From Humibacillus xanthopallidus (GTDB lineage Bacteria > Actinomycetota > Actinomycetes > Actinomycetales > Dermatophilaceae), in assembly GCF_006716675.1 (NCBI RefSeq), contig NZ_VFPM01000001.1:744001-808000 (forward strand): a stretch of 64,000 nucleotides of DNA, given 5' to 3'. Position numbers and translations under genes: made by a program. Positions 1 through 64,000 of this stretch are shown here, in pieces. The number at the start of each line of letters is the position of its first letter. Within the stretch, counting starts at the first letter, position 1. The notes under the pieces were generated by a model. It ran no database searches and was not told the DNA's origin. It was given only the letters and a program-made list of their open reading frames with translations.

Positions 1-1
1 G

Positions 2-1174
2 GTCGTGTTCTGGGACGAGTTCGACTCGCGGGAGTACCTCTGGCTGCAGTACCTCCTCGCGCCCATGCAGGACGGCGCGTTCCAGGAGGGACAGATCACG
101 CACCCGATCGGCAAGTGCGTCTTCGTCTTCGCCGGGGGGACCAGCCACGACTTCGCGAACTTCTCGCCGCGCGAGGAGTCCTCGTCGCGGGTCGCCGGCG
201 TCGCCGCACGCAGCGGCCTCACGAGACAGGAGAAGTTCCGCCTCGCCAAGGGTCCCGACTTCGTGAGCCGGTTGAGCGGCTACCTCAACGTCGCCGGCCC
301 CAACCGCCGGCAGCGCTACGACGCCCTCATCGGCTCCTGGGTCGACGACGACGCGCCCCCGGACATCTCCTTCCCCGTGCGCCGCGCGCTCCTCATGCGG
401 GCGACCGGCGGCTTCGTCGGCGCCGCCGAGAACGCGGAGATGGACATCGACAGCGGCCTGCTCAGCGCCTTCCTCGAGATCGGTCGCTACGAGCATGGCG
501 CGCGGTCACTCGAGACGATCATGAAGCTGACGCGGAGCGGCGGGCAGGCCGGAATCCGCCGCTCTGCACTGCCTCCCGAGGACCAGCTGTCGCTGCACGT
601 CGACGCCGACGAGTTCATGGGGCTCGTCGACCTCGACCTCCCGTTCAAGATGCACAGCGAGGAGCTCGCACCAGCCGTGCACGGCTTCTACCGCCAGGCG
701 GTCGAGGGCGAGTCCGTCCCCTACGACGTGGCGTTCGAGGCACTGCCTGACGGTGCGAAGGCCGACAACGTGGCGGCCGCCGCCCGCATCCCCCGGGTGC
801 TCGCCCTCGTCGGGCTCGTCATCGTGAGCCAGGACCACCCGTCGACCGCGCAGGAGGACCTCGTGGCGAGGCTCATCGAGAGCAACATCGAGCTGCTGGC
901 CGAAGCCGAGCACGACGGGTGGATGGAGCAGAAGTACCGCGACGGGTGGTCACACGGCTCCACCCGCGACGACGACGCCAAGACCCATCCCTGCCTCGTC
1001 CGCTACGCGATCCTCAGCGAGCAGGACAAGGACAAGGACCGGGGCGCCGTGCGCCACTACCCCGACATCGTCACGTCGTCGGGCCACAAGATCGTCGAGG
1101 CCGGCTGCGCGACAATGACCCCCGCGCAGCGCGCCAACACCGCTCTCCCCCAGCACCGGCCCGCCCGACGATGA
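2..1174 (+). CDS. AAA+-like ATPase with C-terminal RyR domain (5' truncated)
   Basis: The gene enters the window already inside its ATPase domain: the first residues, VVFWDEFDS, look like a Walker B strand (hydrophobic residues then DE), and CVFVFAGGTS about 40 residues later looks like sensor 1. The Walker A motif must lie upstream of the window. Residues ~289-365 of the visible part match the RyR domain (PF02026) pattern: a helix with AEHDGWMEQK, then DGWSHGSTRDDDAKTHPCLVRY and a closing basic/acidic helix. Bacterial RyR domains are thought to bind nucleotide-derived ligands and occur in predicted conflict systems (known from comparative genomics). The stop overlaps the ATG of the SLOG gene (ATGA), so the two are probably translationally coupled. 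The role as ligand-gated ATPase is inferred; the true start is outside the window. Confidence 0.75.
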   Translation, partial: VVFWDEFDSREYLWLQYLLAPMQDGAFQEGQITHPIGKCVFVFAGGTSHDFANFSPREESSSRVAGVAARSGLTRQEKFRLAKGPDFVSRLSGYLNVAGPNRRQRYDALIGSWVDDDAPPDISFPVRRALLMRATGGFVGAAENAEMDIDSGLLSAFLEIGRYEHGARSLETIMKLTRSGGQAGIRRSALPPEDQLSLHVDADEFMGLVDLDLPFKMHSEELAPAVHGFYRQAVEGESVPYDVAFEALPDGAKADNVAAAARIPRVLALVGLVIVSQDHPSTAQEDLVARLIESNIELLAEAEHDGWMEQKYRDGWSHGSTRDDDAKTHPCLVRYAILSEQDKDKDRGAVRHYPDIVTSSGHKIVEAGCATMTPAQRANTALPQHRPARR

Positions 1175-1689
1175 GACCCGAGCGCGTGGTCCGCGTCGGC
1201 GTGACCGGGCACCGCACGATCCGCGACCCCGAGCGGGTGGCGAGGCGGGTGCGGGACGGGCTGCACGGCATACTGCGGCTGACGGACGCCGGGGACGGTG
1301 CCGGCCCCGCACGGCTCGAGATCGTGGCAGCGCTCGCCGAGGGCGCCGACCGCCTCGTCGCCCGTGAGGCTCTCGCCCTGCCGGGCACGACGCTCGCCGC
1401 CGTCCTGCCCTTCCCCGCCGACGACGAGGGCGACGTCGAGACCCCCGAGGCCCGCGCGGGGCTCGCCGACCTGCTCGAGCGGGCCCACACCGTGGAGGTG
1501 ATGCCCACGACCACGACCCGCGAGGCCGGCTACGCCCTCCAGGGCCGCTGGGTCGTCGACCACAGCGACGTGCTCGTCGCCGTGTGGGACGGCGAGCGGT
1601 CGCGCGGGCAGGGCGGCACGGCCGAGATCGTCGCGTATGCCGCCGATCGCGGGGTCCTGCTCCTCTGGGTGCGGGCGAGCCGCGCCTGA
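1171..1689 (+). CDS. SLOG-superfamily Rossmann protein
   Basis: 172 residues from the ATG that overlaps the preceding stop. The N-terminus has the GVTGHR glycine-rich loop of SLOG (SMF/DprA-LOG-like) Rossmannoids; mid-protein EIVAALAEGADRLVA and the C-terminal HSDVLVAVWDGERSRGQGGTAEIVAYA resemble the nucleotide/sugar-binding loops of that family. SLOG domains bind or process nucleotides and NAD-like molecules, and in conflict loci are proposed to make or sense a nucleotide signal (family knowledge). Its coupling to an ATPase carrying an RyR domain suggests a signal-generator/sensor pair (inference). It is convergent with the 117-residue gene across a 33-nt gap. No transmembrane segment or signal peptide is visible. 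Confidence 0.75.
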   Translation: MRPERVVRVGVTGHRTIRDPERVARRVRDGLHGILRLTDAGDGAGPARLEIVAALAEGADRLVAREALALPGTTLAAVLPFPADDEGDVETPEARAGLADLLERAHTVEVMPTTTTREAGYALQGRWVVDHSDVLVAVWDGERSRGQGGTAEIVAYAADRGVLLLWVRASRA

Positions 1690-1722
1690 CCGCGACGTGT
1701 GCCGATGCGACCCGACGACCGG

Positions 1723-2076
1723 TCACCAGGAGCCGACGAGGCCCAGCCCCCGGTCGGCGCAGAGGCGAAAGAACCTCCCGAGCTCGACGACCTCGAAGGG
1801 CGAGCAGTCGTAACGCCCCTCGGCCGAGGAGGCGACCACGACGGGGTCGCACTGCTCCAGCTGGGCAGCCATGCGCCGCACCACCTCCGGGGGGATCCAC
1901 TCCCGGAAGAGCGAGACCCCGGTGACGTCCTCGACGAGACCGGCATAGACCTTGCCGCGGAAGGACGTGTCGCCCTCGCACTCGCAGAGCAGCACCTTCG
2001 CCCGGTCGAAGGCGTCACGGTCCGCCTCGGTGAGCGCGATGTCCGGTGTCCGGCCGGCCAGGGTGTCGAGTCCCAT
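1723..2076 (-). CDS. Small protein coupled to the DUF4062-NACHT-WD40 gene
   Basis: 117 residues, beginning MGLDTLAGRTPDIALTEADR. I do not recognise the family. The predicted content is mixed alpha/beta with one Cys pair (LLCECEG) and a Trp at the C-terminus, and no membrane segment. The ATG shares its A with the stop of the 1829-residue gene (TGATG), so it is probably translated by re-initiation and works with that protein. A longer reading upstream in the same frame would run into the neighbour's coding sequence and is not preferred. It could be an adaptor, inhibitor or effector of the STAND-like protein; nothing in the sequence decides between these. Confidence 0.6.
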   Translation of the reverse strand: MGLDTLAGRTPDIALTEADRDAFDRAKVLLCECEGDTSFRGKVYAGLVEDVTGVSLFREWIPPEVVRRMAAQLEQCDPVVVASSAEGRYDCSPFEVVELGRFFRLCADRGLGLVGSW

Positions 2077-5000
2077 CAGAGCCTCCCCTCGAGAGTGGTC
2101 AACGCCGCCTGCTCCTCGCGGCTCACCTTCGGGCGCAGGAACGTCCCGCACGCGGCCGCGACGTCGCGGGCCGAGCCGAGGAGGACGGCAACCAGCTCGG
2201 CATACTCCGCGTCGTCGAGGCGACGGCGCAGGATCGCCCGGCAGTGGCCCAGCTCGTCGTCCTGACGGACGAGCGCCGGGTCGGGCAGCGGCCCTGATGC
2301 CGTCGGAGCCGTCGCCGGGTCGTGCTCGTCGACGAGCCGCGCTGCGAGGCGCTCCGCGCTTGACGTGAGCGCGCTGCGCCGCTCGTTCGAGAGGGTGAAC
2401 TGCTCGACCTCGGCGTCCTGCACCGTGCCGTCAGCCGCGGCGACGAAGCTCCACAGGACTCCCGGGAGGCGGCGCACCTGGTCCCACTCCGCATCGGTGA
2501 AGCGAGCCCGCAGCGTCGCGTCCTCCTCGAGGACGGGGTCGGTCGTCACGACCAGCTGGAGGGTGTCGCTGTGCCCGCCCACGAGCACCGTGACGCCGTC
2601 GGGGTGCGCCGCGAGCGCGTTGACCGACCAGCCGAGCCGGCGCAGCAGGCCCCGCTCGACGCCGGCCTCCACGTCGACGAGCCGGACCTCGCCGTCCGTG
2701 GAGGCGGTCATGACCAACGCCTCGTCGGGCAGGACGGCCAGGGCGGTGATCACGCACCGGTGCCCGGTGTCGAGCGACCACCGCAGCCGTCCGGTCATGA
2801 CGTCCCACGTCTCGAGGGCGGTGCCCCGCGCCACGCACAGGTCGCCGGCCACGACGCCCACCACCCATGCCGGGTCCCCGGGCTCGGAGCACCACGCGAC
2901 CCGGCCGGACTGCGCGCCGTGGACGGCGACCGTTCCCGCAGTCGACACGGAGCCGACCGCCGACCCACCGAGCTGGGCGACCCCCGTCACCGCTCCGGCA
3001 TGCACGGCGACCCGCTGGGGCCGTGCACCGCCGGGCTCCCACAGAGTCACCCCGCCGGTGCTGTCGCCGACGAGCCAGGCGCGGCCCCGGGCCGCAGTCA
3101 GGCACACCATCCCGGCAGGCACCTCGGTCTCGGTCACGAGCTGGTGCGAGCCCACCCCCCAGACCCGGACCCGGCCGTCTGCCGAGGCGGCCGCGACGTG
3201 CGTGCCGTCGGCCGACCACGCCGCTGCCGTGGCCCACTCGGCTCCCGGCTCGGCGAGCGTCTGGCTCCTGCCGTCGACGAGGTTCCAGGAGACGACGGCT
3301 CCGTCGGACCCGGCAGTGAGCCCCCGTTCGCCGTCGGGGCTCACCGCGACGGCCTCGACCCACGGATGCTGCGTCTGCAGCATCGTCCGCCGCGGCCGGT
3401 CGGCGGCGTAGACGGCGTCCCACCCGCGCTCTTGGACGTGCGCGCGCACCGCAGACTCCCGCTCGACCGGGCCGAGGCCGTCCGGCCCGTCCGGCCGGGT
3501 GGGCCGTGGCGGCCGCTCGATCCGCAGCAGGTGCACCCGACCGCTCGCCTCACCAGCGACGAGAGTGAGGCCGTCCGGCGCGAGGTCGCAGGCGGTGACC
3601 CGCGAGTCGAGGTCGAGCTCGGCCACCACCTCGAAGGTCTCGAGGTCCCAGACGCGCAGCCGGTGGTCGTCGCCGCCCCCGACACCGACCCGCCCTCGGG
3701 CGTCGAGAGCCAGACAGCGCACCGTCTGCGCGCGCCGGTTCGACATCGACGACTCCACGTCGTGCGACAGCACCCGCAGCCGCCGCCCGGTGCCGAGGTC
3801 CCAGAGCCGCACCCGTGACTCGTCACGGGTCACGTTGAGGCGGTAGAAGACGAGGATGCTGTCGGTCGACGACGTGAGTGCTCGGGAGCCGTCCCTCGAG
3901 ACCGCCGTCGTGACGACCTCGTGGGTGGCGTCAACGGACGACCGTGGCGCCTGCTCGTCGAGCCGCGCCGCGAGCGCCAGCAGGTCGGCATCGCCCGGGG
4001 TGCGCACAGCGAGCTCGCCCGGCGAGCTCCGCTCCGGCGTCGCGCCAACCCCTCGGCCGGCGAGCAGATCCCAGCGCAGGACCGAGCCGTCGGCCCCCAC
4101 TGACACGGCGACCGTGCCGTCGTCGCCGACGGCCACCGCGGTCACCGCTGCGGTATGCCGTGGGGGCGCCGGGGTGCTGACGGCCAGCGGGTGCTTCCCG
4201 AGGTCCCAGACGTGCACGCTGCCGTCCTGGGCGCCGGAGAGCACCCGCAGACCGTCGGGGGTCGCGGCGATCGACAGGACCGCGGTGCCGTGGCCGAGGA
4301 GCCGGCGCACCTCGCGCCCGACGGTGAGGTCCCACAGCCTGATGCTGCCGTCGTCGCCGGCCGAGACGAGCCGGTCTGGGGCGAGCAGGACGATGGCCCG
4401 GACCGCGCCGACGTGACCGGTGAGGGTCGTGAGCGGTGTGGAGATTTCGGGCGCGGGGCGCACCTCGATGGTGCCGTCTGCCTTGCCGACCGCTGTCATC
4501 AAGGCGTCAGAGGAGAGTGCGAGCGACGTGACACCAGAGACCTGCTCGCTGGATGCAGCCCGCCCGCCGACGAGGTCCCACCGGACGAGCGGGGCGCTCC
4601 TGCCCCACGTCACCGCCACCCGGCCGTCGGAGCTGAGCGCGATGAGGTCGCTCGTCGCCGCCGCGCCGGACAGCGCGCCCTCGAGCTCCGGACCGGACCG
4701 GCCGTCGCTGAGGCTCCAGCACTGGACGGACCTGGCGCCGATGCCCCAGATGTCGCGCGGCGCCGCCGCGAGGGTGCCGGCCTCCGGATCGAGCGACACG
4801 GCATACAGGTTGTCGGTCTCTCCGCGAACGACCATCGAGCCGACCCCGGTGCGCCGGTCGATCCGGTAGACGCAGCGATCCGCTGAGGCCGCGAGCACGT
4901 CGTCTCCAGCGAAGGCGAGCGCGGAGATCGTGTCGCCGCCCGCGCCCTCCGCAAAGCTGCCGCTCGGGCGGCCCCCCTCGAACGCCACGACCTCGAGCCC

Positions 5001-7565
5001 GCTCTCGAGGTCCCAGACGCGCACGCTGCGGTCGGTCGTGCCGGCCGCGGCCCAGCGCCTGTCCGGTGAGAAGGCCACGGCTCGCACCGGCGAGAACGTG
5101 CCTCGGAGGATGCGGGTCAGCTCACCACCCGGTGGGGTGAGGCTCGCCGTGAGCGGGCAGAGCCAGGCACCGTCCGACCGCTGCGCGAGGCTGCGGACGA
5201 GCTCCGCCAGGTGCGGGTCCGACACCGTCAGCAACCGCCCGACGAGCTGGCCGGCGAGCTGTGCGGGGTCGCGCGTCACGGCGGTCATCGAGAGCAGGAG
5301 CGCCTCACGCAGGACGGCCAGGGTCGCAGCCTGGGGGGAGGCAGGGTCGCACCGCCGGGCCACCTCGTCGATGTCCTCCACGAGCGTCGACGGGCCCGTC
5401 TCGCCGACCTTGGCGCTGACGAAGTCTCCGTCGGTCAGCAGGGTGACGGCCTCTGCGCCCCGGCCGGCCCTGGCCAGCTGGAACGCCAGCTCGGCGAGCA
5501 CCCGGGGAGCGAGGCCCGCGGGGCCGAGCCGGACGGCGTCGAAGTAGTCGGCCAGTTGCGCGTGCCGGGCCTGCTCGCGCTCACCGGAGAGGAAGACGCG
5601 CTCGGCCGCGTCGGCCAGCTCGCGGTGGAAGAAGCCGATCGTCACCGTGCCGTCCGCGGTGCGTGCCGTGAGGTAGGCCTCGAGGTCGGCGAAGAGCCGC
5701 GACCACACGACCACCGGCAGCCGGTCGACGTGCGGGGAGTGCGGCGACCGCCGGGCGAAGTCGGCCATCACTTCGGCGTCACCCGAGAGCAGGTCGAGCA
5801 GCTCGTCCTCCGTCAGTCCGTCGCGAGAGGCGGCCAGCAGGCCGAGAGCGCGCTCGACGAGCACTGCGCCATGGTTCTCCTCACGCCCGAGTCGCGCGAA
5901 CAGCTGCTCGATGAGCCGGGGCACGTCGCCCGCGACCGGCTCGGGAGCGAGCCAGGACGGCCACAGCCGGGCCTCCTGCGTCGCGAGCCGCAGGTGCAGC
6001 GGCATACCGCGGGCCTCCTCGAAGGCCGACAGCACTGCGGCCGCCTGCGGCGGCGTCAGGGTGCGGCCCTCGGCGACGAGCCAGTCCTGCAGCAGGGCCG
6101 CCCCGTCGTCGGCGGAGAGTCCGGGCACCTCGAGGAGCGCGTCCCCGCCGAGTCGCTGGCGGAGCAGGTCGAGCTCCGGGCCGGGCCGGGTGGACACGGC
6201 CACCCAGACGTTGGGCGGCAGGACGGTGGGCAGCCAGGTCAGCCGGCGAGCCGCATCGTGACGGGGCAGCTGGTCGAGACCGTCGACGAGCAGGACGAGC
6301 GGCTTCGCCTGGGTGGCCCGGCCGAGCTGGGCGGAGAACCCGCTGAAGAGGTCGTTCTCGTCCCCGGGGGCAGGGGCGTCGACGCCGTACTCCTCCCCGA
6401 GCTCCGCCCAGATGTCACGGAGCAGCTCGCCACCGACCGACGACGCCGGCGTCGCGCCGATGAAGCGCGTGACGACGACGGCCTCCGGGCGCTGCGCGAC
6501 AGACTGTCGGGAGACCTCGGCGAGGACCGCCGACTTGCCGCTTCCCGGTGCGCCCCAGAGGACGAGCGGTCGCCAGGGCTCGTCGGCCCGTCGGGCGGCC
6601 ACCCGGGCCAGGACGTCGTCGCGTCCCCGCAGGTCAGCGGCGCGGTCCTCTCCGAACCCCGCGTGCGCCGCCCGCTCTGCCACGACCGGGTCGAGGGCCT
6701 CGACCCGGTCGAGCTCGGCACCGATCACCGCGGCCAGGGCGGCATACACCTCCTCGTTGAGAGCGGCGAGGTGCTCGCGGGTCGGGGCTCCGTCCACCCA
6801 GCGCGCAACGTAGGTGCGCACCCCGTCGCCGAGCTGCTCCGTGAGGCGCCTGCGCAGGTCGGTGAGGTCGGCAGCTGCCTGACTGTCGCGGTGCCCGTCG
6901 ACGACGTCGACGTAGGGGGCGGCGTCGTCGGACAGACCGTCGATCGTGCGCAGGAACGCGAAGGCGCCCAGGGCCGCATCACCCTGCAGCAGCCCGGCCG
7001 AGATCTCCTGCTCCGTGGCGGAGGGCTGTGGGCCGAGCGAGGCGTCGAGCACCGCTCGGAGGCCCGTCTCCTCGCAACCCCAGGCCGCGGGGTCGCGGAA
7101 CTCGCCCTCGCGCGGCTGGAGCACGGCGACGGGAGGAAGGGCGTTCTCGTCGACCCGGTACCACCTGCGCACGAGGGTCGCGCCCTGCGCGTCCGCCGCG
7201 GCCACGCGCTGCACCTGCTGCCACTCGTCCTGTGAGAGCTCGTAGGGCAGCGGACGCCAGCCGTAGCGATCACCAAGCAGCGCAAGGAAACTCGGCCGCG
7301 GGCTGAGCCGCCGACAGCGCTCCACCTCGGCCAGGCACAGCGCCATCGTCCGCTGGTCGAGCGCGGCCTCCTCGCTCACGCCCCAGCGCAGGTCGACGGC
7401 CTGGAAGCGCGCACCGCGCGACGCGCACAGCCGGCGGAGTCTCGAGAAGGCGCCCTCGACGAGGCCGTCCGGACCCTCCACACCCCGCTGCAGCGCATCG
7501 CGCTCCGCCACGAGGTCGTCGAAGGTCGAACTGACGAACACCCTGAAGCTCTGTGCGCCGGGCAT
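2076..7565 (-). CDS. DUF4062 - NACHT-like NTPase - WD40 - TerB-like giant protein
   Basis: 1829 residues from the ATG at 7565, chosen because DUF4062 begins straight after it; a GTG at 7619 would add 18 unconserved residues. Residues ~7-90 are DUF4062 (FRVFVSSTFDDLVAERDAL, later ALLGDRYGWRPLP), the domain found in TEP1/NWD1-type proteins. A P-loop NTPase follows, with Walker A GAPGSGKS near 340 and Walker B LVLLVDGLDQL near 425, then an alpha-helical linker. Residues ~815-1665 hold about fifteen WD40-type blades (repeated SPDG..V..W D/N motifs). The C-terminal ~150 residues (VAAADGTVQDAEVEQF) resemble TerB. The layout is that of a STAND sensor: WD40 for recognition, NACHT for oligomerisation, and DUF4062 as probable effector or adaptor (inference). 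The stop overlaps the 117-residue gene. Confidence 0.85.
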   Translation of the reverse strand: MPGAQSFRVFVSSTFDDLVAERDALQRGVEGPDGLVEGAFSRLRRLCASRGARFQAVDLRWGVSEEAALDQRTMALCLAEVERCRRLSPRPSFLALLGDRYGWRPLPYELSQDEWQQVQRVAAADAQGATLVRRWYRVDENALPPVAVLQPREGEFRDPAAWGCEETGLRAVLDASLGPQPSATEQEISAGLLQGDAALGAFAFLRTIDGLSDDAAPYVDVVDGHRDSQAAADLTDLRRRLTEQLGDGVRTYVARWVDGAPTREHLAALNEEVYAALAAVIGAELDRVEALDPVVAERAAHAGFGEDRAADLRGRDDVLARVAARRADEPWRPLVLWGAPGSGKSAVLAEVSRQSVAQRPEAVVVTRFIGATPASSVGGELLRDIWAELGEEYGVDAPAPGDENDLFSGFSAQLGRATQAKPLVLLVDGLDQLPRHDAARRLTWLPTVLPPNVWVAVSTRPGPELDLLRQRLGGDALLEVPGLSADDGAALLQDWLVAEGRTLTPPQAAAVLSAFEEARGMPLHLRLATQEARLWPSWLAPEPVAGDVPRLIEQLFARLGREENHGAVLVERALGLLAASRDGLTEDELLDLLSGDAEVMADFARRSPHSPHVDRLPVVVWSRLFADLEAYLTARTADGTVTIGFFHRELADAAERVFLSGEREQARHAQLADYFDAVRLGPAGLAPRVLAELAFQLARAGRGAEAVTLLTDGDFVSAKVGETGPSTLVEDIDEVARRCDPASPQAATLAVLREALLLSMTAVTRDPAQLAGQLVGRLLTVSDPHLAELVRSLAQRSDGAWLCPLTASLTPPGGELTRILRGTFSPVRAVAFSPDRRWAAAGTTDRSVRVWDLESGLEVVAFEGGRPSGSFAEGAGGDTISALAFAGDDVLAASADRCVYRIDRRTGVGSMVVRGETDNLYAVSLDPEAGTLAAAPRDIWGIGARSVQCWSLSDGRSGPELEGALSGAAATSDLIALSSDGRVAVTWGRSAPLVRWDLVGGRAASSEQVSGVTSLALSSDALMTAVGKADGTIEVRPAPEISTPLTTLTGHVGAVRAIVLLAPDRLVSAGDDGSIRLWDLTVGREVRRLLGHGTAVLSIAATPDGLRVLSGAQDGSVHVWDLGKHPLAVSTPAPPRHTAAVTAVAVGDDGTVAVSVGADGSVLRWDLLAGRGVGATPERSSPGELAVRTPGDADLLALAARLDEQAPRSSVDATHEVVTTAVSRDGSRALTSSTDSILVFYRLNVTRDESRVRLWDLGTGRRLRVLSHDVESSMSNRRAQTVRCLALDARGRVGVGGGDDHRLRVWDLETFEVVAELDLDSRVTACDLAPDGLTLVAGEASGRVHLLRIERPPRPTRPDGPDGLGPVERESAVRAHVQERGWDAVYAADRPRRTMLQTQHPWVEAVAVSPDGERGLTAGSDGAVVSWNLVDGRSQTLAEPGAEWATAAAWSADGTHVAAASADGRVRVWGVGSHQLVTETEVPAGMVCLTAARGRAWLVGDSTGGVTLWEPGGARPQRVAVHAGAVTGVAQLGGSAVGSVSTAGTVAVHGAQSGRVAWCSEPGDPAWVVGVVAGDLCVARGTALETWDVMTGRLRWSLDTGHRCVITALAVLPDEALVMTASTDGEVRLVDVEAGVERGLLRRLGWSVNALAAHPDGVTVLVGGHSDTLQLVVTTDPVLEEDATLRARFTDAEWDQVRRLPGVLWSFVAAADGTVQDAEVEQFTLSNERRSALTSSAERLAARLVDEHDPATAPTASGPLPDPALVRQDDELGHCRAILRRRLDDAEYAELVAVLLGSARDVAAACGTFLRPKVSREEQAALTTLEGRL

Positions 7566-7784
7566 ACCCCATCGTCTCGCCGCCAGCGGTTCCGGAGCCG
7601 GTTCTTGGACCCAGATCACGTTTCCCGGCCCGCTCGCCTCGGCGGGTCTCGCGGAAAGAGCTGCCGGCGCCCGGAAGGTAAAGAAAGGACAAGTCGCCGC
7701 GGGGGCTCGAGAGACGGTGAGAGGCTGACGTCGAGGGCCTTGGGGGCCACCGGCACGGCGAGTCGCTTCGGGGAGAGGTCGCTT

Positions 7785-10700
7785 ATGTCCGAGTCAGCTG
7801 CGTCGACGGGGACGCGCCGTTCGACCGAGCACCAGGACGTCCATTTCGACCTCAGCTTCCTCGGGGACGAGCACCGCACCGCCGACTACACGCTGCGGTC
7901 CGCCGGGCGCTCCTACCCGCTCGCACGGCATACGGCGGAGTCGCTGGCCGACGCCGGGCTCGACGGAGACGTCGGGATCGGGACCACGCCACCGACCCAC
8001 GTCGCCCGGGCCGTGGAGGCGCCCACCGCCGTCGTCGGCCTGAGCCGGGTGCTCGGACCACCGGACGGGAACGGCTTCCCGACCCTCGCGGCCATGGCCG
8101 TCTCCACTCCCGGCGACGGCGGCCGCTACTCCCTCGACGACGTGGCCCGTGCCGTCGTCTTCCTCAACCCGAGCGTCTCGGTGCTCACGCCCGGCACGGC
8201 CGGCACGGTGCTCGGCCACATCGGGTCAGCGCACCACCTGCCGGAGCTGCAGCTCGCCATCAAGGCGATGGGCACCCACTGGAACGACCCAGTGCCGATG
8301 GTCGACGACACGGGCCACCCGGTGCTCGGCCCCGACGGCAAGCAGTACTTCACCTATGAGCTTGCGCCGATGGTGGCGAACTCCGCCGTGTCCGTGGGCG
8401 GCCAGTCCAAGGCCGCGATCTACAGCGACGACGCCCTGCAGGGCGCACGCTGGCACCTCGACCCCGGTGTCAGCCACGTCGACGTCAGCCAGCCCACACG
8501 GCAGGGCGAGGACACAGCGACCGGCGAGCAAGGCTCCCCCACAAGGGCGCTCGTGGCTGCCAACGCCTCCGGCTACCACGTGAGCCTCGCCGACGGTGGC
8601 CCCAACTACGGCCTTGCCGTCACCGTCAACGGTCTGAGCGACGACTTCGTCCTCGACCTCACGGTGACGAACAGCTACCTGCGCCACACCTCGCTCTTCG
8701 TCAGCTTCCTCCACGGCGACGGCAAGACGCCCATCGTCGTCGACGACAACATCTGGACCGAGCTCATCAAGGGAGCGATGAAGCCGGTCGTCGAGGCGTG
8801 GCTGCGGCTCGGCATCGACCCGGGCTTCGGCCAGGCGCTGCTCGACCTCATCGAGAGCCGCGACAACACCCTGAAGTTCGCCGGTCTGTTGGGTGCCGAG
8901 AGCACCTTCCTCGGCATCCCCGTCTCGCAGGCGGAGAAGAACCTCACCTTCTCGCTCCCCCGTGACGGCGGGCCGGTCGGGCGGATCCGGCTGCTCGTCG
9001 GCAGCCTCGGCACGCCGTCGGGCAACGAGTGGGACCCCATGGCCGCCTGGCTCGGCATCGCGATGACGTCCGTCATCGACCTCGCGATCCCGACGTACGC
9101 GCTCATCTCGACGGCCGGGGAGGAGAGCGACACCCTCTTCGACTCGATCTTCAAGAACGTCCCCTTCCTCGCCGGCCTGGCCCTCGACGTCTACACCATC
9201 GGCAAGGACATCTTCACCGGAGACGCCAACACCGGCGCCGACCTCAAGGACGCGCTCATCTCGCTGTCGAGCTCGCTCGTCACCAAGGTCCTCACCGCCT
9301 CCGACGTCGCCGCCCAGCTCGCCCTCTACTTCGGCGCCGAGGAGGCCGAGGAGGCCATCCCCTACGTCGGCTGGGCACTCAAGGCGCTTGCGATGGAGGC
9401 CGCCGTCGAGCAGCTCGCCCAGACCATCGGTGAGGTCATCTCCTCCCCGCGGGTCGTCGAGTTCGACCTGACCGTGACGATGAACGCCGTCATCACCCTG
9501 ACCCCGGCGGACGTCAACGGTCACCCGGGCGAGTTCCCCTCCACCGCAACGACCGTCGCCGTCACGGCCCAGTTCAGCGACAGCACGACCCGAACCTGGA
9601 CCGGCCCCGTGGACGTCACGAACCGGTCCTCGCTGACGATCCACTGGGACGACGTGCCGGTCGGCGGCACCGTCACCTTCGTCGTCGCGATGTTCTCCGC
9701 AGAGGGCTGGGGCGTCGGCAAGGGCCAGTCCGCATCCGTGGCCAACGAGATCAACGACAAGGATGCTGGAGTCCTGTCTGTCAGCATCGCGGTGGCGCAG
9801 CAGCTCTATCCGCTGAGTGCCGACACCAGCTACGGCCACCACGCGGTGCTGACACACACCGAGGGCACCGGCTACGCGTGGAAGGAGACCGCTCAGGCAC
9901 CGACCGAGACGGCCGAGAGCCTCGGCAGCGGGCCGAGCGGGCACGTGCTCGAGGCGTTGGGTGCCATCACCCTGAGCGACGACCTCGGCATCATCGGCTA
10001 CGGCTGGGAGGCATCAGGCCTCGGCATCCCGCCGGTCGACGCCGATGGCCCCGACACCGAGCTCGACACGATGCAGAACATCGGCTTCCGCCCCGTCGCC
10101 GGCGACAGCAGCCCGACGTGGCCGCAGGCGGGTTACATGACGGCACCCGCCGGCTACTCCAAGGCGCCCCTGCTGCTCTACCTCCGGAGCGCAAGCGAGG
10201 GTGGCCCGGAGCTCGCCGGGCCCGGCCTGTTCTTCCTCGACCCGTCAGGTGACGCCAAGGGCGGCTTCCACCTGCGGAAGGTCACGGCTGTCACAAGCGC
10301 CGACGTGCCGATGGACGACCCCACGCGCCGCTTCGACCTCGCGACGGGCACGAGCTGGGGGCGCTTCGCCAGCCTGCCGACCTCGCTCGCCATCCACACG
10401 AACGGCTACGTCGTCGGAGTCAACCCCGCCGCCGACAACATGCAGATCCTGCGCTTGTCATCCGCGGGCGTCCCTGACGCACAAGCACCTTGGGCCTGTA
10501 TGCCGTTGGGCCCGGGCACCGGCCCAGGGCGCCTGGGTGGCCCCGCCCTCACCTGCATCCGGCCCGACCAGACGATCCTCGTGCTCGAGGCGGGCAACCG
10601 GCGCATCCAGGCATTCAGTCGCGGAGGCCACCCGGTCGCGGCCTTCCCGACGACGCCGACGCCCTACTGGATCCCGCTCGTGTCGCACGCGCCGGAGGGG

Positions 10701-11015
10701 ACGGACGTCGTCCACCTCTCGATGAGCTCTGACGTGGCGGGGTACCTCTACGTCCTCAGCCAGAACGGCAACGGCTACGACCCGTCGGACTTCCACCTCG
10801 ACGTCTACGCGCCGACGGGAGCCCATCTCATGCACCAGGAAGGACTCGTCGCAGGCGGGCTCGCGGTCGACCTCTGGCGCAACGTCTACACCCTGAACTT
10901 CCAGCAGATCGCCGGGCCCGGTGGTCGCACCGAGCCCTCGCTCAGCGAGTACCTCCCCCACACCCCCCACACCCCCACCCAAGGACCCGTGCAGGCCGAG
11001 GAGACACGCCCATGA
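7785..11015 (+). CDS. Large protein with hydrophobic helices and NHL-like C-terminus
   Basis: 1076 residues from the ATG at 7785, which has GGAGAGG about 8 nt upstream; in-frame starts upstream lie in the divergent promoter region. There is no signal peptide. The N-terminal third is soluble-looking beta-rich sequence. Residues ~415-475 (WLGIAMTSVIDLAIPTYALI and VPFLAGLALDVYTIG) and ~527-545 are hydrophobic helices that could insert into a membrane or pack in a helical core. Residues ~920-960 contain an NHL-type repeat (DQTILVLEAGNRRIQAFSRGG), suggesting a beta-propeller. The stop overlaps the next ATG (ATGA). I do not recognise a family. Position next to the STAND-like gene suggests a companion, perhaps an effector or a cell-surface target, but this is inference. 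Confidence 0.7.
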   Translation: MSESAASTGTRRSTEHQDVHFDLSFLGDEHRTADYTLRSAGRSYPLARHTAESLADAGLDGDVGIGTTPPTHVARAVEAPTAVVGLSRVLGPPDGNGFPTLAAMAVSTPGDGGRYSLDDVARAVVFLNPSVSVLTPGTAGTVLGHIGSAHHLPELQLAIKAMGTHWNDPVPMVDDTGHPVLGPDGKQYFTYELAPMVANSAVSVGGQSKAAIYSDDALQGARWHLDPGVSHVDVSQPTRQGEDTATGEQGSPTRALVAANASGYHVSLADGGPNYGLAVTVNGLSDDFVLDLTVTNSYLRHTSLFVSFLHGDGKTPIVVDDNIWTELIKGAMKPVVEAWLRLGIDPGFGQALLDLIESRDNTLKFAGLLGAESTFLGIPVSQAEKNLTFSLPRDGGPVGRIRLLVGSLGTPSGNEWDPMAAWLGIAMTSVIDLAIPTYALISTAGEESDTLFDSIFKNVPFLAGLALDVYTIGKDIFTGDANTGADLKDALISLSSSLVTKVLTASDVAAQLALYFGAEEAEEAIPYVGWALKALAMEAAVEQLAQTIGEVISSPRVVEFDLTVTMNAVITLTPADVNGHPGEFPSTATTVAVTAQFSDSTTRTWTGPVDVTNRSSLTIHWDDVPVGGTVTFVVAMFSAEGWGVGKGQSASVANEINDKDAGVLSVSIAVAQQLYPLSADTSYGHHAVLTHTEGTGYAWKETAQAPTETAESLGSGPSGHVLEALGAITLSDDLGIIGYGWEASGLGIPPVDADGPDTELDTMQNIGFRPVAGDSSPTWPQAGYMTAPAGYSKAPLLLYLRSASEGGPELAGPGLFFLDPSGDAKGGFHLRKVTAVTSADVPMDDPTRRFDLATGTSWGRFASLPTSLAIHTNGYVVGVNPAADNMQILRLSSAGVPDAQAPWACMPLGPGTGPGRLGGPALTCIRPDQTILVLEAGNRRIQAFSRGGHPVAAFPTTPTPYWIPLVSHAPEGTDVVHLSMSSDVAGYLYVLSQNGNGYDPSDFHLDVYAPTGAHLMHQEGLVAGGLAVDLWRNVYTLNFQQIAGPGGRTEPSLSEYLPHTPHTPTQGPVQAEETRP

Positions 11016-13024
11016 ACGCGATCACGACCTGGCAGCTCTCCGTCGACGGCGTCGGGTGGGTGCAGCTCGAGTCGTCCGAGTTCCGTTATGCCGGAGGTCT
11101 CGTCGTCGCCGTCTTCGACGGGAGCGGCACCGGCTGGACGGTCTTCGACCTCGGCGGCAGCCAGGTGGCCTTCGGCGCCGGCACCCAGGACCAGGACGGC
11201 AACAACTACTCGTACTACTGGAACTCCCACTACGCGACCACCGACAGCCAGGGCAACGTCGGGGGCATGATGCTGTGGCTCGGCTACAACCCGGGGTTCT
11301 CCTCCGACACCGTCGGCCCCGAGCAGACCTTCCGCATCGCCAACCTCGGCCAGGGTCGGGTCTCGCTGCAGGCGACTGCTGGATCCTTCCCGGGGCAGTA
11401 CCTCTCGGGGGTCCAAGGCGGTTGGTACCCGGAGCAGTGGGGACTGGGCAACGGCAGCTTCGTCTCGTCGACGAGTCCCACTGCGATCCGCATCAGCGGC
11501 GACCTGCTGCCGCTCCTGCAGATCACGAACTCGGCCTACGACACCGATCTGTCCGGACGTGACCTCGGCGCGATCTCCCTCGCCAGCGCCAACCTGCAGC
11601 TGAGCAACCTCTCCGGGGCCACCCTGACGGCTGTCACCTCGATCGCCGGCGCCGACTTCACCTCGGCCACGCTGCACGGCGTGCACCTCGGCGCGCACGA
11701 CCTCGCCACGGCGAAGACCTGGGCGCATGCCGACTTCACAGGCTCCGACCTCACGACGATCGCCGGCGCCGCGTCGGCGCACCTCGAGGGGGCCGTCCTC
11801 GACACCACGAACCTCACCGGACGCAACCTGCGCGGCGCCTTCCTCCAGGGCAGCTCGCTCAAGGGCGCGGTCCTCACCGGTGCCGACCTCACCGGGGCTC
11901 ATCTCGACGGGGCAGACCTCACCGGCGCCCACCTCGGCGGCACGATCCTGCACGGCGCCACTCTCGCGGGCACCCGCTTCGACGGCGTCGACCTCAGCAC
12001 GGCGCAGTTCGACCCCGCCCCACAGTTCACCCGCGCGGCGACGTCCCGCACGACCTTCGTCGGTGCCACCGTGCCCTTCGCGGTGCTGGGCGCCAACTGG
12101 TCGTTCCTCGACCTCACGAGTGCCACCATCACCGGGATCCCCAGTGCCATCAGCACGCTCGTGGCCGACCATGCTCTGCTCCCCACCGGCCTCAGCCTCG
12201 AGAAGGTCGACCTCACCGGTGCCTCCTTCGTGGGCACCCGGATGTACGAGATCCAGCTGCAGGGTGCGAACCTCGAGGGTGCCACCCTGACGAACGCGCT
12301 GCTCAGGGGAGCCAAGCTGAGCGGCGCCAACCTCACCCTCGCCAACCTCGACAGCGCCTTCCTCATCGCCGAGACGGCCGACGTCGCGAGGGCCCTCGCC
12401 GTGCGCACGGGCGCGGGAGGCAGGCTCCCGGTCCGCGCCGAGGCCCGCCGGCCGGGCCCGGTCGAGCAGGACAAGCTCGAGGCTGCCGTCGTGACCGATG
12501 CGTTCCTCGTCAACACCATCCTCGACGGTGCCCACTGCGACGGCGTCGACTTCTCCGGGTCGCTCTTCGTCACCTCGGCGGCCGTCAGCGGCAGCCAGTC
12601 AGCGAGCGCCGTCGGGGCGTCGATGAACTTCACGAAGTTCGACGGGGCCAGCGTCGTGCTCGCCGTCTTCAACGGCGCCCAGCTGTCTGCGGCGTCGTTC
12701 GCCACAGCCGACCTCACCGGGGCACGGTTCCTCGACAACGGGACGACCCCCACCCAGCTCACGCCGTCGAGCGACACGACCCACACCCCCGCGAGCGTCT
12801 ACGAGGCCCATCTCGAGGGCGCCGACTTCACCGGGGCGAACATGGACGGCCTCGACATGCGCGGTGCGACCGTCGCGACGGCGAACGGAGTGTTCGAGAA
12901 GATCTACGACGGGTTCGCCGGTGCCAAGATCCCCGTCGCGTTCGACTACGACCCGACCCGGCTCGGCACGACGACGAGCGGCACCACGTGCCCCAACGGC
13001 TCGAACGGACCCTGCACGCTGTAG
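11012..13024 (+). CDS. Pentapeptide-repeat protein with N-terminal beta domain
   Basis: 670 codons giving 669-670 residues, start ATG in the ATGA overlap with the preceding gene. Residues 1-165 form an aromatic, glycine-rich beta domain with no signal peptide (WQLSVDGVGWVQL...). From ~179 to ~626 it is built of A(D/N)LxGA pentapeptides (ADLTGAHLDGADLTGAHLGG), which fold as a right-handed quadrilateral beta-helix. The helix is broken by a proline/arginine-rich loop near residues 458-490. A Cys pair sits at the extreme C-terminus (TTCPNGSNGPCTL). Pentapeptide proteins act as DNA mimics, scaffolds or secreted-protein parts; none of these is established here. The coupled translation implies a complex with the 1076-residue protein. 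Confidence 0.8.
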   Translation: MNAITTWQLSVDGVGWVQLESSEFRYAGGLVVAVFDGSGTGWTVFDLGGSQVAFGAGTQDQDGNNYSYYWNSHYATTDSQGNVGGMMLWLGYNPGFSSDTVGPEQTFRIANLGQGRVSLQATAGSFPGQYLSGVQGGWYPEQWGLGNGSFVSSTSPTAIRISGDLLPLLQITNSAYDTDLSGRDLGAISLASANLQLSNLSGATLTAVTSIAGADFTSATLHGVHLGAHDLATAKTWAHADFTGSDLTTIAGAASAHLEGAVLDTTNLTGRNLRGAFLQGSSLKGAVLTGADLTGAHLDGADLTGAHLGGTILHGATLAGTRFDGVDLSTAQFDPAPQFTRAATSRTTFVGATVPFAVLGANWSFLDLTSATITGIPSAISTLVADHALLPTGLSLEKVDLTGASFVGTRMYEIQLQGANLEGATLTNALLRGAKLSGANLTLANLDSAFLIAETADVARALAVRTGAGGRLPVRAEARRPGPVEQDKLEAAVVTDAFLVNTILDGAHCDGVDFSGSLFVTSAAVSGSQSASAVGASMNFTKFDGASVVLAVFNGAQLSAASFATADLTGARFLDNGTTPTQLTPSSDTTHTPASVYEAHLEGADFTGANMDGLDMRGATVATANGVFEKIYDGFAGAKIPVAFDYDPTRLGTTTSGTTCPNGSNGPCTL

Positions 13025-13125
13025 CGGCCACCCCCTGATGCCCGTCCCCCGGGTCCGGACGTGTGGCGGCGCACCCTGAGGCGCGGCAATCCGCAGATTC
13101 GGGGGCGGCCCGCCTCGCGGATGCC

Positions 13126-13131
13126 TAGGCT
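13126..13131 (+). promoter_or_regulatory. -10 box (TAGGCT) of a leaderless transcript
   Basis: TAGGCT followed by six bases and the ATG at 13138. In actinobacteria a TAnnnT box at this distance places the transcription start on the start codon itself. No -35 element is obvious. Confidence 0.5.
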
Positions 13132-13137
13132 TCGCCC

Positions 13138-13200
13138 ATGGCCGAGCACCGGGACGACAGAGGCGACGAGGTCGAAGCGGGACATGACCGCGGAGCGTGA
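13138..13200 (+). CDS. Possible leaderless 20-residue leader ORF before the PP2C gene
   Basis: Twenty codons from an ATG that would be the first base of the mRNA if the TAGGCT at 13126 is the -10 box. The peptide is acidic and charged (MAEHRDDRGDEV...). Its stop lies 14 nt inside the phosphatase gene that starts at 13184 in another frame, so ribosomes finishing the leader could re-initiate on the phosphatase. The alternative is that transcription starts further upstream and this is only untranslated leader. Small size makes the call tentative. Confidence 0.35.
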   Translation: MAEHRDDRGDEVEAGHDRGA

Positions 13201-15364
13201 CCGCGCCTCCCGGCATACGCCCTCGCTCGTGCCGCGGAGCGCGACGGCCCGCGCCCTGTCCCTCGTGCTCGTCGCGCTGGCGTACTACGCGAGCGCCCGC
13301 CTCGGCCTCAGCCTCTCCCTGGTCGACGCCAACGTCACACCGCTCTGGCCACCGACCGGCGTCGCGGTCGCGGCGCTGCTCGTCCTCGGGCGGGGCATGT
13401 GGCCCGCGGTTGCCGTCGCCGCCCTCGCCGTCAACGTGCCGATCAGCGAGACGTTCCTCGCCGCGGCAGTGACCGCGGTCGGCAACACCGTCGCACCCTA
13501 CCTCGCGGTCGTGCTGCTGGACCGGGTCGCCTTCCGCCGCGACCTCGCCCGGCTGCGCGATGCCCTCGCCATCATCTTCCTCGGCGCCCTCACGGCGATG
13601 CTCGTGAGCGCGACCGTCGGTGCGGTGACGCTCGTGGCCGCCGGCACCATCCCGCTCGCTGACCTGCCGACGGCGTGGGCCGTGTGGTGGACCGGGGACG
13701 CGATGGGGGTGCTCGTCGTCGCCCCCTTCCTGCTCAGCCTCCCCCTCTCGTGGGAGCTCGAGCCGTGGCCCGTCCGGCGGTGGCTCGAGGCGGGCGCGTT
13801 CCTCCTCGCGACGACCGCCATCATGGGCTGGGCGGCACAGAGCCAGCTGCCGCTCCTCTTCCTCGTGCTGCCCGTCGTCGGCTGGGCGGCGTGGCGGCTC
13901 CAGCTTCGGGGAGCTGCGCCCGCCGCCCTCACCGCATCGCTCGTGGCGACCTGGGCGGCGGTGCGTGACCTCGGTGCCTTCGCTGGCCTCACGGTCGTCG
14001 AGCAGATGGCCACGCTCCAGGCGTTCAACGTCTGTGTCGCCCTGGCCTCCTTCGTCTTTGCCGCTCTCGTCAGCGAAAGACAAAGGGAGGCAGCCGAACT
14101 CGCGGCCGCTGCGGCGCAGCTGGAGGAGCGCGTGCAGCAGCGCACCCTCCAGCTCTCCACAGCGAACGCCCGGCTCGTGCAGGAGATCCGCGACCGTTCG
14201 CAGGCACAGGAACAGCTGACCGCGGAGGAGGCACGCTCGCACCGCGAGCACGAGATCGCCGAGACCCTGCAGCGCAGCCTGCTCCCCGATCGGATCGCCG
14301 AGCTGCCGGGCGTCGACATCGCCGCGCGCTACGTGCCCGCGACGTCGGACGTGCAGGTAGGCGGCGACTGGTATGACGTCATCCCGCTGCCCAACGGGCT
14401 CGTCGGTCTCGCCATCGGCGACGTCGCCGGCCACGGACTGCACGCCGCCGCGACGATGGTGCAGGTGCGGATGGGCCTGCGCGCCTACGCCCTGCAGGAT
14501 CCCTCGCCCGCGTCGGTGATGCGTGGGGTGCACCGGCTCGTCTCGCAGCTGCGGGTGCCCGAGATGGTCACGCTGCTCTATCTCGTCCACGACCCGTCGA
14601 CGGGCAGCCTCCGCTTCAGCAACGCCGGCCACCCACCGGCTCTCGTCGTCCACGGCGGCGAGAGCACCTACCTCACCGGCGGGCTCGCCCCGCCGCTCGG
14701 CGTGACGAGCGAGGCGATCTTCACCGAGGCGACCCACGAGCTGGCCCCCGGCGCCACGTTGCTGCTCTACACCGACGGCCTCGTCGAGCGCCGCGCCGTG
14801 CCGATCACCGACGGCCTCACGCAGCTCGCCGACGAGGTCGCGAAGTCGGTCGGGAGCGCCCCGACCGAGGACCCCGAGGCGCTCTGCGACCACGTGCTTG
14901 CAGCGATGATCGACACGGACCAGGTCGCCGACGACGTGGCGCTCGTCGTCGTGCGACCGACGGTGGCGTCCGACGGCAGCCTCGCGCTGCGTCTGCCCGC
15001 CGAGGCGCGGATGCTCGTGCAGCTGCGCGGCGCCGTGCGCCGCTGGTTGCGCGAGAGCGGCATCGCCGACGACGACGCCGCCGAGATCCTCGTCGCCTGT
15101 GGGGAGGCCTGCGCCAACGCGGTGCAGCACGCCTACAGCGACGCGGCCGTGCCGGGCCCGCTCGCGGTCGAAGGACGCATCGCCGGCGGCACCCTCGAGC
15201 TCGAGGTGCGCGACCAGGGCCGGTGGCGTGCCCCCGTCGACCGCGGCGGCGGCTGGGGGCTTCAGCTCATGCAGGGGCTCATGGACGGCGTCGACGTGGA
15301 GCAGAGCGCCGCCGGCACCACCGTGCGCCTGCGCCGCGACGTCGCGATCGACGCCCGGCCGTGA
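13184..15364 (+). CDS. MASE1 - PP2C phosphatase - HATPase regulator (RsbU/RsbW-type)
   Basis: 726 residues from ATG 13184. Residues ~15-300 are a multi-pass MASE1 sensory membrane domain (YYASARLGLSLSLV, PLWPPTGVAVAALL). A coiled coil follows (~305-380), then a SpoIIE/PP2C phosphatase (~385-575) with metal-site motifs VGGDWYDV, IGDVAGHG, NAGHPP and YTDGLVERR. The C-terminus (~590-720) is a HATPase_c_2 anti-sigma kinase domain (GEACANAVQHAY as N box, GGGWGLQLMQGL as G box). It probably senses a membrane signal and sets the phosphorylation state of the STAS antagonist encoded directly after it, thereby releasing a sigma factor (inference from partner-switching systems). No sigma gene lies nearby. 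The stop overlaps the next GTG. Confidence 0.85.
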   Translation: MTAERDRASRHTPSLVPRSATARALSLVLVALAYYASARLGLSLSLVDANVTPLWPPTGVAVAALLVLGRGMWPAVAVAALAVNVPISETFLAAAVTAVGNTVAPYLAVVLLDRVAFRRDLARLRDALAIIFLGALTAMLVSATVGAVTLVAAGTIPLADLPTAWAVWWTGDAMGVLVVAPFLLSLPLSWELEPWPVRRWLEAGAFLLATTAIMGWAAQSQLPLLFLVLPVVGWAAWRLQLRGAAPAALTASLVATWAAVRDLGAFAGLTVVEQMATLQAFNVCVALASFVFAALVSERQREAAELAAAAAQLEERVQQRTLQLSTANARLVQEIRDRSQAQEQLTAEEARSHREHEIAETLQRSLLPDRIAELPGVDIAARYVPATSDVQVGGDWYDVIPLPNGLVGLAIGDVAGHGLHAAATMVQVRMGLRAYALQDPSPASVMRGVHRLVSQLRVPEMVTLLYLVHDPSTGSLRFSNAGHPPALVVHGGESTYLTGGLAPPLGVTSEAIFTEATHELAPGATLLLYTDGLVERRAVPITDGLTQLADEVAKSVGSAPTEDPEALCDHVLAAMIDTDQVADDVALVVVRPTVASDGSLALRLPAEARMLVQLRGAVRRWLRESGIADDDAAEILVACGEACANAVQHAYSDAAVPGPLAVEGRIAGGTLELEVRDQGRWRAPVDRGGGWGLQLMQGLMDGVDVEQSAAGTTVRLRRDVAIDARP

Positions 15365-15708
15365 GCGAGCCCGCCCGTCTCGAGACGCGTCGGGTCGGCG
15401 AGACCCAGCACGTCGCGATCATCGGCGAGGTCGACCTGTCCAACGCGCGCCCGCTCCTCGACGCCGTCGCCGCGGCCGTGCCCGACGACGCCGCAAGGGT
15501 CGTGCTCGACCTCACGGCGACGACCTACCTCGACAGCGCCGGCATCGCCGCCCTCTTCCGGCTCGCCGAGCGGCTGCGCATCCGGCGCCAGGACCTTCGC
15601 CTCGTCGTGCCCCCTGCCTCTCCCATCCGCCCCGTGCTGCGCCTGACCCGGCTCGACCACGTCATCCCGGTCGACGACACCCCGCCCGACGCGCCCGGGC
15701 CCGCCTGA
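15361..15708 (+). CDS. STAS-domain anti-anti-sigma factor
   Basis: 115 residues from a GTG in a GTGA overlap with the phosphatase gene. The fold is a complete STAS domain: HVAIIGEVDLSNARPLL, then VVLDLTATTYLDSAGIAALFRL, where the Ser after Asp is the usual phosphorylation site, and a final DLRLVVPPASPIRPVL strand-helix. Such proteins bind the anti-sigma kinase when dephosphorylated. The likely partners are the PP2C and HATPase domains of the preceding gene. Codon use is like that of the neighbours. Confidence 0.88.
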   Translation: MSEPARLETRRVGETQHVAIIGEVDLSNARPLLDAVAAAVPDDAARVVLDLTATTYLDSAGIAALFRLAERLRIRRQDLRLVVPPASPIRPVLRLTRLDHVIPVDDTPPDAPGPA

Positions 15709-15757
15709 CGGCATACGGCAGCGGGTGCGCGGGCGGTCACCCCTGGGGTATGCCGTC
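15707..15757. terminator. Bidirectional hairpin built on GGCATAC/GTATGCC
   Basis: GACGGCATAC (15707-15716) pairs perfectly with GTATGCCGTC (15748-15757) around a 31-nt GC-rich loop. It lies at the 3' ends of the convergent STAS and phosphodiesterase genes. No U tract follows, as is usual in this genome. Confidence 0.5.
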
Positions 15758-18514
15758 CGGCTCGCTCGTGGGGTCCCCGACCGCCGCGACGGCGGCGAGG
15801 TCGGTGCGGTGCCCGAGGCGCTCGAGCCAGCGGACGAGCTGCACGTGCACCTGGTCGGCGCCGCGGATGCGCCCGTCGGGTCCGACGAGGTCGGGGTCGA
15901 TCGGCCACTCCTTCGGGTGCACGAGCAGCGGCCTCGTCTGCCAGCCGCCGACTCCGCCGTGGCAGCCGACGAGCTCCTCGAAAGCCGCGACCTCGTCGAG
16001 GACCGGGTCGTAGAGCGAGTTGACGTAGATGTCGGGCGCGTCGTCGAAGCGCGCGACCCGGTCGAAGTCGCGCCGCGCGTCGGCGTCGAACTGCGCGAGC
16101 GGGTCGACGCCGCGCACGAGCCCGGTGCCGAGGTCGGTGCTGCCGTCGGGGCCGATGGCGACCGGCCCCGTCGGGGCCATGACGACGACGAAGGCGATGC
16201 CCTCGTGCGAGGCGAGCGCCGTGAGCAGGCCCGGGTGGCGCTCCTCGATGTCCTCGACGAGGAGCCGCTCGGGCTCGCGGGCGAACCAGATGCCGCCGAG
16301 GTTGCCGGAGCCGACGACGACGAGGTCAGGTGGCTCGGCGGCCGGCTCGGTGGGCCGCTCGCCGGCCGGCTCGGAGGGCCGCTCGACCTTCGGCTCAGAG
16401 GACCGCTCGGCGGCGGGCTCGCTGGCGGCCCGGCTGGGCTTCGTGGACGTCGCGACGCCCGCGCTGGTGCCCGTCGACACCTCGGTGAGGCCGTCGACGG
16501 CGCCCGGGCCCTTGGCGGACGGCCCGGTGGCGTTGGCGACGTCGCGGGCACCGAGGGCGCGCCGGGTGAGCCTGCCGGTGACGCTCTCCTGCCCGGCGAG
16601 CTGGCCGATGAGCACGTTGACCGGGCCGTAGGCCTCGACCTCCTCGGTGGCGGCCGCGACGGACGCGCCACCGGAGAGGTGCTGGCGCACGAGCTCCTCG
16701 AGGGTGAGGCCGTAGCGCTGGCGGAAGGTCGCGCCCTGGCTCTGCCCGTGGTCGGACACGAGGACGAAGTGGTAGGGCCGGGGTGTCACGCCTGCCGCGG
16801 CGACGGCGTGCAGGGAGCGCACGACGTCGTCGAGCCCGTAGAGCGAGGCCAGCGACTCGGGCCGCGAGACGCCTGCGTGGTGGGCGATCTCGTCGTAGTC
16901 GACGAAGTCGACGTAGATCGCGCGCGACCCCCGCATCATGGCCTCGACGACGAGGGCAACGTTGAGGTCGCGCAGCAGCACGTTGGTCACGGCACGCAGG
17001 GCCACGTAGGAGCCGCTGCGGTCGATGCGCGGCTCGACGCCACGTCGCGCCTGCCGCCGACTCTGGAAGACCTCCTTGACCATCTCGCCGCACGTCATCA
17101 CCAGAGCGCGAGCGAGGCCGGCTGGGTGCGTGAAGAAGGCGGCATACGACGAGGACGGGCCGAGCCCGGTCGAGCGCTGGCGCAGTCCGCTCATCGTCAG
17201 CAGCGAGGTCGACGCGTCACCCGAGAAGAGGTTGGAGATGCTGACGCCGTCATCGGCGAGCAGCCCCCTTCCGTCCGAGAGCCGCGCCTCGATGACGGCC
17301 GCGTCGGCGGGCCGGTTCGCCACGAGCAGGCGCCCGGCCGCACGGTCCCACCACCGGAAGGCCGGGATGCCGTGGTTGGTGCCGTGCAGCAGACCCGCCT
17401 GGCTCACCGGCGTCGTCGAGGGCACGCGGGCGCGCCACTCCGTCCACGTGTGGCTGCCAGAGCGCACCCAGCTGCTGATCGTCGGGAGGTTGCCGGCGCG
17501 GATCTCGTTGGCCAGCAAGGGTGCTGGCACCCCGTCGAGCTGGACGAAGACGACACCGGGTATGCCGTCCGCTCCCTCGGGCGCTCCGGCGTCCGCCTCA
17601 CCCCGGTGGCCGCGTCGACGGCCGCGCCGGCGACCGGCGCTGCTCATGCGCACGGCGTGGACGGTGAGGTAGTCCTGGCTGTTGATCGAGAAGAGCCACG
17701 TGAGGACTGCCATCGCGAACCCGTAGATCCACGAGGCGACGAGCACGGACAGGAAGCCGTCGACCTCGATGCCGGGCGTGAGGTAGAAGGCGAGGCCGAT
17801 GACGGCAGCGTTGGCGAAGAGGGCGAGCAGCACCGCACCCGCCCACCCGAAGAGGCTGGCGATGCGCACGAAGACCGGGCGCAGCAGCCAGCCGGCGACG
17901 ACGATGGCGACGACGACGAGCACGAGGGAGATCGAGTTCGTCACGGTGACGCCCGGCGTGATGACGATCGTGACGCCGATGACCGTGAGGCGGGCGATGA
18001 AGTCGAAGACGAGCGACCCGGCGCTGCGGGTGGTGTCGGTGAAGGGGTTGCCGGCCTCGCGCCCGACCGCGTTCTCGTGGCCGCGCTCGAAGTAGGCACT
18101 CGCGGCACGGTTCCACAGGAGGAAGAGGATGAGGGCCGAGAGGGCGAGGCTGATGGCGCCCTGGAGTGCCTGGCCGTCGAACTGCGCGAGGAGCACCCAG
18201 CTGTAGGCCTGCCGGGCGGCGATGACGAGCGTGACGACGAGCCGGGCCCCGTTGTGGCCGCGGGCCACGAGGACGGCAAGCACCACCTGGGCGACGGCCA
18301 TCGCGACGAAGACCCACCCGAGCACGTCGAACGTCGCCTCGGCGTTGGCGTCGGCTGCGAGGGCGGCCGAGTCGACGACCCGGCCGAGACCGACGACGCG
18401 GCCCTCGATGAGGCCGTAGGCGACGATGGCGTCGAAGCACGCGGTCAGCACGAGGACGACCGCGACGAGGGTCACGCTGAGGGGCCGCTTGCCCGGGTCC
18501 TTGGGTCCGCTCAT
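15737..18514 (-). CDS. Membrane-anchored type I phosphodiesterase / alkaline phosphatase-like protein
   Basis: 925 residues from ATG 18514, which overlaps the stop of the small ORF upstream (ATGA). Residues ~1-290 hold about seven to eight hydrophobic segments, some resembling the phage-holin-IV-like domain often seen in actinobacterial members. Residues ~315-925 are an alkaline-phosphatase-superfamily domain: VFVQLDGVPAP (first metal Asp), PSTTPVSQAGLLHG (nucleophile Thr), DYDEIAHHAG and VSDHGQSQG (metal Asp/His). Between ~695 and 730 a Pro/Glu-rich insert repeats SEP/ERP units. The substrate is unknown; family members act on nucleotide pyrophosphates or phosphodiesters. The fusion suggests the active site faces one side of the membrane near the lipid surface (inference). 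Confidence 0.8.
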   Translation of the reverse strand: MSGPKDPGKRPLSVTLVAVVLVLTACFDAIVAYGLIEGRVVGLGRVVDSAALAADANAEATFDVLGWVFVAMAVAQVVLAVLVARGHNGARLVVTLVIAARQAYSWVLLAQFDGQALQGAISLALSALILFLLWNRAASAYFERGHENAVGREAGNPFTDTTRSAGSLVFDFIARLTVIGVTIVITPGVTVTNSISLVLVVVAIVVAGWLLRPVFVRIASLFGWAGAVLLALFANAAVIGLAFYLTPGIEVDGFLSVLVASWIYGFAMAVLTWLFSINSQDYLTVHAVRMSSAGRRRGRRRGHRGEADAGAPEGADGIPGVVFVQLDGVPAPLLANEIRAGNLPTISSWVRSGSHTWTEWRARVPSTTPVSQAGLLHGTNHGIPAFRWWDRAAGRLLVANRPADAAVIEARLSDGRGLLADDGVSISNLFSGDASTSLLTMSGLRQRSTGLGPSSSYAAFFTHPAGLARALVMTCGEMVKEVFQSRRQARRGVEPRIDRSGSYVALRAVTNVLLRDLNVALVVEAMMRGSRAIYVDFVDYDEIAHHAGVSRPESLASLYGLDDVVRSLHAVAAAGVTPRPYHFVLVSDHGQSQGATFRQRYGLTLEELVRQHLSGGASVAAATEEVEAYGPVNVLIGQLAGQESVTGRLTRRALGARDVANATGPSAKGPGAVDGLTEVSTGTSAGVATSTKPSRAASEPAAERSSEPKVERPSEPAGERPTEPAAEPPDLVVVGSGNLGGIWFAREPERLLVEDIEERHPGLLTALASHEGIAFVVVMAPTGPVAIGPDGSTDLGTGLVRGVDPLAQFDADARRDFDRVARFDDAPDIYVNSLYDPVLDEVAAFEELVGCHGGVGGWQTRPLLVHPKEWPIDPDLVGPDGRIRGADQVHVQLVRWLERLGHRTDLAAVAAVGDPTSEPDGIPQG

Positions 18515-18642
18515 CGCTGCACCCCGAGGATGGCATCCGGTCTGCGAGGTCGGAGCAGCTCGGTGCCGGTGGACGGGCCGCTCCACCGCGGCAGATCAGC
18601 GGGCGACACGGCCGTGAGGCGTGCGCGGGCGACGTCCTCCAT
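18511..18642 (-). CDS. Small 43-residue ORF coupled to the phosphodiesterase gene
   Basis: The ORF has 44 codons including the stop, starting at ATG 18642 with a strong GGAGGAG Shine-Dalgarno 6 nt upstream. The peptide begins MEDVARARLTAVSPADLPRW, is Arg/Pro-rich and has no membrane segment. Its TGA overlaps the ATG of the 925-residue gene (ATGA), whereas that gene has no good ribosome site of its own. This favours a real translated leader or small partner. A possible -10 (TAGCAT) lies about 60 nt upstream on this strand. I do not recognise the sequence. Confidence 0.5.
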   Translation of the reverse strand: MEDVARARLTAVSPADLPRWSGPSTGTELLRPRRPDAILGVQR

Positions 18643-18865
18643 GCGATCTCCTCCAGGCAAGCGGGCTCCGGGCGTTGCACGGGCTGCCCGCTGGCACCGA
18701 TGCTAGCGGCGCCCCGTCGGCCCGGCAGGAGCCTGCGAAAGGTCGTCGCGGAATCACCCGTGTCAGGTGAGAGGGCGTCTTCAGCGCCGAGGCCTACACT
18801 CCCAACGAGGTCGCCCGGGGCCTCCAGCCCCGCGGCACTGGCTGATGTGGAGGGCGGCGAACGAG

Positions 18866-19555
18866 ATGGACATGGACAACGACCTCAGCGGTCCGCCCGC
18901 CGGCGAGGGCCCGCACGTTCCGGGTGCGGGCAACGCCTCCCCGGGGCCGGTGTCGACCAGCTTCCTCTCCCTGCCGGAGCGCAGCGACGAGGCGGAGCGC
19001 CTCTACGCCCACGATCTCGCCGACCACGGCTTCGTCATGAACCTCAGCCGGGTGTGGGCCCACGTGCCCGAGGCGCACGATGCGCTCTTCGGCCTGCTCG
19101 CCGAGATGGTCTCGGTGGCGGGCCTCACCTTCCGGCAGCGCGGCGTCCTCGTGACCTCGACCGCTCGCAGCCGAGGCGACTCCTACTGCTCGCTCGCCTG
19201 GGGAGCCCGACTCGCGGCCGCGGCGGGCGACGACGTGGCCGAGGCCGTGCTCGCCGCCGAGGACGCCGAGCTCGACGCCACCGACCGGGCCCTCGCGCAG
19301 TGGGCACGCGCTGTCGCCACCGACCCCAACGCCATCACCGCCGCCGACGTGGAGCCGCTGCGCCGAGCCGGCTTCGACGACCGGCAGATCTTCGCGATCA
19401 CGACGTTCGTCGCGCTGCGGCTCGCCTTCTCGACGGTCAACGACGCCCTGGGCGCCCAGCCCGACCGTCAGCTCGTCGACGATGCGCCGGCCGTCGTGCG
19501 CGAGGGCATCTCGTGGGGACGTGAGCCGGCCGCGCACCCGTCGGCCACCTCCTGA
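18866..19555 (+). CDS. AhpD-like / carboxymuconolactone-decarboxylase-fold protein
   Basis: 229 residues from ATG 18866, chosen because GGAGGG lies 11 nt upstream; ATG 18845 is an alternative that adds seven residues. The helical core resembles the AhpD/peroxidase-related fold: YAHDLADHGFVMNLSRVWAHVPEAHDALFGLLAEMV, then LTFRQRGVLVTSTARSRGDSYCSLAWG, with a single active-site-like Cys rather than the CxxC of AhpD. DDRQIFAITTFVALRLAFSTVNDALGAQPD is the closing helix pair typical of the family. It may be a thiol peroxidase-associated protein; with one Cys, catalysis may need a partner or be lost (inference). A likely -10 (TACACT, 18795-18800) precedes it. Confidence 0.65.
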   Translation: MDMDNDLSGPPAGEGPHVPGAGNASPGPVSTSFLSLPERSDEAERLYAHDLADHGFVMNLSRVWAHVPEAHDALFGLLAEMVSVAGLTFRQRGVLVTSTARSRGDSYCSLAWGARLAAAAGDDVAEAVLAAEDAELDATDRALAQWARAVATDPNAITAADVEPLRRAGFDDRQIFAITTFVALRLAFSTVNDALGAQPDRQLVDDAPAVVREGISWGREPAAHPSATS

Positions 19556-19632
19556 TCCGACCGCACGGAGCGGGGTGACGGCGCGGGTGATGATGCGGGC
19601 GACGGCCCAGGCGAGGGCGCCGGTGACGGGAC

Positions 19633-20325
19633 TCAGGCGACCGCGACGCCGCGAAGGAGGGCAAGGTAGTCGGTCGTGGGGCGCACTCCGGTGAGGGCGG
19701 CATACCCGTTGGCGAGGATGAACGGGGTCGCCGTCACGCCCATCCCGCGGGCCCGGGCCTCGTCGTCTCGCACGCGGTCGGCGTAGCTGTCGGAGGCGAG
19801 CACGGCGGAGACGCGACGCTCGTCCATGCCGCACTCGGCCGAGAGCCTCTGGAGGACCTCGTGGTCATCGAGCGCGAGACCCTCGCGGAAGTGCGCCGAC
19901 AGGAAGCGCTCAACCGCGGCCGACTGAAGGGCCGGGCCACCCATCTCGTGGGCGAGGGCGCAGAGGCGGTGCGCGTCGAAGGTGTTGGCGCGCACGGCTG
20001 CGTCGAGGTCGAAGACGAGGTCGTCGGCCTGAGCCTCCTCGCTCGCCCGCGCCGTCATGAGGCGGCCACCCTCGAGGTCTCCGCCGTACTTCTCACCGAG
20101 GTGCTGGGCCACGGGGACCGCTCCGCCGATGGGCACGCCGGGGTCGAGCTGGAAGGCGTGCAGGTGCAGCGTCACGTCGTGCGGACGCTCAAAGGCCGCG
20201 ATGGCGTGCTCCACCCGGTGCTTGGCGATCCACGACCACGGGCACACGAGGTCGACCCACAGGTCGAGCTCGATGCGGGTCGTGGAGTCGGCGGCCGGCT
20301 GGTTCGTCGTCATCTCCTCAGTCAA
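19633..20325 (-). CDS. DsbA-family FrnE-like oxidoreductase with CPWS motif
   Basis: About 230 residues; TTG 20325 has a GGGAG-type ribosome site, while ATG 20313 would have its purine-rich stretch too close. The fold is thioredoxin-like with a DsbA helical insert: LDLWVDLVCPWSWIAKHRVEHAI carries the active-site helix as CPWS, lacking the second Cys of CPWC. The cis-Pro loop is MGVTATPFILANGYAALTGVRP. FrnE-type members are cytoplasmic and are annotated as polyketide or isomerase-type oxidoreductases. There is no signal peptide. Loss of the resolving Cys suggests a glutathione/mycothiol-S-transferase-like or isomerase role rather than a disulfide donor (inference). Confidence 0.78.
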   Translation of the reverse strand: MTEEMTTNQPAADSTTRIELDLWVDLVCPWSWIAKHRVEHAIAAFERPHDVTLHLHAFQLDPGVPIGGAVPVAQHLGEKYGGDLEGGRLMTARASEEAQADDLVFDLDAAVRANTFDAHRLCALAHEMGGPALQSAAVERFLSAHFREGLALDDHEVLQRLSAECGMDERRVSAVLASDSYADRVRDDEARARGMGVTATPFILANGYAALTGVRPTTDYLALLRGVAVA

Positions 20326-20380
20326 CCACGCTCCCGTGACGCTCCCCCTGCCGTGCTGCGCCCTCGCCCGGGGCAGACGG

Positions 20381-20414
20381 GTAGAGCCCCCGAGCGGGTG
20401 CTCGGGGGCTCTAC
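20381..20414 (-). terminator. 15-bp perfect terminator hairpin after the NlpC/P60 gene
   Basis: GTAGAGCCCCCGAGC (20381-20395) pairs exactly with 20400-20414 around the loop GGGT. It lies 100 nt beyond the stop of the NlpC/P60 gene and before the FrnE-like gene on the same strand. Confidence 0.7.
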
Positions 20415-20424
20415 CTGGTGGCTG

Positions 20425-20462
20425 TGCTCAGTGGCCGTTCTCAGTGGCCGTGCTCAGTGGCC
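20425..20462. repeat. Three 13-bp tandem repeats (GTGCTCAGTGGCC)
   Basis: Three adjacent copies of GTGCTCAGTGGCC, the middle one with a single change (GTTCTCAGTGGCC). They sit between the hairpin and the stop of the NlpC/P60 gene, in transcribed but untranslated sequence. No function is apparent. Confidence 0.6.
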
Positions 20463-20515
20463 ATGCTGCGGACGAGAGGTCCGTGGGTGCGCCCGGTGGG
20501 ACGCGAAGGACCGGC

Positions 20516-21325
20516 TCAGAAGCGGCCGTAGCCCGACGGGGTCGTCCAGATGGAGTGGTAGCCGATCGTCGTGCCGGGGCGCTGCGCGTCGATCATCGTG
20601 CCCGGGCTCACGTAGATGCCCACGTGGTAGACGGGGTAGCCGAAGAAGACGAGGTCGCCGGGGCGGGGGCTCGACACCGGGGTGGCGGCCGCCTTCTGGG
20701 CGGAGGCCGTGCGCGGGATGCTGATGCCGGCCTGGCGGTAGACGTAGGACGTGAGGCCGGAGCAGTCGAAGCCGCTCGGCGTCGTGCCGCCGTAGACGTA
20801 GGGCACACCGAACATCGACTTCGCGATGCCGACGATGCCCGAGGCGCTGGGGGCCGGGTCCGGCAGAGCGGTGCGGGTGGTGCTGCGCGACGCGGTGGCT
20901 GTCGTGCGGTTGGCGGCGGCCGCACGGGCTGCGGCGAGATCCTCGGCAGCCTTGGCCTTGGCCTCCTTGCGCTGCGTCTCGACCTGGACGTCCTTGATGA
21001 CGAGCGGCTTGACCGCGGTCGTCTTGGACGCCGGCTTCGCGACGAAGCCGATCGAGGACAGGGCCGAGGGGGCCTGGACGGAGCCGGCCTGCGGACCGAC
21101 CACGGCGGGCGCGGTGGTGGTGGCGGCGTCGGCTGCCACGGCCGGGCCGGAGCCCTCGGCCGCGTTGGCGGTGCCGGCGAACGACGCAACGAGGCCGCCA
21201 GAGGCAGCGACGATGGCGGCGCCCTTGACGGCCGGCTGAGCGGATTCCTTGGCAATGGTCTTCAGCTCTGACATCGCGCTGAAGCGACCGGGGGCGCGGT
21301 GGCGCCCGGGAATGTTCTGAGCCAC
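20516..21325 (-). CDS. Secreted NlpC/P60 peptidoglycan hydrolase
   Basis: 269 residues from GTG 21325, with a GAGAGG ribosome site 6-7 nt upstream; starts further up would translate the riboswitch. The first ~55 residues are a long signal region ending in a hydrophobic stretch and an AxA site (SFAGTANA). Then comes an Ala/Thr-rich linker with a Lys/Arg/Ala coiled segment (~110-150). Residues ~165-269 are NlpC/P60 with catalytic Cys in FDCSGLTSYVY (~187) and His in YHVGIYV (~236). Such enzymes cleave the gamma-D-Glu-diaminopimelate bond of wall peptides. Control by a c-di-AMP riboswitch upstream agrees with known actinobacterial wall hydrolases. Confidence 0.9.
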   Translation of the reverse strand: MAQNIPGRHRAPGRFSAMSELKTIAKESAQPAVKGAAIVAASGGLVASFAGTANAAEGSGPAVAADAATTTAPAVVGPQAGSVQAPSALSSIGFVAKPASKTTAVKPLVIKDVQVETQRKEAKAKAAEDLAAARAAAANRTTATASRSTTRTALPDPAPSASGIVGIAKSMFGVPYVYGGTTPSGFDCSGLTSYVYRQAGISIPRTASAQKAAATPVSSPRPGDLVFFGYPVYHVGIYVSPGTMIDAQRPGTTIGYHSIWTTPSGYGRF

Positions 21326-21334
21326 GTTTGACCT

Positions 21335-21485
21335 CTCGACGCCTACGAGGTGAGCTGTCGGGTTCGGGCTGGAGGAATCTCGCCCGGCCTTCGCTCGGAC
21401 CTTGCGGTCCACGGAGGGCTTCACCCCGAGAACGTCTCTCGACGCTCGGAAAGAGTGGTTCCCCCGCTCCTGCCATGCGGGTTCG
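21335..21485 (-). ncRNA. c-di-AMP riboswitch (ydaO-yuaA type)
   Basis: On the minus strand the leader contains the conserved blocks of the ydaO motif: GGAGCGGGGGAACCAC (21456-21471), GGGGTGAAGCC (near 21417-21427), and the 3' core GAACCCGACAGCTCACC followed by TCGTAGGCG (21340-21365). It ends about 10 nt before the ribosome site of the NlpC/P60 gene. This class binds c-di-AMP and normally switches off wall hydrolase and potassium transport genes (established knowledge). The boundaries are approximate because the helices were matched by eye. Confidence 0.85.
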
Positions 21486-21562
21486 TGCCGAGCCCAGAAT
21501 CGGTGGCAGGACTAGGCGGTCCGACCCGGGGCACTCACTCGACGGGGAGAGCGAGTGGGCCA

Positions 21563-21591
21563 ACCGTACCCAACTCGGTGGGGCTTGTCAC
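21563..21591 (-). promoter_or_regulatory. Sigma-A-type promoter of the riboswitch/NlpC transcript
   Basis: On the minus strand GTGACA (-35, 21591-21586) and TACGGT (-10, 21568-21563) are separated by 17 nt. This places the RNA start near 21556, upstream of the c-di-AMP aptamer. With the riboswitch it explains most of the 340-nt gap between the NlpC/P60 start and the IdeR stop. Confidence 0.6.
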
Positions 21592-21665
21592 GTTGGCGTC
21601 CACACCATTTTCCGCACTGTTTGCCCGGTTCGGCCCAGGCACGAAAGCGGACCAATCAGGACCGA

Positions 21666-22361
21666 TCAGGCGCTCTGGCAGAAGACGTGCTGGGCGATGT
21701 CGGCGGGCAGCGACACCCCCGTCTCACGCTCGCCCCCCTCGCGCACGGCGACGACACGGCCACCTTGGCGCACGACCTCGACACGCGCACCCGGCACGAC
21801 GCCGGCGCTCGTCAGCAGCGAGAGCGCCTCGGGGTCGACCTGCACGGGCTCTCCGATGCGCCGGATCGTCACGACCCGGGCCACCTCGTCGACCGTCTCG
21901 GTGAGGGTGGTGAGGCCGGTGAGGAAGTCGCCGCCGCCGTCGACCCCGAGCTCGTGAAGCCCCGGGATGGGGTTGCCGTAGGGAGACTCGAGGCCGTCGC
22001 CGATGAGGCCGAGGATCTTGCGCTCGACCTTCTCGGACATGACGTGCTCCCACCGGCACGCCTCGTCGTGGGCGTACTCCCACTCGAGTCCGATGACGTC
22101 GACGAGCAGCCGCTCGGCGAGCCGGTGCTTGCGCATGACACGGGTGGCGAGCAGCCGGCCCTCGCCGGACAGCTCGAGGTGGCGGTCGCCCGAGACGGCG
22201 ACGAGCCCGTCGCGCTCCATGCGCGCCACGGTCTGCGACACGGTCGGACCGGAGTGGCCGAGACGCTCGGCGATGCGGGCCCGCAGGGGGACGATGCCCT
22301 CTTCCTCGAGCTCGTAGATCGTGCGCAGGTACATCTCGGTGGTGTCGATCAGGTCCGTCAC
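21666..22361 (-). CDS. ideR: Iron-dependent repressor, DtxR/IdeR family
   Basis: 231 residues, GTG start at 22361. The N-terminal winged helix (DTTEMYLRTIYELEEEGIVPLRARIAERLGHSGPTVSQTV) is that of DtxR/IdeR. The primary metal site is visible in EACRWEH (~100-106), equivalent to Cys102, Glu105 and His106 of DtxR; HRLAERLLVDVIGLEWEYAHDEA is the dimer helix. The C-terminus is the SH3-like FeoA domain. With ferrous iron it represses iron-uptake genes and activates iron storage. The window itself holds one candidate target, the Cys-rich gene at 45069 with an IdeR box, and a ferritin gene. Length is typical for IdeR (230). Confidence 0.92.
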   Translation of the reverse strand: MTDLIDTTEMYLRTIYELEEEGIVPLRARIAERLGHSGPTVSQTVARMERDGLVAVSGDRHLELSGEGRLLATRVMRKHRLAERLLVDVIGLEWEYAHDEACRWEHVMSEKVERKILGLIGDGLESPYGNPIPGLHELGVDGGGDFLTGLTTLTETVDEVARVVTIRRIGEPVQVDPEALSLLTSAGVVPGARVEVVRQGGRVVAVREGGERETGVSLPADIAQHVFCQSA

Positions 22362-22399
22362 GGTCCTACCCTCTCAGAATCCCGGAGCGTCATCCGCCC

Positions 22400-23617
22400 T
22401 CACGTCCGGCGGACGGTGGGGTCGTGGCGTGGCACCCAGACGCGCAGCCAGCCGGCGCCCACGAGGGCACCGGCTCCCAGCACGACGGACGAGGCGCCCA
22501 GCGACATGATGGCGGTCAGGGCTGACAACGCCAACGGGCCGGCAGCCCTTCCCACGTCGGCGCAGAGGCGCCAGCCCCCGAGGAACTGGGCCCGGGCGTC
22601 GTCGGGTGAGGCGTCGGCCCCGAGCGTCATGATGAGCCCCGCGCCGAGCCCGTTGCCGACGCCGAGGACCGTGGCCGCCGCCGTGACCGCGACGAGCGTC
22701 GTCGCGAGGGGCAGCAGCATCATGCCGAGACCGAGGACCACCATGCTCGGCACGGCGGCGGCGACCCGGCCGAAGCGGTCCATGAGCCAGCCCGAGGGGT
22801 AGAAGAGCGCCATGTCGAGCGCACCGGCGACGCCGAAGACGAGCGAGGTCTGCGCCGGCGAGAAGCCCACCGACTCGGCCCACAGCGGCACGAGGGCCTC
22901 ACGGATGGCGCGCGCTCCGGCGACGCTCATCGCCCCGGTGCCGAGGGTCAGCAGCACGTAGCGGTGCCGCATCAGCACCGAGGCGACCGACAGGGGCGCC
23001 GCTCCGGTGGCCACGTGGTGTGTCGCCGCGGTGATGTCGGGAGCGAGCAGCACGAGGACGAAGGCACAGACGCTCGCGATGCCGCCGACGAGGTAGGCCG
23101 ACTCGATCCCCCACCGCGCGACGACGAGCGCGCCGATGAACGGCCCGATGAAGTAGCCGATGCGGTGCACCCCGCCGAGCGTCGAGAGAGCGCGGGCGCG
23201 CATCGCCACCGGGACCGCCTCGGTGAGGTAGGCCTGCCGGGCGAGGCCGAAGAGCGAGCCGGCCAGGCCGATGACGAAGACGCCGACGAAGAGCACCGCG
23301 AGAGACCCGGCGAGCGCCGCCACGAGCATCCCGACCGCCTCGACGACGGCGGCGACGAGCAGCGCCCGGCGTTCGCCGATGCGCGCCGCGAGGGCTCCGG
23401 ACGGCAGGTCACCGACGAGCTGGCCCACGCCGACGGCGGCGACGAGCAGCGCCGCGACCCCGACGGAGGCCCCGAGGTCGCGCGCCGAGACCGCGATGAT
23501 CGGCGAGACGGCGCCCGCGCCGGTCGAGCCGAGCAGCGTCGGTCCATAGGCTGAGACGGCGACCGCGCGCAGCCAGCCGCCCGGCTCCTCCCCGCGCGTC
23601 TGGTCCGTCTCGGTCAC
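22400..23617 (-). CDS. MFS transporter
   Basis: 405 residues from GTG 23617, which has TAGGGT 8 nt upstream (possible leaderless start); an extended reading to 23926 would overlap the divergent gene and codes an atypical sequence. About twelve hydrophobic segments are visible. The loop 2-3 motif is DLPSGALAARIGERRALL, a variant of the MFS G-x-L-a-D-r-x-G-r-k-x-x-l signature, repeated in the second half as PSGWLMDRFGRVAA. This resembles the DHA1/sugar efflux groups. The substrate cannot be told from sequence. It is downstream of no other gene and ends 38 nt before the ideR start on the same strand. Confidence 0.85.
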   Translation of the reverse strand: MTETDQTRGEEPGGWLRAVAVSAYGPTLLGSTGAGAVSPIIAVSARDLGASVGVAALLVAAVGVGQLVGDLPSGALAARIGERRALLVAAVVEAVGMLVAALAGSLAVLFVGVFVIGLAGSLFGLARQAYLTEAVPVAMRARALSTLGGVHRIGYFIGPFIGALVVARWGIESAYLVGGIASVCAFVLVLLAPDITAATHHVATGAAPLSVASVLMRHRYVLLTLGTGAMSVAGARAIREALVPLWAESVGFSPAQTSLVFGVAGALDMALFYPSGWLMDRFGRVAAAVPSMVVLGLGMMLLPLATTLVAVTAAATVLGVGNGLGAGLIMTLGADASPDDARAQFLGGWRLCADVGRAAGPLALSALTAIMSLGASSVVLGAGALVGAGWLRVWVPRHDPTVRRT

Positions 23618-23648
23618 GCCACGAGACCCTAACGATTGGGCATCTCGG

Positions 23649-24848
23649 GTGGCCGCTCCGGTCGGCCGGCGAAACGATGATGACGTGGCCGGGATCCCCT
23701 GGACGGGCCCCCTGAGGGCGGGTGAGGTGGCGTCGGTCCCGACGTCCGCCGGCCCCGTCGTGCCCGAGATGGGCACCCCCTCGCCGGACGCCCCGTCGGC
23801 CCCGCGGCCCCCGACGACGTATGCCGTCTCGCCCGTCAGCGGCAACCGCCCGGGCCTCATGGGCGTGGCCGTCGGGGTGTCCGTCCTCTCGCTCGCCCTG
23901 TCGGTCGTCGCGCCGATGGCGACCATCGTGCTCGGCCTCGTCTTCTTCGGGATCCTGTCGGCGACCCTCTCCTTCCGCTACCTCCTGGGGCGCTTCGCCG
24001 CCCTGCTCGACCCCGCCTTCGCCCGAGTGCTCGTCGTGCTCATCACGGGAGTGGCCCTGAGCGGCCTCCTCACGCGCCTCGTGGGTCGCCCGGCCGAGCT
24101 CCTTGCGATCACGCTCGGCTACGGCGTGCTGGCCGCGGGCGTGTGGCGTTGGCCCGGAAGGACGCGGCGGATCGTGGCCTGGGCCGTGCTCGCGGCCGCG
24201 CTCGCGCTGTCACTCGGCTTCCCGGCATACCACCTCGTCGTGCTCGGCCACCTGCTCGCCCTGACCCCGCTCGGCTTCCTCTGGGAGTGGTCGCGGGGCG
24301 TGCGGGACGCGAGGGGGCGGCGGCGCTTCCGGGGCGCGCTGCTCCTCGGCTACGTCGGCGTGCCGGTGCTGCTGCTGAGCGGCGCGCTCGACCGGTGGCT
24401 GTCGATGAGCCCCGGTCAGGTGCGCAGCGTCGTCGGCGACGGTCGGGCCATCCTGCAGCTCACGACCCTGCCGGGCACCGAGGGCACCCCGCTCGCCGCG
24501 CGCCTGCTCGCCGTCTCGGCCTTCCTCGGCACGCTGGGGTATGCCGCGTGGATCGTCTTCTTCCCCCGCGCGGCCCCCGAGGCGACCCAGGCCGTGGAGG
24601 AGCGGCTGCCGTGGGCGACGCCGCCTCGGGTGTGGGCGGGCGCGTTCACGGCCGGCGCGGGGCTCGCGGTCGTCTTCACGCTCGACTTCGGCCGGGCCGC
24701 CGCGGTGCTCGGAGCCGTCAGCTCCTACCCGGTGCTCCTCGGGGTCGCCCTGCTCGTCGTACTGGCCGGATCCGTCGGGCGGGAAAAGGTCTTGCCCGGG
24801 GCTGCGGAGTCGACGTACGGTGCTCGAACCGAACCCGAAGGGAGGTGA
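23649..24848 (+). CDS. Polytopic membrane protein of unknown function
   Basis: Up to 399 residues; GTG 23649 and GTG 23685 are both possible starts and neither has a clear ribosome site. After a proline-rich cytoplasmic N-terminus of ~65 residues there are about ten hydrophobic helices (for example GVAVGVSVLSLALSVVAPMATIVLGLVFFGIL), with a soluble loop around 245-285. I do not recognise the family. It diverges from the MFS gene across 31 nt, so the two promoters overlap. Its 3' end contains the promoter of the next small transcript. Confidence 0.65.
   Translation: MAAPVGRRNDDDVAGIPWTGPLRAGEVASVPTSAGPVVPEMGTPSPDAPSAPRPPTTYAVSPVSGNRPGLMGVAVGVSVLSLALSVVAPMATIVLGLVFFGILSATLSFRYLLGRFAALLDPAFARVLVVLITGVALSGLLTRLVGRPAELLAITLGYGVLAAGVWRWPGRTRRIVAWAVLAAALALSLGFPAYHLVVLGHLLALTPLGFLWEWSRGVRDARGRRRFRGALLLGYVGVPVLLLSGALDRWLSMSPGQVRSVVGDGRAILQLTTLPGTEGTPLAARLLAVSAFLGTLGYAAWIVFFPRAAPEATQAVEERLPWATPPRVWAGAFTAGAGLAVVFTLDFGRAAAVLGAVSSYPVLLGVALLVVLAGSVGREKVLPGAAESTYGARTEPEGR
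24792..24821 (+). promoter_or_regulatory. Promoter inside the 3' end of the membrane-protein gene
   Basis: TTGCCC (24792-24797) and TACGGT (24816-24821) are spaced by 18 nt, a good sigma-A pair. It would start RNA near 24828, just before the GGAGGTGATCC ribosome site of the micro-ORF. Confidence 0.5.
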
Positions 24849-24895
24849 TCCGAGAAGTGATTTCTTCCGGAACGTGTGAGGTGGCCGCGCGCTAG
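24846..24895 (+). CDS. Micro-ORF of 12-16 residues with its own promoter and terminator
   Basis: The reading frame gives MIREVISSGTCEVAAR from GTG 24846 or MISSGTCEVAAR from GTG 24857. GGAGGTGATCC at 24841-24851 is an unusually long match to the 16S anti-Shine-Dalgarno sequence and favours the second start (11-nt spacing). The ORF lies between a TTGCCC-18-TACGGT promoter and a hairpin at 24926-24956, and the next gene is convergent, so nothing else on this strand is served by it. It could be a short peptide gene, or an attenuator-like RNA whose single Cys codon matters. The function is unknown. Confidence 0.45.
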
Positions 24896-24925
24896 TCGCG
24901 TCCCCACCAGCACCCCAGGATGAAG

Positions 24926-24956
24926 CAGGGCAGTCCGAACCGGTCGGGCTGCCCTG
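24926..24956 (+). terminator. Terminator hairpin after the micro-ORF
   Basis: CAGGGCAG (24926-24933) pairs with CTGCCCTG (24949-24956), extended by CCG/CGG after one mismatch, followed by TTCCTGTGT. It lies between the micro-ORF and the convergent pdxH and may serve both strands. Confidence 0.6.
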
Positions 24957-24992
24957 TTCCTGTGTCCGGGTGGCCGTGGCCGGTGGCTCAGG

Positions 24993-25703
24993 TCAGGGCT
25001 GGCGGCGCGACATCGTCCATGCGGAGGGGTCGGCAAGGTCGCCGGCGCCGGTGCGCGTGAAGACGATGCGGTCGTGCAGGCGGTTGCGCCGGCCGGCCCA
25101 GAACTCCACCTCGTCGCACTCGATGCGCCAGCCGCCCCAGAAGTCCGGAACGGGCACCTCCTGCTCGCCGTCCTCGGGGAAGCGAGCGAGCACCTCGGCC
25201 CACTTGGCCTCGAGCGCCGCGCGGTCGGGTGCGGGCCGCGACTGGTCCGAGGCCCAGGCGGACAGCCGCGAGCCGTAGGGCCGGGAGTCGAAGTAGGCCT
25301 CCACCTCGTCGCGTCCGATGAGCCGCGCCGTGCCGCGGAAGCGGATCGCCCGATAGAGCGAGGGCCACGTGAGGGCAGCAGCGATGCGCGGCTCGGCCGA
25401 GATCTCGACCCCCTTGGCCGACTCGAGGTTCGTCACGAAGCCGGGGCCGCGCTCGTCGAAGAAGCGCATGAGGACGGTGCGCACGTTGGGCGCACCGTCG
25501 GCGTCGACGGTCGCCACCGACAGGGCCGTCGGCTCCGGCACGTCGGCGCGCTCGTGCGACGCGGCGACGGCGGCATCGACCCAGGCTCGCGCCTGGGCGT
25601 AGGGCGAGTCGGACACCTCCGACTCGACGAGGCCGTCGCCGGAGTAGTCGACGCGGCGCACGGCAGCCAGTCCCGTGGTCTCCTCGGAGGGCACGTTGTC
25701 CAT
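24993..25703 (-). CDS. pdxH: Pyridoxamine 5'-phosphate oxidase
   Basis: 236 residues from ATG 25703. Residues ~55-236 are a full PNPOx split-barrel: TALSVATVDADGAPNVRTVLMRFFDERGPGFVTN, RAIRFRGTARLI, then RPYGSRLSAWASDQS and the C-terminal dimerisation part DFWGGWRIECDEVEFWAGRRNRLHDRIVF, all hallmark PdxH segments. It oxidises pyridoxine/pyridoxamine phosphate to PLP with FMN and oxygen. The PLP-dependent SerC lies 1.4 kb away; no operon links them. TAGTCT 6 nt before the ATG predicts a leaderless transcript. The N-terminal ~20 residues are unconserved. Confidence 0.92.
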   Translation of the reverse strand: MDNVPSEETTGLAAVRRVDYSGDGLVESEVSDSPYAQARAWVDAAVAASHERADVPEPTALSVATVDADGAPNVRTVLMRFFDERGPGFVTNLESAKGVEISAEPRIAAALTWPSLYRAIRFRGTARLIGRDEVEAYFDSRPYGSRLSAWASDQSRPAPDRAALEAKWAEVLARFPEDGEQEVPVPDFWGGWRIECDEVEFWAGRRNRLHDRIVFTRTGAGDLADPSAWTMSRRQP

Positions 25704-25709
25704 GGGCTC

Positions 25710-25715
25710 AGACTA
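25710..25715 (-). promoter_or_regulatory. -10 box (TAGTCT) of leaderless pdxH
   Basis: On the minus strand TAGTCT is followed by GAGCCC and the ATG at 25703. The overlapping plus-strand TAGGGT (25714-25719) could be a -10 box in the other direction, making a compact divergent promoter. Confidence 0.5.
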
Positions 25716-25824
25716 GGGTTGGCCGTGAGCAGGCTCGCGCCGGCGTCAGGCAGTGGCGCGTGGCCGGCGAGCGAGGTGCCGGGCCTTTCGACGAGGCTCC
25801 CGGCGCGAGGTGAGGAGTCGGACG

Positions 25825-26235
25825 ATGGCAGGCAAGGGCAAGGTCGCGATCGCGGTCACGGCGGTCAAGCTCGGGGTGAAGTACGGCCCGCAGGTCTGGG
25901 TCGCCACCCAAGCGGTGCGCGAGCCGGTCAAGGAGGCCGTCGGCAAGGCGATGTCGTCGGAGAAGGCCCGCCGCAGCGCCCTCGCCCACGCGAAGTCGCT
26001 CGCCGAGGGCAGCATCCTCAAGGTCTACAAGGGCGACGCGTCGCACTGGGTCGTCTTCAGCGCCGACGAGCCGGTCACGGTCTACCCGCCCACCGACATG
26101 CCGCTCAGCACCCTGCTCGAGCGGGCCGACCTCACCAAGCGGATCCGCGCCGACGAGAAGGTCAAGCCGACCGACCGGGCCAAGGACGCCGCCACCGCGG
26201 CCCTGCGCCGCGGCAAGCCCAACCAGGTCAACTGA
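25825..26235 (+). CDS. Small basic protein of unknown function
   Basis: 136 residues from ATG 25825 with GAGGAG 8 nt upstream. It opens with MAGKGKVAIAVTAVKLGVKYGPQVWVATQAV, an amphipathic or weakly hydrophobic segment, then a Lys/Ala-rich helical stretch and a small beta region (SILKVYKGDASHWVVFSADEPVTVYPPTDMPLSTLL). The C-terminus is rich in Lys/Asp/Ala. No catalytic motif is visible and I do not recognise the family. It is divergent from pdxH and convergent with the pentapeptide gene. Confidence 0.65.
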   Translation: MAGKGKVAIAVTAVKLGVKYGPQVWVATQAVREPVKEAVGKAMSSEKARRSALAHAKSLAEGSILKVYKGDASHWVVFSADEPVTVYPPTDMPLSTLLERADLTKRIRADEKVKPTDRAKDAATAALRRGKPNQVN

Positions 26236-26254
26236 GCGGCGGCGCCTCTCCGCG

Positions 26255-28200
<1,946 letters not shown>

Positions 28201-28228
28201 GCCACGCGGCACACCGCCTGCACGGACC

Positions 28229-28269
28229 CGAGAGGGCCAGCTCCCGTATGCCGGGTGCTGGCCCTCTCG
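28229..28269 (+). terminator. 13-bp terminator after serC, with GTATGCC in the loop
   Basis: CGAGAGGGCCAGC (28229-28241) pairs with GCTGGCCCTCTCG (28257-28269). The 15-nt loop contains GTATGCC, flanked by a CCCG/CGGG inner stem. The next gene, ferritin, is convergent. Confidence 0.75.
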
Positions 28270-28296
28270 TCGTGGTGGCCTCGCGCGGGTGGTGCG

Positions 28297-28821
28297 TCAG
28301 GCGCCCGCGATGGGCGGGGCCGAGGCGTCGGCGGCCTCGTCGCGCGACTCGCGCAGGACGTACTCCTCGATGTTCTCGATGTCGTCACGGTTGCGCTCGA
28401 CGACGGTCAGCAGGTCGCTCATCGAGCTGATCTCCTCGACCTGCTCCTTGATGAACCACTGCATGAACTGGTCGGAGGCGAAGTCGTGCTCCTCGCGCGC
28501 GACGGCGGTCAGTGCGTTGATCTGCTCGCTGACCCGCCGCTCCTGGGCGAGGGCGAGGCGGACCGGCTCGACGACGTCGGCGAAGTCGTTGATCGGTGCG
28601 TCGACACCGGGGATGGCCACCTTGGAGTCGGTGTCGAGGAGGTACTGCACCATCATCATGGCGTGGTCGCGCTCCTCGAGCGCCTGCTGGTAGAAGAGCG
28701 AGGCCATCTGCGGCATGGTCAGGTCGTCGTAGTAGACGGCGATGGCGACGTACTGGTGGTGGGCGGCGTACTCGTGGCCGATCTGCTCGTTGAGCAGGTC
28801 GACGAACCTCTGGGCGGCCAT
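28297..28821 (-). CDS. Ferritin (iron storage)
   Basis: 174 residues from ATG 28821 with GGAGGAG 8 nt upstream; a longer frame to 28935 is Arg-rich and unconserved. The four-helix bundle carries ferroxidase ligands in LLNEQIGHEYAAHHQY (Glu), ALEERDHAMMM (Glu, His) and AVAREEHDFASDQFMQWF (Glu). No haem-binding Met typical of Bfr is obvious, so it is BfrB-like ferritin rather than bacterioferritin (family inference). It would store iron as ferric mineral. IdeR often activates such genes; I looked for an IdeR box in the ~140 nt upstream and saw none convincing. A TAGGAT box lies 50-60 nt upstream. Confidence 0.9.
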   Translation of the reverse strand: MAAQRFVDLLNEQIGHEYAAHHQYVAIAVYYDDLTMPQMASLFYQQALEERDHAMMMVQYLLDTDSKVAIPGVDAPINDFADVVEPVRLALAQERRVSEQINALTAVAREEHDFASDQFMQWFIKEQVEEISSMSDLLTVVERNRDDIENIEEYVLRESRDEAADASAPPIAGA

Positions 28822-28909
28822 GGGCGTGGCTCCTCCGCGCTGGTCTCGACGGGGTGTGCTGCTGTGCGCGCCCATCCTAGGTCGGGCCCGCCGGCGGGCG
28901 TCGCGCCGA

Positions 28910-28977
28910 TCAGCGCTGGACGACCGCCGCGCCATCCAGCGCCGATCAGCGCCGGTCAGCGCTGGACGACCGCCGCG
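28910..28977. repeat. 22-bp direct repeat spanning the end of the 29-residue ORF
   Basis: 28910-28931 and 28956-28977 are identical over 22 bp, offset by 46. The second copy is the last codons and stop of the small membrane peptide; the first is a non-coding duplicate downstream of it on the minus strand. A partial third copy of the GATCAGCGC part lies between them. It looks like a recent local duplication. Confidence 0.6.
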
Positions 28978-29045
28978 ACGACGGCGATGACGACGAACAG
29001 CACGAGCGCCGCCACCGTCACCCGGTGGCGGAACTTGAAGCTCAC
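28956..29045 (-). CDS. 29-residue single-pass membrane peptide
   Basis: The ORF has 30 codons including the stop, starting at a GTG that overlaps the MFS stop (GTGA). The peptide has a basic N-terminus (MSFKFRHRV) and one unbroken hydrophobic helix of about 17 residues, ending in VVQR. It is too short to be seen by usual gene callers. The start overlap and an evenly hydrophobic helix support a genuine third member of the MarR-MFS operon, perhaps a small regulator of the transporter (inference). Confidence 0.5.
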   Translation of the reverse strand: MSFKFRHRVTVAALVLFVVIAVVAAVVQR

Positions 29046-30358
29046 CTCAGGGCCTCTGCGGTGGCGCCGGCCGCGGGGACGGGCGCCGCCTCGGCGGCGG
29101 GCTGCGGCGCGACCTGGATGCGCAGGCGGGGGCTGCGTCGGGTCTGGAAGGTCACGGCCACATTCTGCCGACGCGCGACCCAGACGGCCACCGCCGCCAG
29201 GCTCAGGCCGACCGCGACCGTGCCGATGCCGATCGTCCAGCGCGGCCCCCACATGTCGCCGATCCAGCCGATGACGGGCGCGCCGACGGGGGTGCCACCC
29301 ATGAAGATCGCCATGTAGAGCGCCATGACGCGGCCACGCATGACGGGGTCGACGCTGATCTGGACCATGGCGTTGGCCGTTGTCAGGGCGGTGAGCGCGG
29401 CCAGACCGGTCGGCACGAGGTAGACCGCGAAGAGCAGGTAGCTCGGGGCGGTCGCGAGCAGCGCCGTCGAGACCGTGAAGCCGGCGAGCGCGACGAGCAG
29501 CACCCGCATCCGCGGCCTCGCCCGGCGCGCCGAGAGCAGCGCCGCCGCGAGCGACCCGATGGCCATGATCGACCCGAGCAGGCCGTACTCCCCCGCGCCC
29601 TTGTCGAAGACCTTCGTCGCCATGAGCGCCATCGTCAGCTGGAAGTTCATGCCGAAGGTGCCGAGGACGAAGACGAGGAACATCACGAGGATGAGGTCGG
29701 GGCGACCCTTGACGTAGCGCAGCCCGTCGCGGATCTGGCCCTTGCCGCGCGCGCGAGGCGACGGGGTGAGCTCGGAGGTGCGCAGGCGCAGGAGCGCGAG
29801 CAGCACGAAGAGGAAGGTGGCGGCGTTGATGAAGAGCGCGGGCGCGATGCCGAAGGCCGCGATGACGAGGCCGGCGACGCCGGGGCCGATGAGCCGGCCG
29901 AGGTTGAACGACGCGCTGTTGAGGGCCACCGCGTTGGGCAGGTGGTCGCGGTCGACCATCTCGGAGACGAAGGTCTGGCGCGCCGGGTTGTCGACTGCCG
30001 TCGCGACGCCCTGGATGAGGGCGAGCGCGTAGACGTGCCAGAGCTCGACGACGCCGGTGGCCGTGAGCACGGCGAGCAGCAGGGCCGTGACGAGCAGGGC
30101 GGTCTGGGTCGCGAAGAGCAGCTGCCGCTTGGGCATCCGGTCGACGAGCATGCCCGCGAACGGCGCGAGGACGAGGAAGGGGAGGAACTGCAGACCCGTG
30201 ACGATGCCGAGCGCCGTCGCCGAGTGGTCGGTGAGGACCGTGAGGACGAGCCAGTCCTGGGCGACCCGGCCCATCCACGTGCCGACGTTGGAGACGATCG
30301 CGCCGGAGGCGTAGATGCGGTAGTTGCGGATCTCGAGCGACTGGAAGGTCGGGCTCAT
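29042..30358 (-). CDS. MFS exporter (DHA3/EntS-like) in a MarR operon
   Basis: 438 residues from ATG 30358, in ATGA overlap with the MarR stop. About twelve membrane helices are visible. SNVGTWMGRVAQDWLVLTVLT and LAPFAGMLVDRMPKRQLLFATQ (motif A variant), then DNPARQTFVSEMV and ALNSASFNLGRLIGPGVAGLV, are typical of the EntS/DHA3 group that exports siderophores, macrolides and other drugs. The second half has GRVMALYMAIFMGGTPVGAPVIGWIGD. The C-terminal ~45 residues are a Pro/Ala-rich tail. Regulation by the MarR protein is inferred from the overlap. Confidence 0.88.
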   Translation of the reverse strand: MSPTFQSLEIRNYRIYASGAIVSNVGTWMGRVAQDWLVLTVLTDHSATALGIVTGLQFLPFLVLAPFAGMLVDRMPKRQLLFATQTALLVTALLLAVLTATGVVELWHVYALALIQGVATAVDNPARQTFVSEMVDRDHLPNAVALNSASFNLGRLIGPGVAGLVIAAFGIAPALFINAATFLFVLLALLRLRTSELTPSPRARGKGQIRDGLRYVKGRPDLILVMFLVFVLGTFGMNFQLTMALMATKVFDKGAGEYGLLGSIMAIGSLAAALLSARRARPRMRVLLVALAGFTVSTALLATAPSYLLFAVYLVPTGLAALTALTTANAMVQISVDPVMRGRVMALYMAIFMGGTPVGAPVIGWIGDMWGPRWTIGIGTVAVGLSLAAVAVWVARRQNVAVTFQTRRSPRLRIQVAPQPAAEAAPVPAAGATAEALR

Positions 30359-30804
30359 TCGCTCGCCACCTTGGCGAGCACGCTCGCCGCGCGACGGAGC
30401 AGGTCGCGCTCGTCGTCGGTGAGGCGGTCGAGGCGCGAGATCATCCACGCGTCGCGGTGACGCCGGATGCGGCGCAGGGCCCGCTGGCCCTCGGGAGTGA
30501 GAGAGAGGATGACCTGGCGCCCGTCGGTCGGGTCGTCGGCCCGCGCGACGTAGCCGCCGTCGACGAGCGCAGCGGTCGTGCGCTTCATGCTCGGCGCGGA
30601 GACGCGCTCGATCTCGGCGAGCTCGCTGTTGGTGCGGGGAGTGCCCTCGAGGCGGCAGAGCACGGAGAACTGGTGCGGCGCCATCTCACGGTCGGACTCG
30701 AAGCGGACGCGGCGCGAGATGCGCATGCACGCGAGTCGGATGTCGTTGGAGAGGGAGTTGAGCTCGGCGCGGGTGAACGGCGGGCTCTCGGTCTTGGTAC
30801 GCAT
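30355..30804 (-). CDS. MarR-family transcriptional regulator
   Basis: 149 residues from ATG 30804. The winged helix-turn-helix is at ~45-110 (APHQFSVLCRLEGTPRTNSELAEIERVSAPSMKRTTAALVDGGYVARADDPTDGRQVILSLT), with DxxDGRQ forming the wing as in MarR. The N- and C-terminal helices form the dimer. The MFS gene overlaps its stop. Upstream sits an inverted repeat of ATAGTTA/TAACTAT arms that is the likely operator, so the operon is probably autorepressed and induced by a ligand, as for most MarR/MFS pairs. Confidence 0.9.
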   Translation of the reverse strand: MRTKTESPPFTRAELNSLSNDIRLACMRISRRVRFESDREMAPHQFSVLCRLEGTPRTNSELAEIERVSAPSMKRTTAALVDGGYVARADDPTDGRQVILSLTPEGQRALRRIRRHRDAWMISRLDRLTDDERDLLRRAASVLAKVASE

Positions 30805-30832
30805 GCGGTGTCCTCAGATGTACGTTTCGTCG

Positions 30833-30866
30833 ATAGTTACCCTAACTCATTACCTACGCTAACTAT
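30833..30866 (-). promoter_or_regulatory. Inverted repeat, candidate MarR operator/promoter
   Basis: ATAGTTA (30833-30839) and TAACTAT (30860-30866) are perfect inverted arms. Between and across them GTTAGsGTA occurs twice in direct orientation on the minus strand, 17 bp apart. The stretch is AT-rich against its surroundings and lies 29 nt before the MarR ATG. Confidence 0.5.
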
Positions 30867-30932
30867 TTCCGCGCCAACCGCAAGACCCGTCCCACCCCCT
30901 CCTCCTACCCGACGGGCCCTCCCCACCCCCGG

Positions 30933-30979
30933 GTATGCCGCGAGGCCCCCTCCCAGCGGAAGGGGGCCTCACGGCATAC
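30933..30979. terminator. Long bidirectional hairpin with GTATGCC/GGCATAC outer arms
   Basis: GTATGCCG (30933-30940) plus GAGGCCCCCT (30942-30951) pairs with AGGGGGCCTC (30961-30970) plus CGGCATAC (30972-30979), interrupted by one C-A mismatch; the loop is 9 nt. It lies downstream of the NCS2 permease gene. Confidence 0.75.
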
Positions 30980-30995
30980 GGGCTCGGGGTCGGCG

Positions 30996-32510
30996 TCAGC
31001 CGGCGAGCAGCGACTCGAGCGGCGTCTTGACGAAGTAGAGGACGAAGAAGCCGGAGACGATCCACAGCAGCGGGTGGATGCGGGCCGCGTGGCCCTTGGC
31101 GATCTTGATGAGCACCCAGGCGATGAAGCCCGCGCCGATGCCGACGGTGATGTTGTAGGTGAACGGCATGAGCACGATCGTGAGGAAGGCGGGCAGCGCG
31201 ACCTCCACGTCGTTCCAGTCGATGTTGGTCACCTGGGTCATCATGAGGAAGCCGACGATGACGAGGGCCGGCGCCGCGGCCTCGGACGGGACGACCGCGA
31301 AGAGCGGCGCGAGGAACGTCGCGAGCAGGAAGAGCACCCCCGTGACGACCGATGCGAGGCCGGTGCGGGCGCCCTCCTCGACGCCCGATGCGGACTCGAT
31401 GTAGGACGTGTTGCTGCTGACCCCGCCCGCGCCACCGGCGATCGCCGCGACGGAGTCGACGACGAGGATGCGGTCGGTGTGCGGCGGGTTGCCCTCGTCG
31501 TCGAGCAGCTTGGCCTCGGTGCCGATGGCGACGACGGTGCCCATCGTGTCGAAGAAGTCGGCGAGCAGGAGCGAGAAGACGAAGAGCGACGCGGTGATGA
31601 TGCCGAGCTTCTCGAAGGAGCCGAGCAGGCTGAACTGGCCGAGGATGCCGAGGTCGGGGGTGTTCGTGATCGAGCTCGGCAGGCTCGGCACCGTCAGCGC
31701 CCACGTGTCGGGGTTGGTGAGGGCGCCCTTGTCGTCGTAGACGCGCGGGCCGAGGTGGAAGATCGCCTCGAGGACCATGGCGAGGATCGTCGCGGCGACG
31801 ATGCCGATGAGGATCGCGCCCTTGACCTTCTTGATGAGCAGCACGGCGATGAGGAAGACGCCGACGACGAAGACGAGGGTCGGCCACCCGTCGAGGCTGC
31901 CGCCGATGCCGAGCTCGCTCGGCACCGAGCCGGGCGTCGTCGGGCGGCGCGCGAAGCCCGCGTCGATGACGCCGATGTAGGCGATGAACAGGCCGATGCC
32001 GACCGAGATCGCGACCTTGAGGGTCGCGGGGATCGCCCGGAAGACCGCCTTGCGGAAGCCGGTGAGCACGAGCACGAGGATGATGAGGCCCTCGATGACG
32101 ACGAGGCCCATGAGGTCGGCGAAGGTGATCCTGTCGGAGGCGTGGGTGATGACCATGCCGGTGATGAGGCCGTTGATGCCGAGGCCGGCGGCGAGCGCGA
32201 TCGGGAAGTTCGCGATGAGCCCCATGAGGATCGACATGACGCCGGCCACCACGGCCGTGCCGACCGCGACGAGCAGCTTGCTCTGCGTGAGGTCGGTCGT
32301 GCCACCGATCATCGTGCCCGACCCGTCGACGACGCCCGAGAGGATGATCGGGTTGAGCACGATGATGTAGGCCATCGTGAAGAACGTGACGAGGCCGCCG
32401 CGGATCTCGCGGGAGACGTTGGACCCGCGCTCGGTGATCTTGAAGAAGCGGTCCAGGCCGTTGGTGGTGGTTTCCGACGTGGTGGTCGGAATGCGAGTTT
32501 CGGTCGACAT
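30996..32510 (-). CDS. NCS2-family purine permease (AzgA-like)
   Basis: 504 residues from ATG 32510, with AAGGTG 6 nt upstream; a reading from 32564 would add unconserved residues. About 13 hydrophobic segments are visible. LVTFFTMAYIIVLNPIIL, ALAAGLGINGLITGMVI, LLLADFFDTMGTVVAIGTEAKLLDDEG and GGVSSNTSYIESASGVEEGARTGLASVVTGVLFLL are signatures of the AzgA/adenine-guanine-hypoxanthine subgroup of NCS2. It imports purine bases by proton symport (family knowledge). A terminator follows; the DUF2530-like gene is divergent. Confidence 0.9.
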   Translation of the reverse strand: MSTETRIPTTTSETTTNGLDRFFKITERGSNVSREIRGGLVTFFTMAYIIVLNPIILSGVVDGSGTMIGGTTDLTQSKLLVAVGTAVVAGVMSILMGLIANFPIALAAGLGINGLITGMVITHASDRITFADLMGLVVIEGLIILVLVLTGFRKAVFRAIPATLKVAISVGIGLFIAYIGVIDAGFARRPTTPGSVPSELGIGGSLDGWPTLVFVVGVFLIAVLLIKKVKGAILIGIVAATILAMVLEAIFHLGPRVYDDKGALTNPDTWALTVPSLPSSITNTPDLGILGQFSLLGSFEKLGIITASLFVFSLLLADFFDTMGTVVAIGTEAKLLDDEGNPPHTDRILVVDSVAAIAGGAGGVSSNTSYIESASGVEEGARTGLASVVTGVLFLLATFLAPLFAVVPSEAAAPALVIVGFLMMTQVTNIDWNDVEVALPAFLTIVLMPFTYNITVGIGAGFIAWVLIKIAKGHAARIHPLLWIVSGFFVLYFVKTPLESLLAG

Positions 32511-32568
32511 GGCGGTCACCTTAACGGGGGCGGGGTGCCGCCGTGTGCCGGCGTCCGCGGCCACTGTC

Positions 32569-32574
32569 TAGGCT
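32569..32574 (+). promoter_or_regulatory. -10 box (TAGGCT) of a leaderless gene
   Basis: TAGGCT is followed by GTCCACC (7 nt) and the GTG at 32582. Same architecture as the box at 13126. Confidence 0.5.
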
Positions 32575-32581
32575 GTCCACC

Positions 32582-32845
32582 GTGACCGACGACCCCCGAC
32601 CGGAGCCTCCCGCGCGCGGCATCCCGATCGACCGCATCCGGCCGCTGCACGTGCCGATGCTGCGGGTCGTCGAGGTCGGCCTCGCGTGCTGGCTCGTCGC
32701 GCTCGTGGTCACGCTCGTCGTGCCGGCGCTGCACGACGGTGAGCGCGACTGGTGGCCGTGGGCCTGCGTGGCCGGGCTCGTCCTCGGCGCGATGGGCTGG
32801 GCCTACCTGCGTCGTGGGCGCGGCAACGCCCGCGACGCCGCCTGA
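32582..32845 (+). CDS. DUF2530-like small membrane protein
   Basis: 87 residues from GTG 32582. A Pro-rich N-terminus (DDPRPEPPARGIPIDRIRPLHVPM) is followed by two hydrophobic helices (LRVVEVGLACWLVALVVTLVVPAL and WWPWACVAGLVLGAMGWAYL) joined by a charged hairpin, and a basic tail. The layout matches DUF2530 proteins of actinobacteria, a family of unknown function, as I recall it. It is divergent from the NCS2 permease, and its leaderless start implies a promoter independent of neighbours. Confidence 0.65.
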   Translation: MTDDPRPEPPARGIPIDRIRPLHVPMLRVVEVGLACWLVALVVTLVVPALHDGERDWWPWACVAGLVLGAMGWAYLRRGRGNARDAA

Positions 32846-32927
32846 TCGCGCCGGACGCCGGGCTCACCCCGACTAGCCGGTATGCCGTGCCGCGGGGCGA
32901 CGCCGTGACGGTCCGTCTCCGTGCAGC

Positions 32928-33854
32928 TCAGTCGGTGACCGGGTCGTCCGACCCGTGGTGCTCCTCCACCGGCGCCTCGGGCCGGGCCTCGTCGGCGCCG
33001 TCGGACTCTGGCTCGACCTCGGCAACACCCTCGGGCCGGGCATCCGGCTGGGCGTCGAGCTGCTCCTCGGGCTGCTCCCGCACCGGGGCCGCCTCGAGGT
33101 CGACGGCGAACTCGTCGACGATGGGCTCGCCGATCGGCGTCGGCTCGGGCTGGTCGACGTCGGTCTCGGAGTGCGCACCGCACCCGTGGTCGAGCGAGAT
33201 GACGCGCCCGTCCGAGGGGCTCCACTCGTTGGCGCAGACCCCGAAGGTCGAGCGCAGCGCACCCGCCATCGGCAGGAAGTAGCCGCACGACGAGCACCGG
33301 GCCGTGGCCTTGAGCGCGACGTCGGAGGTCGGGCCGCCCTCACCGTCGTACCACCGGCTGGCAGCGGCCTCGCGGCCCTCCGCCGAGAGCACGCGCGGGC
33401 GGCCGAGACCGAGCTCGAAGAAGCCCATCTGGTCGACGTCCTCGTCGCCGGTCGCCTCGAAGCCGGCCTCGAGGTAGGGGTCGGTCTCGCGGAAGGGCAG
33501 CACGTCGCCGGCGCCGAGGTCTCCGGGAGCCAGCCGGTCGGCATACGGCAGCCACTCGGGTGCGAGGAGCGCGTCGGGGCCGGGGAGCAGGTTGGTCTCG
33601 GAGACGGTGGCGACCTTGCCGCGCGGCACGCGCGCGACCGAGACGCCCCAGCGCCACCCCTGGTAGCCGGCCGAGAGGCAGGCGAACCAGTGCATCGCGA
33701 GGCGCTCCTCGAGCGGCTCCATGCCGAGGTGCTCGCCGACGGTGCCGGGCTCGGCGATCGTCACGAGGGCCTCACGAGCGAGGTCGACGGCGCCGGCGAG
33801 GACGGCGTCGGGGGCACCCGTGCGCGAGCGGGTCGTCGCGGCGGCCACGGTCAC
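32928..33854 (-). CDS. DUF3027-like protein
   Basis: 308 residues from GTG 33854, in GTGA overlap with the cold-shock gene stop. LAREALVTIAEPGTVGEHLGMEPLEERLAMHWFACLSAGYQGWRWGVSVARVPRGKVATVSETNLLPGPDALLAPEWLP is the DUF3027 core, usually found next to cspA in actinobacteria. A possible zinc site is formed by CSSCGYFL and later C-H-C residues (FGVCANEW, DHGCGAH). The C-terminal ~80 residues are acidic and Pro-rich. The function is unknown; context with a cold-shock protein hints at RNA-related work (inference). Confidence 0.75.
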   Translation of the reverse strand: MTVAAATTRSRTGAPDAVLAGAVDLAREALVTIAEPGTVGEHLGMEPLEERLAMHWFACLSAGYQGWRWGVSVARVPRGKVATVSETNLLPGPDALLAPEWLPYADRLAPGDLGAGDVLPFRETDPYLEAGFEATGDEDVDQMGFFELGLGRPRVLSAEGREAAASRWYDGEGGPTSDVALKATARCSSCGYFLPMAGALRSTFGVCANEWSPSDGRVISLDHGCGAHSETDVDQPEPTPIGEPIVDEFAVDLEAAPVREQPEEQLDAQPDARPEGVAEVEPESDGADEARPEAPVEEHHGSDDPVTD

Positions 33855-34246
33855 GCGTCCAGCTGGTCGGCGAGGCCGCGCAGCGCGCGGGCGACGTTGG
33901 AGCCGAGCTTCTTGTCGGGGTAGTGCCCCTTGCGCAGGCCCTCGGAGACGCCGTCGAGCAGCTGCACGACGTCCTCGATGATGACGACCATCTCGTCGGC
34001 GGGCTTGCGGTCGCGCTCGCGCCGGCCGGCGGTGACGGACCCGACGGGGTCGAGGACCCGGACCTGGAGCGCCTGGGCGCCCTTGCGGCCCTCGACGATG
34101 CCGAACTCGACCCGGGCGCCCTTCTTCAGGCTCGTGACCCCCTCGGGGAGGGCGTTCGCGTGCAGGAAGACGTCGGTGCCGTCGTCCTCGGAGATGAATC
34201 CGAAGCCCTTGTCCGCGTCGTAGAACCTGACCTTGCCAGTCGGCAC
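33851..34246 (-). CDS. Cold-shock domain protein with C-terminal extension
   Basis: 131 residues from GTG 34246 (GAGG 7 nt upstream). Residues 1-65 are a cold-shock domain with both nucleic-acid-binding motifs, KGFGFIS (RNP1) and DVFLHANAL (RNP2). The rest is a helical extension absent from short Csp proteins (RKPADEMVVIIEDVVQLLDGVSEGLRKGHYPDKKLG...), as in mycobacterial CspB-like proteins. It binds single-stranded nucleic acid, likely as an RNA chaperone. It forms an operon with the DUF3027-like gene and is divergent from the NarL-type kinase. Confidence 0.88.
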   Translation of the reverse strand: MPTGKVRFYDADKGFGFISEDDGTDVFLHANALPEGVTSLKKGARVEFGIVEGRKGAQALQVRVLDPVGSVTAGRRERDRKPADEMVVIIEDVVQLLDGVSEGLRKGHYPDKKLGSNVARALRGLADQLDA

Positions 34247-34400
34247 AGTCCACCTCGTTGCTCGTCGCGGGTCGACCCTCCGTGGGCACGACCCGATGGC
34301 GCTCCTTGCGCTCCCCTCCAGACTAACGGCTGGGGGCAACACCGATTTCCGCATCCGCCCCGGCTGCGCGCAGGACCGGACCCAAGCCGACCGCGGCGGC

Positions 34401-34406
34401 TATCGT
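34401..34406 (+). promoter_or_regulatory. -10 box (TATCGT) of the leaderless kinase gene
   Basis: TATCGT, then CGTGAC and the GTG at 34413. Six-nt spacing predicts a leaderless mRNA for the two-component operon. Confidence 0.5.
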
Positions 34407-34412
34407 CGTGAC

Positions 34413-35690
34413 GTGAGGACTGGCCCACGAGGATGGATGGCGCGCCATCCGCGCTGGGTCGACGCCCTCATCGCCGCGGCGATCCTCACCGCCTCGCTGG
34501 CCTCGGTGCCCGCGACGCCCGAGGGTCAGGGCATCAGCCTCGGGCCGCCGACCGCCGAGTCGGTCGTGCTCCTCGTCATCGGCTGCGGGGCACTGTTCTG
34601 GCGTCGCACGCACCCGGTCACGGTGTGGCTCGTCTCGCTCGCCGCGACCCTCGCCCCGCTGCTCACCGGCACGGTGGGGCGCGGGCTGCCGGCCACCGTC
34701 GCCGCCCTCTACGCCCTGGCCGCCTACGGCACGCGCCGGCTTGCCGTGACCGGAGCCGTGGTGACCATGCTGGCGGCGCTCGTGCTCGTCAGCCGTGCCA
34801 ATGTCCTGTCGGCCTCAGACCCGGTCAGCTACGCCGTCGTCGCCTGGTGCGGCATGGCCGCCGCCCTCGGCGATGCCGTGCGGAGCAACCGCGCCGTGCT
34901 CGCGGCGGCGATCGACCGCGCCCGGCGGGCAGAGCAGAGCCGCGAGGAGGAGGCACAGCGCAGGGTCGCGGAGGAGCGGCTGCGCATCTCGCGCGAGCTG
35001 CACGACGTCGTGGCCCACCACATCGCCGTCGTCAACGTGCAGGCCGGGGTGGCCGAGCACCTCGCCGGCTCCGACCCCGACCGGGCCGTCGAGGCCATGC
35101 GCCAGGTGCGAGCCGCGAGCAGCCAGGCTCTCGCCGAGATGGGCGGACTTGTCGGGCTGCTGCGCACCACCGAGGACGGCCCGGAGCTCGAGCCGGCGCC
35201 GGGCCCGGGCGAGCTGCCCCGACTCATCGAAGGGCTCCGGGAGGCGGGTGAGGCCGTGACCTGGCGGCACTCAGGACCCGACATCGACGTCGCCCCGGCC
35301 GCCGAGCTACACCTCTACCGCATCGTGCAGGAGGCCCTCACGAACGCGGCACGGCACGGCACCGGCCCCATCGAGCTGGTGACCCGCCAAGAGCCCGAAC
35401 AACTCGAGGTCGAGGTCTCCAACCGCGTGGCCCCCGCGCCCGTGGGCGACGCCGGTGCAGACGACCACCGCGACTCGGCCGACGGCGTCCACGGCACCGG
35501 TCACGGGCTCATCGGCATGCGTGAACGCGTCGCCCTCGTGGGCGGCGACCTGCAGGTCGACTCCGGGCCGAACGGCCGCTTCACCCTGCGGGTGCGCCTT
35601 CCGAGCAGCACCGCTCTGCGTGACGAGACCTGTGCCCAGGTGACGGGCCCGACGGGCCTGACGGGCCTGACGGGCCCGGTGAGCGCGTGA
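34413..35690 (+). CDS. NarL-type sensor histidine kinase
   Basis: 425 residues from GTG 34413, fixed by the leaderless -10 box. The first ~150 residues hold about five membrane helices with short loops, as in DesK-like sensors. HisKA_3 follows, with the phospho-His in LRISRELHDVVAHHIAVVNVQAG (~196), then HATPase_c with a YRIVQEALTNAARHG N box and GTGHGLIGMRERVALVGG G box. The C-terminus ends in a slippery repeat coding TGPTGLTGLTGP. It would phosphorylate the adjacent regulator (GTGA overlap). An ABC exporter gene pair follows, so antimicrobial or envelope stress sensing is plausible (inference). Confidence 0.9.
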   Translation: MRTGPRGWMARHPRWVDALIAAAILTASLASVPATPEGQGISLGPPTAESVVLLVIGCGALFWRRTHPVTVWLVSLAATLAPLLTGTVGRGLPATVAALYALAAYGTRRLAVTGAVVTMLAALVLVSRANVLSASDPVSYAVVAWCGMAAALGDAVRSNRAVLAAAIDRARRAEQSREEEAQRRVAEERLRISRELHDVVAHHIAVVNVQAGVAEHLAGSDPDRAVEAMRQVRAASSQALAEMGGLVGLLRTTEDGPELEPAPGPGELPRLIEGLREAGEAVTWRHSGPDIDVAPAAELHLYRIVQEALTNAARHGTGPIELVTRQEPEQLEVEVSNRVAPAPVGDAGADDHRDSADGVHGTGHGLIGMRERVALVGGDLQVDSGPNGRFTLRVRLPSSTALRDETCAQVTGPTGLTGLTGPVSA

Positions 35691-36361
35691 CCATCTCGGT
35701 GCTCGTCGTCGACGACCAGGCCCTCATCCGCGCCGGCTTCTCCGCGATCATCGGCTCCGAGCCCGACCTGGTCGTCGTGGGTGAGGCGGCCACGGGCCGC
35801 GAGGCTGTCGACCGGGCTCGCGCCCTGCACCCAGACGTCGTGCTCATGGACATCCGCATGCCCGAGCTCGACGGGCTGCACGCCACCGAGCAGATCACCT
35901 CAGATCCGGAGCTGTCGGCCGTGCACGTGCTCGTGCTCACCACCTTCGAGGCCGACGAGAACGTGCTGGCGGCCCTTCGAGCCGGTGCTGCCGGCTTCCT
36001 CGGCAAGGACGTCGGCCCCACCGGGCTCGTCGATGCCATCCGCACGGTTGCCGTCGGCGACGCCCTGCTCTCGCCCCGTGCGACCCGAAGCCTCATCGCG
36101 CGCTACCTCTCGACGCCGATGGAGGCCTCGGCCACCGTCAGCGACCGCCGGCTCGAGTCCCTCACCGACCGCGAGCGCGAGGTCGTCGTGCTCGTCGGCC
36201 GCGGCCTCAGCAACGAGCAGATCGCCGCGACCCTCTTCGTCTCGCCCTTCACGGCGAAGACCCATGTCAACCGGGCCATGACCAAGCTCGGCGCGCGCGA
36301 CCGCGCCCAGCTCGTCGTCATCGCCTACCAGACCGGGCTCGTGCGCGCCGGGGACCTCTGA
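35687..36361 (+). CDS. NarL/LuxR-type response regulator
   Basis: 224 residues from GTG 35687, overlapping the kinase stop. The receiver has the acidic pair VVDDQ, phospho-Asp in VVLMDIRMPELDG (~54), and the conserved Lys in FLGKDVG. The C-terminal GerE helix-turn-helix (LTDREREVVVLVGRGLSNEQIAATLFVSPFTAKTHVNRAMTKLGARDRAQLV) spans ~155-215. It probably controls the ABC transporter genes 174 nt downstream, as in many actinobacterial kinase-regulator-ABC loci (inference). Confidence 0.92.
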   Translation: MTISVLVVDDQALIRAGFSAIIGSEPDLVVVGEAATGREAVDRARALHPDVVLMDIRMPELDGLHATEQITSDPELSAVHVLVLTTFEADENVLAALRAGAAGFLGKDVGPTGLVDAIRTVAVGDALLSPRATRSLIARYLSTPMEASATVSDRRLESLTDREREVVVLVGRGLSNEQIAATLFVSPFTAKTHVNRAMTKLGARDRAQLVVIAYQTGLVRAGDL

Positions 36362-36535
36362 GCCCTGGCGGCCGGGGCCCTGGCCACTCGAGCACGTCAC
36401 GGTCCAGCGCCGGGCCACCGGACGGCATACCGCAGCGGTGGTAGATGCAGGATGCCGCGCTGGGGCGATGCCGTGGACGGCCTCTGTGGGCGACGGTGGT
36501 GAGGTGAGAAGACACCCCACCTCCAGGAGCACCCG

Positions 36536-37456
36536 ATGATCGAGGTCGAGCAGCTCGTCAAGCGCTACGGCACCACCACGGCAGTCGACGGCATGACCTT
36601 CACCGTGCGGCCGGGGCGCGTCACCGGGTTCCTCGGCCCCAACGGCGCCGGCAAGTCGACGACGATGCGCGTCATCCTCGGCCTCGACCGACCCACCTCT
36701 GGCCGCGCCCTCGTCGACGGCATGCCCTATGCCGACTCCCGCGCGCCGATCGCGCACGTCGGCGCGCTGCTCGACGGCAAGGCCTTCGACAGGACGCGCT
36801 CGGCCCGCAACCACCTGCGCGCCGTCGGCGCCACCGTCGGCGTCGGCAACCGCCGCGTCGACGACGTGCTCGACCTCGTCGGGCTCACCGACGTGGCCGG
36901 CAAGGCCGCGGGCTCGTTCTCGCTCGGCATGGGCCAGCGCCTCGGCATCGCCACTGCGCTGCTCGCCGACCCGCCCGTGGTCATGCTCGACGAGCCGGTC
37001 AACGGGCTCGACCCGGACGGCATCAAGTGGATCCGCGCCCTGGCCCGCCAGCTCGCAGCCGAGGGGCGCACCGTCTTCATCTCCTCGCACCTCATGAGCG
37101 AGATGGAGCTCACCGCCGACCACCTCATCATCGTCGGCCACGGCAAGGTCATCACCGACCAGCCCATGACCGACTTCATCGACCAGGCATCGGGCGAGCG
37201 GGTCGAGGTCGCAGCTCCGCGGGTGGCCGACCTCGCCCGCGCCATCGCCGGGCCCGGCATCGAGATCTCGGCTGCCGAAGAGGGTGTCATCGAGGTGCGC
37301 GGCCTCACCGCCGCCCGCATCGGTGAGGTCGCCGCCGAGTCCGGCATCGTGCTTCACCAGCTCGCCACTCGCCGCCTCTCCCTCGAGGAGGCGTTCATGA
37401 CCCTGACCGACGACGCCGTCGACTTCCATGGCCACACCGAAAGGACCTCGGCATGA
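36536..37456 (+). CDS. ABC transporter ATP-binding protein (ABC-2 type)
   Basis: 306 residues from ATG 36536, with an upstream CCAGGAGCACCCG ribosome site. Walker A is GPNGAGKST (~37-44), signature FSLGMGQR (~127-134), Walker B VVMLDEPVNGLDPDG and the H-loop ISSHLMSEME. The C-terminal ~90 residues form the DUF4162-like tail of exporter ATPases. The domain is that of the BcrA/DrrA group, which powers export of antibiotics or lipids. The stop overlaps the permease start (ATGA). The preceding 173 nt hold GGCATAC at ~36423 and no gene. Confidence 0.93.
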   Translation: MIEVEQLVKRYGTTTAVDGMTFTVRPGRVTGFLGPNGAGKSTTMRVILGLDRPTSGRALVDGMPYADSRAPIAHVGALLDGKAFDRTRSARNHLRAVGATVGVGNRRVDDVLDLVGLTDVAGKAAGSFSLGMGQRLGIATALLADPPVVMLDEPVNGLDPDGIKWIRALARQLAAEGRTVFISSHLMSEMELTADHLIIVGHGKVITDQPMTDFIDQASGERVEVAAPRVADLARAIAGPGIEISAAEEGVIEVRGLTAARIGEVAAESGIVLHQLATRRLSLEEAFMTLTDDAVDFHGHTERTSA

Positions 37457-38334
37457 GCACGGACACCGCCAGCACTCCCGGCACCGCCAACACCTCGGAG
37501 GGGTCCGTGACCGCGACGCCTCGCGCCGTGGCCGGCGGGTACCGGATGACGTGGCCGCGAGTCGTCCGCTCGGAGTGGATCCGCTTCGTCACCGTCCGCG
37601 CCAACCTCTGGACCCTGGCCTCCCTCGTCGTCGTCATGGTCGGCATCGGCCTCATCGCTGCCGGTACCTCCACCGGTTCGGTCAGCGCGCCGGGTCCGGC
37701 GGGTGGGCGTCCCGGCTTCAGCGGCACCGACCCGCTGACCATCGTGCTCGCCGGCCAGACGCTCGCCGTGCTCGTCATCGGCGTGCTGGGCGTGCTCGTC
37801 GGGGTGCGGGAGTACGGCAGCGGCATGGTGCGCACGACGATGGCCGCGGTGCCGCGTCGCCTGCCCGTCCTCGCCGCGCGCATCGTCGTCTTCGTCGCTG
37901 TCACCGGGCTCGTCGTCCTCGTCTCGACGGTCGGCGCCTACCTCGGGGGTACCGCCGTGCTCGAGAACGGCGGAGCTGCCACGGCCGCCTGGTCGGACCC
38001 CGGCGTGCCACGTGCCGTGCTCGGCACCGCCGCCTACCTCGTCGGCATCGGCATCATCGGCATCTGCCTCGGCATGCTGACCCGCAGCATCGGTTTCGGC
38101 GTCGGTTCGTTGATCGGGCTCATCCTCGTCGTGCCTGGCTTCGCCTCGCTCCTGCTGCCCGACGACTGGAAGGACGCCGTGGGTTACCTTCCGTCGCAGG
38201 CTGGTTCAGCCTTCACGACGATCACCACCCGCGACAACCTCCTCAGCCCGGGCAACGGCGCCGTCGTCTATGCCGTGTGGCTCGTCGGGGCCGTCGCCGC
38301 AGCAGCGGTCGCGCTGCGCCGCCGCGACGTCTGA
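37453..38334 (+). CDS. ABC-2 type permease
   Basis: 293 residues from ATG 37453 (ATGA overlap). A ~40-residue cytoplasmic leader is followed by six hydrophobic segments: ANLWTLASLVVVMVGIGLIAAG, IVLAGQTLAVLVIGVLGVLVGV, then LAARIVVFVAVTGLVVLVSTVGAYL, VLGTAAYLVGIGIIGICLGML, FGVGSLIGLILVVPGFASLLL and GAVVYAVWLVGAVAAAAVAL. This is the BcrB/NatB-like permease pattern. It pairs with the ATPase and likely exports a drug or lipid under control of the upstream two-component system. Confidence 0.9.
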   Translation: MSTDTASTPGTANTSEGSVTATPRAVAGGYRMTWPRVVRSEWIRFVTVRANLWTLASLVVVMVGIGLIAAGTSTGSVSAPGPAGGRPGFSGTDPLTIVLAGQTLAVLVIGVLGVLVGVREYGSGMVRTTMAAVPRRLPVLAARIVVFVAVTGLVVLVSTVGAYLGGTAVLENGGAATAAWSDPGVPRAVLGTAAYLVGIGIIGICLGMLTRSIGFGVGSLIGLILVVPGFASLLLPDDWKDAVGYLPSQAGSAFTTITTRDNLLSPGNGAVVYAVWLVGAVAAAAVALRRRDV

Positions 38335-38397
38335 GGTGCGTCCGTGGGCGGCCTGGCTGGATCTTGCCGCCCATCTGCTGGCTGCGGCGCTGCGACG

Positions 38398-38425
38398 CGA
38401 GCCAGGCGAGCCAGGCGAGCCAGGC
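38398..38425. repeat. Three 9-bp tandem repeats (GCGAGCCAG)
   Basis: The unit GAGCCAGGC occurs three times in a row in the ~130-nt gap between the convergent ABC permease and the epimerase-like gene. The rest of that gap holds only dispersed GC-rich inverted segments. Confidence 0.5.
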
Positions 38426-38463
38426 GCTCGAGCAGACCTCCGTCGTGCTCGTGGCGGGCGCGG

Positions 38464-39423
38464 TCACTCCGGATTGATCCCCGGGGTGATGCCCCACGTG
38501 CCGGTCCACTCCTCGCCCGGCTCGAGCACCACGAGCGACTCGGTCGAGTTGAAGGCGTCGGCGGGGCACGACATGGGCTCCACCGCGACCCCCGGGACGC
38601 CCTTCTGGTCACGGGCGATCGCCGTGAAGACCTGGAGCCATCCGAAGGCCTCGTCGGCCCACAACGTCACGGTGCGGTCGGCCGACGCGACGGTGCACCG
38701 CCACCTCCCGTCGGCGTCACGCAGGACGTCGGTGTAGGCGGTGTCGAGGTCATGGGCGCCGACCGGGTGGCGCTCGAGGAAGTCGTAGTCGCTGCCCGGC
38801 ACCGGGTGGCGACCGACCGGCAGCAGCCGGTCGTCGACCTCGACCCACTCGCGGGCCGGGATGCGCACCTGGATGTCGTCGAGCGGCGTGTCACCCGTGG
38901 CCAGGTAGGGGTGCGCGCCGTAGCCGAAGGGGGCAGGCCCGGGGCCGACGTTGCGGGCTGCCGTCGTGACGGTGAGCCCCGAGTCGTCGAGGGCGTAGGT
39001 CGTGCGCAGGTCGAGGAAGTGCTCCCAGCCCGGCTGCGGGTGGAGGCGGTAGCCCACCGTGAGCCACGAGTCCTCCATCTCGACGAGCTCCCACAGCACC
39101 CACCGGACGAGACCGTGGCTCGCGTTGCGCAGCGGCACCTCGGTGAGCGGCAGCTGCTGCTCCGTGCCGGCGAAGGTGTAGCGGCCGTCCCGGATGCGGT
39201 TGGGCCAGGGCATGAGCTGCTGGCCACGCCCCGACGCGCAGCGCTCCTGCGCCGCGTAGCCGGCGACGAGGTCGACGCCGTCGCGGGTCAGCGTCCGCAG
39301 CCCGCCTCCGACCTCGACGACCGTCGCCTCGAACGGGCCGTGGCCGATGACCCACTGCTGACCGGTGGGCAGGGCGGCCCCGGGGTCGGAGGCCCCGGTC
39401 AGCTCGGGGTGCAGGGCGCTCAT
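38464..39423 (-). CDS. Aldose 1-epimerase-like protein
   Basis: 319 residues from ATG 39423, with TACCGT 7 nt upstream as leaderless -10 box. The galactose-mutarotase beta-sandwich is clear: QLMPWPNRIRDGRYTFAG, NASHGLVRWVLWELVE (catalytic His), FGYGAHPYLATGD (second His) and VAVEPMSCPADAFNSTE (catalytic Glu in the EPMSCP motif). Such proteins interconvert alpha and beta anomers of aldoses. The substrate is unknown. It stands alone, divergent from the XPB-associated gene and convergent with the ABC permease gene. Confidence 0.88.
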   Translation of the reverse strand: MSALHPELTGASDPGAALPTGQQWVIGHGPFEATVVEVGGGLRTLTRDGVDLVAGYAAQERCASGRGQQLMPWPNRIRDGRYTFAGTEQQLPLTEVPLRNASHGLVRWVLWELVEMEDSWLTVGYRLHPQPGWEHFLDLRTTYALDDSGLTVTTAARNVGPGPAPFGYGAHPYLATGDTPLDDIQVRIPAREWVEVDDRLLPVGRHPVPGSDYDFLERHPVGAHDLDTAYTDVLRDADGRWRCTVASADRTVTLWADEAFGWLQVFTAIARDQKGVPGVAVEPMSCPADAFNSTESLVVLEPGEEWTGTWGITPGINPE

Positions 39424-39430
39424 GGCGCCC

Positions 39431-39436
39431 ACGGTA
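39431..39436 (-). promoter_or_regulatory. -10 box (TACCGT) of the leaderless epimerase gene
   Basis: On the minus strand TACCGT is followed by GGGCGCC and the ATG at 39423 (7-nt spacing). Confidence 0.45.
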
Positions 39437-39501
39437 TCGGCCACCGACAGGCCCAGGGTGGGCACGACACATTGCGGCGCGGCGCACGGGCCGCGGGCCA
39501 G

Positions 39502-39507
39502 TAGGTT
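39502..39507 (+). promoter_or_regulatory. -10 box (TAGGTT) before the XPB-associated gene
   Basis: TAGGTT is followed by GGAGGG and the ATG at 39514. Either a leaderless start or, because GGAGGG is there, a very short leader. Confidence 0.45.
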
Positions 39508-39513
39508 GGAGGG

Positions 39514-41865
39514 ATGTCCACCGCGAGCCGCAGCCTGGCCGACGACATCCGCGGGCGCACCGATGCCCAGCTCGTCGACCTCGTGCTCGCGCGCCCGGAC
39601 CTCGCGCGCCCCTCGCCGGCCGACCTCACGAGCCTCGCCGCCCGCGCGGGCACGCGGGCCAGCGTCCAACGGGCGGTCGAGGCGCTCGACCGGGGCCACC
39701 TGCAGGTGCTCGAGGCGCTCGTCGTCGCGGGTGACGGCGCCTCGGTGACTGACCTCGCGACCCTGCTCGGCGGGGCGGACGAGTCCGTCGTCGCCGCGCA
39801 CCTCACCGACCTCTGGACCGCCGCGCTCGTCTGGCGCGCCTCCGACGGTGAGCACGTCGTGCGCACCGTGCCCGAGGTGTTCGGCTCGTCCATCGCCGGC
39901 CTCGGGGCGCCGCTGGCCGAGCTGAGACCCGACCTCGCGTCACGGGTGCCCACGGCCGAGGAGCTGAGGGCGACGATCGCCGAGGCCCCCGACGACGCCC
40001 GCGCGATGCTCGAGAAGATGACCTGGGGCCCGGCGCTCGGCGTGCTGCCGACCGGCACCGCCGGTCGGAGCACGGCGCGGTGGCTCATCGAGCGCCACCT
40101 CCTGCTGCCCGTGTCGGTCGACCGCGTGGCGCTGCCGCGCGAGGTCGGGCTCGTCCTTCGTGAGGGCCGGCTGCACCGAGCACCGGAGCTCGAGCCACCC
40201 GCGCTCGACGCGCGGCCCGCCTCGCTCGTCGACGCGGCAGCCGGCGGCTCGGCCAGCGAGCTGCTGACGCAGGTCGACGAGCTCGCGGCGATGTGGGGCG
40301 CCGAGCCCCCGCGCGTGCTGCGCGCGGGTGGCGTGTCGGTGCGGGACCTGCGGGTCACGCAGCAGCGCCTCGACGTCACGCCCGAGCGCACCGCCTTCGT
40401 CGTCGAGGTGGCGTATGCCGCCGGGCTCGTCGCCGACGACGGCGAGATCGTGCCCGTCTGGGCCCCGACGGCGCAGATCGACGACTGGCCCTCGATCGAC
40501 GCCGGGGAGCGCTGGGCGACGCTCGCACTCGCCTGGGCCGGCTCGACCCGGGCGCCGCACCTCGTGGGGCGCCGCTCCAGCGGCACCGGCACGGCCAACG
40601 TGCTCGGGCCCGACGTGCAGTGGCCGGCGATCCGCGGTGTGCGGCGCGACGTCCTGCGCGAGCTGGCGATGCTCGACCCGGGGCAGGCCGCCGACGCCAC
40701 CTCGCTGCGGGCCCGGCTCGCGTGGCGCCGCCCGAGCCGGACGGCCGCGGTGCTCGGCGACGCCGTCGAGGCGGTGCTGCGCGAGGCCGAGTGGCTCGGC
40801 GTCACCGGCCGCGGCGCCCTCTCCGAGGCCGGCAGGGCCCTCGTCGACACGGCCTTCCCCGCCGTCCCCGATCACCCCCCGATTCGAGGTGATCGCGGAG
40901 GTGGTGCCGGTGGCGCGATCACCTCGAACGGGCAGCCGCAGGGCGAGGGCCTCCACTCGGTCGCGGCAGCGATGGCGGCGCACCTGCCGGCCCCCGTCGA
41001 CCACGTGCTCGTCCAGGCAGACCTCACCGCTGTCGCGCCCGGGCCGCTCGTCGGGTCGCTCGGGGCCTTCATGCGCCTCGCGGCCGACGTCGAGTCCCGC
41101 GGCGGCGCCACCGTCTACCGCTTCACCCCCGAGTCGGTCCGCCGGGCGCTCGACGCCGGCTGGACCTCGGCCGAGGTCATCGAGACCGTGCGCAGGTCGA
41201 GCCGCACCCCGGTGCCCCAGCCGCTCGAGTACCTCGTGTCGGACGTCGCGCGACGACACGGGCAGACGCGCATCGGCGGCGCGGCGGCATACATCCGCTC
41301 CGACGACGAGGCGGTCCTCGACACGATGCTCGCCTCGCGCGACCTCTCGGCGCTGCAGCTGCGGCGGCTCGCGCCGACGGTGCTCGTGTCGTCGGCCGAC
41401 CCGCGGGTGCTCATCGACCTGCTGCGCGAGCACGGGTTCGCACCGGTGCACGAGGGCCGCGACGGCACCGTCGTGCACGCCGAGACCCCCAAGCGACGCG
41501 CCGGCACACGGCGTCGCGGGCCCGCACCCGTCGTGTCACCGGTCGACCTCGACACGACGCGCCACCTCGTGGAGTCGCTCCGGGCCGCCGAGGCGACGGC
41601 CGCCGACCGGCGCGCCGAGCACGACCAGCGCTCCGGGCCGAGCATCCCCGCGACCGACCCCGTCGTCACGCTCGCCCTGCTGCGCGACGCCGTGGCCGAG
41701 CACCACGGCGTGTGGATCGGCCTGTCCGACCAGGTCGGCATCACGACGCGCCATCTCATCCATCCCCAGCGCGTCGAGGGCGGCCGGGTCTGGGCGAAGG
41801 ACGACGCCGGCCGCGAGCGCACCTTCTCGGTGCACCGCATCACCGGCGCCACGCTCGAGGGCTGA
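39514..41865 (+). CDS. XPB-associated protein (helicase C3-like domain)
   Basis: 783 residues from ATG 39514. The N-terminus (SLADDIRGRTDAQLVDLVLARPDLARPSPADLTSLAARAGTRASVQRAVEALDRGHLQVLEALV) and the C-terminal DHVLVQADLTAVAPGPL...FMRLAADVESRGGATVYRFTPESVRRALDAGWTSAEVIE are those of the actinobacterial protein that accompanies XPB helicase. No Walker motifs are visible, so it is not itself a helicase. PPIRGDRGGGAGGAITSNGQP (residues ~455-475) is a low-complexity linker over a 15-bp inverted repeat in the DNA. It probably partners the XPB helicase 1.5 kb downstream in DNA repair or transcription (inference). Confidence 0.8.
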   Translation: MSTASRSLADDIRGRTDAQLVDLVLARPDLARPSPADLTSLAARAGTRASVQRAVEALDRGHLQVLEALVVAGDGASVTDLATLLGGADESVVAAHLTDLWTAALVWRASDGEHVVRTVPEVFGSSIAGLGAPLAELRPDLASRVPTAEELRATIAEAPDDARAMLEKMTWGPALGVLPTGTAGRSTARWLIERHLLLPVSVDRVALPREVGLVLREGRLHRAPELEPPALDARPASLVDAAAGGSASELLTQVDELAAMWGAEPPRVLRAGGVSVRDLRVTQQRLDVTPERTAFVVEVAYAAGLVADDGEIVPVWAPTAQIDDWPSIDAGERWATLALAWAGSTRAPHLVGRRSSGTGTANVLGPDVQWPAIRGVRRDVLRELAMLDPGQAADATSLRARLAWRRPSRTAAVLGDAVEAVLREAEWLGVTGRGALSEAGRALVDTAFPAVPDHPPIRGDRGGGAGGAITSNGQPQGEGLHSVAAAMAAHLPAPVDHVLVQADLTAVAPGPLVGSLGAFMRLAADVESRGGATVYRFTPESVRRALDAGWTSAEVIETVRRSSRTPVPQPLEYLVSDVARRHGQTRIGGAAAYIRSDDEAVLDTMLASRDLSALQLRRLAPTVLVSSADPRVLIDLLREHGFAPVHEGRDGTVVHAETPKRRAGTRRRGPAPVVSPVDLDTTRHLVESLRAAEATAADRRAEHDQRSGPSIPATDPVVTLALLRDAVAEHHGVWIGLSDQVGITTRHLIHPQRVEGGRVWAKDDAGRERTFSVHRITGATLEG
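40883..40928. repeat. 15-bp perfect inverted repeat inside a coding region
   Basis: TTCGAGGTGATCGCG (40883-40897) and CGCGATCACCTCGAA (40914-40928) are exact complements with a 16-nt loop. An extra CGATCACC lies just upstream (40869-40876). It codes the low-complexity linker of the XPB-associated protein. Confidence 0.65.
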
Positions 41866-41871
41866 TCGAAC

Positions 41872-42261
41872 GTGGCACGCGGACCAGACGAGGGCGGCCT
41901 CGGACGCCCGGGGCACCGGCCGGCATACGTGCTCCACGACCACCGCAAGCCGCGCCCTCACGTCGACCTGCGGCTCGAGGAGGACGGCGTGCTGCGGTCG
42001 TGGGCGGTGCCCAAGGGGCTGCCGACGTCGAGCCGGCACGACCGCCTCGCCGTCGCGGTCGACGACCACGCGATGGACCACCTCGGCTACACCGACGAGC
42101 ACAAGTCAGTCGCCGACACGGGCTGGTGGGCGGAGGAGTCGCGCGACGACCACCGGATCGTCTTCGTGCTCCATGGCCGCACCGGCTCGCGCCGCTACGC
42201 GCTGATCCGGACCGACCGTGACTGGCTGCTGCACCTCACCAAGGACCAGCCCCCGGCCTGA
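41872..42261 (+). CDS. Stand-alone LigD-type 3'-phosphoesterase domain protein
   Basis: 129 residues from GTG 41872, 7 nt after the preceding stop. The body matches the LigD_N/PE domain (PF13298): PAYVLHDHRKPRPHVDLRLEEDGVLRSWAVPKGLPTSS, then HRIVFVLHGRTGSRRYALIRTDRDWLLHLTKD. Conserved His/Asp/Arg residues that hold Mn are present (H-x-H..H-x-D-L-R-L-E). In LigD this domain removes 3'-ribonucleotides or phosphates at DNA ends before joining. No polymerase or ligase domain is attached. Being between two XPB-system genes, it likely belongs to a repair group (inference). Confidence 0.82.
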   Translation: MARGPDEGGLGRPGHRPAYVLHDHRKPRPHVDLRLEEDGVLRSWAVPKGLPTSSRHDRLAVAVDDHAMDHLGYTDEHKSVADTGWWAEESRDDHRIVFVLHGRTGSRRYALIRTDRDWLLHLTKDQPPA

Positions 42262-42278
42262 CCCCCGCTGCTGCGTGC

Positions 42279-43211
42279 CTACGCCCCCGCGAGGGCGCGC
42301 ACGACGTTGCTCGGCGAGGGCCGGCCGAGCTGACCGGCCATCCAGACCGAGGTCTCGACGAGCGCGTCGAGGTCGACACCGGTCTGCACGCCCGCACCGT
42401 GCAGGGCCCACACGAGGTCCTCGGTGGCGAGGTTGCCGGTGGCCGACTTCGCGTAGGGGCAGCCGCCGAGGCCGCCCGCAGCGGCGTCGACGACCGCGAC
42501 ACCGTCGCGCAGGGCGGCCATCGTGTTGGCGAGCGCCTGGCCGTAGGTGTCGTGGAAGTGCACGGCGATGCGGTCGGCGCCGATGCCCCGCGCACCGAGC
42601 GCCTCGAGGAGCCGGTGCACGTGGCCGGTCGTGCCGACCCCGATCGTGTCGCCGAGGCTGAGCTCGTGGCAGCCGAGGTCCATGAGCCGCTCGGCCGTGT
42701 CGACGACCTGCCCGACCGGCACCGGCCCCTCCCACGGGTCGCCGAAGCACATCGACACGTAGGCGCGCACCCACATGCCGCCGGCGAGCGCCCGCTCGAC
42801 GACGGGCGCGAACATCGCGAACTGCTCCGTCACCGAGCGGTTGAGGTTCTTCTGGGCGAAGGTCTCGGTGGCCGACCCGAAGACGGCGATCGCCTGCAGG
42901 CCCAGCTCCTCGGCGCGGTCGAGGCCGCGCTCGTTGGGCACGAGGGCGGGGCGGCGGCGCCCGAGCCCGTCGGCGCCGAGGCCGGCGAGCACCTCCTCGG
43001 CGTCGCCCATCTGCGGCACCCACCTCGCGGGGACGAACGAGGTCGTCTCGATCGTGCCGAGGCCTGCGGCCTCGAGGCGCCGGATGAACTCGACCTTCGT
43101 CACCGCGGGCACGATCGTCTTCTCGTTCTGCAGGCCGTCGCGCGGGCCGACCTCGTAGATCGTCACCGTCGGGGGCAGGCCCGTAGCCGCCTCCACCTGT
43201 GGGGATCGCAT
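42279..43211 (-). CDS. Hydroxymethylglutaryl-CoA lyase
   Basis: 310 residues from ATG 43211, with CAGTAT 6 nt upstream. The TIM barrel carries IYEVGPRDGLQNE (metal Asp), VPARWVPQMGDAEEVLAGL, GSATETFAQKNLNRSVTEQF, HELSLGDTIGVGTTGHVHRLL, HFHDTYGQALANTMAAL (metal His pair) and the signature GGLGGCPYAKSATGNLATEDLVW with the catalytic Cys. It cleaves HMG-CoA to acetoacetate and acetyl-CoA in leucine breakdown. No other leucine catabolism gene is nearby, so it appears orphaned, lying between repair genes on the opposite strand. Confidence 0.93.
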   Translation of the reverse strand: MRSPQVEAATGLPPTVTIYEVGPRDGLQNEKTIVPAVTKVEFIRRLEAAGLGTIETTSFVPARWVPQMGDAEEVLAGLGADGLGRRRPALVPNERGLDRAEELGLQAIAVFGSATETFAQKNLNRSVTEQFAMFAPVVERALAGGMWVRAYVSMCFGDPWEGPVPVGQVVDTAERLMDLGCHELSLGDTIGVGTTGHVHRLLEALGARGIGADRIAVHFHDTYGQALANTMAALRDGVAVVDAAAGGLGGCPYAKSATGNLATEDLVWALHGAGVQTGVDLDALVETSVWMAGQLGRPSPSNVVRALAGA

Positions 43212-43217
43212 GCGCCC

Positions 43218-43223
43218 ATACTG
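43218..43223 (-). promoter_or_regulatory. -10 box (CAGTAT) of the leaderless lyase gene
   Basis: On the minus strand CAGTAT is followed by GGGCGC and the ATG at 43211. Confidence 0.35.
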
Positions 43224-43323
43224 TCACCACGCCACAGGAGCCCCCTCGACGCCGGTTGGATGTAGCGGCTCGACGTCGGGCCCTCCGGAATACATCGAAC
43301 CGACAGCGGGGTTGAGCACGACG

Positions 43324-44976
43324 ATGAATGACGGACCCCTGATCGTCCAGAGCGACAAGACCCTCCTCCTCGAGGTCGACCACCCGAGCGCCGAGGCCGC
43401 GCGCCGCGCGATCGCACCCTTCGCCGAGCTCGAGCGCGCCCCCGAGCACGTCCACACCTACCGGATCACCCCGCTCGGCCTGTGGAACGCGCGCGCCGCC
43501 GGGCACGACGCCGAGCAGGTCGTCGACGCGCTCATGACCCACAGCAGGTATGCCGTCCCACACGCCCTGCTCGTCGACGTGGCCGACACGATGGACCGGT
43601 ACGGCCGCCTCACCCTCGAGAAGGAGGGGCTGGCGGACTCGGCCGAGGGCACCCGCCTCGTGCTGCGCACGACCGACCGCCCGGTGCTCGAGGAGGTCCT
43701 GCGGCACAAGAAGATCCGCCCGCTCGTCGGCGAGCGCATCGACGAGCTCGCCGTCGTCGTGCACCCGAGCGAGCGCGGCACCCTCAAGCAGGAGCTGCTC
43801 AAGGTGGGCTGGCCGGCGGAGGACCTCGCCGGCTACGTCGACGGCGAGGCGCACCCGATCGGCCTCCAGCAGGACGGCTGGCACCTGCGGCCCTACCAGC
43901 AGCAGGCCGTCGACGGCTTCTGGCACGGCGGCTCGGGCGTCGTCGTGCTGCCCTGCGGCGCGGGCAAGACGCTCGTCGGCGCCGGCGCGATGGCGGCCGC
44001 CAAGGCGACGACGCTCATCCTCGTCACGAACACCGTGAGCGCACGGCAGTGGAAGGACGAGCTGATCAAGCGGACGACGCTGACCGAGGACGAGATCGGC
44101 GAGTACTCCGGCGCCCGCAAGGAGATCCGGCCCGTCACCATCGCGACCTACCAGGTGCTGACGACCCGGCGGAAGGGCGCCTACACCCACCTCGACCTGC
44201 TCGACGCCCGCGACTGGGGACTCGTCGTCTATGACGAGGTCCACCTCCTTCCGGCACCGATCTTCCGGATGACCGCGGACCTTCAGGCGCGCCGCCGGCT
44301 CGGCCTCACCGCGACCCTCGTGCGCGAGGACGGCCGCGAGGCCGACGTCTTCAGCCTCATCGGCCCCAAGCGCTTCGACGCCCCGTGGAAGGACATCGAG
44401 GCGCAGGGCTACATCGCTCCCGCCGACTGCGTCGAGGTGCGCGTCACGCTGCCCGAGGGCCAGCGCCTCGCGTATGCCGTGAGCGAGCCCGAGGAGCGCT
44501 ACCGCCTCGCGTCGTGCTCCGACGCGAAGCTGCCGGTCGTCGAGAAGCTCGCGCAGCGGCATACCGGGGAGCCGACGCTCGTCATCGGGCAGTACCTCGA
44601 CCAGCTGCACGAGGTGGCCGAGCGCCTCGGCGCCGAGGTCATCACCGGCGAGACGACGGTCCGCGAGCGCCAGCGGCTCTACGACGCCTTCCGCGCCGGC
44701 GACATCACGACGCTCGTCGTCAGCAAGGTCGCGAACTTCTCCATCGACCTGCCCGAGGCGAGCGTCGCGATCCAGATCAGCGGCACCTTCGGCTCGCGGC
44801 AGGAGGAGGCCCAGCGCCTCGGCCGGGTGCTGCGCCCCAAGGGCGACGGCCGCACGGCGCACTTCTACACGATCGTCTCGCGCGACACCGTCGACGCCGA
44901 CTTCGCCGCACACCGCCAGCGCTTCCTCGCCGAGCAGGGCTACGCCTACCGGATCGTCGACGCCGACGACCTCTGA
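43324..44976 (+). CDS. XPB-type DNA helicase (ERCC3-like)
   Basis: 550 residues from ATG 43324 (MNDGPLIVQSDKTLLLEVDHP). Residues 1-190 are the damage-recognition/ThM-like N-terminus. The SF2 core has Walker A PCGAGKT (~209-216), the DEVH box LVVYDEVHLLPAP (~302), the XPB RED motif (LVREDGREADVFSLIGPKR), and motif VI RQEEAQRLGRVLRPK. Bacterial XPB is a 3'-5' helicase in DNA repair; the mycobacterial one (Rv0861c, as I recall) neighbours the associated protein as here. Upstream on the same strand is a 112-nt gap with no other gene; the lyase gene diverges from it. Confidence 0.92.
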   Translation: MNDGPLIVQSDKTLLLEVDHPSAEAARRAIAPFAELERAPEHVHTYRITPLGLWNARAAGHDAEQVVDALMTHSRYAVPHALLVDVADTMDRYGRLTLEKEGLADSAEGTRLVLRTTDRPVLEEVLRHKKIRPLVGERIDELAVVVHPSERGTLKQELLKVGWPAEDLAGYVDGEAHPIGLQQDGWHLRPYQQQAVDGFWHGGSGVVVLPCGAGKTLVGAGAMAAAKATTLILVTNTVSARQWKDELIKRTTLTEDEIGEYSGARKEIRPVTIATYQVLTTRRKGAYTHLDLLDARDWGLVVYDEVHLLPAPIFRMTADLQARRRLGLTATLVREDGREADVFSLIGPKRFDAPWKDIEAQGYIAPADCVEVRVTLPEGQRLAYAVSEPEERYRLASCSDAKLPVVEKLAQRHTGEPTLVIGQYLDQLHEVAERLGAEVITGETTVRERQRLYDAFRAGDITTLVVSKVANFSIDLPEASVAIQISGTFGSRQEEAQRLGRVLRPKGDGRTAHFYTIVSRDTVDADFAAHRQRFLAEQGYAYRIVDADDL

Positions 44977-45035
44977 TCGCGCGCTGACACGAGTCGGCGG
45001 CACCGTCGGCTGTCTCACCCTGCGACGCGATTAGG

Positions 45036-45054
45036 TCAGGACAGCCTTACCTAA
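45036..45054 (+). promoter_or_regulatory. IdeR/DtxR box
   Basis: TCAGGACAGCCTTACCTAA matches the DtxR/IdeR consensus TTAGGTTAGSCTAACCTAA at 15 of 19 positions. Outer TTAGGT (45031-45036) and ACCTAA (45049-45054) form a wider inverted pair, so two overlapping sites are possible. It ends just 1 nt before the -10 box of the Cys-rich gene, an operator position that would block transcription with iron present. Confidence 0.65.
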
Positions 45055-45055
45055 T

Positions 45056-45061
45056 TACCAT
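45056..45061 (+). promoter_or_regulatory. -10 box (TACCAT) of the leaderless Cys-rich gene
   Basis: TACCAT is followed by CGTCGCC (7 nt) and the GTG at 45069. It directly follows the IdeR box. Confidence 0.5.
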
Positions 45062-45068
45062 CGTCGCC

Positions 45069-45245
45069 GTGGGCAAGCTCAAGGCGAAGGACATCGGCCG
45101 CATCAAGCCGAAGTCGAAGTGCTGCAAGAAGCGCACGCGGTGCGTCAAGTGCCCCGTGGTCCTCCACCGACTCGGCAAGCAGGACTGCGGGTCGATGTGC
45201 AAGAAGGACTTCCAGAAAGTCCTCGACAAGGCCCGCAAGCGCTGA
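45069..45245 (+). CDS. Small Cys/Lys-rich protein under IdeR control
   Basis: 58 residues from a GTG placed 7 nt after the -10 box. It is very basic (about one third Lys/Arg) and has six Cys residues: KPKSKCCKKRTRCVKCP, then RLGKQDCGSMCKKDFQK. This suits a zinc- or iron-binding small ribbon. The IdeR box overlapping its promoter predicts expression in iron starvation. It does not look like a ribosomal protein, since none of the known L28/L31/L33/S18-type signatures fits, though an iron-responsive RNA- or metal-binding role is plausible (inference). The next gene, a response regulator, is 59 nt downstream on the same strand. Confidence 0.75.
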   Translation: MGKLKAKDIGRIKPKSKCCKKRTRCVKCPVVLHRLGKQDCGSMCKKDFQKVLDKARKR

Positions 45246-45304
45246 CGTCGTCTCGTCGGTCACGTTCTCAGGAATCTCCCAGCAAACATGCGGAGACTGA
45301 CGAC

Positions 45305-46024
45305 GTGGAGACCCAGACGCCCGCCCCCGAGGCACGGTTGCTCGTCGTCGAGGACGAGCCCAACATCCGCGAGCTGCTCGCGACCTCGCTCCGTTTCGCC
45401 GGCTTCGAGGTGGAGACCGCCGGCGACGGCGCGACCGCCCTGGCCCTCGCCGAGGAGGGCGAGCCCGACCTCGTCGTGCTCGACGTCATGCTGCCCGACG
45501 TCGACGGCTTCGAGGTGACCCGGCGACTGCGCGACCGCGGTCGCCAGCAGCCCATCGTCTTCGTCACGGCGCGCGACGCCACGGGCGACAAGATCGCCGG
45601 CCTCACGGTCGGCGGCGACGACTACGTGACGAAGCCCTTCAGCCTCGAAGAGGTCATCGCCCGCATCCGCGCCGTCCTGCGCCGCACCCGTGGGGGCGCC
45701 GACGAGGGCTCGACCCTGCGCTTCCACGACCTCGAGCTCAACGAGGACTCGCACGAGGTGCGCCGCGGTGGCCGGGTCATCGACCTGTCGCCCACGGAGT
45801 TCAAGCTGCTGCGCTACCTGCTCCTCAACCCCAACCGGGTGCTGTCCAAGCTGCAGATCCTCGACCACGTGTGGGACTACGACTTCCGCGGCGAGTCCGG
45901 CATCGTCGAGTCCTACATCTCCTACCTGCGGCGCAAGATCGATGCCGACGGGCCCTCCCTCATCCACACGAAGCGTGGCGTGGGCTACGTTCTTCGGGTG
46001 CCGCCCGAGCTGACCACCGTCTGA
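45305..46024 (+). CDS. OmpR-family response regulator (MprA-like)
   Basis: 239 residues from GTG 45305. Receiver: LLVVEDEPNIRELL (acidic pocket), phospho-Asp in LVVLDVMLPDVDG (~59), and TKPF Lys (~109). C-terminal winged helix: LSPTEFKLLRYLLLNPNRVLSKLQILDHVWDYDFRGESGIVESYISYLRRKIDADG. The order regulator, kinase, HtrA protease equals mprA-mprB-pepD in mycobacteria. Between 45265 and 45283 lie two TCTC-AG elements (TTCTCAGGAATCTCCCAG) that could be its own binding site (weak). Likely role: envelope stress response with autoregulation. Confidence 0.9.
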   Translation: METQTPAPEARLLVVEDEPNIRELLATSLRFAGFEVETAGDGATALALAEEGEPDLVVLDVMLPDVDGFEVTRRLRDRGRQQPIVFVTARDATGDKIAGLTVGGDDYVTKPFSLEEVIARIRAVLRRTRGGADEGSTLRFHDLELNEDSHEVRRGGRVIDLSPTEFKLLRYLLLNPNRVLSKLQILDHVWDYDFRGESGIVESYISYLRRKIDADGPSLIHTKRGVGYVLRVPPELTTV

Positions 46025-46032
46025 GCGGCGCC

Positions 46033-47586
46033 GTGGCGTCGACGACCGCGAGAGGGGTGCGCGCCCTCCCCCGCCGGATGCGGGCGCTGCCCCTGCGGTG
46101 GCGCCTGCTCGGCGTCGCCCTCGGTCTCATCGCCGTCGCGCTCGCGCTGACGACCTTCGTCGTCTCCGTGCTGCTCACGCGCTACCTCATGGGCCAGACC
46201 GAGCAGGAGCTCAAGGTCTACGCCGCGAGCATCGCCAGCATCACGAGCGACGAGACGACCGAGCTCGGCAGCGTCAAGCCGCGACTGCCCACCGGCTTCA
46301 CGGTGCGCACCATCCACCTCGAGGACGGCACCGTCGAGTCCATCGGTGAGGCGGTCCTCGAGCCGCACCCGGCCGCCCTGCCCCCGCTCACGCGCACCGA
46401 TCCGCGCGTCACGAAGGGCACGACGTTCACGGTCGGCTCGCAAGGTGGGGACGGCCAGTGGCTCGCCGTCGCCCAGCTCGACGCGGCACGCCAGCACATC
46501 CAGGTCGTCGCGCTCCCGCTGCGCCAGCTCGAGCGCACCGTCACCCAGTTCCTCTGGTATGCCGCGGCCATCGGTGCCATCGCGCTGCTCGCGTGCGCCG
46601 TGCTGGGGTGGTTCCTCATCGGCCGCACCTTCCGGCCGCTCACGCGGATCGAGGACACCGCCGCAGGCATCGCCGCCGGTGACCTGACCCGCCGCGTCGA
46701 CGTGCCGGAGACCGACGACGAGGTCGCCTCGCTGTCGCGGTCGCTCAACCAGATGCTGGCGCGGATCGAGCAGAGCTTCACCGTGCGCCAGGCCAACGAG
46801 GCCCGCATGCGCCGCTTCATCGCCGACGCCTCCCACGAGCTGCGCACCCCGCTCGCAGCCGTCAGCGGCTACGCCGAGCTCTACCGCCAGGGCGCGCTGC
46901 CCTCGTCCGAGGCCGTCGCCGGGGCGATGGGCCGCATCGAGAGCGAGAGCCACCGGATGAGCGGCCTCGTCGAGGACCTGCTCACCCTCGCCCGCCTCGA
47001 CGGCGAGCGGCCCCTCGAGCTGCAGACCGTCGACCTCGCCGTCCTTGCTGCCGACGCCGCCCAGGACGCGCGCACGATCGACCCGGCCCGCCCGTTCACG
47101 GCCACCGGCATCCGGGGGCCGATCGAGCCGACCGAGCTCATCGCGGACGAGCGGCAGCTGCGGCAGGTCGTCACCAACCTCGTGACCAACGCCCGGGTCC
47201 ACACCCCGGCGGGCACGCCGGTCGAGATCCTCGTCGGCCCGGTCCCGGGGAGCACGCCCGCCCGGGTCGCGCTCCACGTGCGCGACCACGGCCCCGGCAT
47301 CCCCGCCGCCGACCGCCAGAACGTCTTCGAGCGCTTCTACCGCGCCGACTGGTCGCGCAGCCGCAAGGGCGGCGGTGGCAGCGGGCTGGGTCTGGCCATC
47401 GTCGAGGCCATCGTGGCCTCGCACGGCGGCACCGTCCGGGTCGACGACACCGCGGGCGGCGGCGCGACGATCGTCGTCGAGCTGCCCGTCCAGCCGGCTC
47501 CCTCCGACGGCAGCGCGGCGCTCCCCCACGCTGCACAGTCAGTTCATAGGAAGGCCACATCGCTGTCAAAAGCTCCCCGGGTGTGA
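46033..47586 (+). CDS. HAMP sensor histidine kinase (MprB-like)
   Basis: 517 residues from GTG 46033, 9 nt after the regulator stop. TM1 is ~25-47 (LGVALGLIAVALALTTFVVSVLL) and TM2 ~176-199, enclosing a ~130-residue extracytoplasmic sensor. HAMP follows, then HisKA with FIADASHELRTPLAAVSGYAELYRQG (~262) and HATPase_c with VTNLVTNARVHTPAGT (N box), DHGPGIPAADRQNVFERFYRAD and GGSGLGLAIVEAIVASHGG. It is expected to sense wall or periplasmic stress and phosphorylate the upstream regulator. The C-terminal ~35 residues are Ser/Ala-rich. The HtrA gene follows after 39 nt. Confidence 0.92.
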   Translation: MASTTARGVRALPRRMRALPLRWRLLGVALGLIAVALALTTFVVSVLLTRYLMGQTEQELKVYAASIASITSDETTELGSVKPRLPTGFTVRTIHLEDGTVESIGEAVLEPHPAALPPLTRTDPRVTKGTTFTVGSQGGDGQWLAVAQLDAARQHIQVVALPLRQLERTVTQFLWYAAAIGAIALLACAVLGWFLIGRTFRPLTRIEDTAAGIAAGDLTRRVDVPETDDEVASLSRSLNQMLARIEQSFTVRQANEARMRRFIADASHELRTPLAAVSGYAELYRQGALPSSEAVAGAMGRIESESHRMSGLVEDLLTLARLDGERPLELQTVDLAVLAADAAQDARTIDPARPFTATGIRGPIEPTELIADERQLRQVVTNLVTNARVHTPAGTPVEILVGPVPGSTPARVALHVRDHGPGIPAADRQNVFERFYRADWSRSRKGGGGSGLGLAIVEAIVASHGGTVRVDDTAGGGATIVVELPVQPAPSDGSAALPHAAQSVHRKATSLSKAPRV

Positions 47587-47625
47587 TGGGTACAAGAGCT
47601 TGAAGGACCCACAGGAGGAGCAGCC

Positions 47626-48900
47626 ATGAGCATGGCAACGGAACCCACGCAGCAGATCCCGAGCGCTGCCGACTACTACCAGCAGAGCGCCCCGATGCCG
47701 CCGGCTCCTCCGACGCCGCCCGCCGGGCAGAGCTTCCAGAAGCCGGAGCCGCCGCGTCGCGAGCGTCGCGGCTTCGCCGGGACCGCCGGCGTGGCCCTGC
47801 TCGCAGCCGTCCTCGCCAGCGGCGGCACGTATGCCGTCACGCAGCTCACCGAGAGCCCCGCCCCGGCCACGACGACCTCGACGACGACGCAGAACCAGGG
47901 CTCGTCGCCGACCGTCATCCAGGGCAACGCCACGGCTCCGGACTGGACCGCCGTCGCCAAGGCCGTCTCGCCCAGCGTCGTCAGCATCGACGTGACGACG
48001 CAGCAGGGCTCCGGCGCCGGCTCCGGCGTCATCCTCGACACGAACGGCCACGTACTGACCAACAACCACGTCGTCGGCGACGCCACCGGCAACGGCGCGA
48101 TCAGCGTCACCCTCGCCGACGGCCGCACCTACGGCGCGACCATCGTCGGCACCGACCCCTCGACCGACCTCGCCGTCATCAAGCTCACCTCGGCCCCGAG
48201 CGACCTCACGCCGATCAGCCTCGGCGACAGCTCTATCCTCAAGGTGGGCGACCCGGTCATGGCCGTCGGCAACCCGCTCGGCCTCTCCGGCACCGTGACC
48301 ACCGGCATCGTCTCGGCCCTCAACCGGCCGGTCAGCACGAGCGAGGCCAGCCCCTCGCCCAACGGCTCGACCTCGAGCGACACCGTCGTCACCAACGCGA
48401 TCCAGACCTCGGCCGCGATCAACCCCGGCAACTCCGGTGGCGCCCTCGTCAACGCCAAGGGCGAGCTCGTCGGCATCAACAGTGCCATCGCCTCGCTCGG
48501 CGCGGCCCAGGGCACCCAGGGCGGCAACATCGGCATCGGCTTCGCGATCCCCGTCAAGGAGGCCAAGTCCATCTCCCAGCAGCTGATCAAGACCGGCCAG
48601 GCCGAGCACGCCTTCCTCGGGGTCAGCGCCAAGGACACGACGGTCAAGGACGGCTCCGCGCAGCGCGCCGGCGCCCAGGTCGCGGCGGTCAACAGCGGCA
48701 CCCCCGCCGCCAAGGCCGGCATCAAGACCGGTGACGTCATCATCGCCGTCAACGGCCAGCCGGTCGACTCCTCGACGGCCCTCGTCGCCCAGATCCGGGC
48801 CATGACGGCCGGCGACACGGCGACGGTCACCCTGATCCGCGACGGCGCCCGCCAGGACGTGCAGGTCACCCTCGCGGTGAAGCCCGCCACGAGCAACTGA
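47626..48900 (+). CDS. Membrane-anchored HtrA-like serine protease with PDZ (PepD-like)
   Basis: 424 residues from ATG 47626, with AGGAGG 7-8 nt upstream. A ~45-residue Pro/Gln-rich cytoplasmic N-terminus precedes one membrane helix (GFAGTAGVALLAAVLASGGTYAVTQL). The protease spans ~105-325: catalytic His in VLTNNHVVGD (~147), Asp in STDLAVIKL (~181) and Ser in NPGNSGGALVN (~269). A PDZ domain (GVSAKDTTVK...TPAAKAGIKTGDVIIAVNGQPVDSSTALVAQI) covers ~330-424. It degrades or refolds envelope proteins, and in the MprAB system is a target of the regulator. The 39-nt gap suggests one operon. Confidence 0.93.
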   Translation: MSMATEPTQQIPSAADYYQQSAPMPPAPPTPPAGQSFQKPEPPRRERRGFAGTAGVALLAAVLASGGTYAVTQLTESPAPATTTSTTTQNQGSSPTVIQGNATAPDWTAVAKAVSPSVVSIDVTTQQGSGAGSGVILDTNGHVLTNNHVVGDATGNGAISVTLADGRTYGATIVGTDPSTDLAVIKLTSAPSDLTPISLGDSSILKVGDPVMAVGNPLGLSGTVTTGIVSALNRPVSTSEASPSPNGSTSSDTVVTNAIQTSAAINPGNSGGALVNAKGELVGINSAIASLGAAQGTQGGNIGIGFAIPVKEAKSISQQLIKTGQAEHAFLGVSAKDTTVKDGSAQRAGAQVAAVNSGTPAAKAGIKTGDVIIAVNGQPVDSSTALVAQIRAMTAGDTATVTLIRDGARQDVQVTLAVKPATSN

Positions 48901-48990
48901 CCATCTCGACCCCTGCGTCCGGGGTGCCGAATCCCCTGTGCGGCATCCCGGGCCGCAGGCCCCTCGCGGCAGCTGCAACCGCCGCGACCG

Positions 48991-49033
48991 CGCCGCCGCC
49001 ACCCTCGTCCCGAGCGAAGGGGTGGCGGCGGCG
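48991..49033 (+). terminator. 14-bp terminator after the HtrA gene
   Basis: CGCCGCCGCCACCC (48991-49004) pairs with GGGTGGCGGCGGCG (49020-49033), loop 15 nt. No U tract. Confidence 0.6.
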
Positions 49034-49066
49034 TTCGCGCGTTCGGGGCCGGAGCCTGCGACCGCG

Positions 49067-49072
49067 TACGCT
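49067..49072 (+). promoter_or_regulatory. -10 box (TACGCT) of the leaderless SDR gene
   Basis: TACGCT is followed by CTCCCG and the GTG at 49079. Confidence 0.5.
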
Positions 49073-49078
49073 CTCCCG

Positions 49079-50644
49079 GTGAGTGACCCGCAGGCGACCG
49101 ACCCCGTGCTCGACCCCGTGCTCGACCCGACGTTCGACACCCCCCTGGACCCGATGGCGACCCCGCGCCTCGACCCCGCCGACGTCGCGACCGCGGTGCG
49201 GGTGCTCGACCTGGCTCCGCGGCTCGATCTCGACGACCCGGACTTCGAGACCCTCAAGCGCGCCGCCTCCCTGCTCTACAAGCGGCTGAAGAAGGACCGG
49301 CGCAACGCGAAGACGTGGGCCGAGCGCAAGGCCGACCGCCAGGTCATCCAGTCCACCGCCACCGGGTCGCCGATGCGCATCGACGACGAGACCCGCGGCA
49401 TCCCACTCGTCTCGAACGCCAAGGGCGCCTACGCCGGCGAGCTCGTCAACGCCCGCGGGTGCTACATCTGCAAGTCCGACTACACGCTCGTCGACGCGTT
49501 CTACCACTGGCTCTGCCCCGACTGCGCGGCCCGCTCGCACGCCAAGCGCGACCAGCGGACCGACCTCACCGGCAAGCGTGCGCTGCTCACCGGCGGGCGG
49601 GCCAAGATCGGCATGTACATCGCCCTCCGGCTGCTCCGCGACGGGGCCCACACGACGATCACGACCCGCTTCCCCAAGGACGCGATGCGCCGCTTCTCGG
49701 CGATGGACGACAGCGCGGACTGGATCCACCGGCTCAAGATCGTCGGCATCGACCTGCGCGACCCCACCCAGGTCGTCGCGCTCGCCGACGAGGTGAGCGC
49801 CGCCGGCCCGCTCGACATCCTCATCAACAACGCGGCCCAGACGGTGCGCCGCTCCCCCGGCGCCTACAGCAACCTCGTCGAGCTCGAGTCCGCACCGCTG
49901 CCCGACGGCGTGGCCCTGCCCGAGATGGTGACGTTCGACCGGATCAGCGAGGCCCACCCCGCCTCGATCGCGGGCGCGCTCGACACGCACGCCGTCGCGC
50001 ACCACGACGGCGAGTCGCTCGAGCACGCCGTCGCGGCCCAGACGGCGGCGTCGATGACGGCGCTGGCACTCTCCGCCGGCAACGCGAGCCTCGAGGCGCA
50101 CCGCGCCGGCACCGCCGTCGATGCAGGTGGCCTGCTGCCCGACCTCCAGCGCACGAACTCGTGGACGCAGAAGGTCGAGGAGGTCGACCCGCTCGAGCTG
50201 CTCGAGGTGCAGCTGTGCAACTCGACCGCTCCCTTCATCCTCGTCTCGCGGCTGCGCCCGGCGATGCGAGCCGCGGTCGCGGCCGGGGCCCGGCGCGCCT
50301 ACGTCGTCAACGTCTCGGCGATGGAGGGCCAGTTCTCGCGGCGCTACAAGGGCCCGGGCCACCCGCACACCAACATGGCCAAGGCCGCCCTCAACATGCT
50401 GACCCGCACGAGCGCCGGCGAGATGTTCGAGTCCGACCGCATCCTCATGACGGCCGTCGACACGGGCTGGATCACCGACGAGCGGCCGCACGACGAGAAG
50501 CTGCGCATCGCCGCCGAGGGCTGGCACGCCCCGCTCGACCTCGTCGACGGCGCGGCTCGCGTCTACGACCCGATCGTCCGCGGCGAGGCCGGTGAGGACC
50601 TCTACGGCTGCTTCGTCAAGGACTACGAGCCCAGTCCCTGGTGA
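49079..50644 (+). CDS. Zinc-ribbon-bearing SDR-like protein with altered active site
   Basis: 521 residues from GTG 49079. Residues ~30-110 are a helical basic region, followed by a CxxC...CxxC metal site (GCYICKSDYTLVDAFYHWLCPDC, ~127-149). A short-chain dehydrogenase Rossmann fold begins at ~165: ALLTGGRAKIGMYIALRLL, VGIDLRDPTQ, INNAAQ. Where SDRs have YxxxK the sequence reads TNMAK (in GHPHTNMAKAALNML), so the catalytic Tyr is missing while the Ser-like NVSAMEG strand and Lys remain. It ends YGCFVKDYEPSPW, a conserved-looking tail. Activity may be lost or changed. The partner or substrate is unknown. Confidence 0.8.
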   Translation: MSDPQATDPVLDPVLDPTFDTPLDPMATPRLDPADVATAVRVLDLAPRLDLDDPDFETLKRAASLLYKRLKKDRRNAKTWAERKADRQVIQSTATGSPMRIDDETRGIPLVSNAKGAYAGELVNARGCYICKSDYTLVDAFYHWLCPDCAARSHAKRDQRTDLTGKRALLTGGRAKIGMYIALRLLRDGAHTTITTRFPKDAMRRFSAMDDSADWIHRLKIVGIDLRDPTQVVALADEVSAAGPLDILINNAAQTVRRSPGAYSNLVELESAPLPDGVALPEMVTFDRISEAHPASIAGALDTHAVAHHDGESLEHAVAAQTAASMTALALSAGNASLEAHRAGTAVDAGGLLPDLQRTNSWTQKVEEVDPLELLEVQLCNSTAPFILVSRLRPAMRAAVAAGARRAYVVNVSAMEGQFSRRYKGPGHPHTNMAKAALNMLTRTSAGEMFESDRILMTAVDTGWITDERPHDEKLRIAAEGWHAPLDLVDGAARVYDPIVRGEAGEDLYGCFVKDYEPSPW

Positions 50645-50700
50645 CCTGCGCGCCCCGCGGCCCCTCCCCCGGGGGTATGCCGTCCGGCCCGCTCCGGGCG

Positions 50701-50706
50701 TAACGT
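50701..50706 (+). promoter_or_regulatory. -10 box (TAACGT) of the leaderless VOC gene
   Basis: TAACGT is followed by CCGGGTC (7 nt) and the ATG at 50714. GTATGCC lies 25 nt upstream at 50675. Confidence 0.45.
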
Positions 50707-50713
50707 CCGGGTC

Positions 50714-51148
50714 ATGATCACTGCCGTGCACAACCTCGTCTACTCCGACGACGCCGCAGCGACCCGTGCCTTCTTCCGCGACGTCCTCCAGTGGCCGTTC
50801 GTCGCCGACGACGGATCCACTGACCGCGCCACCGACGACGGGGGGGACAGCGAGACCGGCGGTGGCGGGACGGATGCCTGGCTCATCTTCGCGACGGGCC
50901 CGAGCGAGGTCGGGGTGCACCCCACGCGCGGCCCCGGGGCCTCGTCGTGGACGACGCCACGACACCATGAGATCTCGCTCATGTGCGACGACCTCCGCAC
51001 GACGATGAGCGAGCTCGCCTCTCGCGGAGCGAGTTTCACGGGCGAGCCTGTCGATCGCGGTTTCGGCCTCTGCATCATGCTGGCGGTCCCCGGGGCCGAC
51101 GACGTCATGCTCTACGAGCCCCGTCACGCCACCGCCTTCGACCGCTGA
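50714..51148 (+). CDS. VOC-superfamily (glyoxalase-like) protein
   Basis: 144 residues from ATG 50714. One vicinal-oxygen-chelate module pair: MITAVHNLVYSDDAAATRAFFRDVLQWPFV (beta-alpha-beta with His), then EVGVHPTRG, HHEISLMCDDLRTTMSELASRGASF and GLCIMLAVPGADDVMLYEP (C-terminal Glu ligand). A Gly/Asp-rich loop (TDRATDDGGDSETGGGG) interrupts the first module. It may be a lyase, a dioxygenase or a drug-binding immunity protein; sequence does not decide. The 153 nt after it contain no feature I can support. Confidence 0.8.
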   Translation: MITAVHNLVYSDDAAATRAFFRDVLQWPFVADDGSTDRATDDGGDSETGGGGTDAWLIFATGPSEVGVHPTRGPGASSWTTPRHHEISLMCDDLRTTMSELASRGASFTGEPVDRGFGLCIMLAVPGADDVMLYEPRHATAFDR

Positions 51149-51301
51149 CGGGCGACGGGCGTGCCAGCGCACCGCTGAGTCACCCCGCGACTCGATGCAG
51201 AGGGAAGCCGGGACGGCCCGAGGTCGAAGGAGCCACCCGTCTCGAGCTCGGGGAGCGCACGCTGCGCAGGGCGATGGCGCTGATCTCGTGCAGCTCGAGG
51301 C

Positions 51302-52132
51302 TCACCGATGCGGAGGTGTCGTCATGGCGACGCCGTCGGCGATGACCTCGGTCATCAGCGCGATGAGGTCACGGCGACGACGGTCGGGCTCGGCGGCATA
51401 CGTCGACGGGTCGTCAGGACGCTCCCGCACGCGGAGGGCCTCCTCGACGAGCTCGCGGTGCCGGGGGTAGGCCTCGAGCGCCCACCGGCCGGCCCCCGAC
51501 TTGGACGTGGGCACCCCCGTGACGAGCAGGTGCACGAGCCGCGGTGCGCCCAGCCCGCCCCACTCGGCCGCCTGAGGCAGTGAGGCCTCGCGCGAGTGGT
51601 GGTGCATCGCCTCGAGCTGCACCCGCCAGTAGGTGTCGAGGTTCTCGCGCGTGGCCCGGCGGAGAGCGACGTCGTCACTCCAGATCTCGAGATCGTGAAG
51701 CTCCTTGCCGCACAAGGTGATCCCGTGGTCGCGCAGCTCTCGCCAGGTGATGTCCGTGACGTCGACGTGGGTGCCGACGTCGAACCACTGGTGCAGCACG
51801 CCCGGCCCCTCAGGCACGTCCTGCGGGCGCCCGGCGAGGTCGGACTCGATGATGTAGAAGCCGTCATAGGCGGGCTCCGGCCACCGCCGGTCGAGCGCCG
51901 CGTGCACCTGCCGCAGCACCTCGATGTCGGCCTCGGTGGGCCGCCGCGTGGCGACCGCAACGAAGTCGATGTCACTCCCGGCGAAGAACTCGCCGTCGAA
52001 GCCGATCGAGCCGTGCAGGTGCAGGCCCTCGAGGAGCCCGGGCAGCCGCTCCCCGAGCAGCTCGACGTGGGCCGCGGTCACGCTCCGCACGACCTCGGGC
52101 AGCTCGTGCCGGGCCGGGGTGGCCGCGACCAT
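51302..52132 (-). CDS. AadA-like nucleotidyltransferase coupled to pepN
   Basis: 276 residues from ATG 52132, which shares its A with the pepN stop (TGATG). The nucleotidyltransferase site is in LHLHGSIGFDGEFFAGSDIDFVAVA (G-S...D-x-D), with the C-terminal helical DUF4111-type domain (RATRENLDTYWRVQLEAMHHHSREASLPQAAEWGGLGAPRLVHLLVTGVPTSKSGAGRWALEAYP...). Family members adenylylate aminoglycosides such as streptomycin/spectinomycin. Whether it gives resistance is unknown; low-level chromosomal versions often act on unknown substrates. The coupling to an aminopeptidase is unusual. Confidence 0.8.
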   Translation of the reverse strand: MVAATPARHELPEVVRSVTAAHVELLGERLPGLLEGLHLHGSIGFDGEFFAGSDIDFVAVATRRPTEADIEVLRQVHAALDRRWPEPAYDGFYIIESDLAGRPQDVPEGPGVLHQWFDVGTHVDVTDITWRELRDHGITLCGKELHDLEIWSDDVALRRATRENLDTYWRVQLEAMHHHSREASLPQAAEWGGLGAPRLVHLLVTGVPTSKSGAGRWALEAYPRHRELVEEALRVRERPDDPSTYAAEPDRRRRDLIALMTEVIADGVAMTTPPHR

Positions 52133-54630
52133 CAGACGGCGGCGCCGAAGGTCGCCCGCGACGCGAGGGCCTCGCGCAGCTCCGCGTCCGCGTCGACGAG
52201 CGAGCGCCGCACGGCGGGTGTGAGGTCGTCGCGCTCGAGGGTGCGCGCGCTGAGGTCCGCGGTCTGCTCGGTGAAGACCTTGGGGAAGGCGACGAGCACG
52301 ACCCGCGAGAGGGCGTCCTCGCCGACCCACTCGGCCATGGCCGGCACGTCGGTGAAGTAGCGCGGCACGTAGTCCGCGACGAGTGCGTCGTCGGGGGCGC
52401 TCCAGAAGCCGCGGGCGAGGTGCACCATCTCGTAGTTCGACCGGCCGTGCCGACCCGTCAGCTGCTCCCACGCCCAGCCCTTGGCCACCGGGTCGGGCAG
52501 GCTCGCGCGGCACATCAGCGCGTTGAGGCCACCCTGGAGCGTGTCGTCCTTGGCGCGGTAGGACTCGACCCCGGCGACGTCGATGAGTCCGCGGGCGGCG
52601 AGGTTGCGCACGACGATCCAGCGGAAGTCGCCGTCGTCCTGGAGGCCGTCGGGCAGCGAGTCGCCGTCGGCCCAGGCGCGCAGCAGGGCCTCGTCGTCGC
52701 TCGCTCCGGCCACGAGGCGTGCCGCTGCGAGCGACTCGGTGCTGCCCGACGGCGCCGTGTCGAGCAGCGCCCGGCCGCTCGCCGCCAGGCGGGCGAGGGC
52801 GGTGGCCTGGCCGGGCCGTGGCACGAAGTACGGCACGATGCGGTGCTCGGAGTAGGCCGAGACCCGGGTGAGGATCGAGGAGTTGGTCTCGTGGGGCCAG
52901 GCTGCCTCGACGACGTCGAGGAAGGCGTCGGGTGACACCGTTGCCCCGTGCACGCCGTCGATGAGGGCGCTCCAGACGACGGCCCGTGCCTGCTGGTCCG
53001 GCACGAGCGCGAGCTGGCTCGGGAGGGCGGTGAGCGTGCGGTCGGACAACCGGACCCGGGCCCACGTGAGGTCGCTCGCGTTGGGCACGACGACGGCAGG
53101 CTCGGGAGCGCCCTGCAGCCCGTCGAGCCGCGTCTCGGGCGCCGTGACCGTCGTCGTCACCCGCGCCACCTCGAGACCGTCGGTCCAGCCCGCCACGTCG
53201 AAGGTGTGCGGCCGGTCGGCCGGCCGGTCCGCGGGCGTCTCGCGCACGGCGACGGCGGAGTCGATGACGCCGCCCTGCTCCTCGAGGCGCACCGAGAGGG
53301 TGTCGCGGTCGGCCGTCAGCAGCCACGCCCGCGACCACGCCGCGAGGTCCGTGCCGCTCGCTGACTCGATCGCGCCGAGGAAGTCCGCGAGCGTACCGTT
53401 CGCATACGACTTGTCGGTGAGGTAGGCCCGCACCCCGGCGATGAACTGGTCGTCACCGACGTGGGCGATGAGCTGGCGCAGCGCGGCCGCGCCCTTGGCG
53501 TAGGAGATGCCGTCGAAGTTCTGCAGCGCGCTCTGCGCGTCGAGGGCCTCGACCCCCGCGACGGGATGCGTCGAGGGTGACCGCTCGGCGCCGTATCCCC
53601 AGACCTTGCGCACGATCGAGGAGTCGACCCAGGCGTCGGCATACTCCGTCGCGTCGACGAGACAGCGGTGCGACATGTACTCCGCAAAGGACTCGTTGAG
53701 CCAGAGGTCGTCCCACCACTTCATCGTCACGAGGTCGCCGAACCACATGTGGGACATCTCGTGGCTCACCGTGTTGGCGCGCGTCAGCAGCTCGTCGCGC
53801 GTGGCCGAGCCGCGGTAGAGGTACTGGTCGCGGAAGGTGACGCAGCCCGGGTTCTCCATCGCGCCGGCGTTGAACTCCGGCACGAAGACCTGGTGGTACT
53901 CCCCGAAGGGGTAGCGGATGCCGAACAGCCCGTGGAAGTAGTCGAAGGACCGCTTCGTCACGTCGAAGATCTCGGCGGCGTGCCGCTCGAGGGGCTCGCG
54001 CAGCGACGCCCGCGCGTGCAGACCGAGCGGTATGCCGTCGTGCTCGTCGTGCACGGAGACGTAGGGCCCGGCGCACACCGTCACGAAGTAGGTCGCGAGC
54101 GGCTTCGTCGTCGCGAGGCGCCAGGTGCCCGGTGCGGTGCGGGTGGCCGCTCCGTTGCCGATGACCGTCCACTCGAGCGGCGCCCGCACGACGACGTCGT
54201 AGGGGGCCTTGAGGTCGGGCTGGTCGAAGCAGGCGTAGACGCTCGGCGCGGCGTCGAGGAAGAGGTGCCCGTAGACGTAGTCGCGCTGGTCGGCGGGGTC
54301 CGTCGCCCGGTGCAGGCCCTGGCCGTCGTGGCTGTAGGCCATCGTCGCGGCGACGACGAGCTCGTTGTCGGCCTCGAGGCCGGTCAGCGGCAGGCGCCCG
54401 TCGACGACGTCAGCGGGGTCGAGGTCGACACCGTTGAGGCTGACGGTCTCGACCGTGCGGGCCTTGAGGTCGACCCACGAGTCGGCACCAGGGGTGCTGC
54501 ACGCGAAGCGGACCGTCGTGTGCGAGCCGAAGACCTCCGCGCCCTGGTCGAGGTCGAGCTCGACGGCATACGACGTGACGGTGAGCAGGGCTGCCCGCTC
54601 GCGGGCTTCGGCCAGGGTGAGACTGCGCAT
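52132..54630 (-). CDS. pepN: Aminopeptidase N (M1 metallopeptidase)
   Basis: 832 residues from ATG 54630, with CAGGCT 7 nt upstream as a weak leaderless box. N-terminal beta-saddle (RSLTLAEARERAALLTVTSYAVELDLDQGAEVFGSHTTVRF), exopeptidase motif NAGAMENPG (~255), zinc site HEMSHMWFGDLVTMKWWDDLWLNESFAEYMSH (HExxH-x18-E, ~287-310), then ERAP1-like helical C-terminus (EQTADLSARTLERDDLTPAVRRSLVDADAELREAL). It removes N-terminal residues from peptides in the cytoplasm. Length is as for actinobacterial PepN (~850). Confidence 0.94.
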   Translation of the reverse strand: MRSLTLAEARERAALLTVTSYAVELDLDQGAEVFGSHTTVRFACSTPGADSWVDLKARTVETVSLNGVDLDPADVVDGRLPLTGLEADNELVVAATMAYSHDGQGLHRATDPADQRDYVYGHLFLDAAPSVYACFDQPDLKAPYDVVVRAPLEWTVIGNGAATRTAPGTWRLATTKPLATYFVTVCAGPYVSVHDEHDGIPLGLHARASLREPLERHAAEIFDVTKRSFDYFHGLFGIRYPFGEYHQVFVPEFNAGAMENPGCVTFRDQYLYRGSATRDELLTRANTVSHEMSHMWFGDLVTMKWWDDLWLNESFAEYMSHRCLVDATEYADAWVDSSIVRKVWGYGAERSPSTHPVAGVEALDAQSALQNFDGISYAKGAAALRQLIAHVGDDQFIAGVRAYLTDKSYANGTLADFLGAIESASGTDLAAWSRAWLLTADRDTLSVRLEEQGGVIDSAVAVRETPADRPADRPHTFDVAGWTDGLEVARVTTTVTAPETRLDGLQGAPEPAVVVPNASDLTWARVRLSDRTLTALPSQLALVPDQQARAVVWSALIDGVHGATVSPDAFLDVVEAAWPHETNSSILTRVSAYSEHRIVPYFVPRPGQATALARLAASGRALLDTAPSGSTESLAAARLVAGASDDEALLRAWADGDSLPDGLQDDGDFRWIVVRNLAARGLIDVAGVESYRAKDDTLQGGLNALMCRASLPDPVAKGWAWEQLTGRHGRSNYEMVHLARGFWSAPDDALVADYVPRYFTDVPAMAEWVGEDALSRVVLVAFPKVFTEQTADLSARTLERDDLTPAVRRSLVDADAELREALASRATFGAAV

Positions 54631-54693
54631 GGGGGCGAGCCTGCCAGATGGAGGGCGGCGACGGCGCGTGGGTTGCGGTCGCGCGCGGTCGGC

Positions 54694-55566
54694 TCAGCGG
54701 TGCAGCGGCCCGCCGGCCATGCTCTCGAGCCGCGCGATGCGCTGGTCCATCGGCGGGTGCGTCGACAGGAACCGCGTGACGTCCTGCGCCCGGAACGGGC
54801 TCGCGATCATCATGTGGCTGGCGTTGACGACGTCCTGGGACGGGGCGAGCGGGGCCCGGGCGACGCCCGCCTCGAGCTTTCGCAGGGCGGAGGCGAGGGC
54901 GAGCGGGTCGCCCGTGAGGCGGGCGCCGTCCTCGTCGGCGTCGTACTCGCGGGTGCGGCTGATCGCCATCTGGATCGTCATCGCCGCGAGCGGCGCCAGC
55001 AGGCTCATCGCGAGCAGCGCCAGCGGGTTGGGCCGGTTCTCGTCGGAGCCGCCGCCGAAGATGCTCGTGAACATCAGCATCTGCCCGATCGAGGTGATGA
55101 CACCGGCGATGGCCGCCGCGACGGAGCTCGTGAGGATGTCGCGGTTGTAGACGTGCATGAGCTCGTGACCGAGGACGCCGCGCAGCTCGCGCTCGTCGAG
55201 AAGGCCGAGGATGCCCTCGGTGCAGCAGACGGCGGCGTTCTGCGGGTTGCGGCCGGTCGCGAAGGCGTTCGGGGCCTGCGTCGGGCTGACGTAGAGGCGC
55301 GGCATCGGCTTGCCGGCCGCCGTCGAGAGCTCGCGGACGATGCGGTACATCTCCGGCGCCTGCGCCTCCGACACGGGGTAGGCGTGCATGGCGCGGATCG
55401 CGAGCTTGTCGCTGTTCCAGTAGCCGTAGAAGGTGGTCGCGACACCAATGAGGGCGAAGATCCAGATGTAGCGGCCGCCGCCGACGAGGGCGCCGATCCC
55501 GAGCAGCAGGGCCCAGATGCCGCCGAAGAGCGCGGCCGTCTTGAGCCCGTTGTAGTGGTTGTGCAT
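54694..55566 (-). CDS. htpX: HtpX-like membrane metalloprotease
   Basis: 290 residues from ATG 55566 (MHNHYNGLKTAALFGGIW). Two N-terminal membrane helices are followed by an M48 peptidase: HELMHVYNRDIL (HExxH, ~133), SRTREYDADEDGARLTGDP (third ligand Glu, ~205) and STHPPMDQRIARLESMAGG at the end. TAAALIAGVITS and LALLAMSLLAPLAAMTIQMAI are further membrane segments. HtpX cleaves misfolded membrane proteins. The GNRN-like NAFATGRNPQNAAVCCTEGIL is typical. A longer frame upstream (to 55698) is Pro/Arg-rich and not conserved. It is 63 nt from pepN on the same strand. Confidence 0.92.
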   Translation of the reverse strand: MHNHYNGLKTAALFGGIWALLLGIGALVGGGRYIWIFALIGVATTFYGYWNSDKLAIRAMHAYPVSEAQAPEMYRIVRELSTAAGKPMPRLYVSPTQAPNAFATGRNPQNAAVCCTEGILGLLDERELRGVLGHELMHVYNRDILTSSVAAAIAGVITSIGQMLMFTSIFGGGSDENRPNPLALLAMSLLAPLAAMTIQMAISRTREYDADEDGARLTGDPLALASALRKLEAGVARAPLAPSQDVVNASHMMIASPFRAQDVTRFLSTHPPMDQRIARLESMAGGPLHR

Positions 55567-55751
55567 AGCCGGTGAACGAGTGGTTGAGGGTGCGTGTTCC
55601 CACGGGACCCGCGCCCGGCAGGCACCGGGCACCCGGCCACGGGACACGGAGCCGGGCTGCGGGTTGGGCAGCGAGCTGGACGAGTCTGTGTCCCGCACAT
55701 GAGCCGGCTGTGACCGAGATCTCGGCCCGCCGGCGATTGAACACGCAACTT

Positions 55752-55774
55752 AACTACTACGTGCGGTAGTAGTT
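55752..55774. promoter_or_regulatory. 9-bp perfect palindrome, candidate operator
   Basis: AACTACTAC (55752-55760) and GTAGTAGTT (55766-55774) are exact inverted arms around GTGCG. The stretch is AT-rich for this genome and lies 48 nt before the two-TM gene in the gap shared with divergent htpX. TACxxxxxGTA spacing recalls CopY/BlaI or TetR sites, but no regulator is encoded nearby. Confidence 0.55.
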
Positions 55775-55822
55775 TGGGGCTCGTTGGGGAAACCGACACC
55801 CTTCCGATGAAAGAAGCGAGAA

Positions 55823-56419
55823 ATGCGCAAGACACTCGACAAGCTGATCTCCTGGACCGGCCTCATCATGGCCGTCGTGCTCGCGATCGCCGGCGGACTG
55901 CTCATCTACGCCAGCAGCTTTGTCTCGAACAACGTCAGGGAGCAGCTGAGCCAGCAGAACATCACGATGCCGGCCGCGGCCGCCCTCGAGACCCAGGAGC
56001 AGAAGGACGCGCTCCTCCAGTACGCCGGCCAGCCGATGGAGAACGGCGCGCAGGCCAAGGCCTTCGCCGACCACTACATCCTCGTGCACATGAACACGCA
56101 GTCGAACAACAAGACCTACTCCGAGGTCTCGGGCGAGTACATGAAGGCCGCGAAGGACCCCAACGCCGACCCCGCGACGGTGGCCGCCCTCGGTGAGCTG
56201 CGCCAGAGCCTCTTCATGGGCAACACGCTGCGTGGCCTCCTGCTCAACGCCTACGCCTTCGACACCATGGGCACGGTCGCGCTCTGGGCCGGCATCGCCG
56301 CCCTCATCGGAGCTGCCCTGCTGCTCGCCCTCGGCATCATGGGCCTGCGGCACGCGAAGCAGGCCGACGACGCAGCCGTCGCCGCCGCCGCCGACCCGCA
56401 GCCGGTGCCCACGACCTGA
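55823..56419 (+). CDS. Two-helix membrane protein with external helical domain
   Basis: 198 residues from ATG 55823, with a purine-rich GAAGCGAG site. TM1 (WTGLIMAVVLAIAGGLLIYA) and TM2 (MGTVALWAGIAALIGAALLLALGIMGL) enclose ~110 residues of polar helical sequence rich in Gln/Asn/Met (NVREQLSQQNITMPAAAALETQEQKDALLQYAG...). The C-terminus is Ala/Asp-rich. I do not recognise a family, though the layout resembles actinobacterial integral membrane proteins of unknown role. The palindrome upstream suggests regulated expression. A terminator separates it from convergent nuoN. Confidence 0.7.
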   Translation: MRKTLDKLISWTGLIMAVVLAIAGGLLIYASSFVSNNVREQLSQQNITMPAAAALETQEQKDALLQYAGQPMENGAQAKAFADHYILVHMNTQSNNKTYSEVSGEYMKAAKDPNADPATVAALGELRQSLFMGNTLRGLLLNAYAFDTMGTVALWAGIAALIGAALLLALGIMGLRHAKQADDAAVAAAADPQPVPTT

Positions 56420-56452
56420 TCGCGAACAGGACCGGTCGATCGCCACTCGACC

Positions 56453-56492
56453 GCCGACGGCCCCGGGGCTCCCACGCCCCGGGGCTGTCGGC
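56453..56492. terminator. Bidirectional terminator between the two-TM gene and nuoN
   Basis: GCCGAC-G-GCCCCGGGGC (56453-56469) pairs with GCCCCGGGGC-T-GTCGGC (56476-56492), with one internal mismatch and a 6-nt loop. It ends both the plus-strand gene and the nuo operon. Confidence 0.75.
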
Positions 56493-56497
56493 GTCTG

Positions 56498-58144
56498 TCA
56501 ACCGAGCAGGCGCAGGACGAGGTCCGGCTGCACGCTGACGACGACGAGGACCGCTGCGGCGAGGACCAGGCCGGCGACCGCGACGCGCCGCCTCTCGACG
56601 TCCGCCGCCCCCTCACCGGCCGGTGCACCGGCTGCCGCACCCGCTGCCGCACCCGCTGCCGCACCCGCTGCCGCACTCCGGTCCGGGGCCGTGATCACCC
56701 CGCGCAGCCACCGCAGGTAGACGGCGACCCCGATCACGGCGTTGACCGCAGCGATGACCGCGAGCCACACCCACCCTTCGGCGACGACGGGACGCAGGGC
56801 GACGACCTTGCCGACGAGGCCGATGATGCCGGGCGGCAGGCCGGCGAGCGAGGTGAGCGCGAGCACGAGCGCCCCCGCCCGCCACGGCTTGCGGTGCCAG
56901 AGCCCGTCGTATGCCGTGAGGGTGCGCCCGTCGGCACGCTCGCGGAGCGTGACGGCCACGACCGCGAAGGCGACGAGCGTGCCGATGACGTAGGCGAGCA
57001 GGTAGGTCGCGCTCGCCCCGATACCGAGCGCCGACACGCTGACGAGCGGCATGACGACCCAGCCGGCCTGTGCCACGGTCGACCACGCGAGCAGGCGCAC
57101 GACATCGTCCTGAAGCAGCGCCATGAGGTTGCCCAGGGTCATGCTGAGCGCCGCGAGCACCCCGATCGAGATGAGGGCGGGGGTTCCGAGCGCCGCGACG
57201 GCCCGCAGCACGACGAGCAGCGCCGCGAGCGCGGCCACCTTCGACACGGTGGCGAGGAAGGCGGCGACCGGGGTCGAGGCGCCGGAGTAGGCCGTCGGCG
57301 TCCACGCGTGGAACGGCACGAGGGAGAGCTTGAAGCCGACGCCGGCGAGGAGCAGCACGACACCGAGCGACAGCACGGCGCCCGACACCGAGGGCCAGGC
57401 GACGACGGTGGCAGAGGTGGTCGCCGCGGTCGTGGCCGCTGAGCCGAGCGGCGCGGAGCCGAACCAGCCCACGCCCTGGGCCCGGCCCGACGACAGGGCG
57501 GCATCCGGCGTGAGGAAGGGGCTGCCCGTCGCGGCGAACCACAGGGCCACCCCGAGCACGAGCAGGGCGAAGGAGACGAGGGAGGTGACGAGCAGCTGGG
57601 TCGCCCCCGCCACGGCGGAGCGCCGGCCCGACAGGGCGACGAGCACGATGACCGGCAGCGTGGCGAGCTCGAGGGCGATCAGCCAGGTGCCGACGTCGCG
57701 GCTCGCGGCGACGACGACGGTGCCGGTGAGGGCCGCGAGGAGCAACACCGCCTCGACCGGCTCGGTCGTCGCGTCGGCGGGCCGCTGCCGGGTGGCACCC
57801 GGCCAGGCGAGGGCGACGCAGACGGCGGCGGCGAGGGCGGCTGCCAGCTGCAGCGTCGACGTCAGCGCGTCGGCCTGCCAGAGGCAGGTCTGCGGCAGGT
57901 CGGCGCTGATGCCACCGGAGGCCCCGCCCGTGGTCGTGAGGCAGAACGTCGACCGGGTCGATCCGCCGCCCTGGGCGAGCCCCGGGACCGTCGCGAGGAC
58001 GGTCGCGAGCGAGGCGAGGCCGGCGATGGCGTAGGGGGCACGGCGCAGCCGCGGCGCCACGAGGTCGGCGACGAGCACGAGGACGAGGCCGGCGATGGGC
58101 AGCAGGGCGGGCCAGAGCACGGCGGCGTCGACGGAGACACGCAT
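56498..58144 (-). CDS. nuoN: NADH-quinone oxidoreductase subunit N
   Basis: 548 residues from ATG 58144, in TGATG overlap with nuoM. About fourteen membrane helices of the Mrp-antiporter-like fold: GVGFKLSLVPFHAWTPTAYSGASTPVAAFLATVSKVAALAALL contains the conserved Lys and the Trp-Thr-Pro loop, ALSMTLGNLMALLQDDVVRLLAWSTVAQAGWVVMPLV the second channel segment. It pumps protons in complex I. Near the C-terminus a 12-bp tandem repeat encodes AAAGAAAGAAAGAAAG in a cytoplasmic or external loop before the last helix. It is the last gene of the operon. Confidence 0.94.
   Translation of the reverse strand: MRVSVDAAVLWPALLPIAGLVLVLVADLVAPRLRRAPYAIAGLASLATVLATVPGLAQGGGSTRSTFCLTTTGGASGGISADLPQTCLWQADALTSTLQLAAALAAAVCVALAWPGATRQRPADATTEPVEAVLLLAALTGTVVVAASRDVGTWLIALELATLPVIVLVALSGRRSAVAGATQLLVTSLVSFALLVLGVALWFAATGSPFLTPDAALSSGRAQGVGWFGSAPLGSAATTAATTSATVVAWPSVSGAVLSLGVVLLLAGVGFKLSLVPFHAWTPTAYSGASTPVAAFLATVSKVAALAALLVVLRAVAALGTPALISIGVLAALSMTLGNLMALLQDDVVRLLAWSTVAQAGWVVMPLVSVSALGIGASATYLLAYVIGTLVAFAVVAVTLRERADGRTLTAYDGLWHRKPWRAGALVLALTSLAGLPPGIIGLVGKVVALRPVVAEGWVWLAVIAAVNAVIGVAVYLRWLRGVITAPDRSAAAGAAAGAAAGAAAGAPAGEGAADVERRRVAVAGLVLAAAVLVVVSVQPDLVLRLLG
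56631..56677. repeat. 12-bp tandem repeats inside nuoN
   Basis: The unit GCTGCCGCACCC is repeated three times plus a fourth partial copy, coding Ala-Ala-Ala-Gly on the minus strand. Repeat number may vary between strains. Confidence 0.7.
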
Positions 58145-59724
58145 CAGGGCAGCACCCCCGCCCCGGTGATGAGCCGAGCCGCATCGGGGCCGGACACCCC
58201 GAGCAGCAGCTGCGGCAGGACGCCGAGCACGACGATGACGACGGCGAGCGTCAGCACGACGGCCCACCGGGCACCACGGGCGTCGACGACGGCCCCTGCG
58301 CCGGTCATGCCCTCGACCGGCCCCCCGGCAGCAGCGGCAGTCCCCGTTCCGCCCGCGGCGACGCCCGGACCGGCAGCGCCGTCAGCCGAGCGGCCCGCCT
58401 CGCCCGACCACACGAGCCGGGCGACGCGCAGGGAGTAGGCCGCCGCGAGCGCGAGCCCAACGGTGCCGAGGACGACACAGACGCGCAGGAGCATCGCGGG
58501 ACGGTCGGGCGCCGGCGACCAGGCGGCATACAGGGCCAGGAACTCGCCCCAGAAGCTGACGAGACCCGGCAGCCCGAGTGCGGCCGCGAGGCCGATGAGC
58601 AGCACGATCCCCAGGCGGGGGGAGGTGTCGCGCAGACCGGCCCGCACCGTGCGCAGGTCGGCGGAGCCCCACTGCTCCTTGAGGTCGCCGACGACGAAGA
58701 AGAGCAGGGCGGCGACGACGCCGTGGGCGATGTTGCCGAGCAGCGCCGCCTGCAGCCCGGTGTCGCTGCCGGACGCGATGGCGAGCGCGACGAAGCCCAT
58801 GTGGGCAACGGAGCTGTAGGCGATGAGCCGCTTGAGGTCGCGCTCGACGAGGCACGCGAGCCCTCCCCAGAGGATGCCCACCACGCCGAGGATCGCGAGC
58901 ACCGGGCTCAGCGCGGCGAGCCCGCTCGGGACCGTCGCGACGACGAGCCGCACGATGCCGTAGGTGCCCATCTTGAGCAGCACGGCGGCGAGCAGCACGG
59001 AGCCGGCCGTCGGGGCCACGGTGTGCGCGGGTGGCAGCCAGGTGTGCACGGGCCAGAGCGGCACCTTGATGCCGAGGCCGAGCAGCAGCATCCCGGCGAT
59101 GGCCGTCTCGAGCGAGCGCGAGATGCCCTCGCCATGGAGGCGCGCGAGCTCCGTGAGGTCGGAGGTGCCCTGGTGGTGCACGAGGAAGAGGATGCCGACG
59201 AGCATGAGCGTCGAGCCGAGCACCGTGAAGAGCACGAAACGCCCCGACGCGTCGGACCGCCGCTCGTCGGGCACGTGGTCGTCGCCGAAGCTGCGGATGA
59301 GCACCCACATCGGCACGAGCACGACCTCGAAGGCGATGAAGAAGAGGATCGCGTCGCGCGCGAGGAAGGTCGCGAGCGCGCCGGTCTCGACGAGCAGGAT
59401 GCACCCGAGGAAGGTCGAGCCGGACCCGCCGGCCGGGATGCGACCGGCGAGCGCGTGCACGACGACGGCGACGGTGAGCAGGGCGGTGAGCAGCACCAGT
59501 GCCGCCGAGATGCCGTCGACCCCGAAGTGCCAGCGGATGCCGAGCGAGCGGATCCACGGCGCGTCGACCTCGTGGCGCCCCGCGACGACGACGACGGCGA
59601 GCAGCGCCGTGAGCACCGTCGTCCCGAGGGCGATCCAGCGCTCGACGGGCGACTCGTCGCCCGGGATGGCGATGAGGGCGACCGCACCGAGAAGGGGCAG
59701 CAGGAGCATGAGGGTCAGCGCCAT
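58144..59724 (-). CDS. nuoM: NADH-quinone oxidoreductase subunit M
   Basis: 526 residues from ATG 59724. The antiporter-like core is plain: FGVDGISAALVLLTALLTVAVVV, FFIAFEVVLVPMWVLIRSFG (conserved Glu), MLLLGLGIKVPLWPVHTWLPPAHTVAPTAGSVLLAAVLLKMGTYGIVRLV (Lys channel) and RDLKRLIAYSSVAHMGFVALAI. It is one of three proton-pumping subunits. A Gly/Ala-rich insert (SADGAAGPGVAAGGTGTAAAAGGPVEG) lies before the last helix, so C-terminal loops of nuoM and nuoN both have low-complexity inserts. Its start is directly downstream of nuoL's stop region (10-nt overlap). Confidence 0.95.
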   Translation of the reverse strand: MALTLMLLLPLLGAVALIAIPGDESPVERWIALGTTVLTALLAVVVVAGRHEVDAPWIRSLGIRWHFGVDGISAALVLLTALLTVAVVVHALAGRIPAGGSGSTFLGCILLVETGALATFLARDAILFFIAFEVVLVPMWVLIRSFGDDHVPDERRSDASGRFVLFTVLGSTLMLVGILFLVHHQGTSDLTELARLHGEGISRSLETAIAGMLLLGLGIKVPLWPVHTWLPPAHTVAPTAGSVLLAAVLLKMGTYGIVRLVVATVPSGLAALSPVLAILGVVGILWGGLACLVERDLKRLIAYSSVAHMGFVALAIASGSDTGLQAALLGNIAHGVVAALLFFVVGDLKEQWGSADLRTVRAGLRDTSPRLGIVLLIGLAAALGLPGLVSFWGEFLALYAAWSPAPDRPAMLLRVCVVLGTVGLALAAAYSLRVARLVWSGEAGRSADGAAGPGVAAGGTGTAAAAGGPVEGMTGAGAVVDARGARWAVVLTLAVVIVVLGVLPQLLLGVSGPDAARLITGAGVLP

Positions 59725-61676
59725 GCCGTCACCCCCAGCACCGCGATGACGACGACGCCGGCGAGCAGCGCGAGGAGGCTGAGCGACGGCACCCCGCGGT
59801 GGCTGCGCTCACCCGCCTGCCCCAGCCCGCGGGCCGCGACGACCGTCGCGCGGGGGTAGGCGTCGACGACGTCTCGGTCGAGCGCGACGACGAGGCGTGC
59901 GACCGCCGTGACCGCGCGCCCCACACCGACGTATGCCGTGTCGGCGCCGAAGCCGCGCACCGCGGCGTCGCGCACGTGGCCGGGCACCCGGTCGGCGACG
60001 TCGCGCCGGCCGCGGTCGCTGAGGGTCCACACGGCATACGCCGCGCCGACGACGAGCAGGACGGAGAGCAGGGCCGTGAAGAGGCCGACGTGGATGGCGC
60101 CGCTCAGGCTCGTGAGCAGCAGCGTGCCGAAGACGGTGGTGGCGGCGAGCACCGCGACCGAGAGCGCGGCCGCCAGGGTGATCGGCGCGTGGCCGTGGGC
60201 GTGGACGCGCTCCACCTCGGCGTCGTCGGCCGTGTCGGCGGCGGTGACGACGGCGATCTCCTCCTCGGCGACCGGCTCGGTCGTCGTGGGGTGCACGGCC
60301 GTCGTGGGGTGCGCGGACATCGCGAGGTCGTCGGTGCCCGCTCGGGGCTCGGTCGTCGCGAGCGGTGTGTCGAGCAGCAGCCAGGCGCGGGCGCAGTAGG
60401 CGGCGGTCAGCACGACCGTGACGAAGAGGGCGATGACGACGAGCCAGGCGCGCGCGCCTCCGCCACTCGTCGCGCCCTCGAGGGCTGCGTCGATGACGGT
60501 GTCCTTGGTGAAGAAGCCGATGAGCGGGGGCACCCCGGCGAGCGCGGCGAGGCCGAGCGCCATCGACCAGCGCAGCGCGCCCCGGCCGTGCAGCCGCCCG
60601 CGGAGAGCGGCGAGGGCGGTCGCACCGGCGAGCACCGAGAGCCAGCCCGCACCGAGGAAGAGCAACGCCTTGAAGAAGGCGTGACCGACGAGGTGCGACA
60701 TCGCGGGCGCAAACCCGATGTCGCGCGGCGCGGCGGCCAGGGCGGAGAGCATGATGGCGATCTGGCTGAGGGTGGAGTAGGCGAGCATCCGCTTGAGGTC
60801 GGTCTGCGCGAAGGCGAGGAGGGCGGCATACACCATCGTCGCGGAGGCGAGGACGGCGAGCAGGGTGCGGGCGCCGTCGTGGCTGGCGTAGAGCGAGAAG
60901 AGCCGGGCGATGACGTAGCTGCCCGCGGCCACCATCGTCGCGGCGTGGATGAGGGCTGAGGCGGGCGTGGGGCCCTCCATCGCGTCGGGGAGCCAGTCGT
61001 GGAAGGGGATGAGACCCGACTTGCCGGCGACGCCGATGATGACGCCCACGAGCCCGACGGTGAGCGCGGTGTCGTGCCCGCTCGCCGTCAGCACGGTGAT
61101 GAGGTCGGTGCTTCCGGCGCGCACGGCGAGCGCGACGAGGCCGACGACCATGCCGATGTCGGCCACGCGCGTGACGACGAAGGCCTTGTAGGCGGCGCGG
61201 CGGGCCTCGGGCCGCTCGCTGTCGTGGCCGATGAGCAGCCACGAGCACCAGCCCATGATCTCCCAGCCGACGAGGATGAGCACGAGGTCGGAGGCCTGGA
61301 CGAGCAGGAGCATGCCGCTGGCGAAGAGCGAGACGGTGGCCGCGAACTGGCCGTAGCGGGGGTCGTCGCGCAGGTACCAGGCGGTGAAGACCTGGATGGC
61401 GAGCACGACGACGGCCACGACCAGTGCGACGAGGCCCGAGAGCCGGTCGGACAGCAGGTGGAGCGGCACCTGTAGTGAGCCGGTCGACAGGTGGCCGATG
61501 CTCTCGATGTCGGCCGTGCGCGCCGGGGCCACCCACTGGATGAAGGCGAGCACCGCGACGTAGGCCGACGTGCCGATCGCGATGCCGGCCGCGAGCAGGC
61601 GCTGGCGGCGCGCGAGGAGTCCGGCGAGCGCGGCGAGGGCGGGCAGCACGACGATCATCCGCACGATCCAGCTCAT
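59715..61676 (-). CDS. nuoL: NADH-quinone oxidoreductase subunit L
   Basis: 653 residues from ATG 61676, in ATGA overlap with nuoK. Core motifs: LVGWEIMGWCSWLLIGHD (Glu), GVIIGVAGKSGLIPFHDWLPDAMEGPTPASALIHAATMVAAGSYVIARL and FAQTDLKRMLAYSTLSQIAIML, SHLVGHAFFKALLFLGAGWLSVLAG. The long amphipathic lateral helix and C-terminal helix follow. A polar Thr/His-rich loop (SAHPTTAVHPTTTEPVAEEEIAVV) separates the last helices. It is the distal proton pump of complex I. Confidence 0.95.
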   Translation of the reverse strand: MSWIVRMIVVLPALAALAGLLARRQRLLAAGIAIGTSAYVAVLAFIQWVAPARTADIESIGHLSTGSLQVPLHLLSDRLSGLVALVVAVVVLAIQVFTAWYLRDDPRYGQFAATVSLFASGMLLLVQASDLVLILVGWEIMGWCSWLLIGHDSERPEARRAAYKAFVVTRVADIGMVVGLVALAVRAGSTDLITVLTASGHDTALTVGLVGVIIGVAGKSGLIPFHDWLPDAMEGPTPASALIHAATMVAAGSYVIARLFSLYASHDGARTLLAVLASATMVYAALLAFAQTDLKRMLAYSTLSQIAIMLSALAAAPRDIGFAPAMSHLVGHAFFKALLFLGAGWLSVLAGATALAALRGRLHGRGALRWSMALGLAALAGVPPLIGFFTKDTVIDAALEGATSGGGARAWLVVIALFVTVVLTAAYCARAWLLLDTPLATTEPRAGTDDLAMSAHPTTAVHPTTTEPVAEEEIAVVTAADTADDAEVERVHAHGHAPITLAAALSVAVLAATTVFGTLLLTSLSGAIHVGLFTALLSVLLVVGAAYAVWTLSDRGRRDVADRVPGHVRDAAVRGFGADTAYVGVGRAVTAVARLVVALDRDVVDAYPRATVVAARGLGQAGERSHRGVPSLSLLALLAGVVVIAVLGVTAWR

Positions 61677-62065
61677 GAGCGCACCTCGCCGCGGAGGTCG
61701 AGCTCGGGTGCGGGATGAGGTGCCGGCTCGAGCCCGGGCGCGGGTGCCGGCTCGGGCTCGTCGGTGAGGTCGGGCACCGCCGTGAGGTCGATGGCGCCGG
61801 TCGTGCGGAAGAGGACGAGCACGACGGCGAGCGCGACGGTGATCTCGGCCGCGGCGATCGTGATGACGAAGAGCGTCAGCACCGGGCCTGCGGCGAACGG
61901 CACACCGGGACGAGAGCCCGCCGTGACGAGAAGGAGGTTGGCGGCGTTGAGGATGAGCTCGACGCCGATGAGGATGAGGACGGCGTTGCGCCGCGCGAGC
62001 ACGCCGTAGACGCCGATGCCGGCGAGCAGGGCCGCGAGCACGGCGGGCAGCTGGAGGTGGATCAC
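61673..62065 (-). CDS. nuoK: NADH-quinone oxidoreductase subunit K
   Basis: 130 residues from GTG 62065, in GTGA overlap with nuoJ. Three membrane helices with the conserved Glu pair: IGVYGVLARRNAVLILIGVELILNAANLLLVT (Glu in helix 2) and VITIAAAEITVALAVVLVLFRTTGAIDL (Glu in helix 3). The last ~35 residues (DEPEPAPAPGLEPAPHPAPELDLRGE) are a Pro/Ala/Glu tail beyond the usual ~100-residue length. It conducts protons in the membrane arm. Confidence 0.94.
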   Translation of the reverse strand: MIHLQLPAVLAALLAGIGVYGVLARRNAVLILIGVELILNAANLLLVTAGSRPGVPFAAGPVLTLFVITIAAAEITVALAVVLVLFRTTGAIDLTAVPDLTDEPEPAPAPGLEPAPHPAPELDLRGEVRS

Positions 62066-62613
62066 GGGCGCACCTCGCTGCGGGCCGCAGAGCTCTCGTC
62101 CTCGCGGCGCAGGACGAGCCGCGACACCGCGAACGCCCCGATGAGGGCGACGAGCAGCAGGACCGAGAGCAGCTCGAAGGGCCAGACCCACGTGCCGAAG
62201 ACCGCCTGGGCGATCGCCGGAGTGCCACCCGGGGCGCCCCCGTCGAGGTCGACGGTGACGCCCGAGAAGAGCGGCAGCAGCAGCGCTGCGAGCAGGACCG
62301 TCGTCGCGGCGCCGAGCACCGCGCCCACGACGCGCTGCCACGCCGGGGTGTCGATCTCGGCGTGCGGGCCGATGGGGGCCCGGGTCAGCATGAGGGCGAA
62401 GAGCACGAGCACGACGATGGCGCCGACGTAGACGAGCAGCTGGACGAGCCCGACGAGCTCCTGCCCGAGCACGAGGTAGCAACCGGCCAGGGTGCCGAGC
62501 GAGACGAGCAGCCACAGCGCGGAGTGGACGACGTGCTTCGTCGTCACCGACAGCAGCGCCGAGAGCGCCGTGATCGCGCCCACCGCAGCGAAGACGATGT
62601 CACGGGTCGTCAC
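62062..62613 (-). CDS. nuoJ: NADH-quinone oxidoreductase subunit J
   Basis: 183 residues from GTG 62613, overlapping the nuoI stop (GTGA). Five hydrophobic segments: [67 protein letters not shown] (the pi-bulge helix with conserved Tyr-Val-Gly), [20 protein letters not shown] and [23 protein letters not shown]. It is a membrane-arm subunit linking the quinone site to the pumps. Confidence 0.93.
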
Positions 62614-63380
62614 TCGGGCTCCCGCGGGTCGGTCGTCGGCAGGACCTGGGTCTGCTCAGAGGTCTGCTCAGAAGTCTGCTCGGAGGGTTCACGGACCACC
62701 GGCAGGCGCTTCGTCTCCGCGACGGGAGGCGCCGCGAGCGTCTCGGTGGGGGGCTCGGGAGTGCCCGTCGACACCTCGGGCGCCGTTGCCGGCGCGGGCG
62801 TGCCCGCGCGCGCCGGGCGCACCCGGGCGGGTCGCGCGGCCGCCGCCCCGGCTCCCGCGGCTGCCCCGGCTGCCCGGGCGGGCTTGGCTGCAGCGGCGAC
62901 CTCGGCGGGCTCGGCGCTGCCGGGGTCGAGTGCGACGGGCGGCGGCACGGTGGCCATCCACGCCCCGAGCCGGTCCTTCTCGTGGAGCAGGTCGCGGATG
63001 TCGAGCTCGGCGTACTCGAACTCGGGGCTCCAGTGCAGGGCGTCGAAGGGACACACCTCGATGCAGATGCCGCAGTACATGCAGAGCGAGAAGTCGATCG
63101 CGAAGCGGTCGAGGACGTTGCGCTGGCGAGCACGCCCGCCGGGGGTCGTGGGCGGCACCTCCTCCTTGTGGGAGTCGATGTAGATGCACCAGTCGGGGCA
63201 CTCGCGGGCGCAGAGCATGCACGAGGTGCAGTTCTCCTCCGTCAGCGCGATGACACCCCGGGAGCGTGAGGGCAGCGCCGGTGACACGTCGGGGTACTCG
63301 GCCGTGTGGGCGCGCCGGGTGAGCGAGCGGGCGGTCGTCGCCATGCCCTTGACGAGTCCGGGAAGGATGCCGTCAGCCAC
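62610..63380 (-). CDS. nuoI: NADH-quinone oxidoreductase subunit I with long C-terminal tail
   Basis: 256 residues from GTG 63380. Two [4Fe-4S] motifs are visible, [12 protein letters not shown] and [12 protein letters not shown], that carry electrons toward quinone. After the core (~165 residues) is a ~90-residue tail rich in Ala, Pro, Arg and Glu, ending in [13 protein letters not shown] from a 12-bp tandem DNA repeat. Bacterial NuoI is usually ~150-190 residues, so the tail is an extension of unknown function. The gene is 62 nt from nuoH. Confidence 0.94.
62649..62687. repeat. 12-bp tandem repeats at the 3' end of nuoI
   Basis: Three near-copies of GGTCTGCTCAGA-type 12-mers code repeated SEQT on the minus strand. 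Confidence 0.6.
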
Positions 63381-63442
63381 CGCGAGTCACCCCCTTTCCA
63401 GTCGTCGAGTCTCTGTTTCGGGGCTCTGCCGCCCCAAGGGGT

Positions 63443-64000
63443 TCACGAGGTCATCACCACGCCGACGGCCGTGAGGGCGAGCTGGAGCAGGGCGATCGGC
63501 ACGAGCCAGACCCAGGCGAGGCGCTGGAGCTGGTCCTCGCGCATGCGCGGCCACGAGACCCGCATCCAGATCATGACGACGGCGACGGCGAAGCCCTTGA
63601 GCAGCGTCCACAGCCACCCGAGCCACGACTCGAAGGGGCCCGCCCACCCCCCGAGAAAGAGCACGGCGAAGAGCAGCGACATGACGACGATGCCGGCGTA
63701 CTCGGCGAGGAGGAAGAAGGCGAAGCGGAGCCCGGAGTACTCCGTGTAGGGCCCGAAGACGATCTCGCTGTCGGCGACCGGCATGTCGAAGGGCGGGCGC
63801 TGCAGCTCCGCGAGCGCCGCGACGAGGAAGACGAAGGCACCCGGCGCCTGCCAGAGCAGCCACCACGGCGACCACGCCTCGGCGATGCCGACGATCGACA
63901 GGGTCCCCGCTGCCAGTGCGACGGACGCCACGGCAAGCACCATCGGCAGCTCGTAGGACACGAGCTGTGCGGCCGCGCGCATGCCGCCGAGGAGGGAGTA
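63443..64000 (-). CDS. nuoH: NADH-quinone oxidoreductase subunit H (5' truncated by window)
   Basis: The C-terminal ~185 residues are visible; the frame stays open to the last base, beginning YSLLGGMRAAAQLVSYELPMVLAVASVAL, the standard NuoH segment. Further hallmarks: LAELQRPPFDMPVADSEIVFGPYTEYSGLRFAFFLLAEYAGIVVMSLLFAVLFLGG (quinone-site acidic loop) and MRVSWPRMREDQLQRLAWVWLVPIALLQL. The first ~200 residues are beyond the window. NuoH forms the quinone chamber with NuoB/D. The gene order H-I-J-K-L-M-N is the usual one. Confidence 0.95.
   Translation of the reverse strand, partial: YSLLGGMRAAAQLVSYELPMVLAVASVALAAGTLSIVGIAEAWSPWWLLWQAPGAFVFLVAALAELQRPPFDMPVADSEIVFGPYTEYSGLRFAFFLLAEYAGIVVMSLLFAVLFLGGWAGPFESWLGWLWTLLKGFAVAVVMIWMRVSWPRMREDQLQRLAWVWLVPIALLQLALTAVGVVMTS

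Follow-up and report, generated by a model that had tools for sequence, protein, structure and literature searches.

Thoeris, which consists of the TIR protein ThsB and the SIR2–SLOG protein ThsA, is one of the described systems closest to the cassette analysed here, a run of TIR, ATPase and SLOG genes in Humibacillus xanthopallidus. TIR and SLOG-fold proteins are co-encoded in both systems, and the SLOG fold of the cassette matches that of ThsA. However, the SLOG protein of the cassette is a free 172-aa YpsA-like domain, a RyR–AAA+ ATPase is present in addition, and the ThsB matches are weak and lie over the TIR domain. Pfam and PADLOC scans of the operon for a ThsA effector found neither a SIR2 nor a Macro domain, and identity with Thoeris was rejected for lack of ThsA. 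The MoxR–vWA ternary systems (PF20030) share with the cassette a related AAA+ core and nearby WD40 proteins but differ in their above-cut-off PF20030 match and in their vWA partner. The bpMoxR match of the ATPase to PF20030 stays under the cut-off (E=1.8e-4, 21.1 versus 27 bits), a scan of five proteins of the window locus gave zero vWA matches, and this identity was rejected as well because no match rises above the cut-off. In PADLOC, no system matches the ATPase outside the P-loop.

Nucleotide-centric conflict systems with SLOG, TIR, SLATT and LSDAT domains were reportedly described by Burroughs et al. in 2015 (NAR; cited in PMC7159879); the cassette resembles them in its domain vocabulary and in its scheme of proteins that make nucleotides, sense them, and act as effectors. 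A published description of the cassette itself was not found in the literature searched, a comparison that did not extend to Burroughs et al. 2015, and the cassette probably represents an immune-type signalling system that has been little described. The Repeat12 of the animal ryanodine receptor has its RyR repeats in tandem as well, with a like fold and ligand pocket; it is part of a calcium channel, whereas the RyR repeats here are carried by a predicted soluble AAA+ protein.

The phage protein RyDEP (mycobacteriophage DyoEdafos gp78) binds and cleaves 2'/3'cADPR via H75, W78, H100, and D117, with H75 and D117 as the catalytic residues (PMC13232231). Only DyoEdafos RyDEP cleaved; the other tested homologs, highly conserved as they are, did not, and six of eight bound (PMC13232231). 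That phage RyR proteins bind or cleave cADPR signals made by TIR became known only in 2026, the bioRxiv study being of May of that year (PMC13232231). RyDEP and the phage RyR-domain sponges share with the cassette a PF02026 domain with equivalents of the four residues at identical spacing. In contrast to RyDEP, which is a free-standing phage counter-defence protein, the cassette RyR is encoded by a host gene, occurs in tandem, and belongs to a PfkB–AAA+ protein that has TIR and SLOG genes of its own alongside.

Architecture of the TIR–ATPase–SLOG operon

The window, the whole analysed stretch of 64,000 nucleotides (G000:C1:744001-808000), starts inside the ATPase gene, and its positions 2-1174 are the 3' portion of a single open frame as judged by frame and translation. 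The window with 10000 flank is referred to as L002. TIR–ATPase–SLOG is a tight three-gene operon (Table 1): the TIR gene ends 7 bases before the ATPase start, and an ATGA at 1171-1174 is the overlap of the ATPase stop and the SLOG start. Because the window boundary cuts this operon, it was out of sight for the reader of the window who wrote the earlier note. No sigma-70 promoter was found, in a search from which little would be expected in a high-GC actinobacterium.

Table 1. Coordinates, strand and supporting evidence of the features at the H. xanthopallidus locus; negative positions lie upstream of the window
Feature	Window position	L002 position	Strand	Evidence
TIR–TM gene, 391 aa	-2768..-1593	7232-8407	+	Pfam TIR_2 E=1.7e-20
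Complete ATPase gene, 919 aa	-1585..1174	8415-11174	+	Open frame, translation
3' part of PfkB-like–AAA+–RyR–RyR ATPase gene	1..1174		+	Ortholog model (92% identical), pLDDT 89.3
Walker B FWDEFD	8..25		+	D-E-F-D invariant in 66/66 relatives
AAA+ sensor-2-like HGAR motif	494..505		+	G and R invariant in 66 relatives
First RyR repeat, degenerate	647..835		+	Family RyR HMM E=6.6e-10
Second RyR repeat, intact; H833 (911-913), W836, H858, D875	869..1102		+	PF02026 E=2.8e-14
SLOG-fold protein, 172 aa	1171..1689		+	AF2 model pLDDT 92.6; Foldseek
117-aa ORF without any family	1723-2076		-	
DUF4062–NACHT-type ATPase–WD40 protein, ~1830 aa	2076..7619		-	DUF4062 E=1.5e-11; AAA_16 and WD40 matches

The ATPase is composed, from N to C terminus, of a PfkB/ribokinase-fold domain, an intact AAA+ core, and tandem RyR repeats. 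Its structure was modelled with AlphaFold on the 92%-identical H. xanthopallidus ortholog, using a 66-row alignment (pTM 0.89). Residues 1 to ~400 match no named family in Pfam, NCBIfam, or PADLOC. In the ortholog model, residues 13-384 adopt a PfkB/ribokinase fold, with HldA as the top Foldseek match and pseudouridine kinase 7c1z superposing at a Z of 20.8 and an rmsd of 4.5 over 287 aligned residues. The assignment rests on the model and on fold comparison; hhalign of this domain to six PfkB kinases encoded in its genome reaches only 0.7% probability. With the GAGD position aligned by means of the motif and an hhalign match that is weak, the catalytic Asp appears as Ser in 47 of 66 sequences and as Thr in 10, and Asp is absent from the residues listed. 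Because of this replacement, the domain is apparently a pseudokinase, whose remaining role is probably just to bind a nucleoside or sugar-nucleotide.

The AAA+ core is matched by PF00004 at residues 472-538 with 22.8 bits, barely above the cut-off of 21.2. Despite this marginal score, the core is clear from the conservation of Walker A and Walker B and from the model: Walker A (GPPGSGKS), which sits upstream of the window, is near-invariant across 66 relatives, and all features of AAA+ membership, namely Walker A, Walker B, and the sensor 2 Arg, occur in the 66 sequences. By analogy with AAA+ proteins, the HGAR motif would act as sensor 2. Profile and structure matches liken the core to remodellers of the MoxR/ClpX type.

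The TIR protein features a single hydrophobic segment, placed by eye at roughly residues 161-184, and ends in a domain that is unnamed in every profile library scanned. It matches ThsB_TIR at E=2.4e-5 and carries the catalytic NADase Glu (Glu75), which is kept in 53 of 54 aligned TIR segments; judged by its sequence, it is likely an NAD+-cleaving enzyme.

The SLOG gene is unnamed in Pfam, NCBIfam, and PADLOC, and its match to the nearest SLOG Pfam model, the YpsA family PF06908, is below cut-off (E=0.35, 11.3 versus 27.7 bits). In Foldseek, the predicted structure resembles B. subtilis YpsA (TM 0.73, E=1.8e-8) and also matches ShosA, DprA, LOG, and the BcThsA SLOG–3'cADPR complex (prob 1.00). 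The motifs GVTGHR, AEGADR, and GGTAE are conserved. On the model, the 172-aa protein is a SLOG protein by fold that lies outside the PF06908 family. The earlier note had described an AAA+-like ATPase coupled via ATGA to a SLOG Rossmann protein: Walker motif conservation and the model bear out the ATPase, the overlap bears out the coupling, and the SLOG assignment holds by the AlphaFold model but not by the profile.

Tandem RyR repeats and their ligand residues

The C-terminal RyR domain that had been read from the window is confirmed by PF02026 at residues 821-891 (53.6 bits versus a cut-off of 27.4), but where a single repeat had been seen there are actually two, the first being degenerate. 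The same arrangement with a degenerate first repeat is found in 74 of 79 ATPase relatives. A whole-genome search identified this RyR as the only one in its own genome (E=4.7e-15), and none was found in a genome search of 14 control genomes. The RyR profile matches solved chains of RyR1-3 and of B. thetaiotaomicron RyR down to E=3.7e-39, and Foldseek pairs the ATPase C terminus with human RyR3 R12 and with a Bacteroides/human chimera. Among these fold matches are structures of human RyR3 R12 that contain ATP or AMP-PCP.

The spacing of H833, W836, H858, and D875 (+3, +25, +17) is identical to that of the RyDEP residues H75, W78, H100, and D117. The mapping uses the published residue numbers and the spacing in place of a direct alignment, because tblastn of the RyR domain against phages gave no matches. 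Conservation in the relatives amounts to 65/66 for H833, 64/66 for W836, 58/66 for H858, and 64/66 for D875.

Recurrence of the cassette and its possible readings

One scan of genome contigs yielded at least 453 ATPase relatives, and neighbourhoods were analysed for the best 80 of these, many of them on short contigs. The best 80 of 453 are distributed over Planctomycetota, Chloroflexota, Chlorobi, Verrucomicrobia, Acidobacteria, delta- and alphaproteobacteria, Bacteroidota, Armatimonadetes, Actinomycetota, and one archaeon; viral contigs contain one distant partial relative. The occurrence is patchy, with three full-length copies, that of the own genome included, among 58 genomes of relatives, as would be expected if the system is mobile or serves in conflict. 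A Methylobacterium plasmid carries one copy, adjoining a SIR2 gene and transposases.

Around 79 ATPases, SLOG accounts for 22 of the 172 genes that lie no more than 1 kb away and for 0 of 189 at 5-9 kb (Fisher p=4e-8), and TIR 24 of 172 versus 6 of 189 (p=2e-4), with genes counted as independent and the 79 ATPases drawn from the best-scoring relatives. TIR is a common domain, and TIR genes may still be somewhat over-represented at 5-9 kb. Clustering the 66 aligned ATPases at 50% identity gives 25 clusters, of which 15 have TIR, 9 have SLOG, and 5 have both at one locus. Of the 32 loci flanked by 5 kb or more on either side, 19 have TIR, 13 SLOG, and 24 one or both; the eight loci with neither count against the favoured explanation, as does a 70%-identical ATPase (L067) that has neither nearby. 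The missing PADLOC match outside the P-loop is a further point against it. At five loci (L097, L105, L108, L115, L137), SLOG is fused directly after the second RyR repeat. Chance co-location was rejected in view of the distance gradient, the fusions, and the recurrence across phyla.

All 22 ATPase genomes searched have one SLOG match each, always at the ATPase. Across 251 Chloroflexota genomes, the SLOG profile has 22 matches spread over 20 genomes, whereas only 2 genomes contain the ATPase. The earlier note had named SLOG occurring mostly without the ATPase as speaking against the pairing, and this is the pattern in Chloroflexota, but both ATPases there are SLOG-adjacent and the five fusions stand beside them. 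SLOG thus appears as a promiscuous module that has the ATPase as a specific partner in some cases only; the pairing of SLOG with the ATPase does exist and recurs, and neither partner is obligate. TIR, ATPase, and SLOG genes also occur together in Intrasporangium and Humibacillus. At the locus of the 92%-identical H. xanthopallidus ortholog, TIR and ATPase are separated by two genes, a WD40 gene and a HEAT-repeat-like gene on the opposite strand (L052:8488-10954), which also counts against the favoured explanation. A genome of another actinobacterial class (G338) has the order SLOG–ATPase (without RyR)–ClpC-like–TIR.

The reading to which a probability of roughly 0.58 is given is that of an NAD+-derivative immune or conflict-type cassette, in which a TIR-made ADP-ribose-type signal is read by RyR, and probably by SLOG, and gates the AAA+ motor. 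Once triggered, the membrane-anchored TIR protein would cleave NAD+ to ADP-ribose or a cyclic ADP-ribose compound; the tandem RyR module, of the Repeat12 type, would bind this product and switch the motor; and SLOG, positioned beside RyR, would bind or trim this nucleotide or a relative of it. The domain composition, the gene order, the conservation of ligand, catalytic, and ATPase residues, and the recurring linkage and fusions are observed; we infer the compound bound, the direction of control (the ligand switching the motor or the motor controlling TIR), and an anti-phage or cell-arrest output. Animal R12 binds ATP and adenine nucleotides as well, and the RyR ligand therefore need not be the TIR product. 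Outside support for binding of an ADP-ribose compound by RyR comes from the phage RyR proteins that bind or cleave 2'/3'cADPR (PMC13232231).

An off switch, with RyR as a RyDEP-like hydrolase that destroys the TIR-made signal to guard against false alarms and the ATPase and SLOG as its regulators, is considered unlikely. Counterparts of the catalytic H75 and D117 persist in 64-65 of the 66 ATPases, Nudix hydrolases lie nearby, and the D117 position is Asn in 6 of 13 TrkA-channel–RyR neighbours, as would fit a split into cleaving and merely binding versions. However, the conserved dyad is not proof of catalysis, since conserved phage homologs bound without cleaving (PMC13232231), and there is no obvious reason for a hydrolase to come with an AAA+ motor and a SLOG domain. 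The ATPase could also be a nucleotide-gated chaperone or remodeller that has no link to NAD, its RyR reading the ATP/ADP level and TIR and SLOG being passengers of a defence island. The RyR3 R12 structures with ATP or AMP-PCP, the likeness of the core to MoxR/ClpX-type remodellers, and the quarter of fully flanked loci without TIR and SLOG agree with this; set against the steep SLOG distance gradient, the direct RyR–SLOG fusions, and the NAD- and nucleotide-themed neighbours throughout, it is judged quite improbable.

Ligand production and sensing in one operon, as proposed in the earlier note, is still the best reading, but the producer is likely the upstream TIR protein, and SLOG looks like a second sensor. 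That SLOG itself makes the ligand for RyR, with TIR incidental, is very improbable: LOG-type SLOG relatives release bases from nucleotides, the GGT-x-E motif is conserved, and SLOG can be fused directly to RyR, but the operon also encodes a TIR protein with a proven NADase fold and an intact Glu, TIR partners the ATPase more often (19 versus 13 of 32 loci), and ThsA, the closest characterised signal-binding SLOG, is a sensor.

A widespread host RyR family paired with TIR, SLOG, and sometimes a RyR channel is a tractable setting for asking whether RyR domains are native receptors of cADPR isomers. The cassette could reveal what the RyR domain of the muscle channel originally sensed and is possibly a new immune pathway. 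The cADPR sensitivity of animal RyR has long been disputed. It is a tentative idea, with the odds somewhat against it, that the bacterial tandem RyR modules of the ATPases and TrkA-channel–RyR proteins form an as yet undescribed class of host immune receptors for TIR-made cyclic ADP-ribose from which animal Repeat12 descends.

Further neighbours of the ATPases

DUF4062–NACHT–WD40/TPR proteins recur near the ATPases, and the DUF4062–NACHT–WD40 gene of the present locus perhaps belongs to the island. As a fourth cassette member it was rejected: DUF4062-type proteins are recurrent (24 within 80 neighbourhoods), yet their distance gradient is weak. This gene and the 117-aa ORF are both retained next to the cassette in H. 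xanthopallidus and are missing at the Intrasporangium oryzae locus. Two genes upstream of the SLOG-fused ATPase of L137, a 1760-aa protein features TIR and DUF4062 (L137:3336-8618).

SLOG–SLATT membrane proteins, Nudix and SIR2 proteins, a sirtuin-like gene at L135 (by eye), and the TrkA–RyR and RelA_SpoT–LSDAT–RyR proteins speak of nucleotide or NAD+ chemistry. TrkA–RyR proteins beside the ATPase (L096:7771-9504, L116:3426-5228, L123:5509-7332, L137:8615-10474, and others) have, as read by eye, a pair of TM segments with a pore-like loop, to which TrkA_N domains and tandem RyR repeats are joined, and look like RyR-gated prokaryotic channels. RelA_SpoT–LSDAT–RyR genes adjoin the ATPase at L073:8757-11294, L085:12906-15440, L094:7641-10259, and L104:15260-17761; their products of ~850 aa are built from a RelA/SpoT synthetase-like domain, a TPR-like middle, an LSDAT (TRPM-type SLOG) domain, and two RyR repeats. 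Stand-alone host RyR proteins of 94-99 aa, which by eye resemble the RyR of animals and of Bacteroides, lie beside the ATPase at L098:2497-2781, L120:10055-10345, and L133:1061-1360. An odd fusion of 739 aa near one ATPase (L093:8037-10256) joins a TIR-like N terminus (by eye) to a phosphofructokinase domain (PF00365, E=8e-47).
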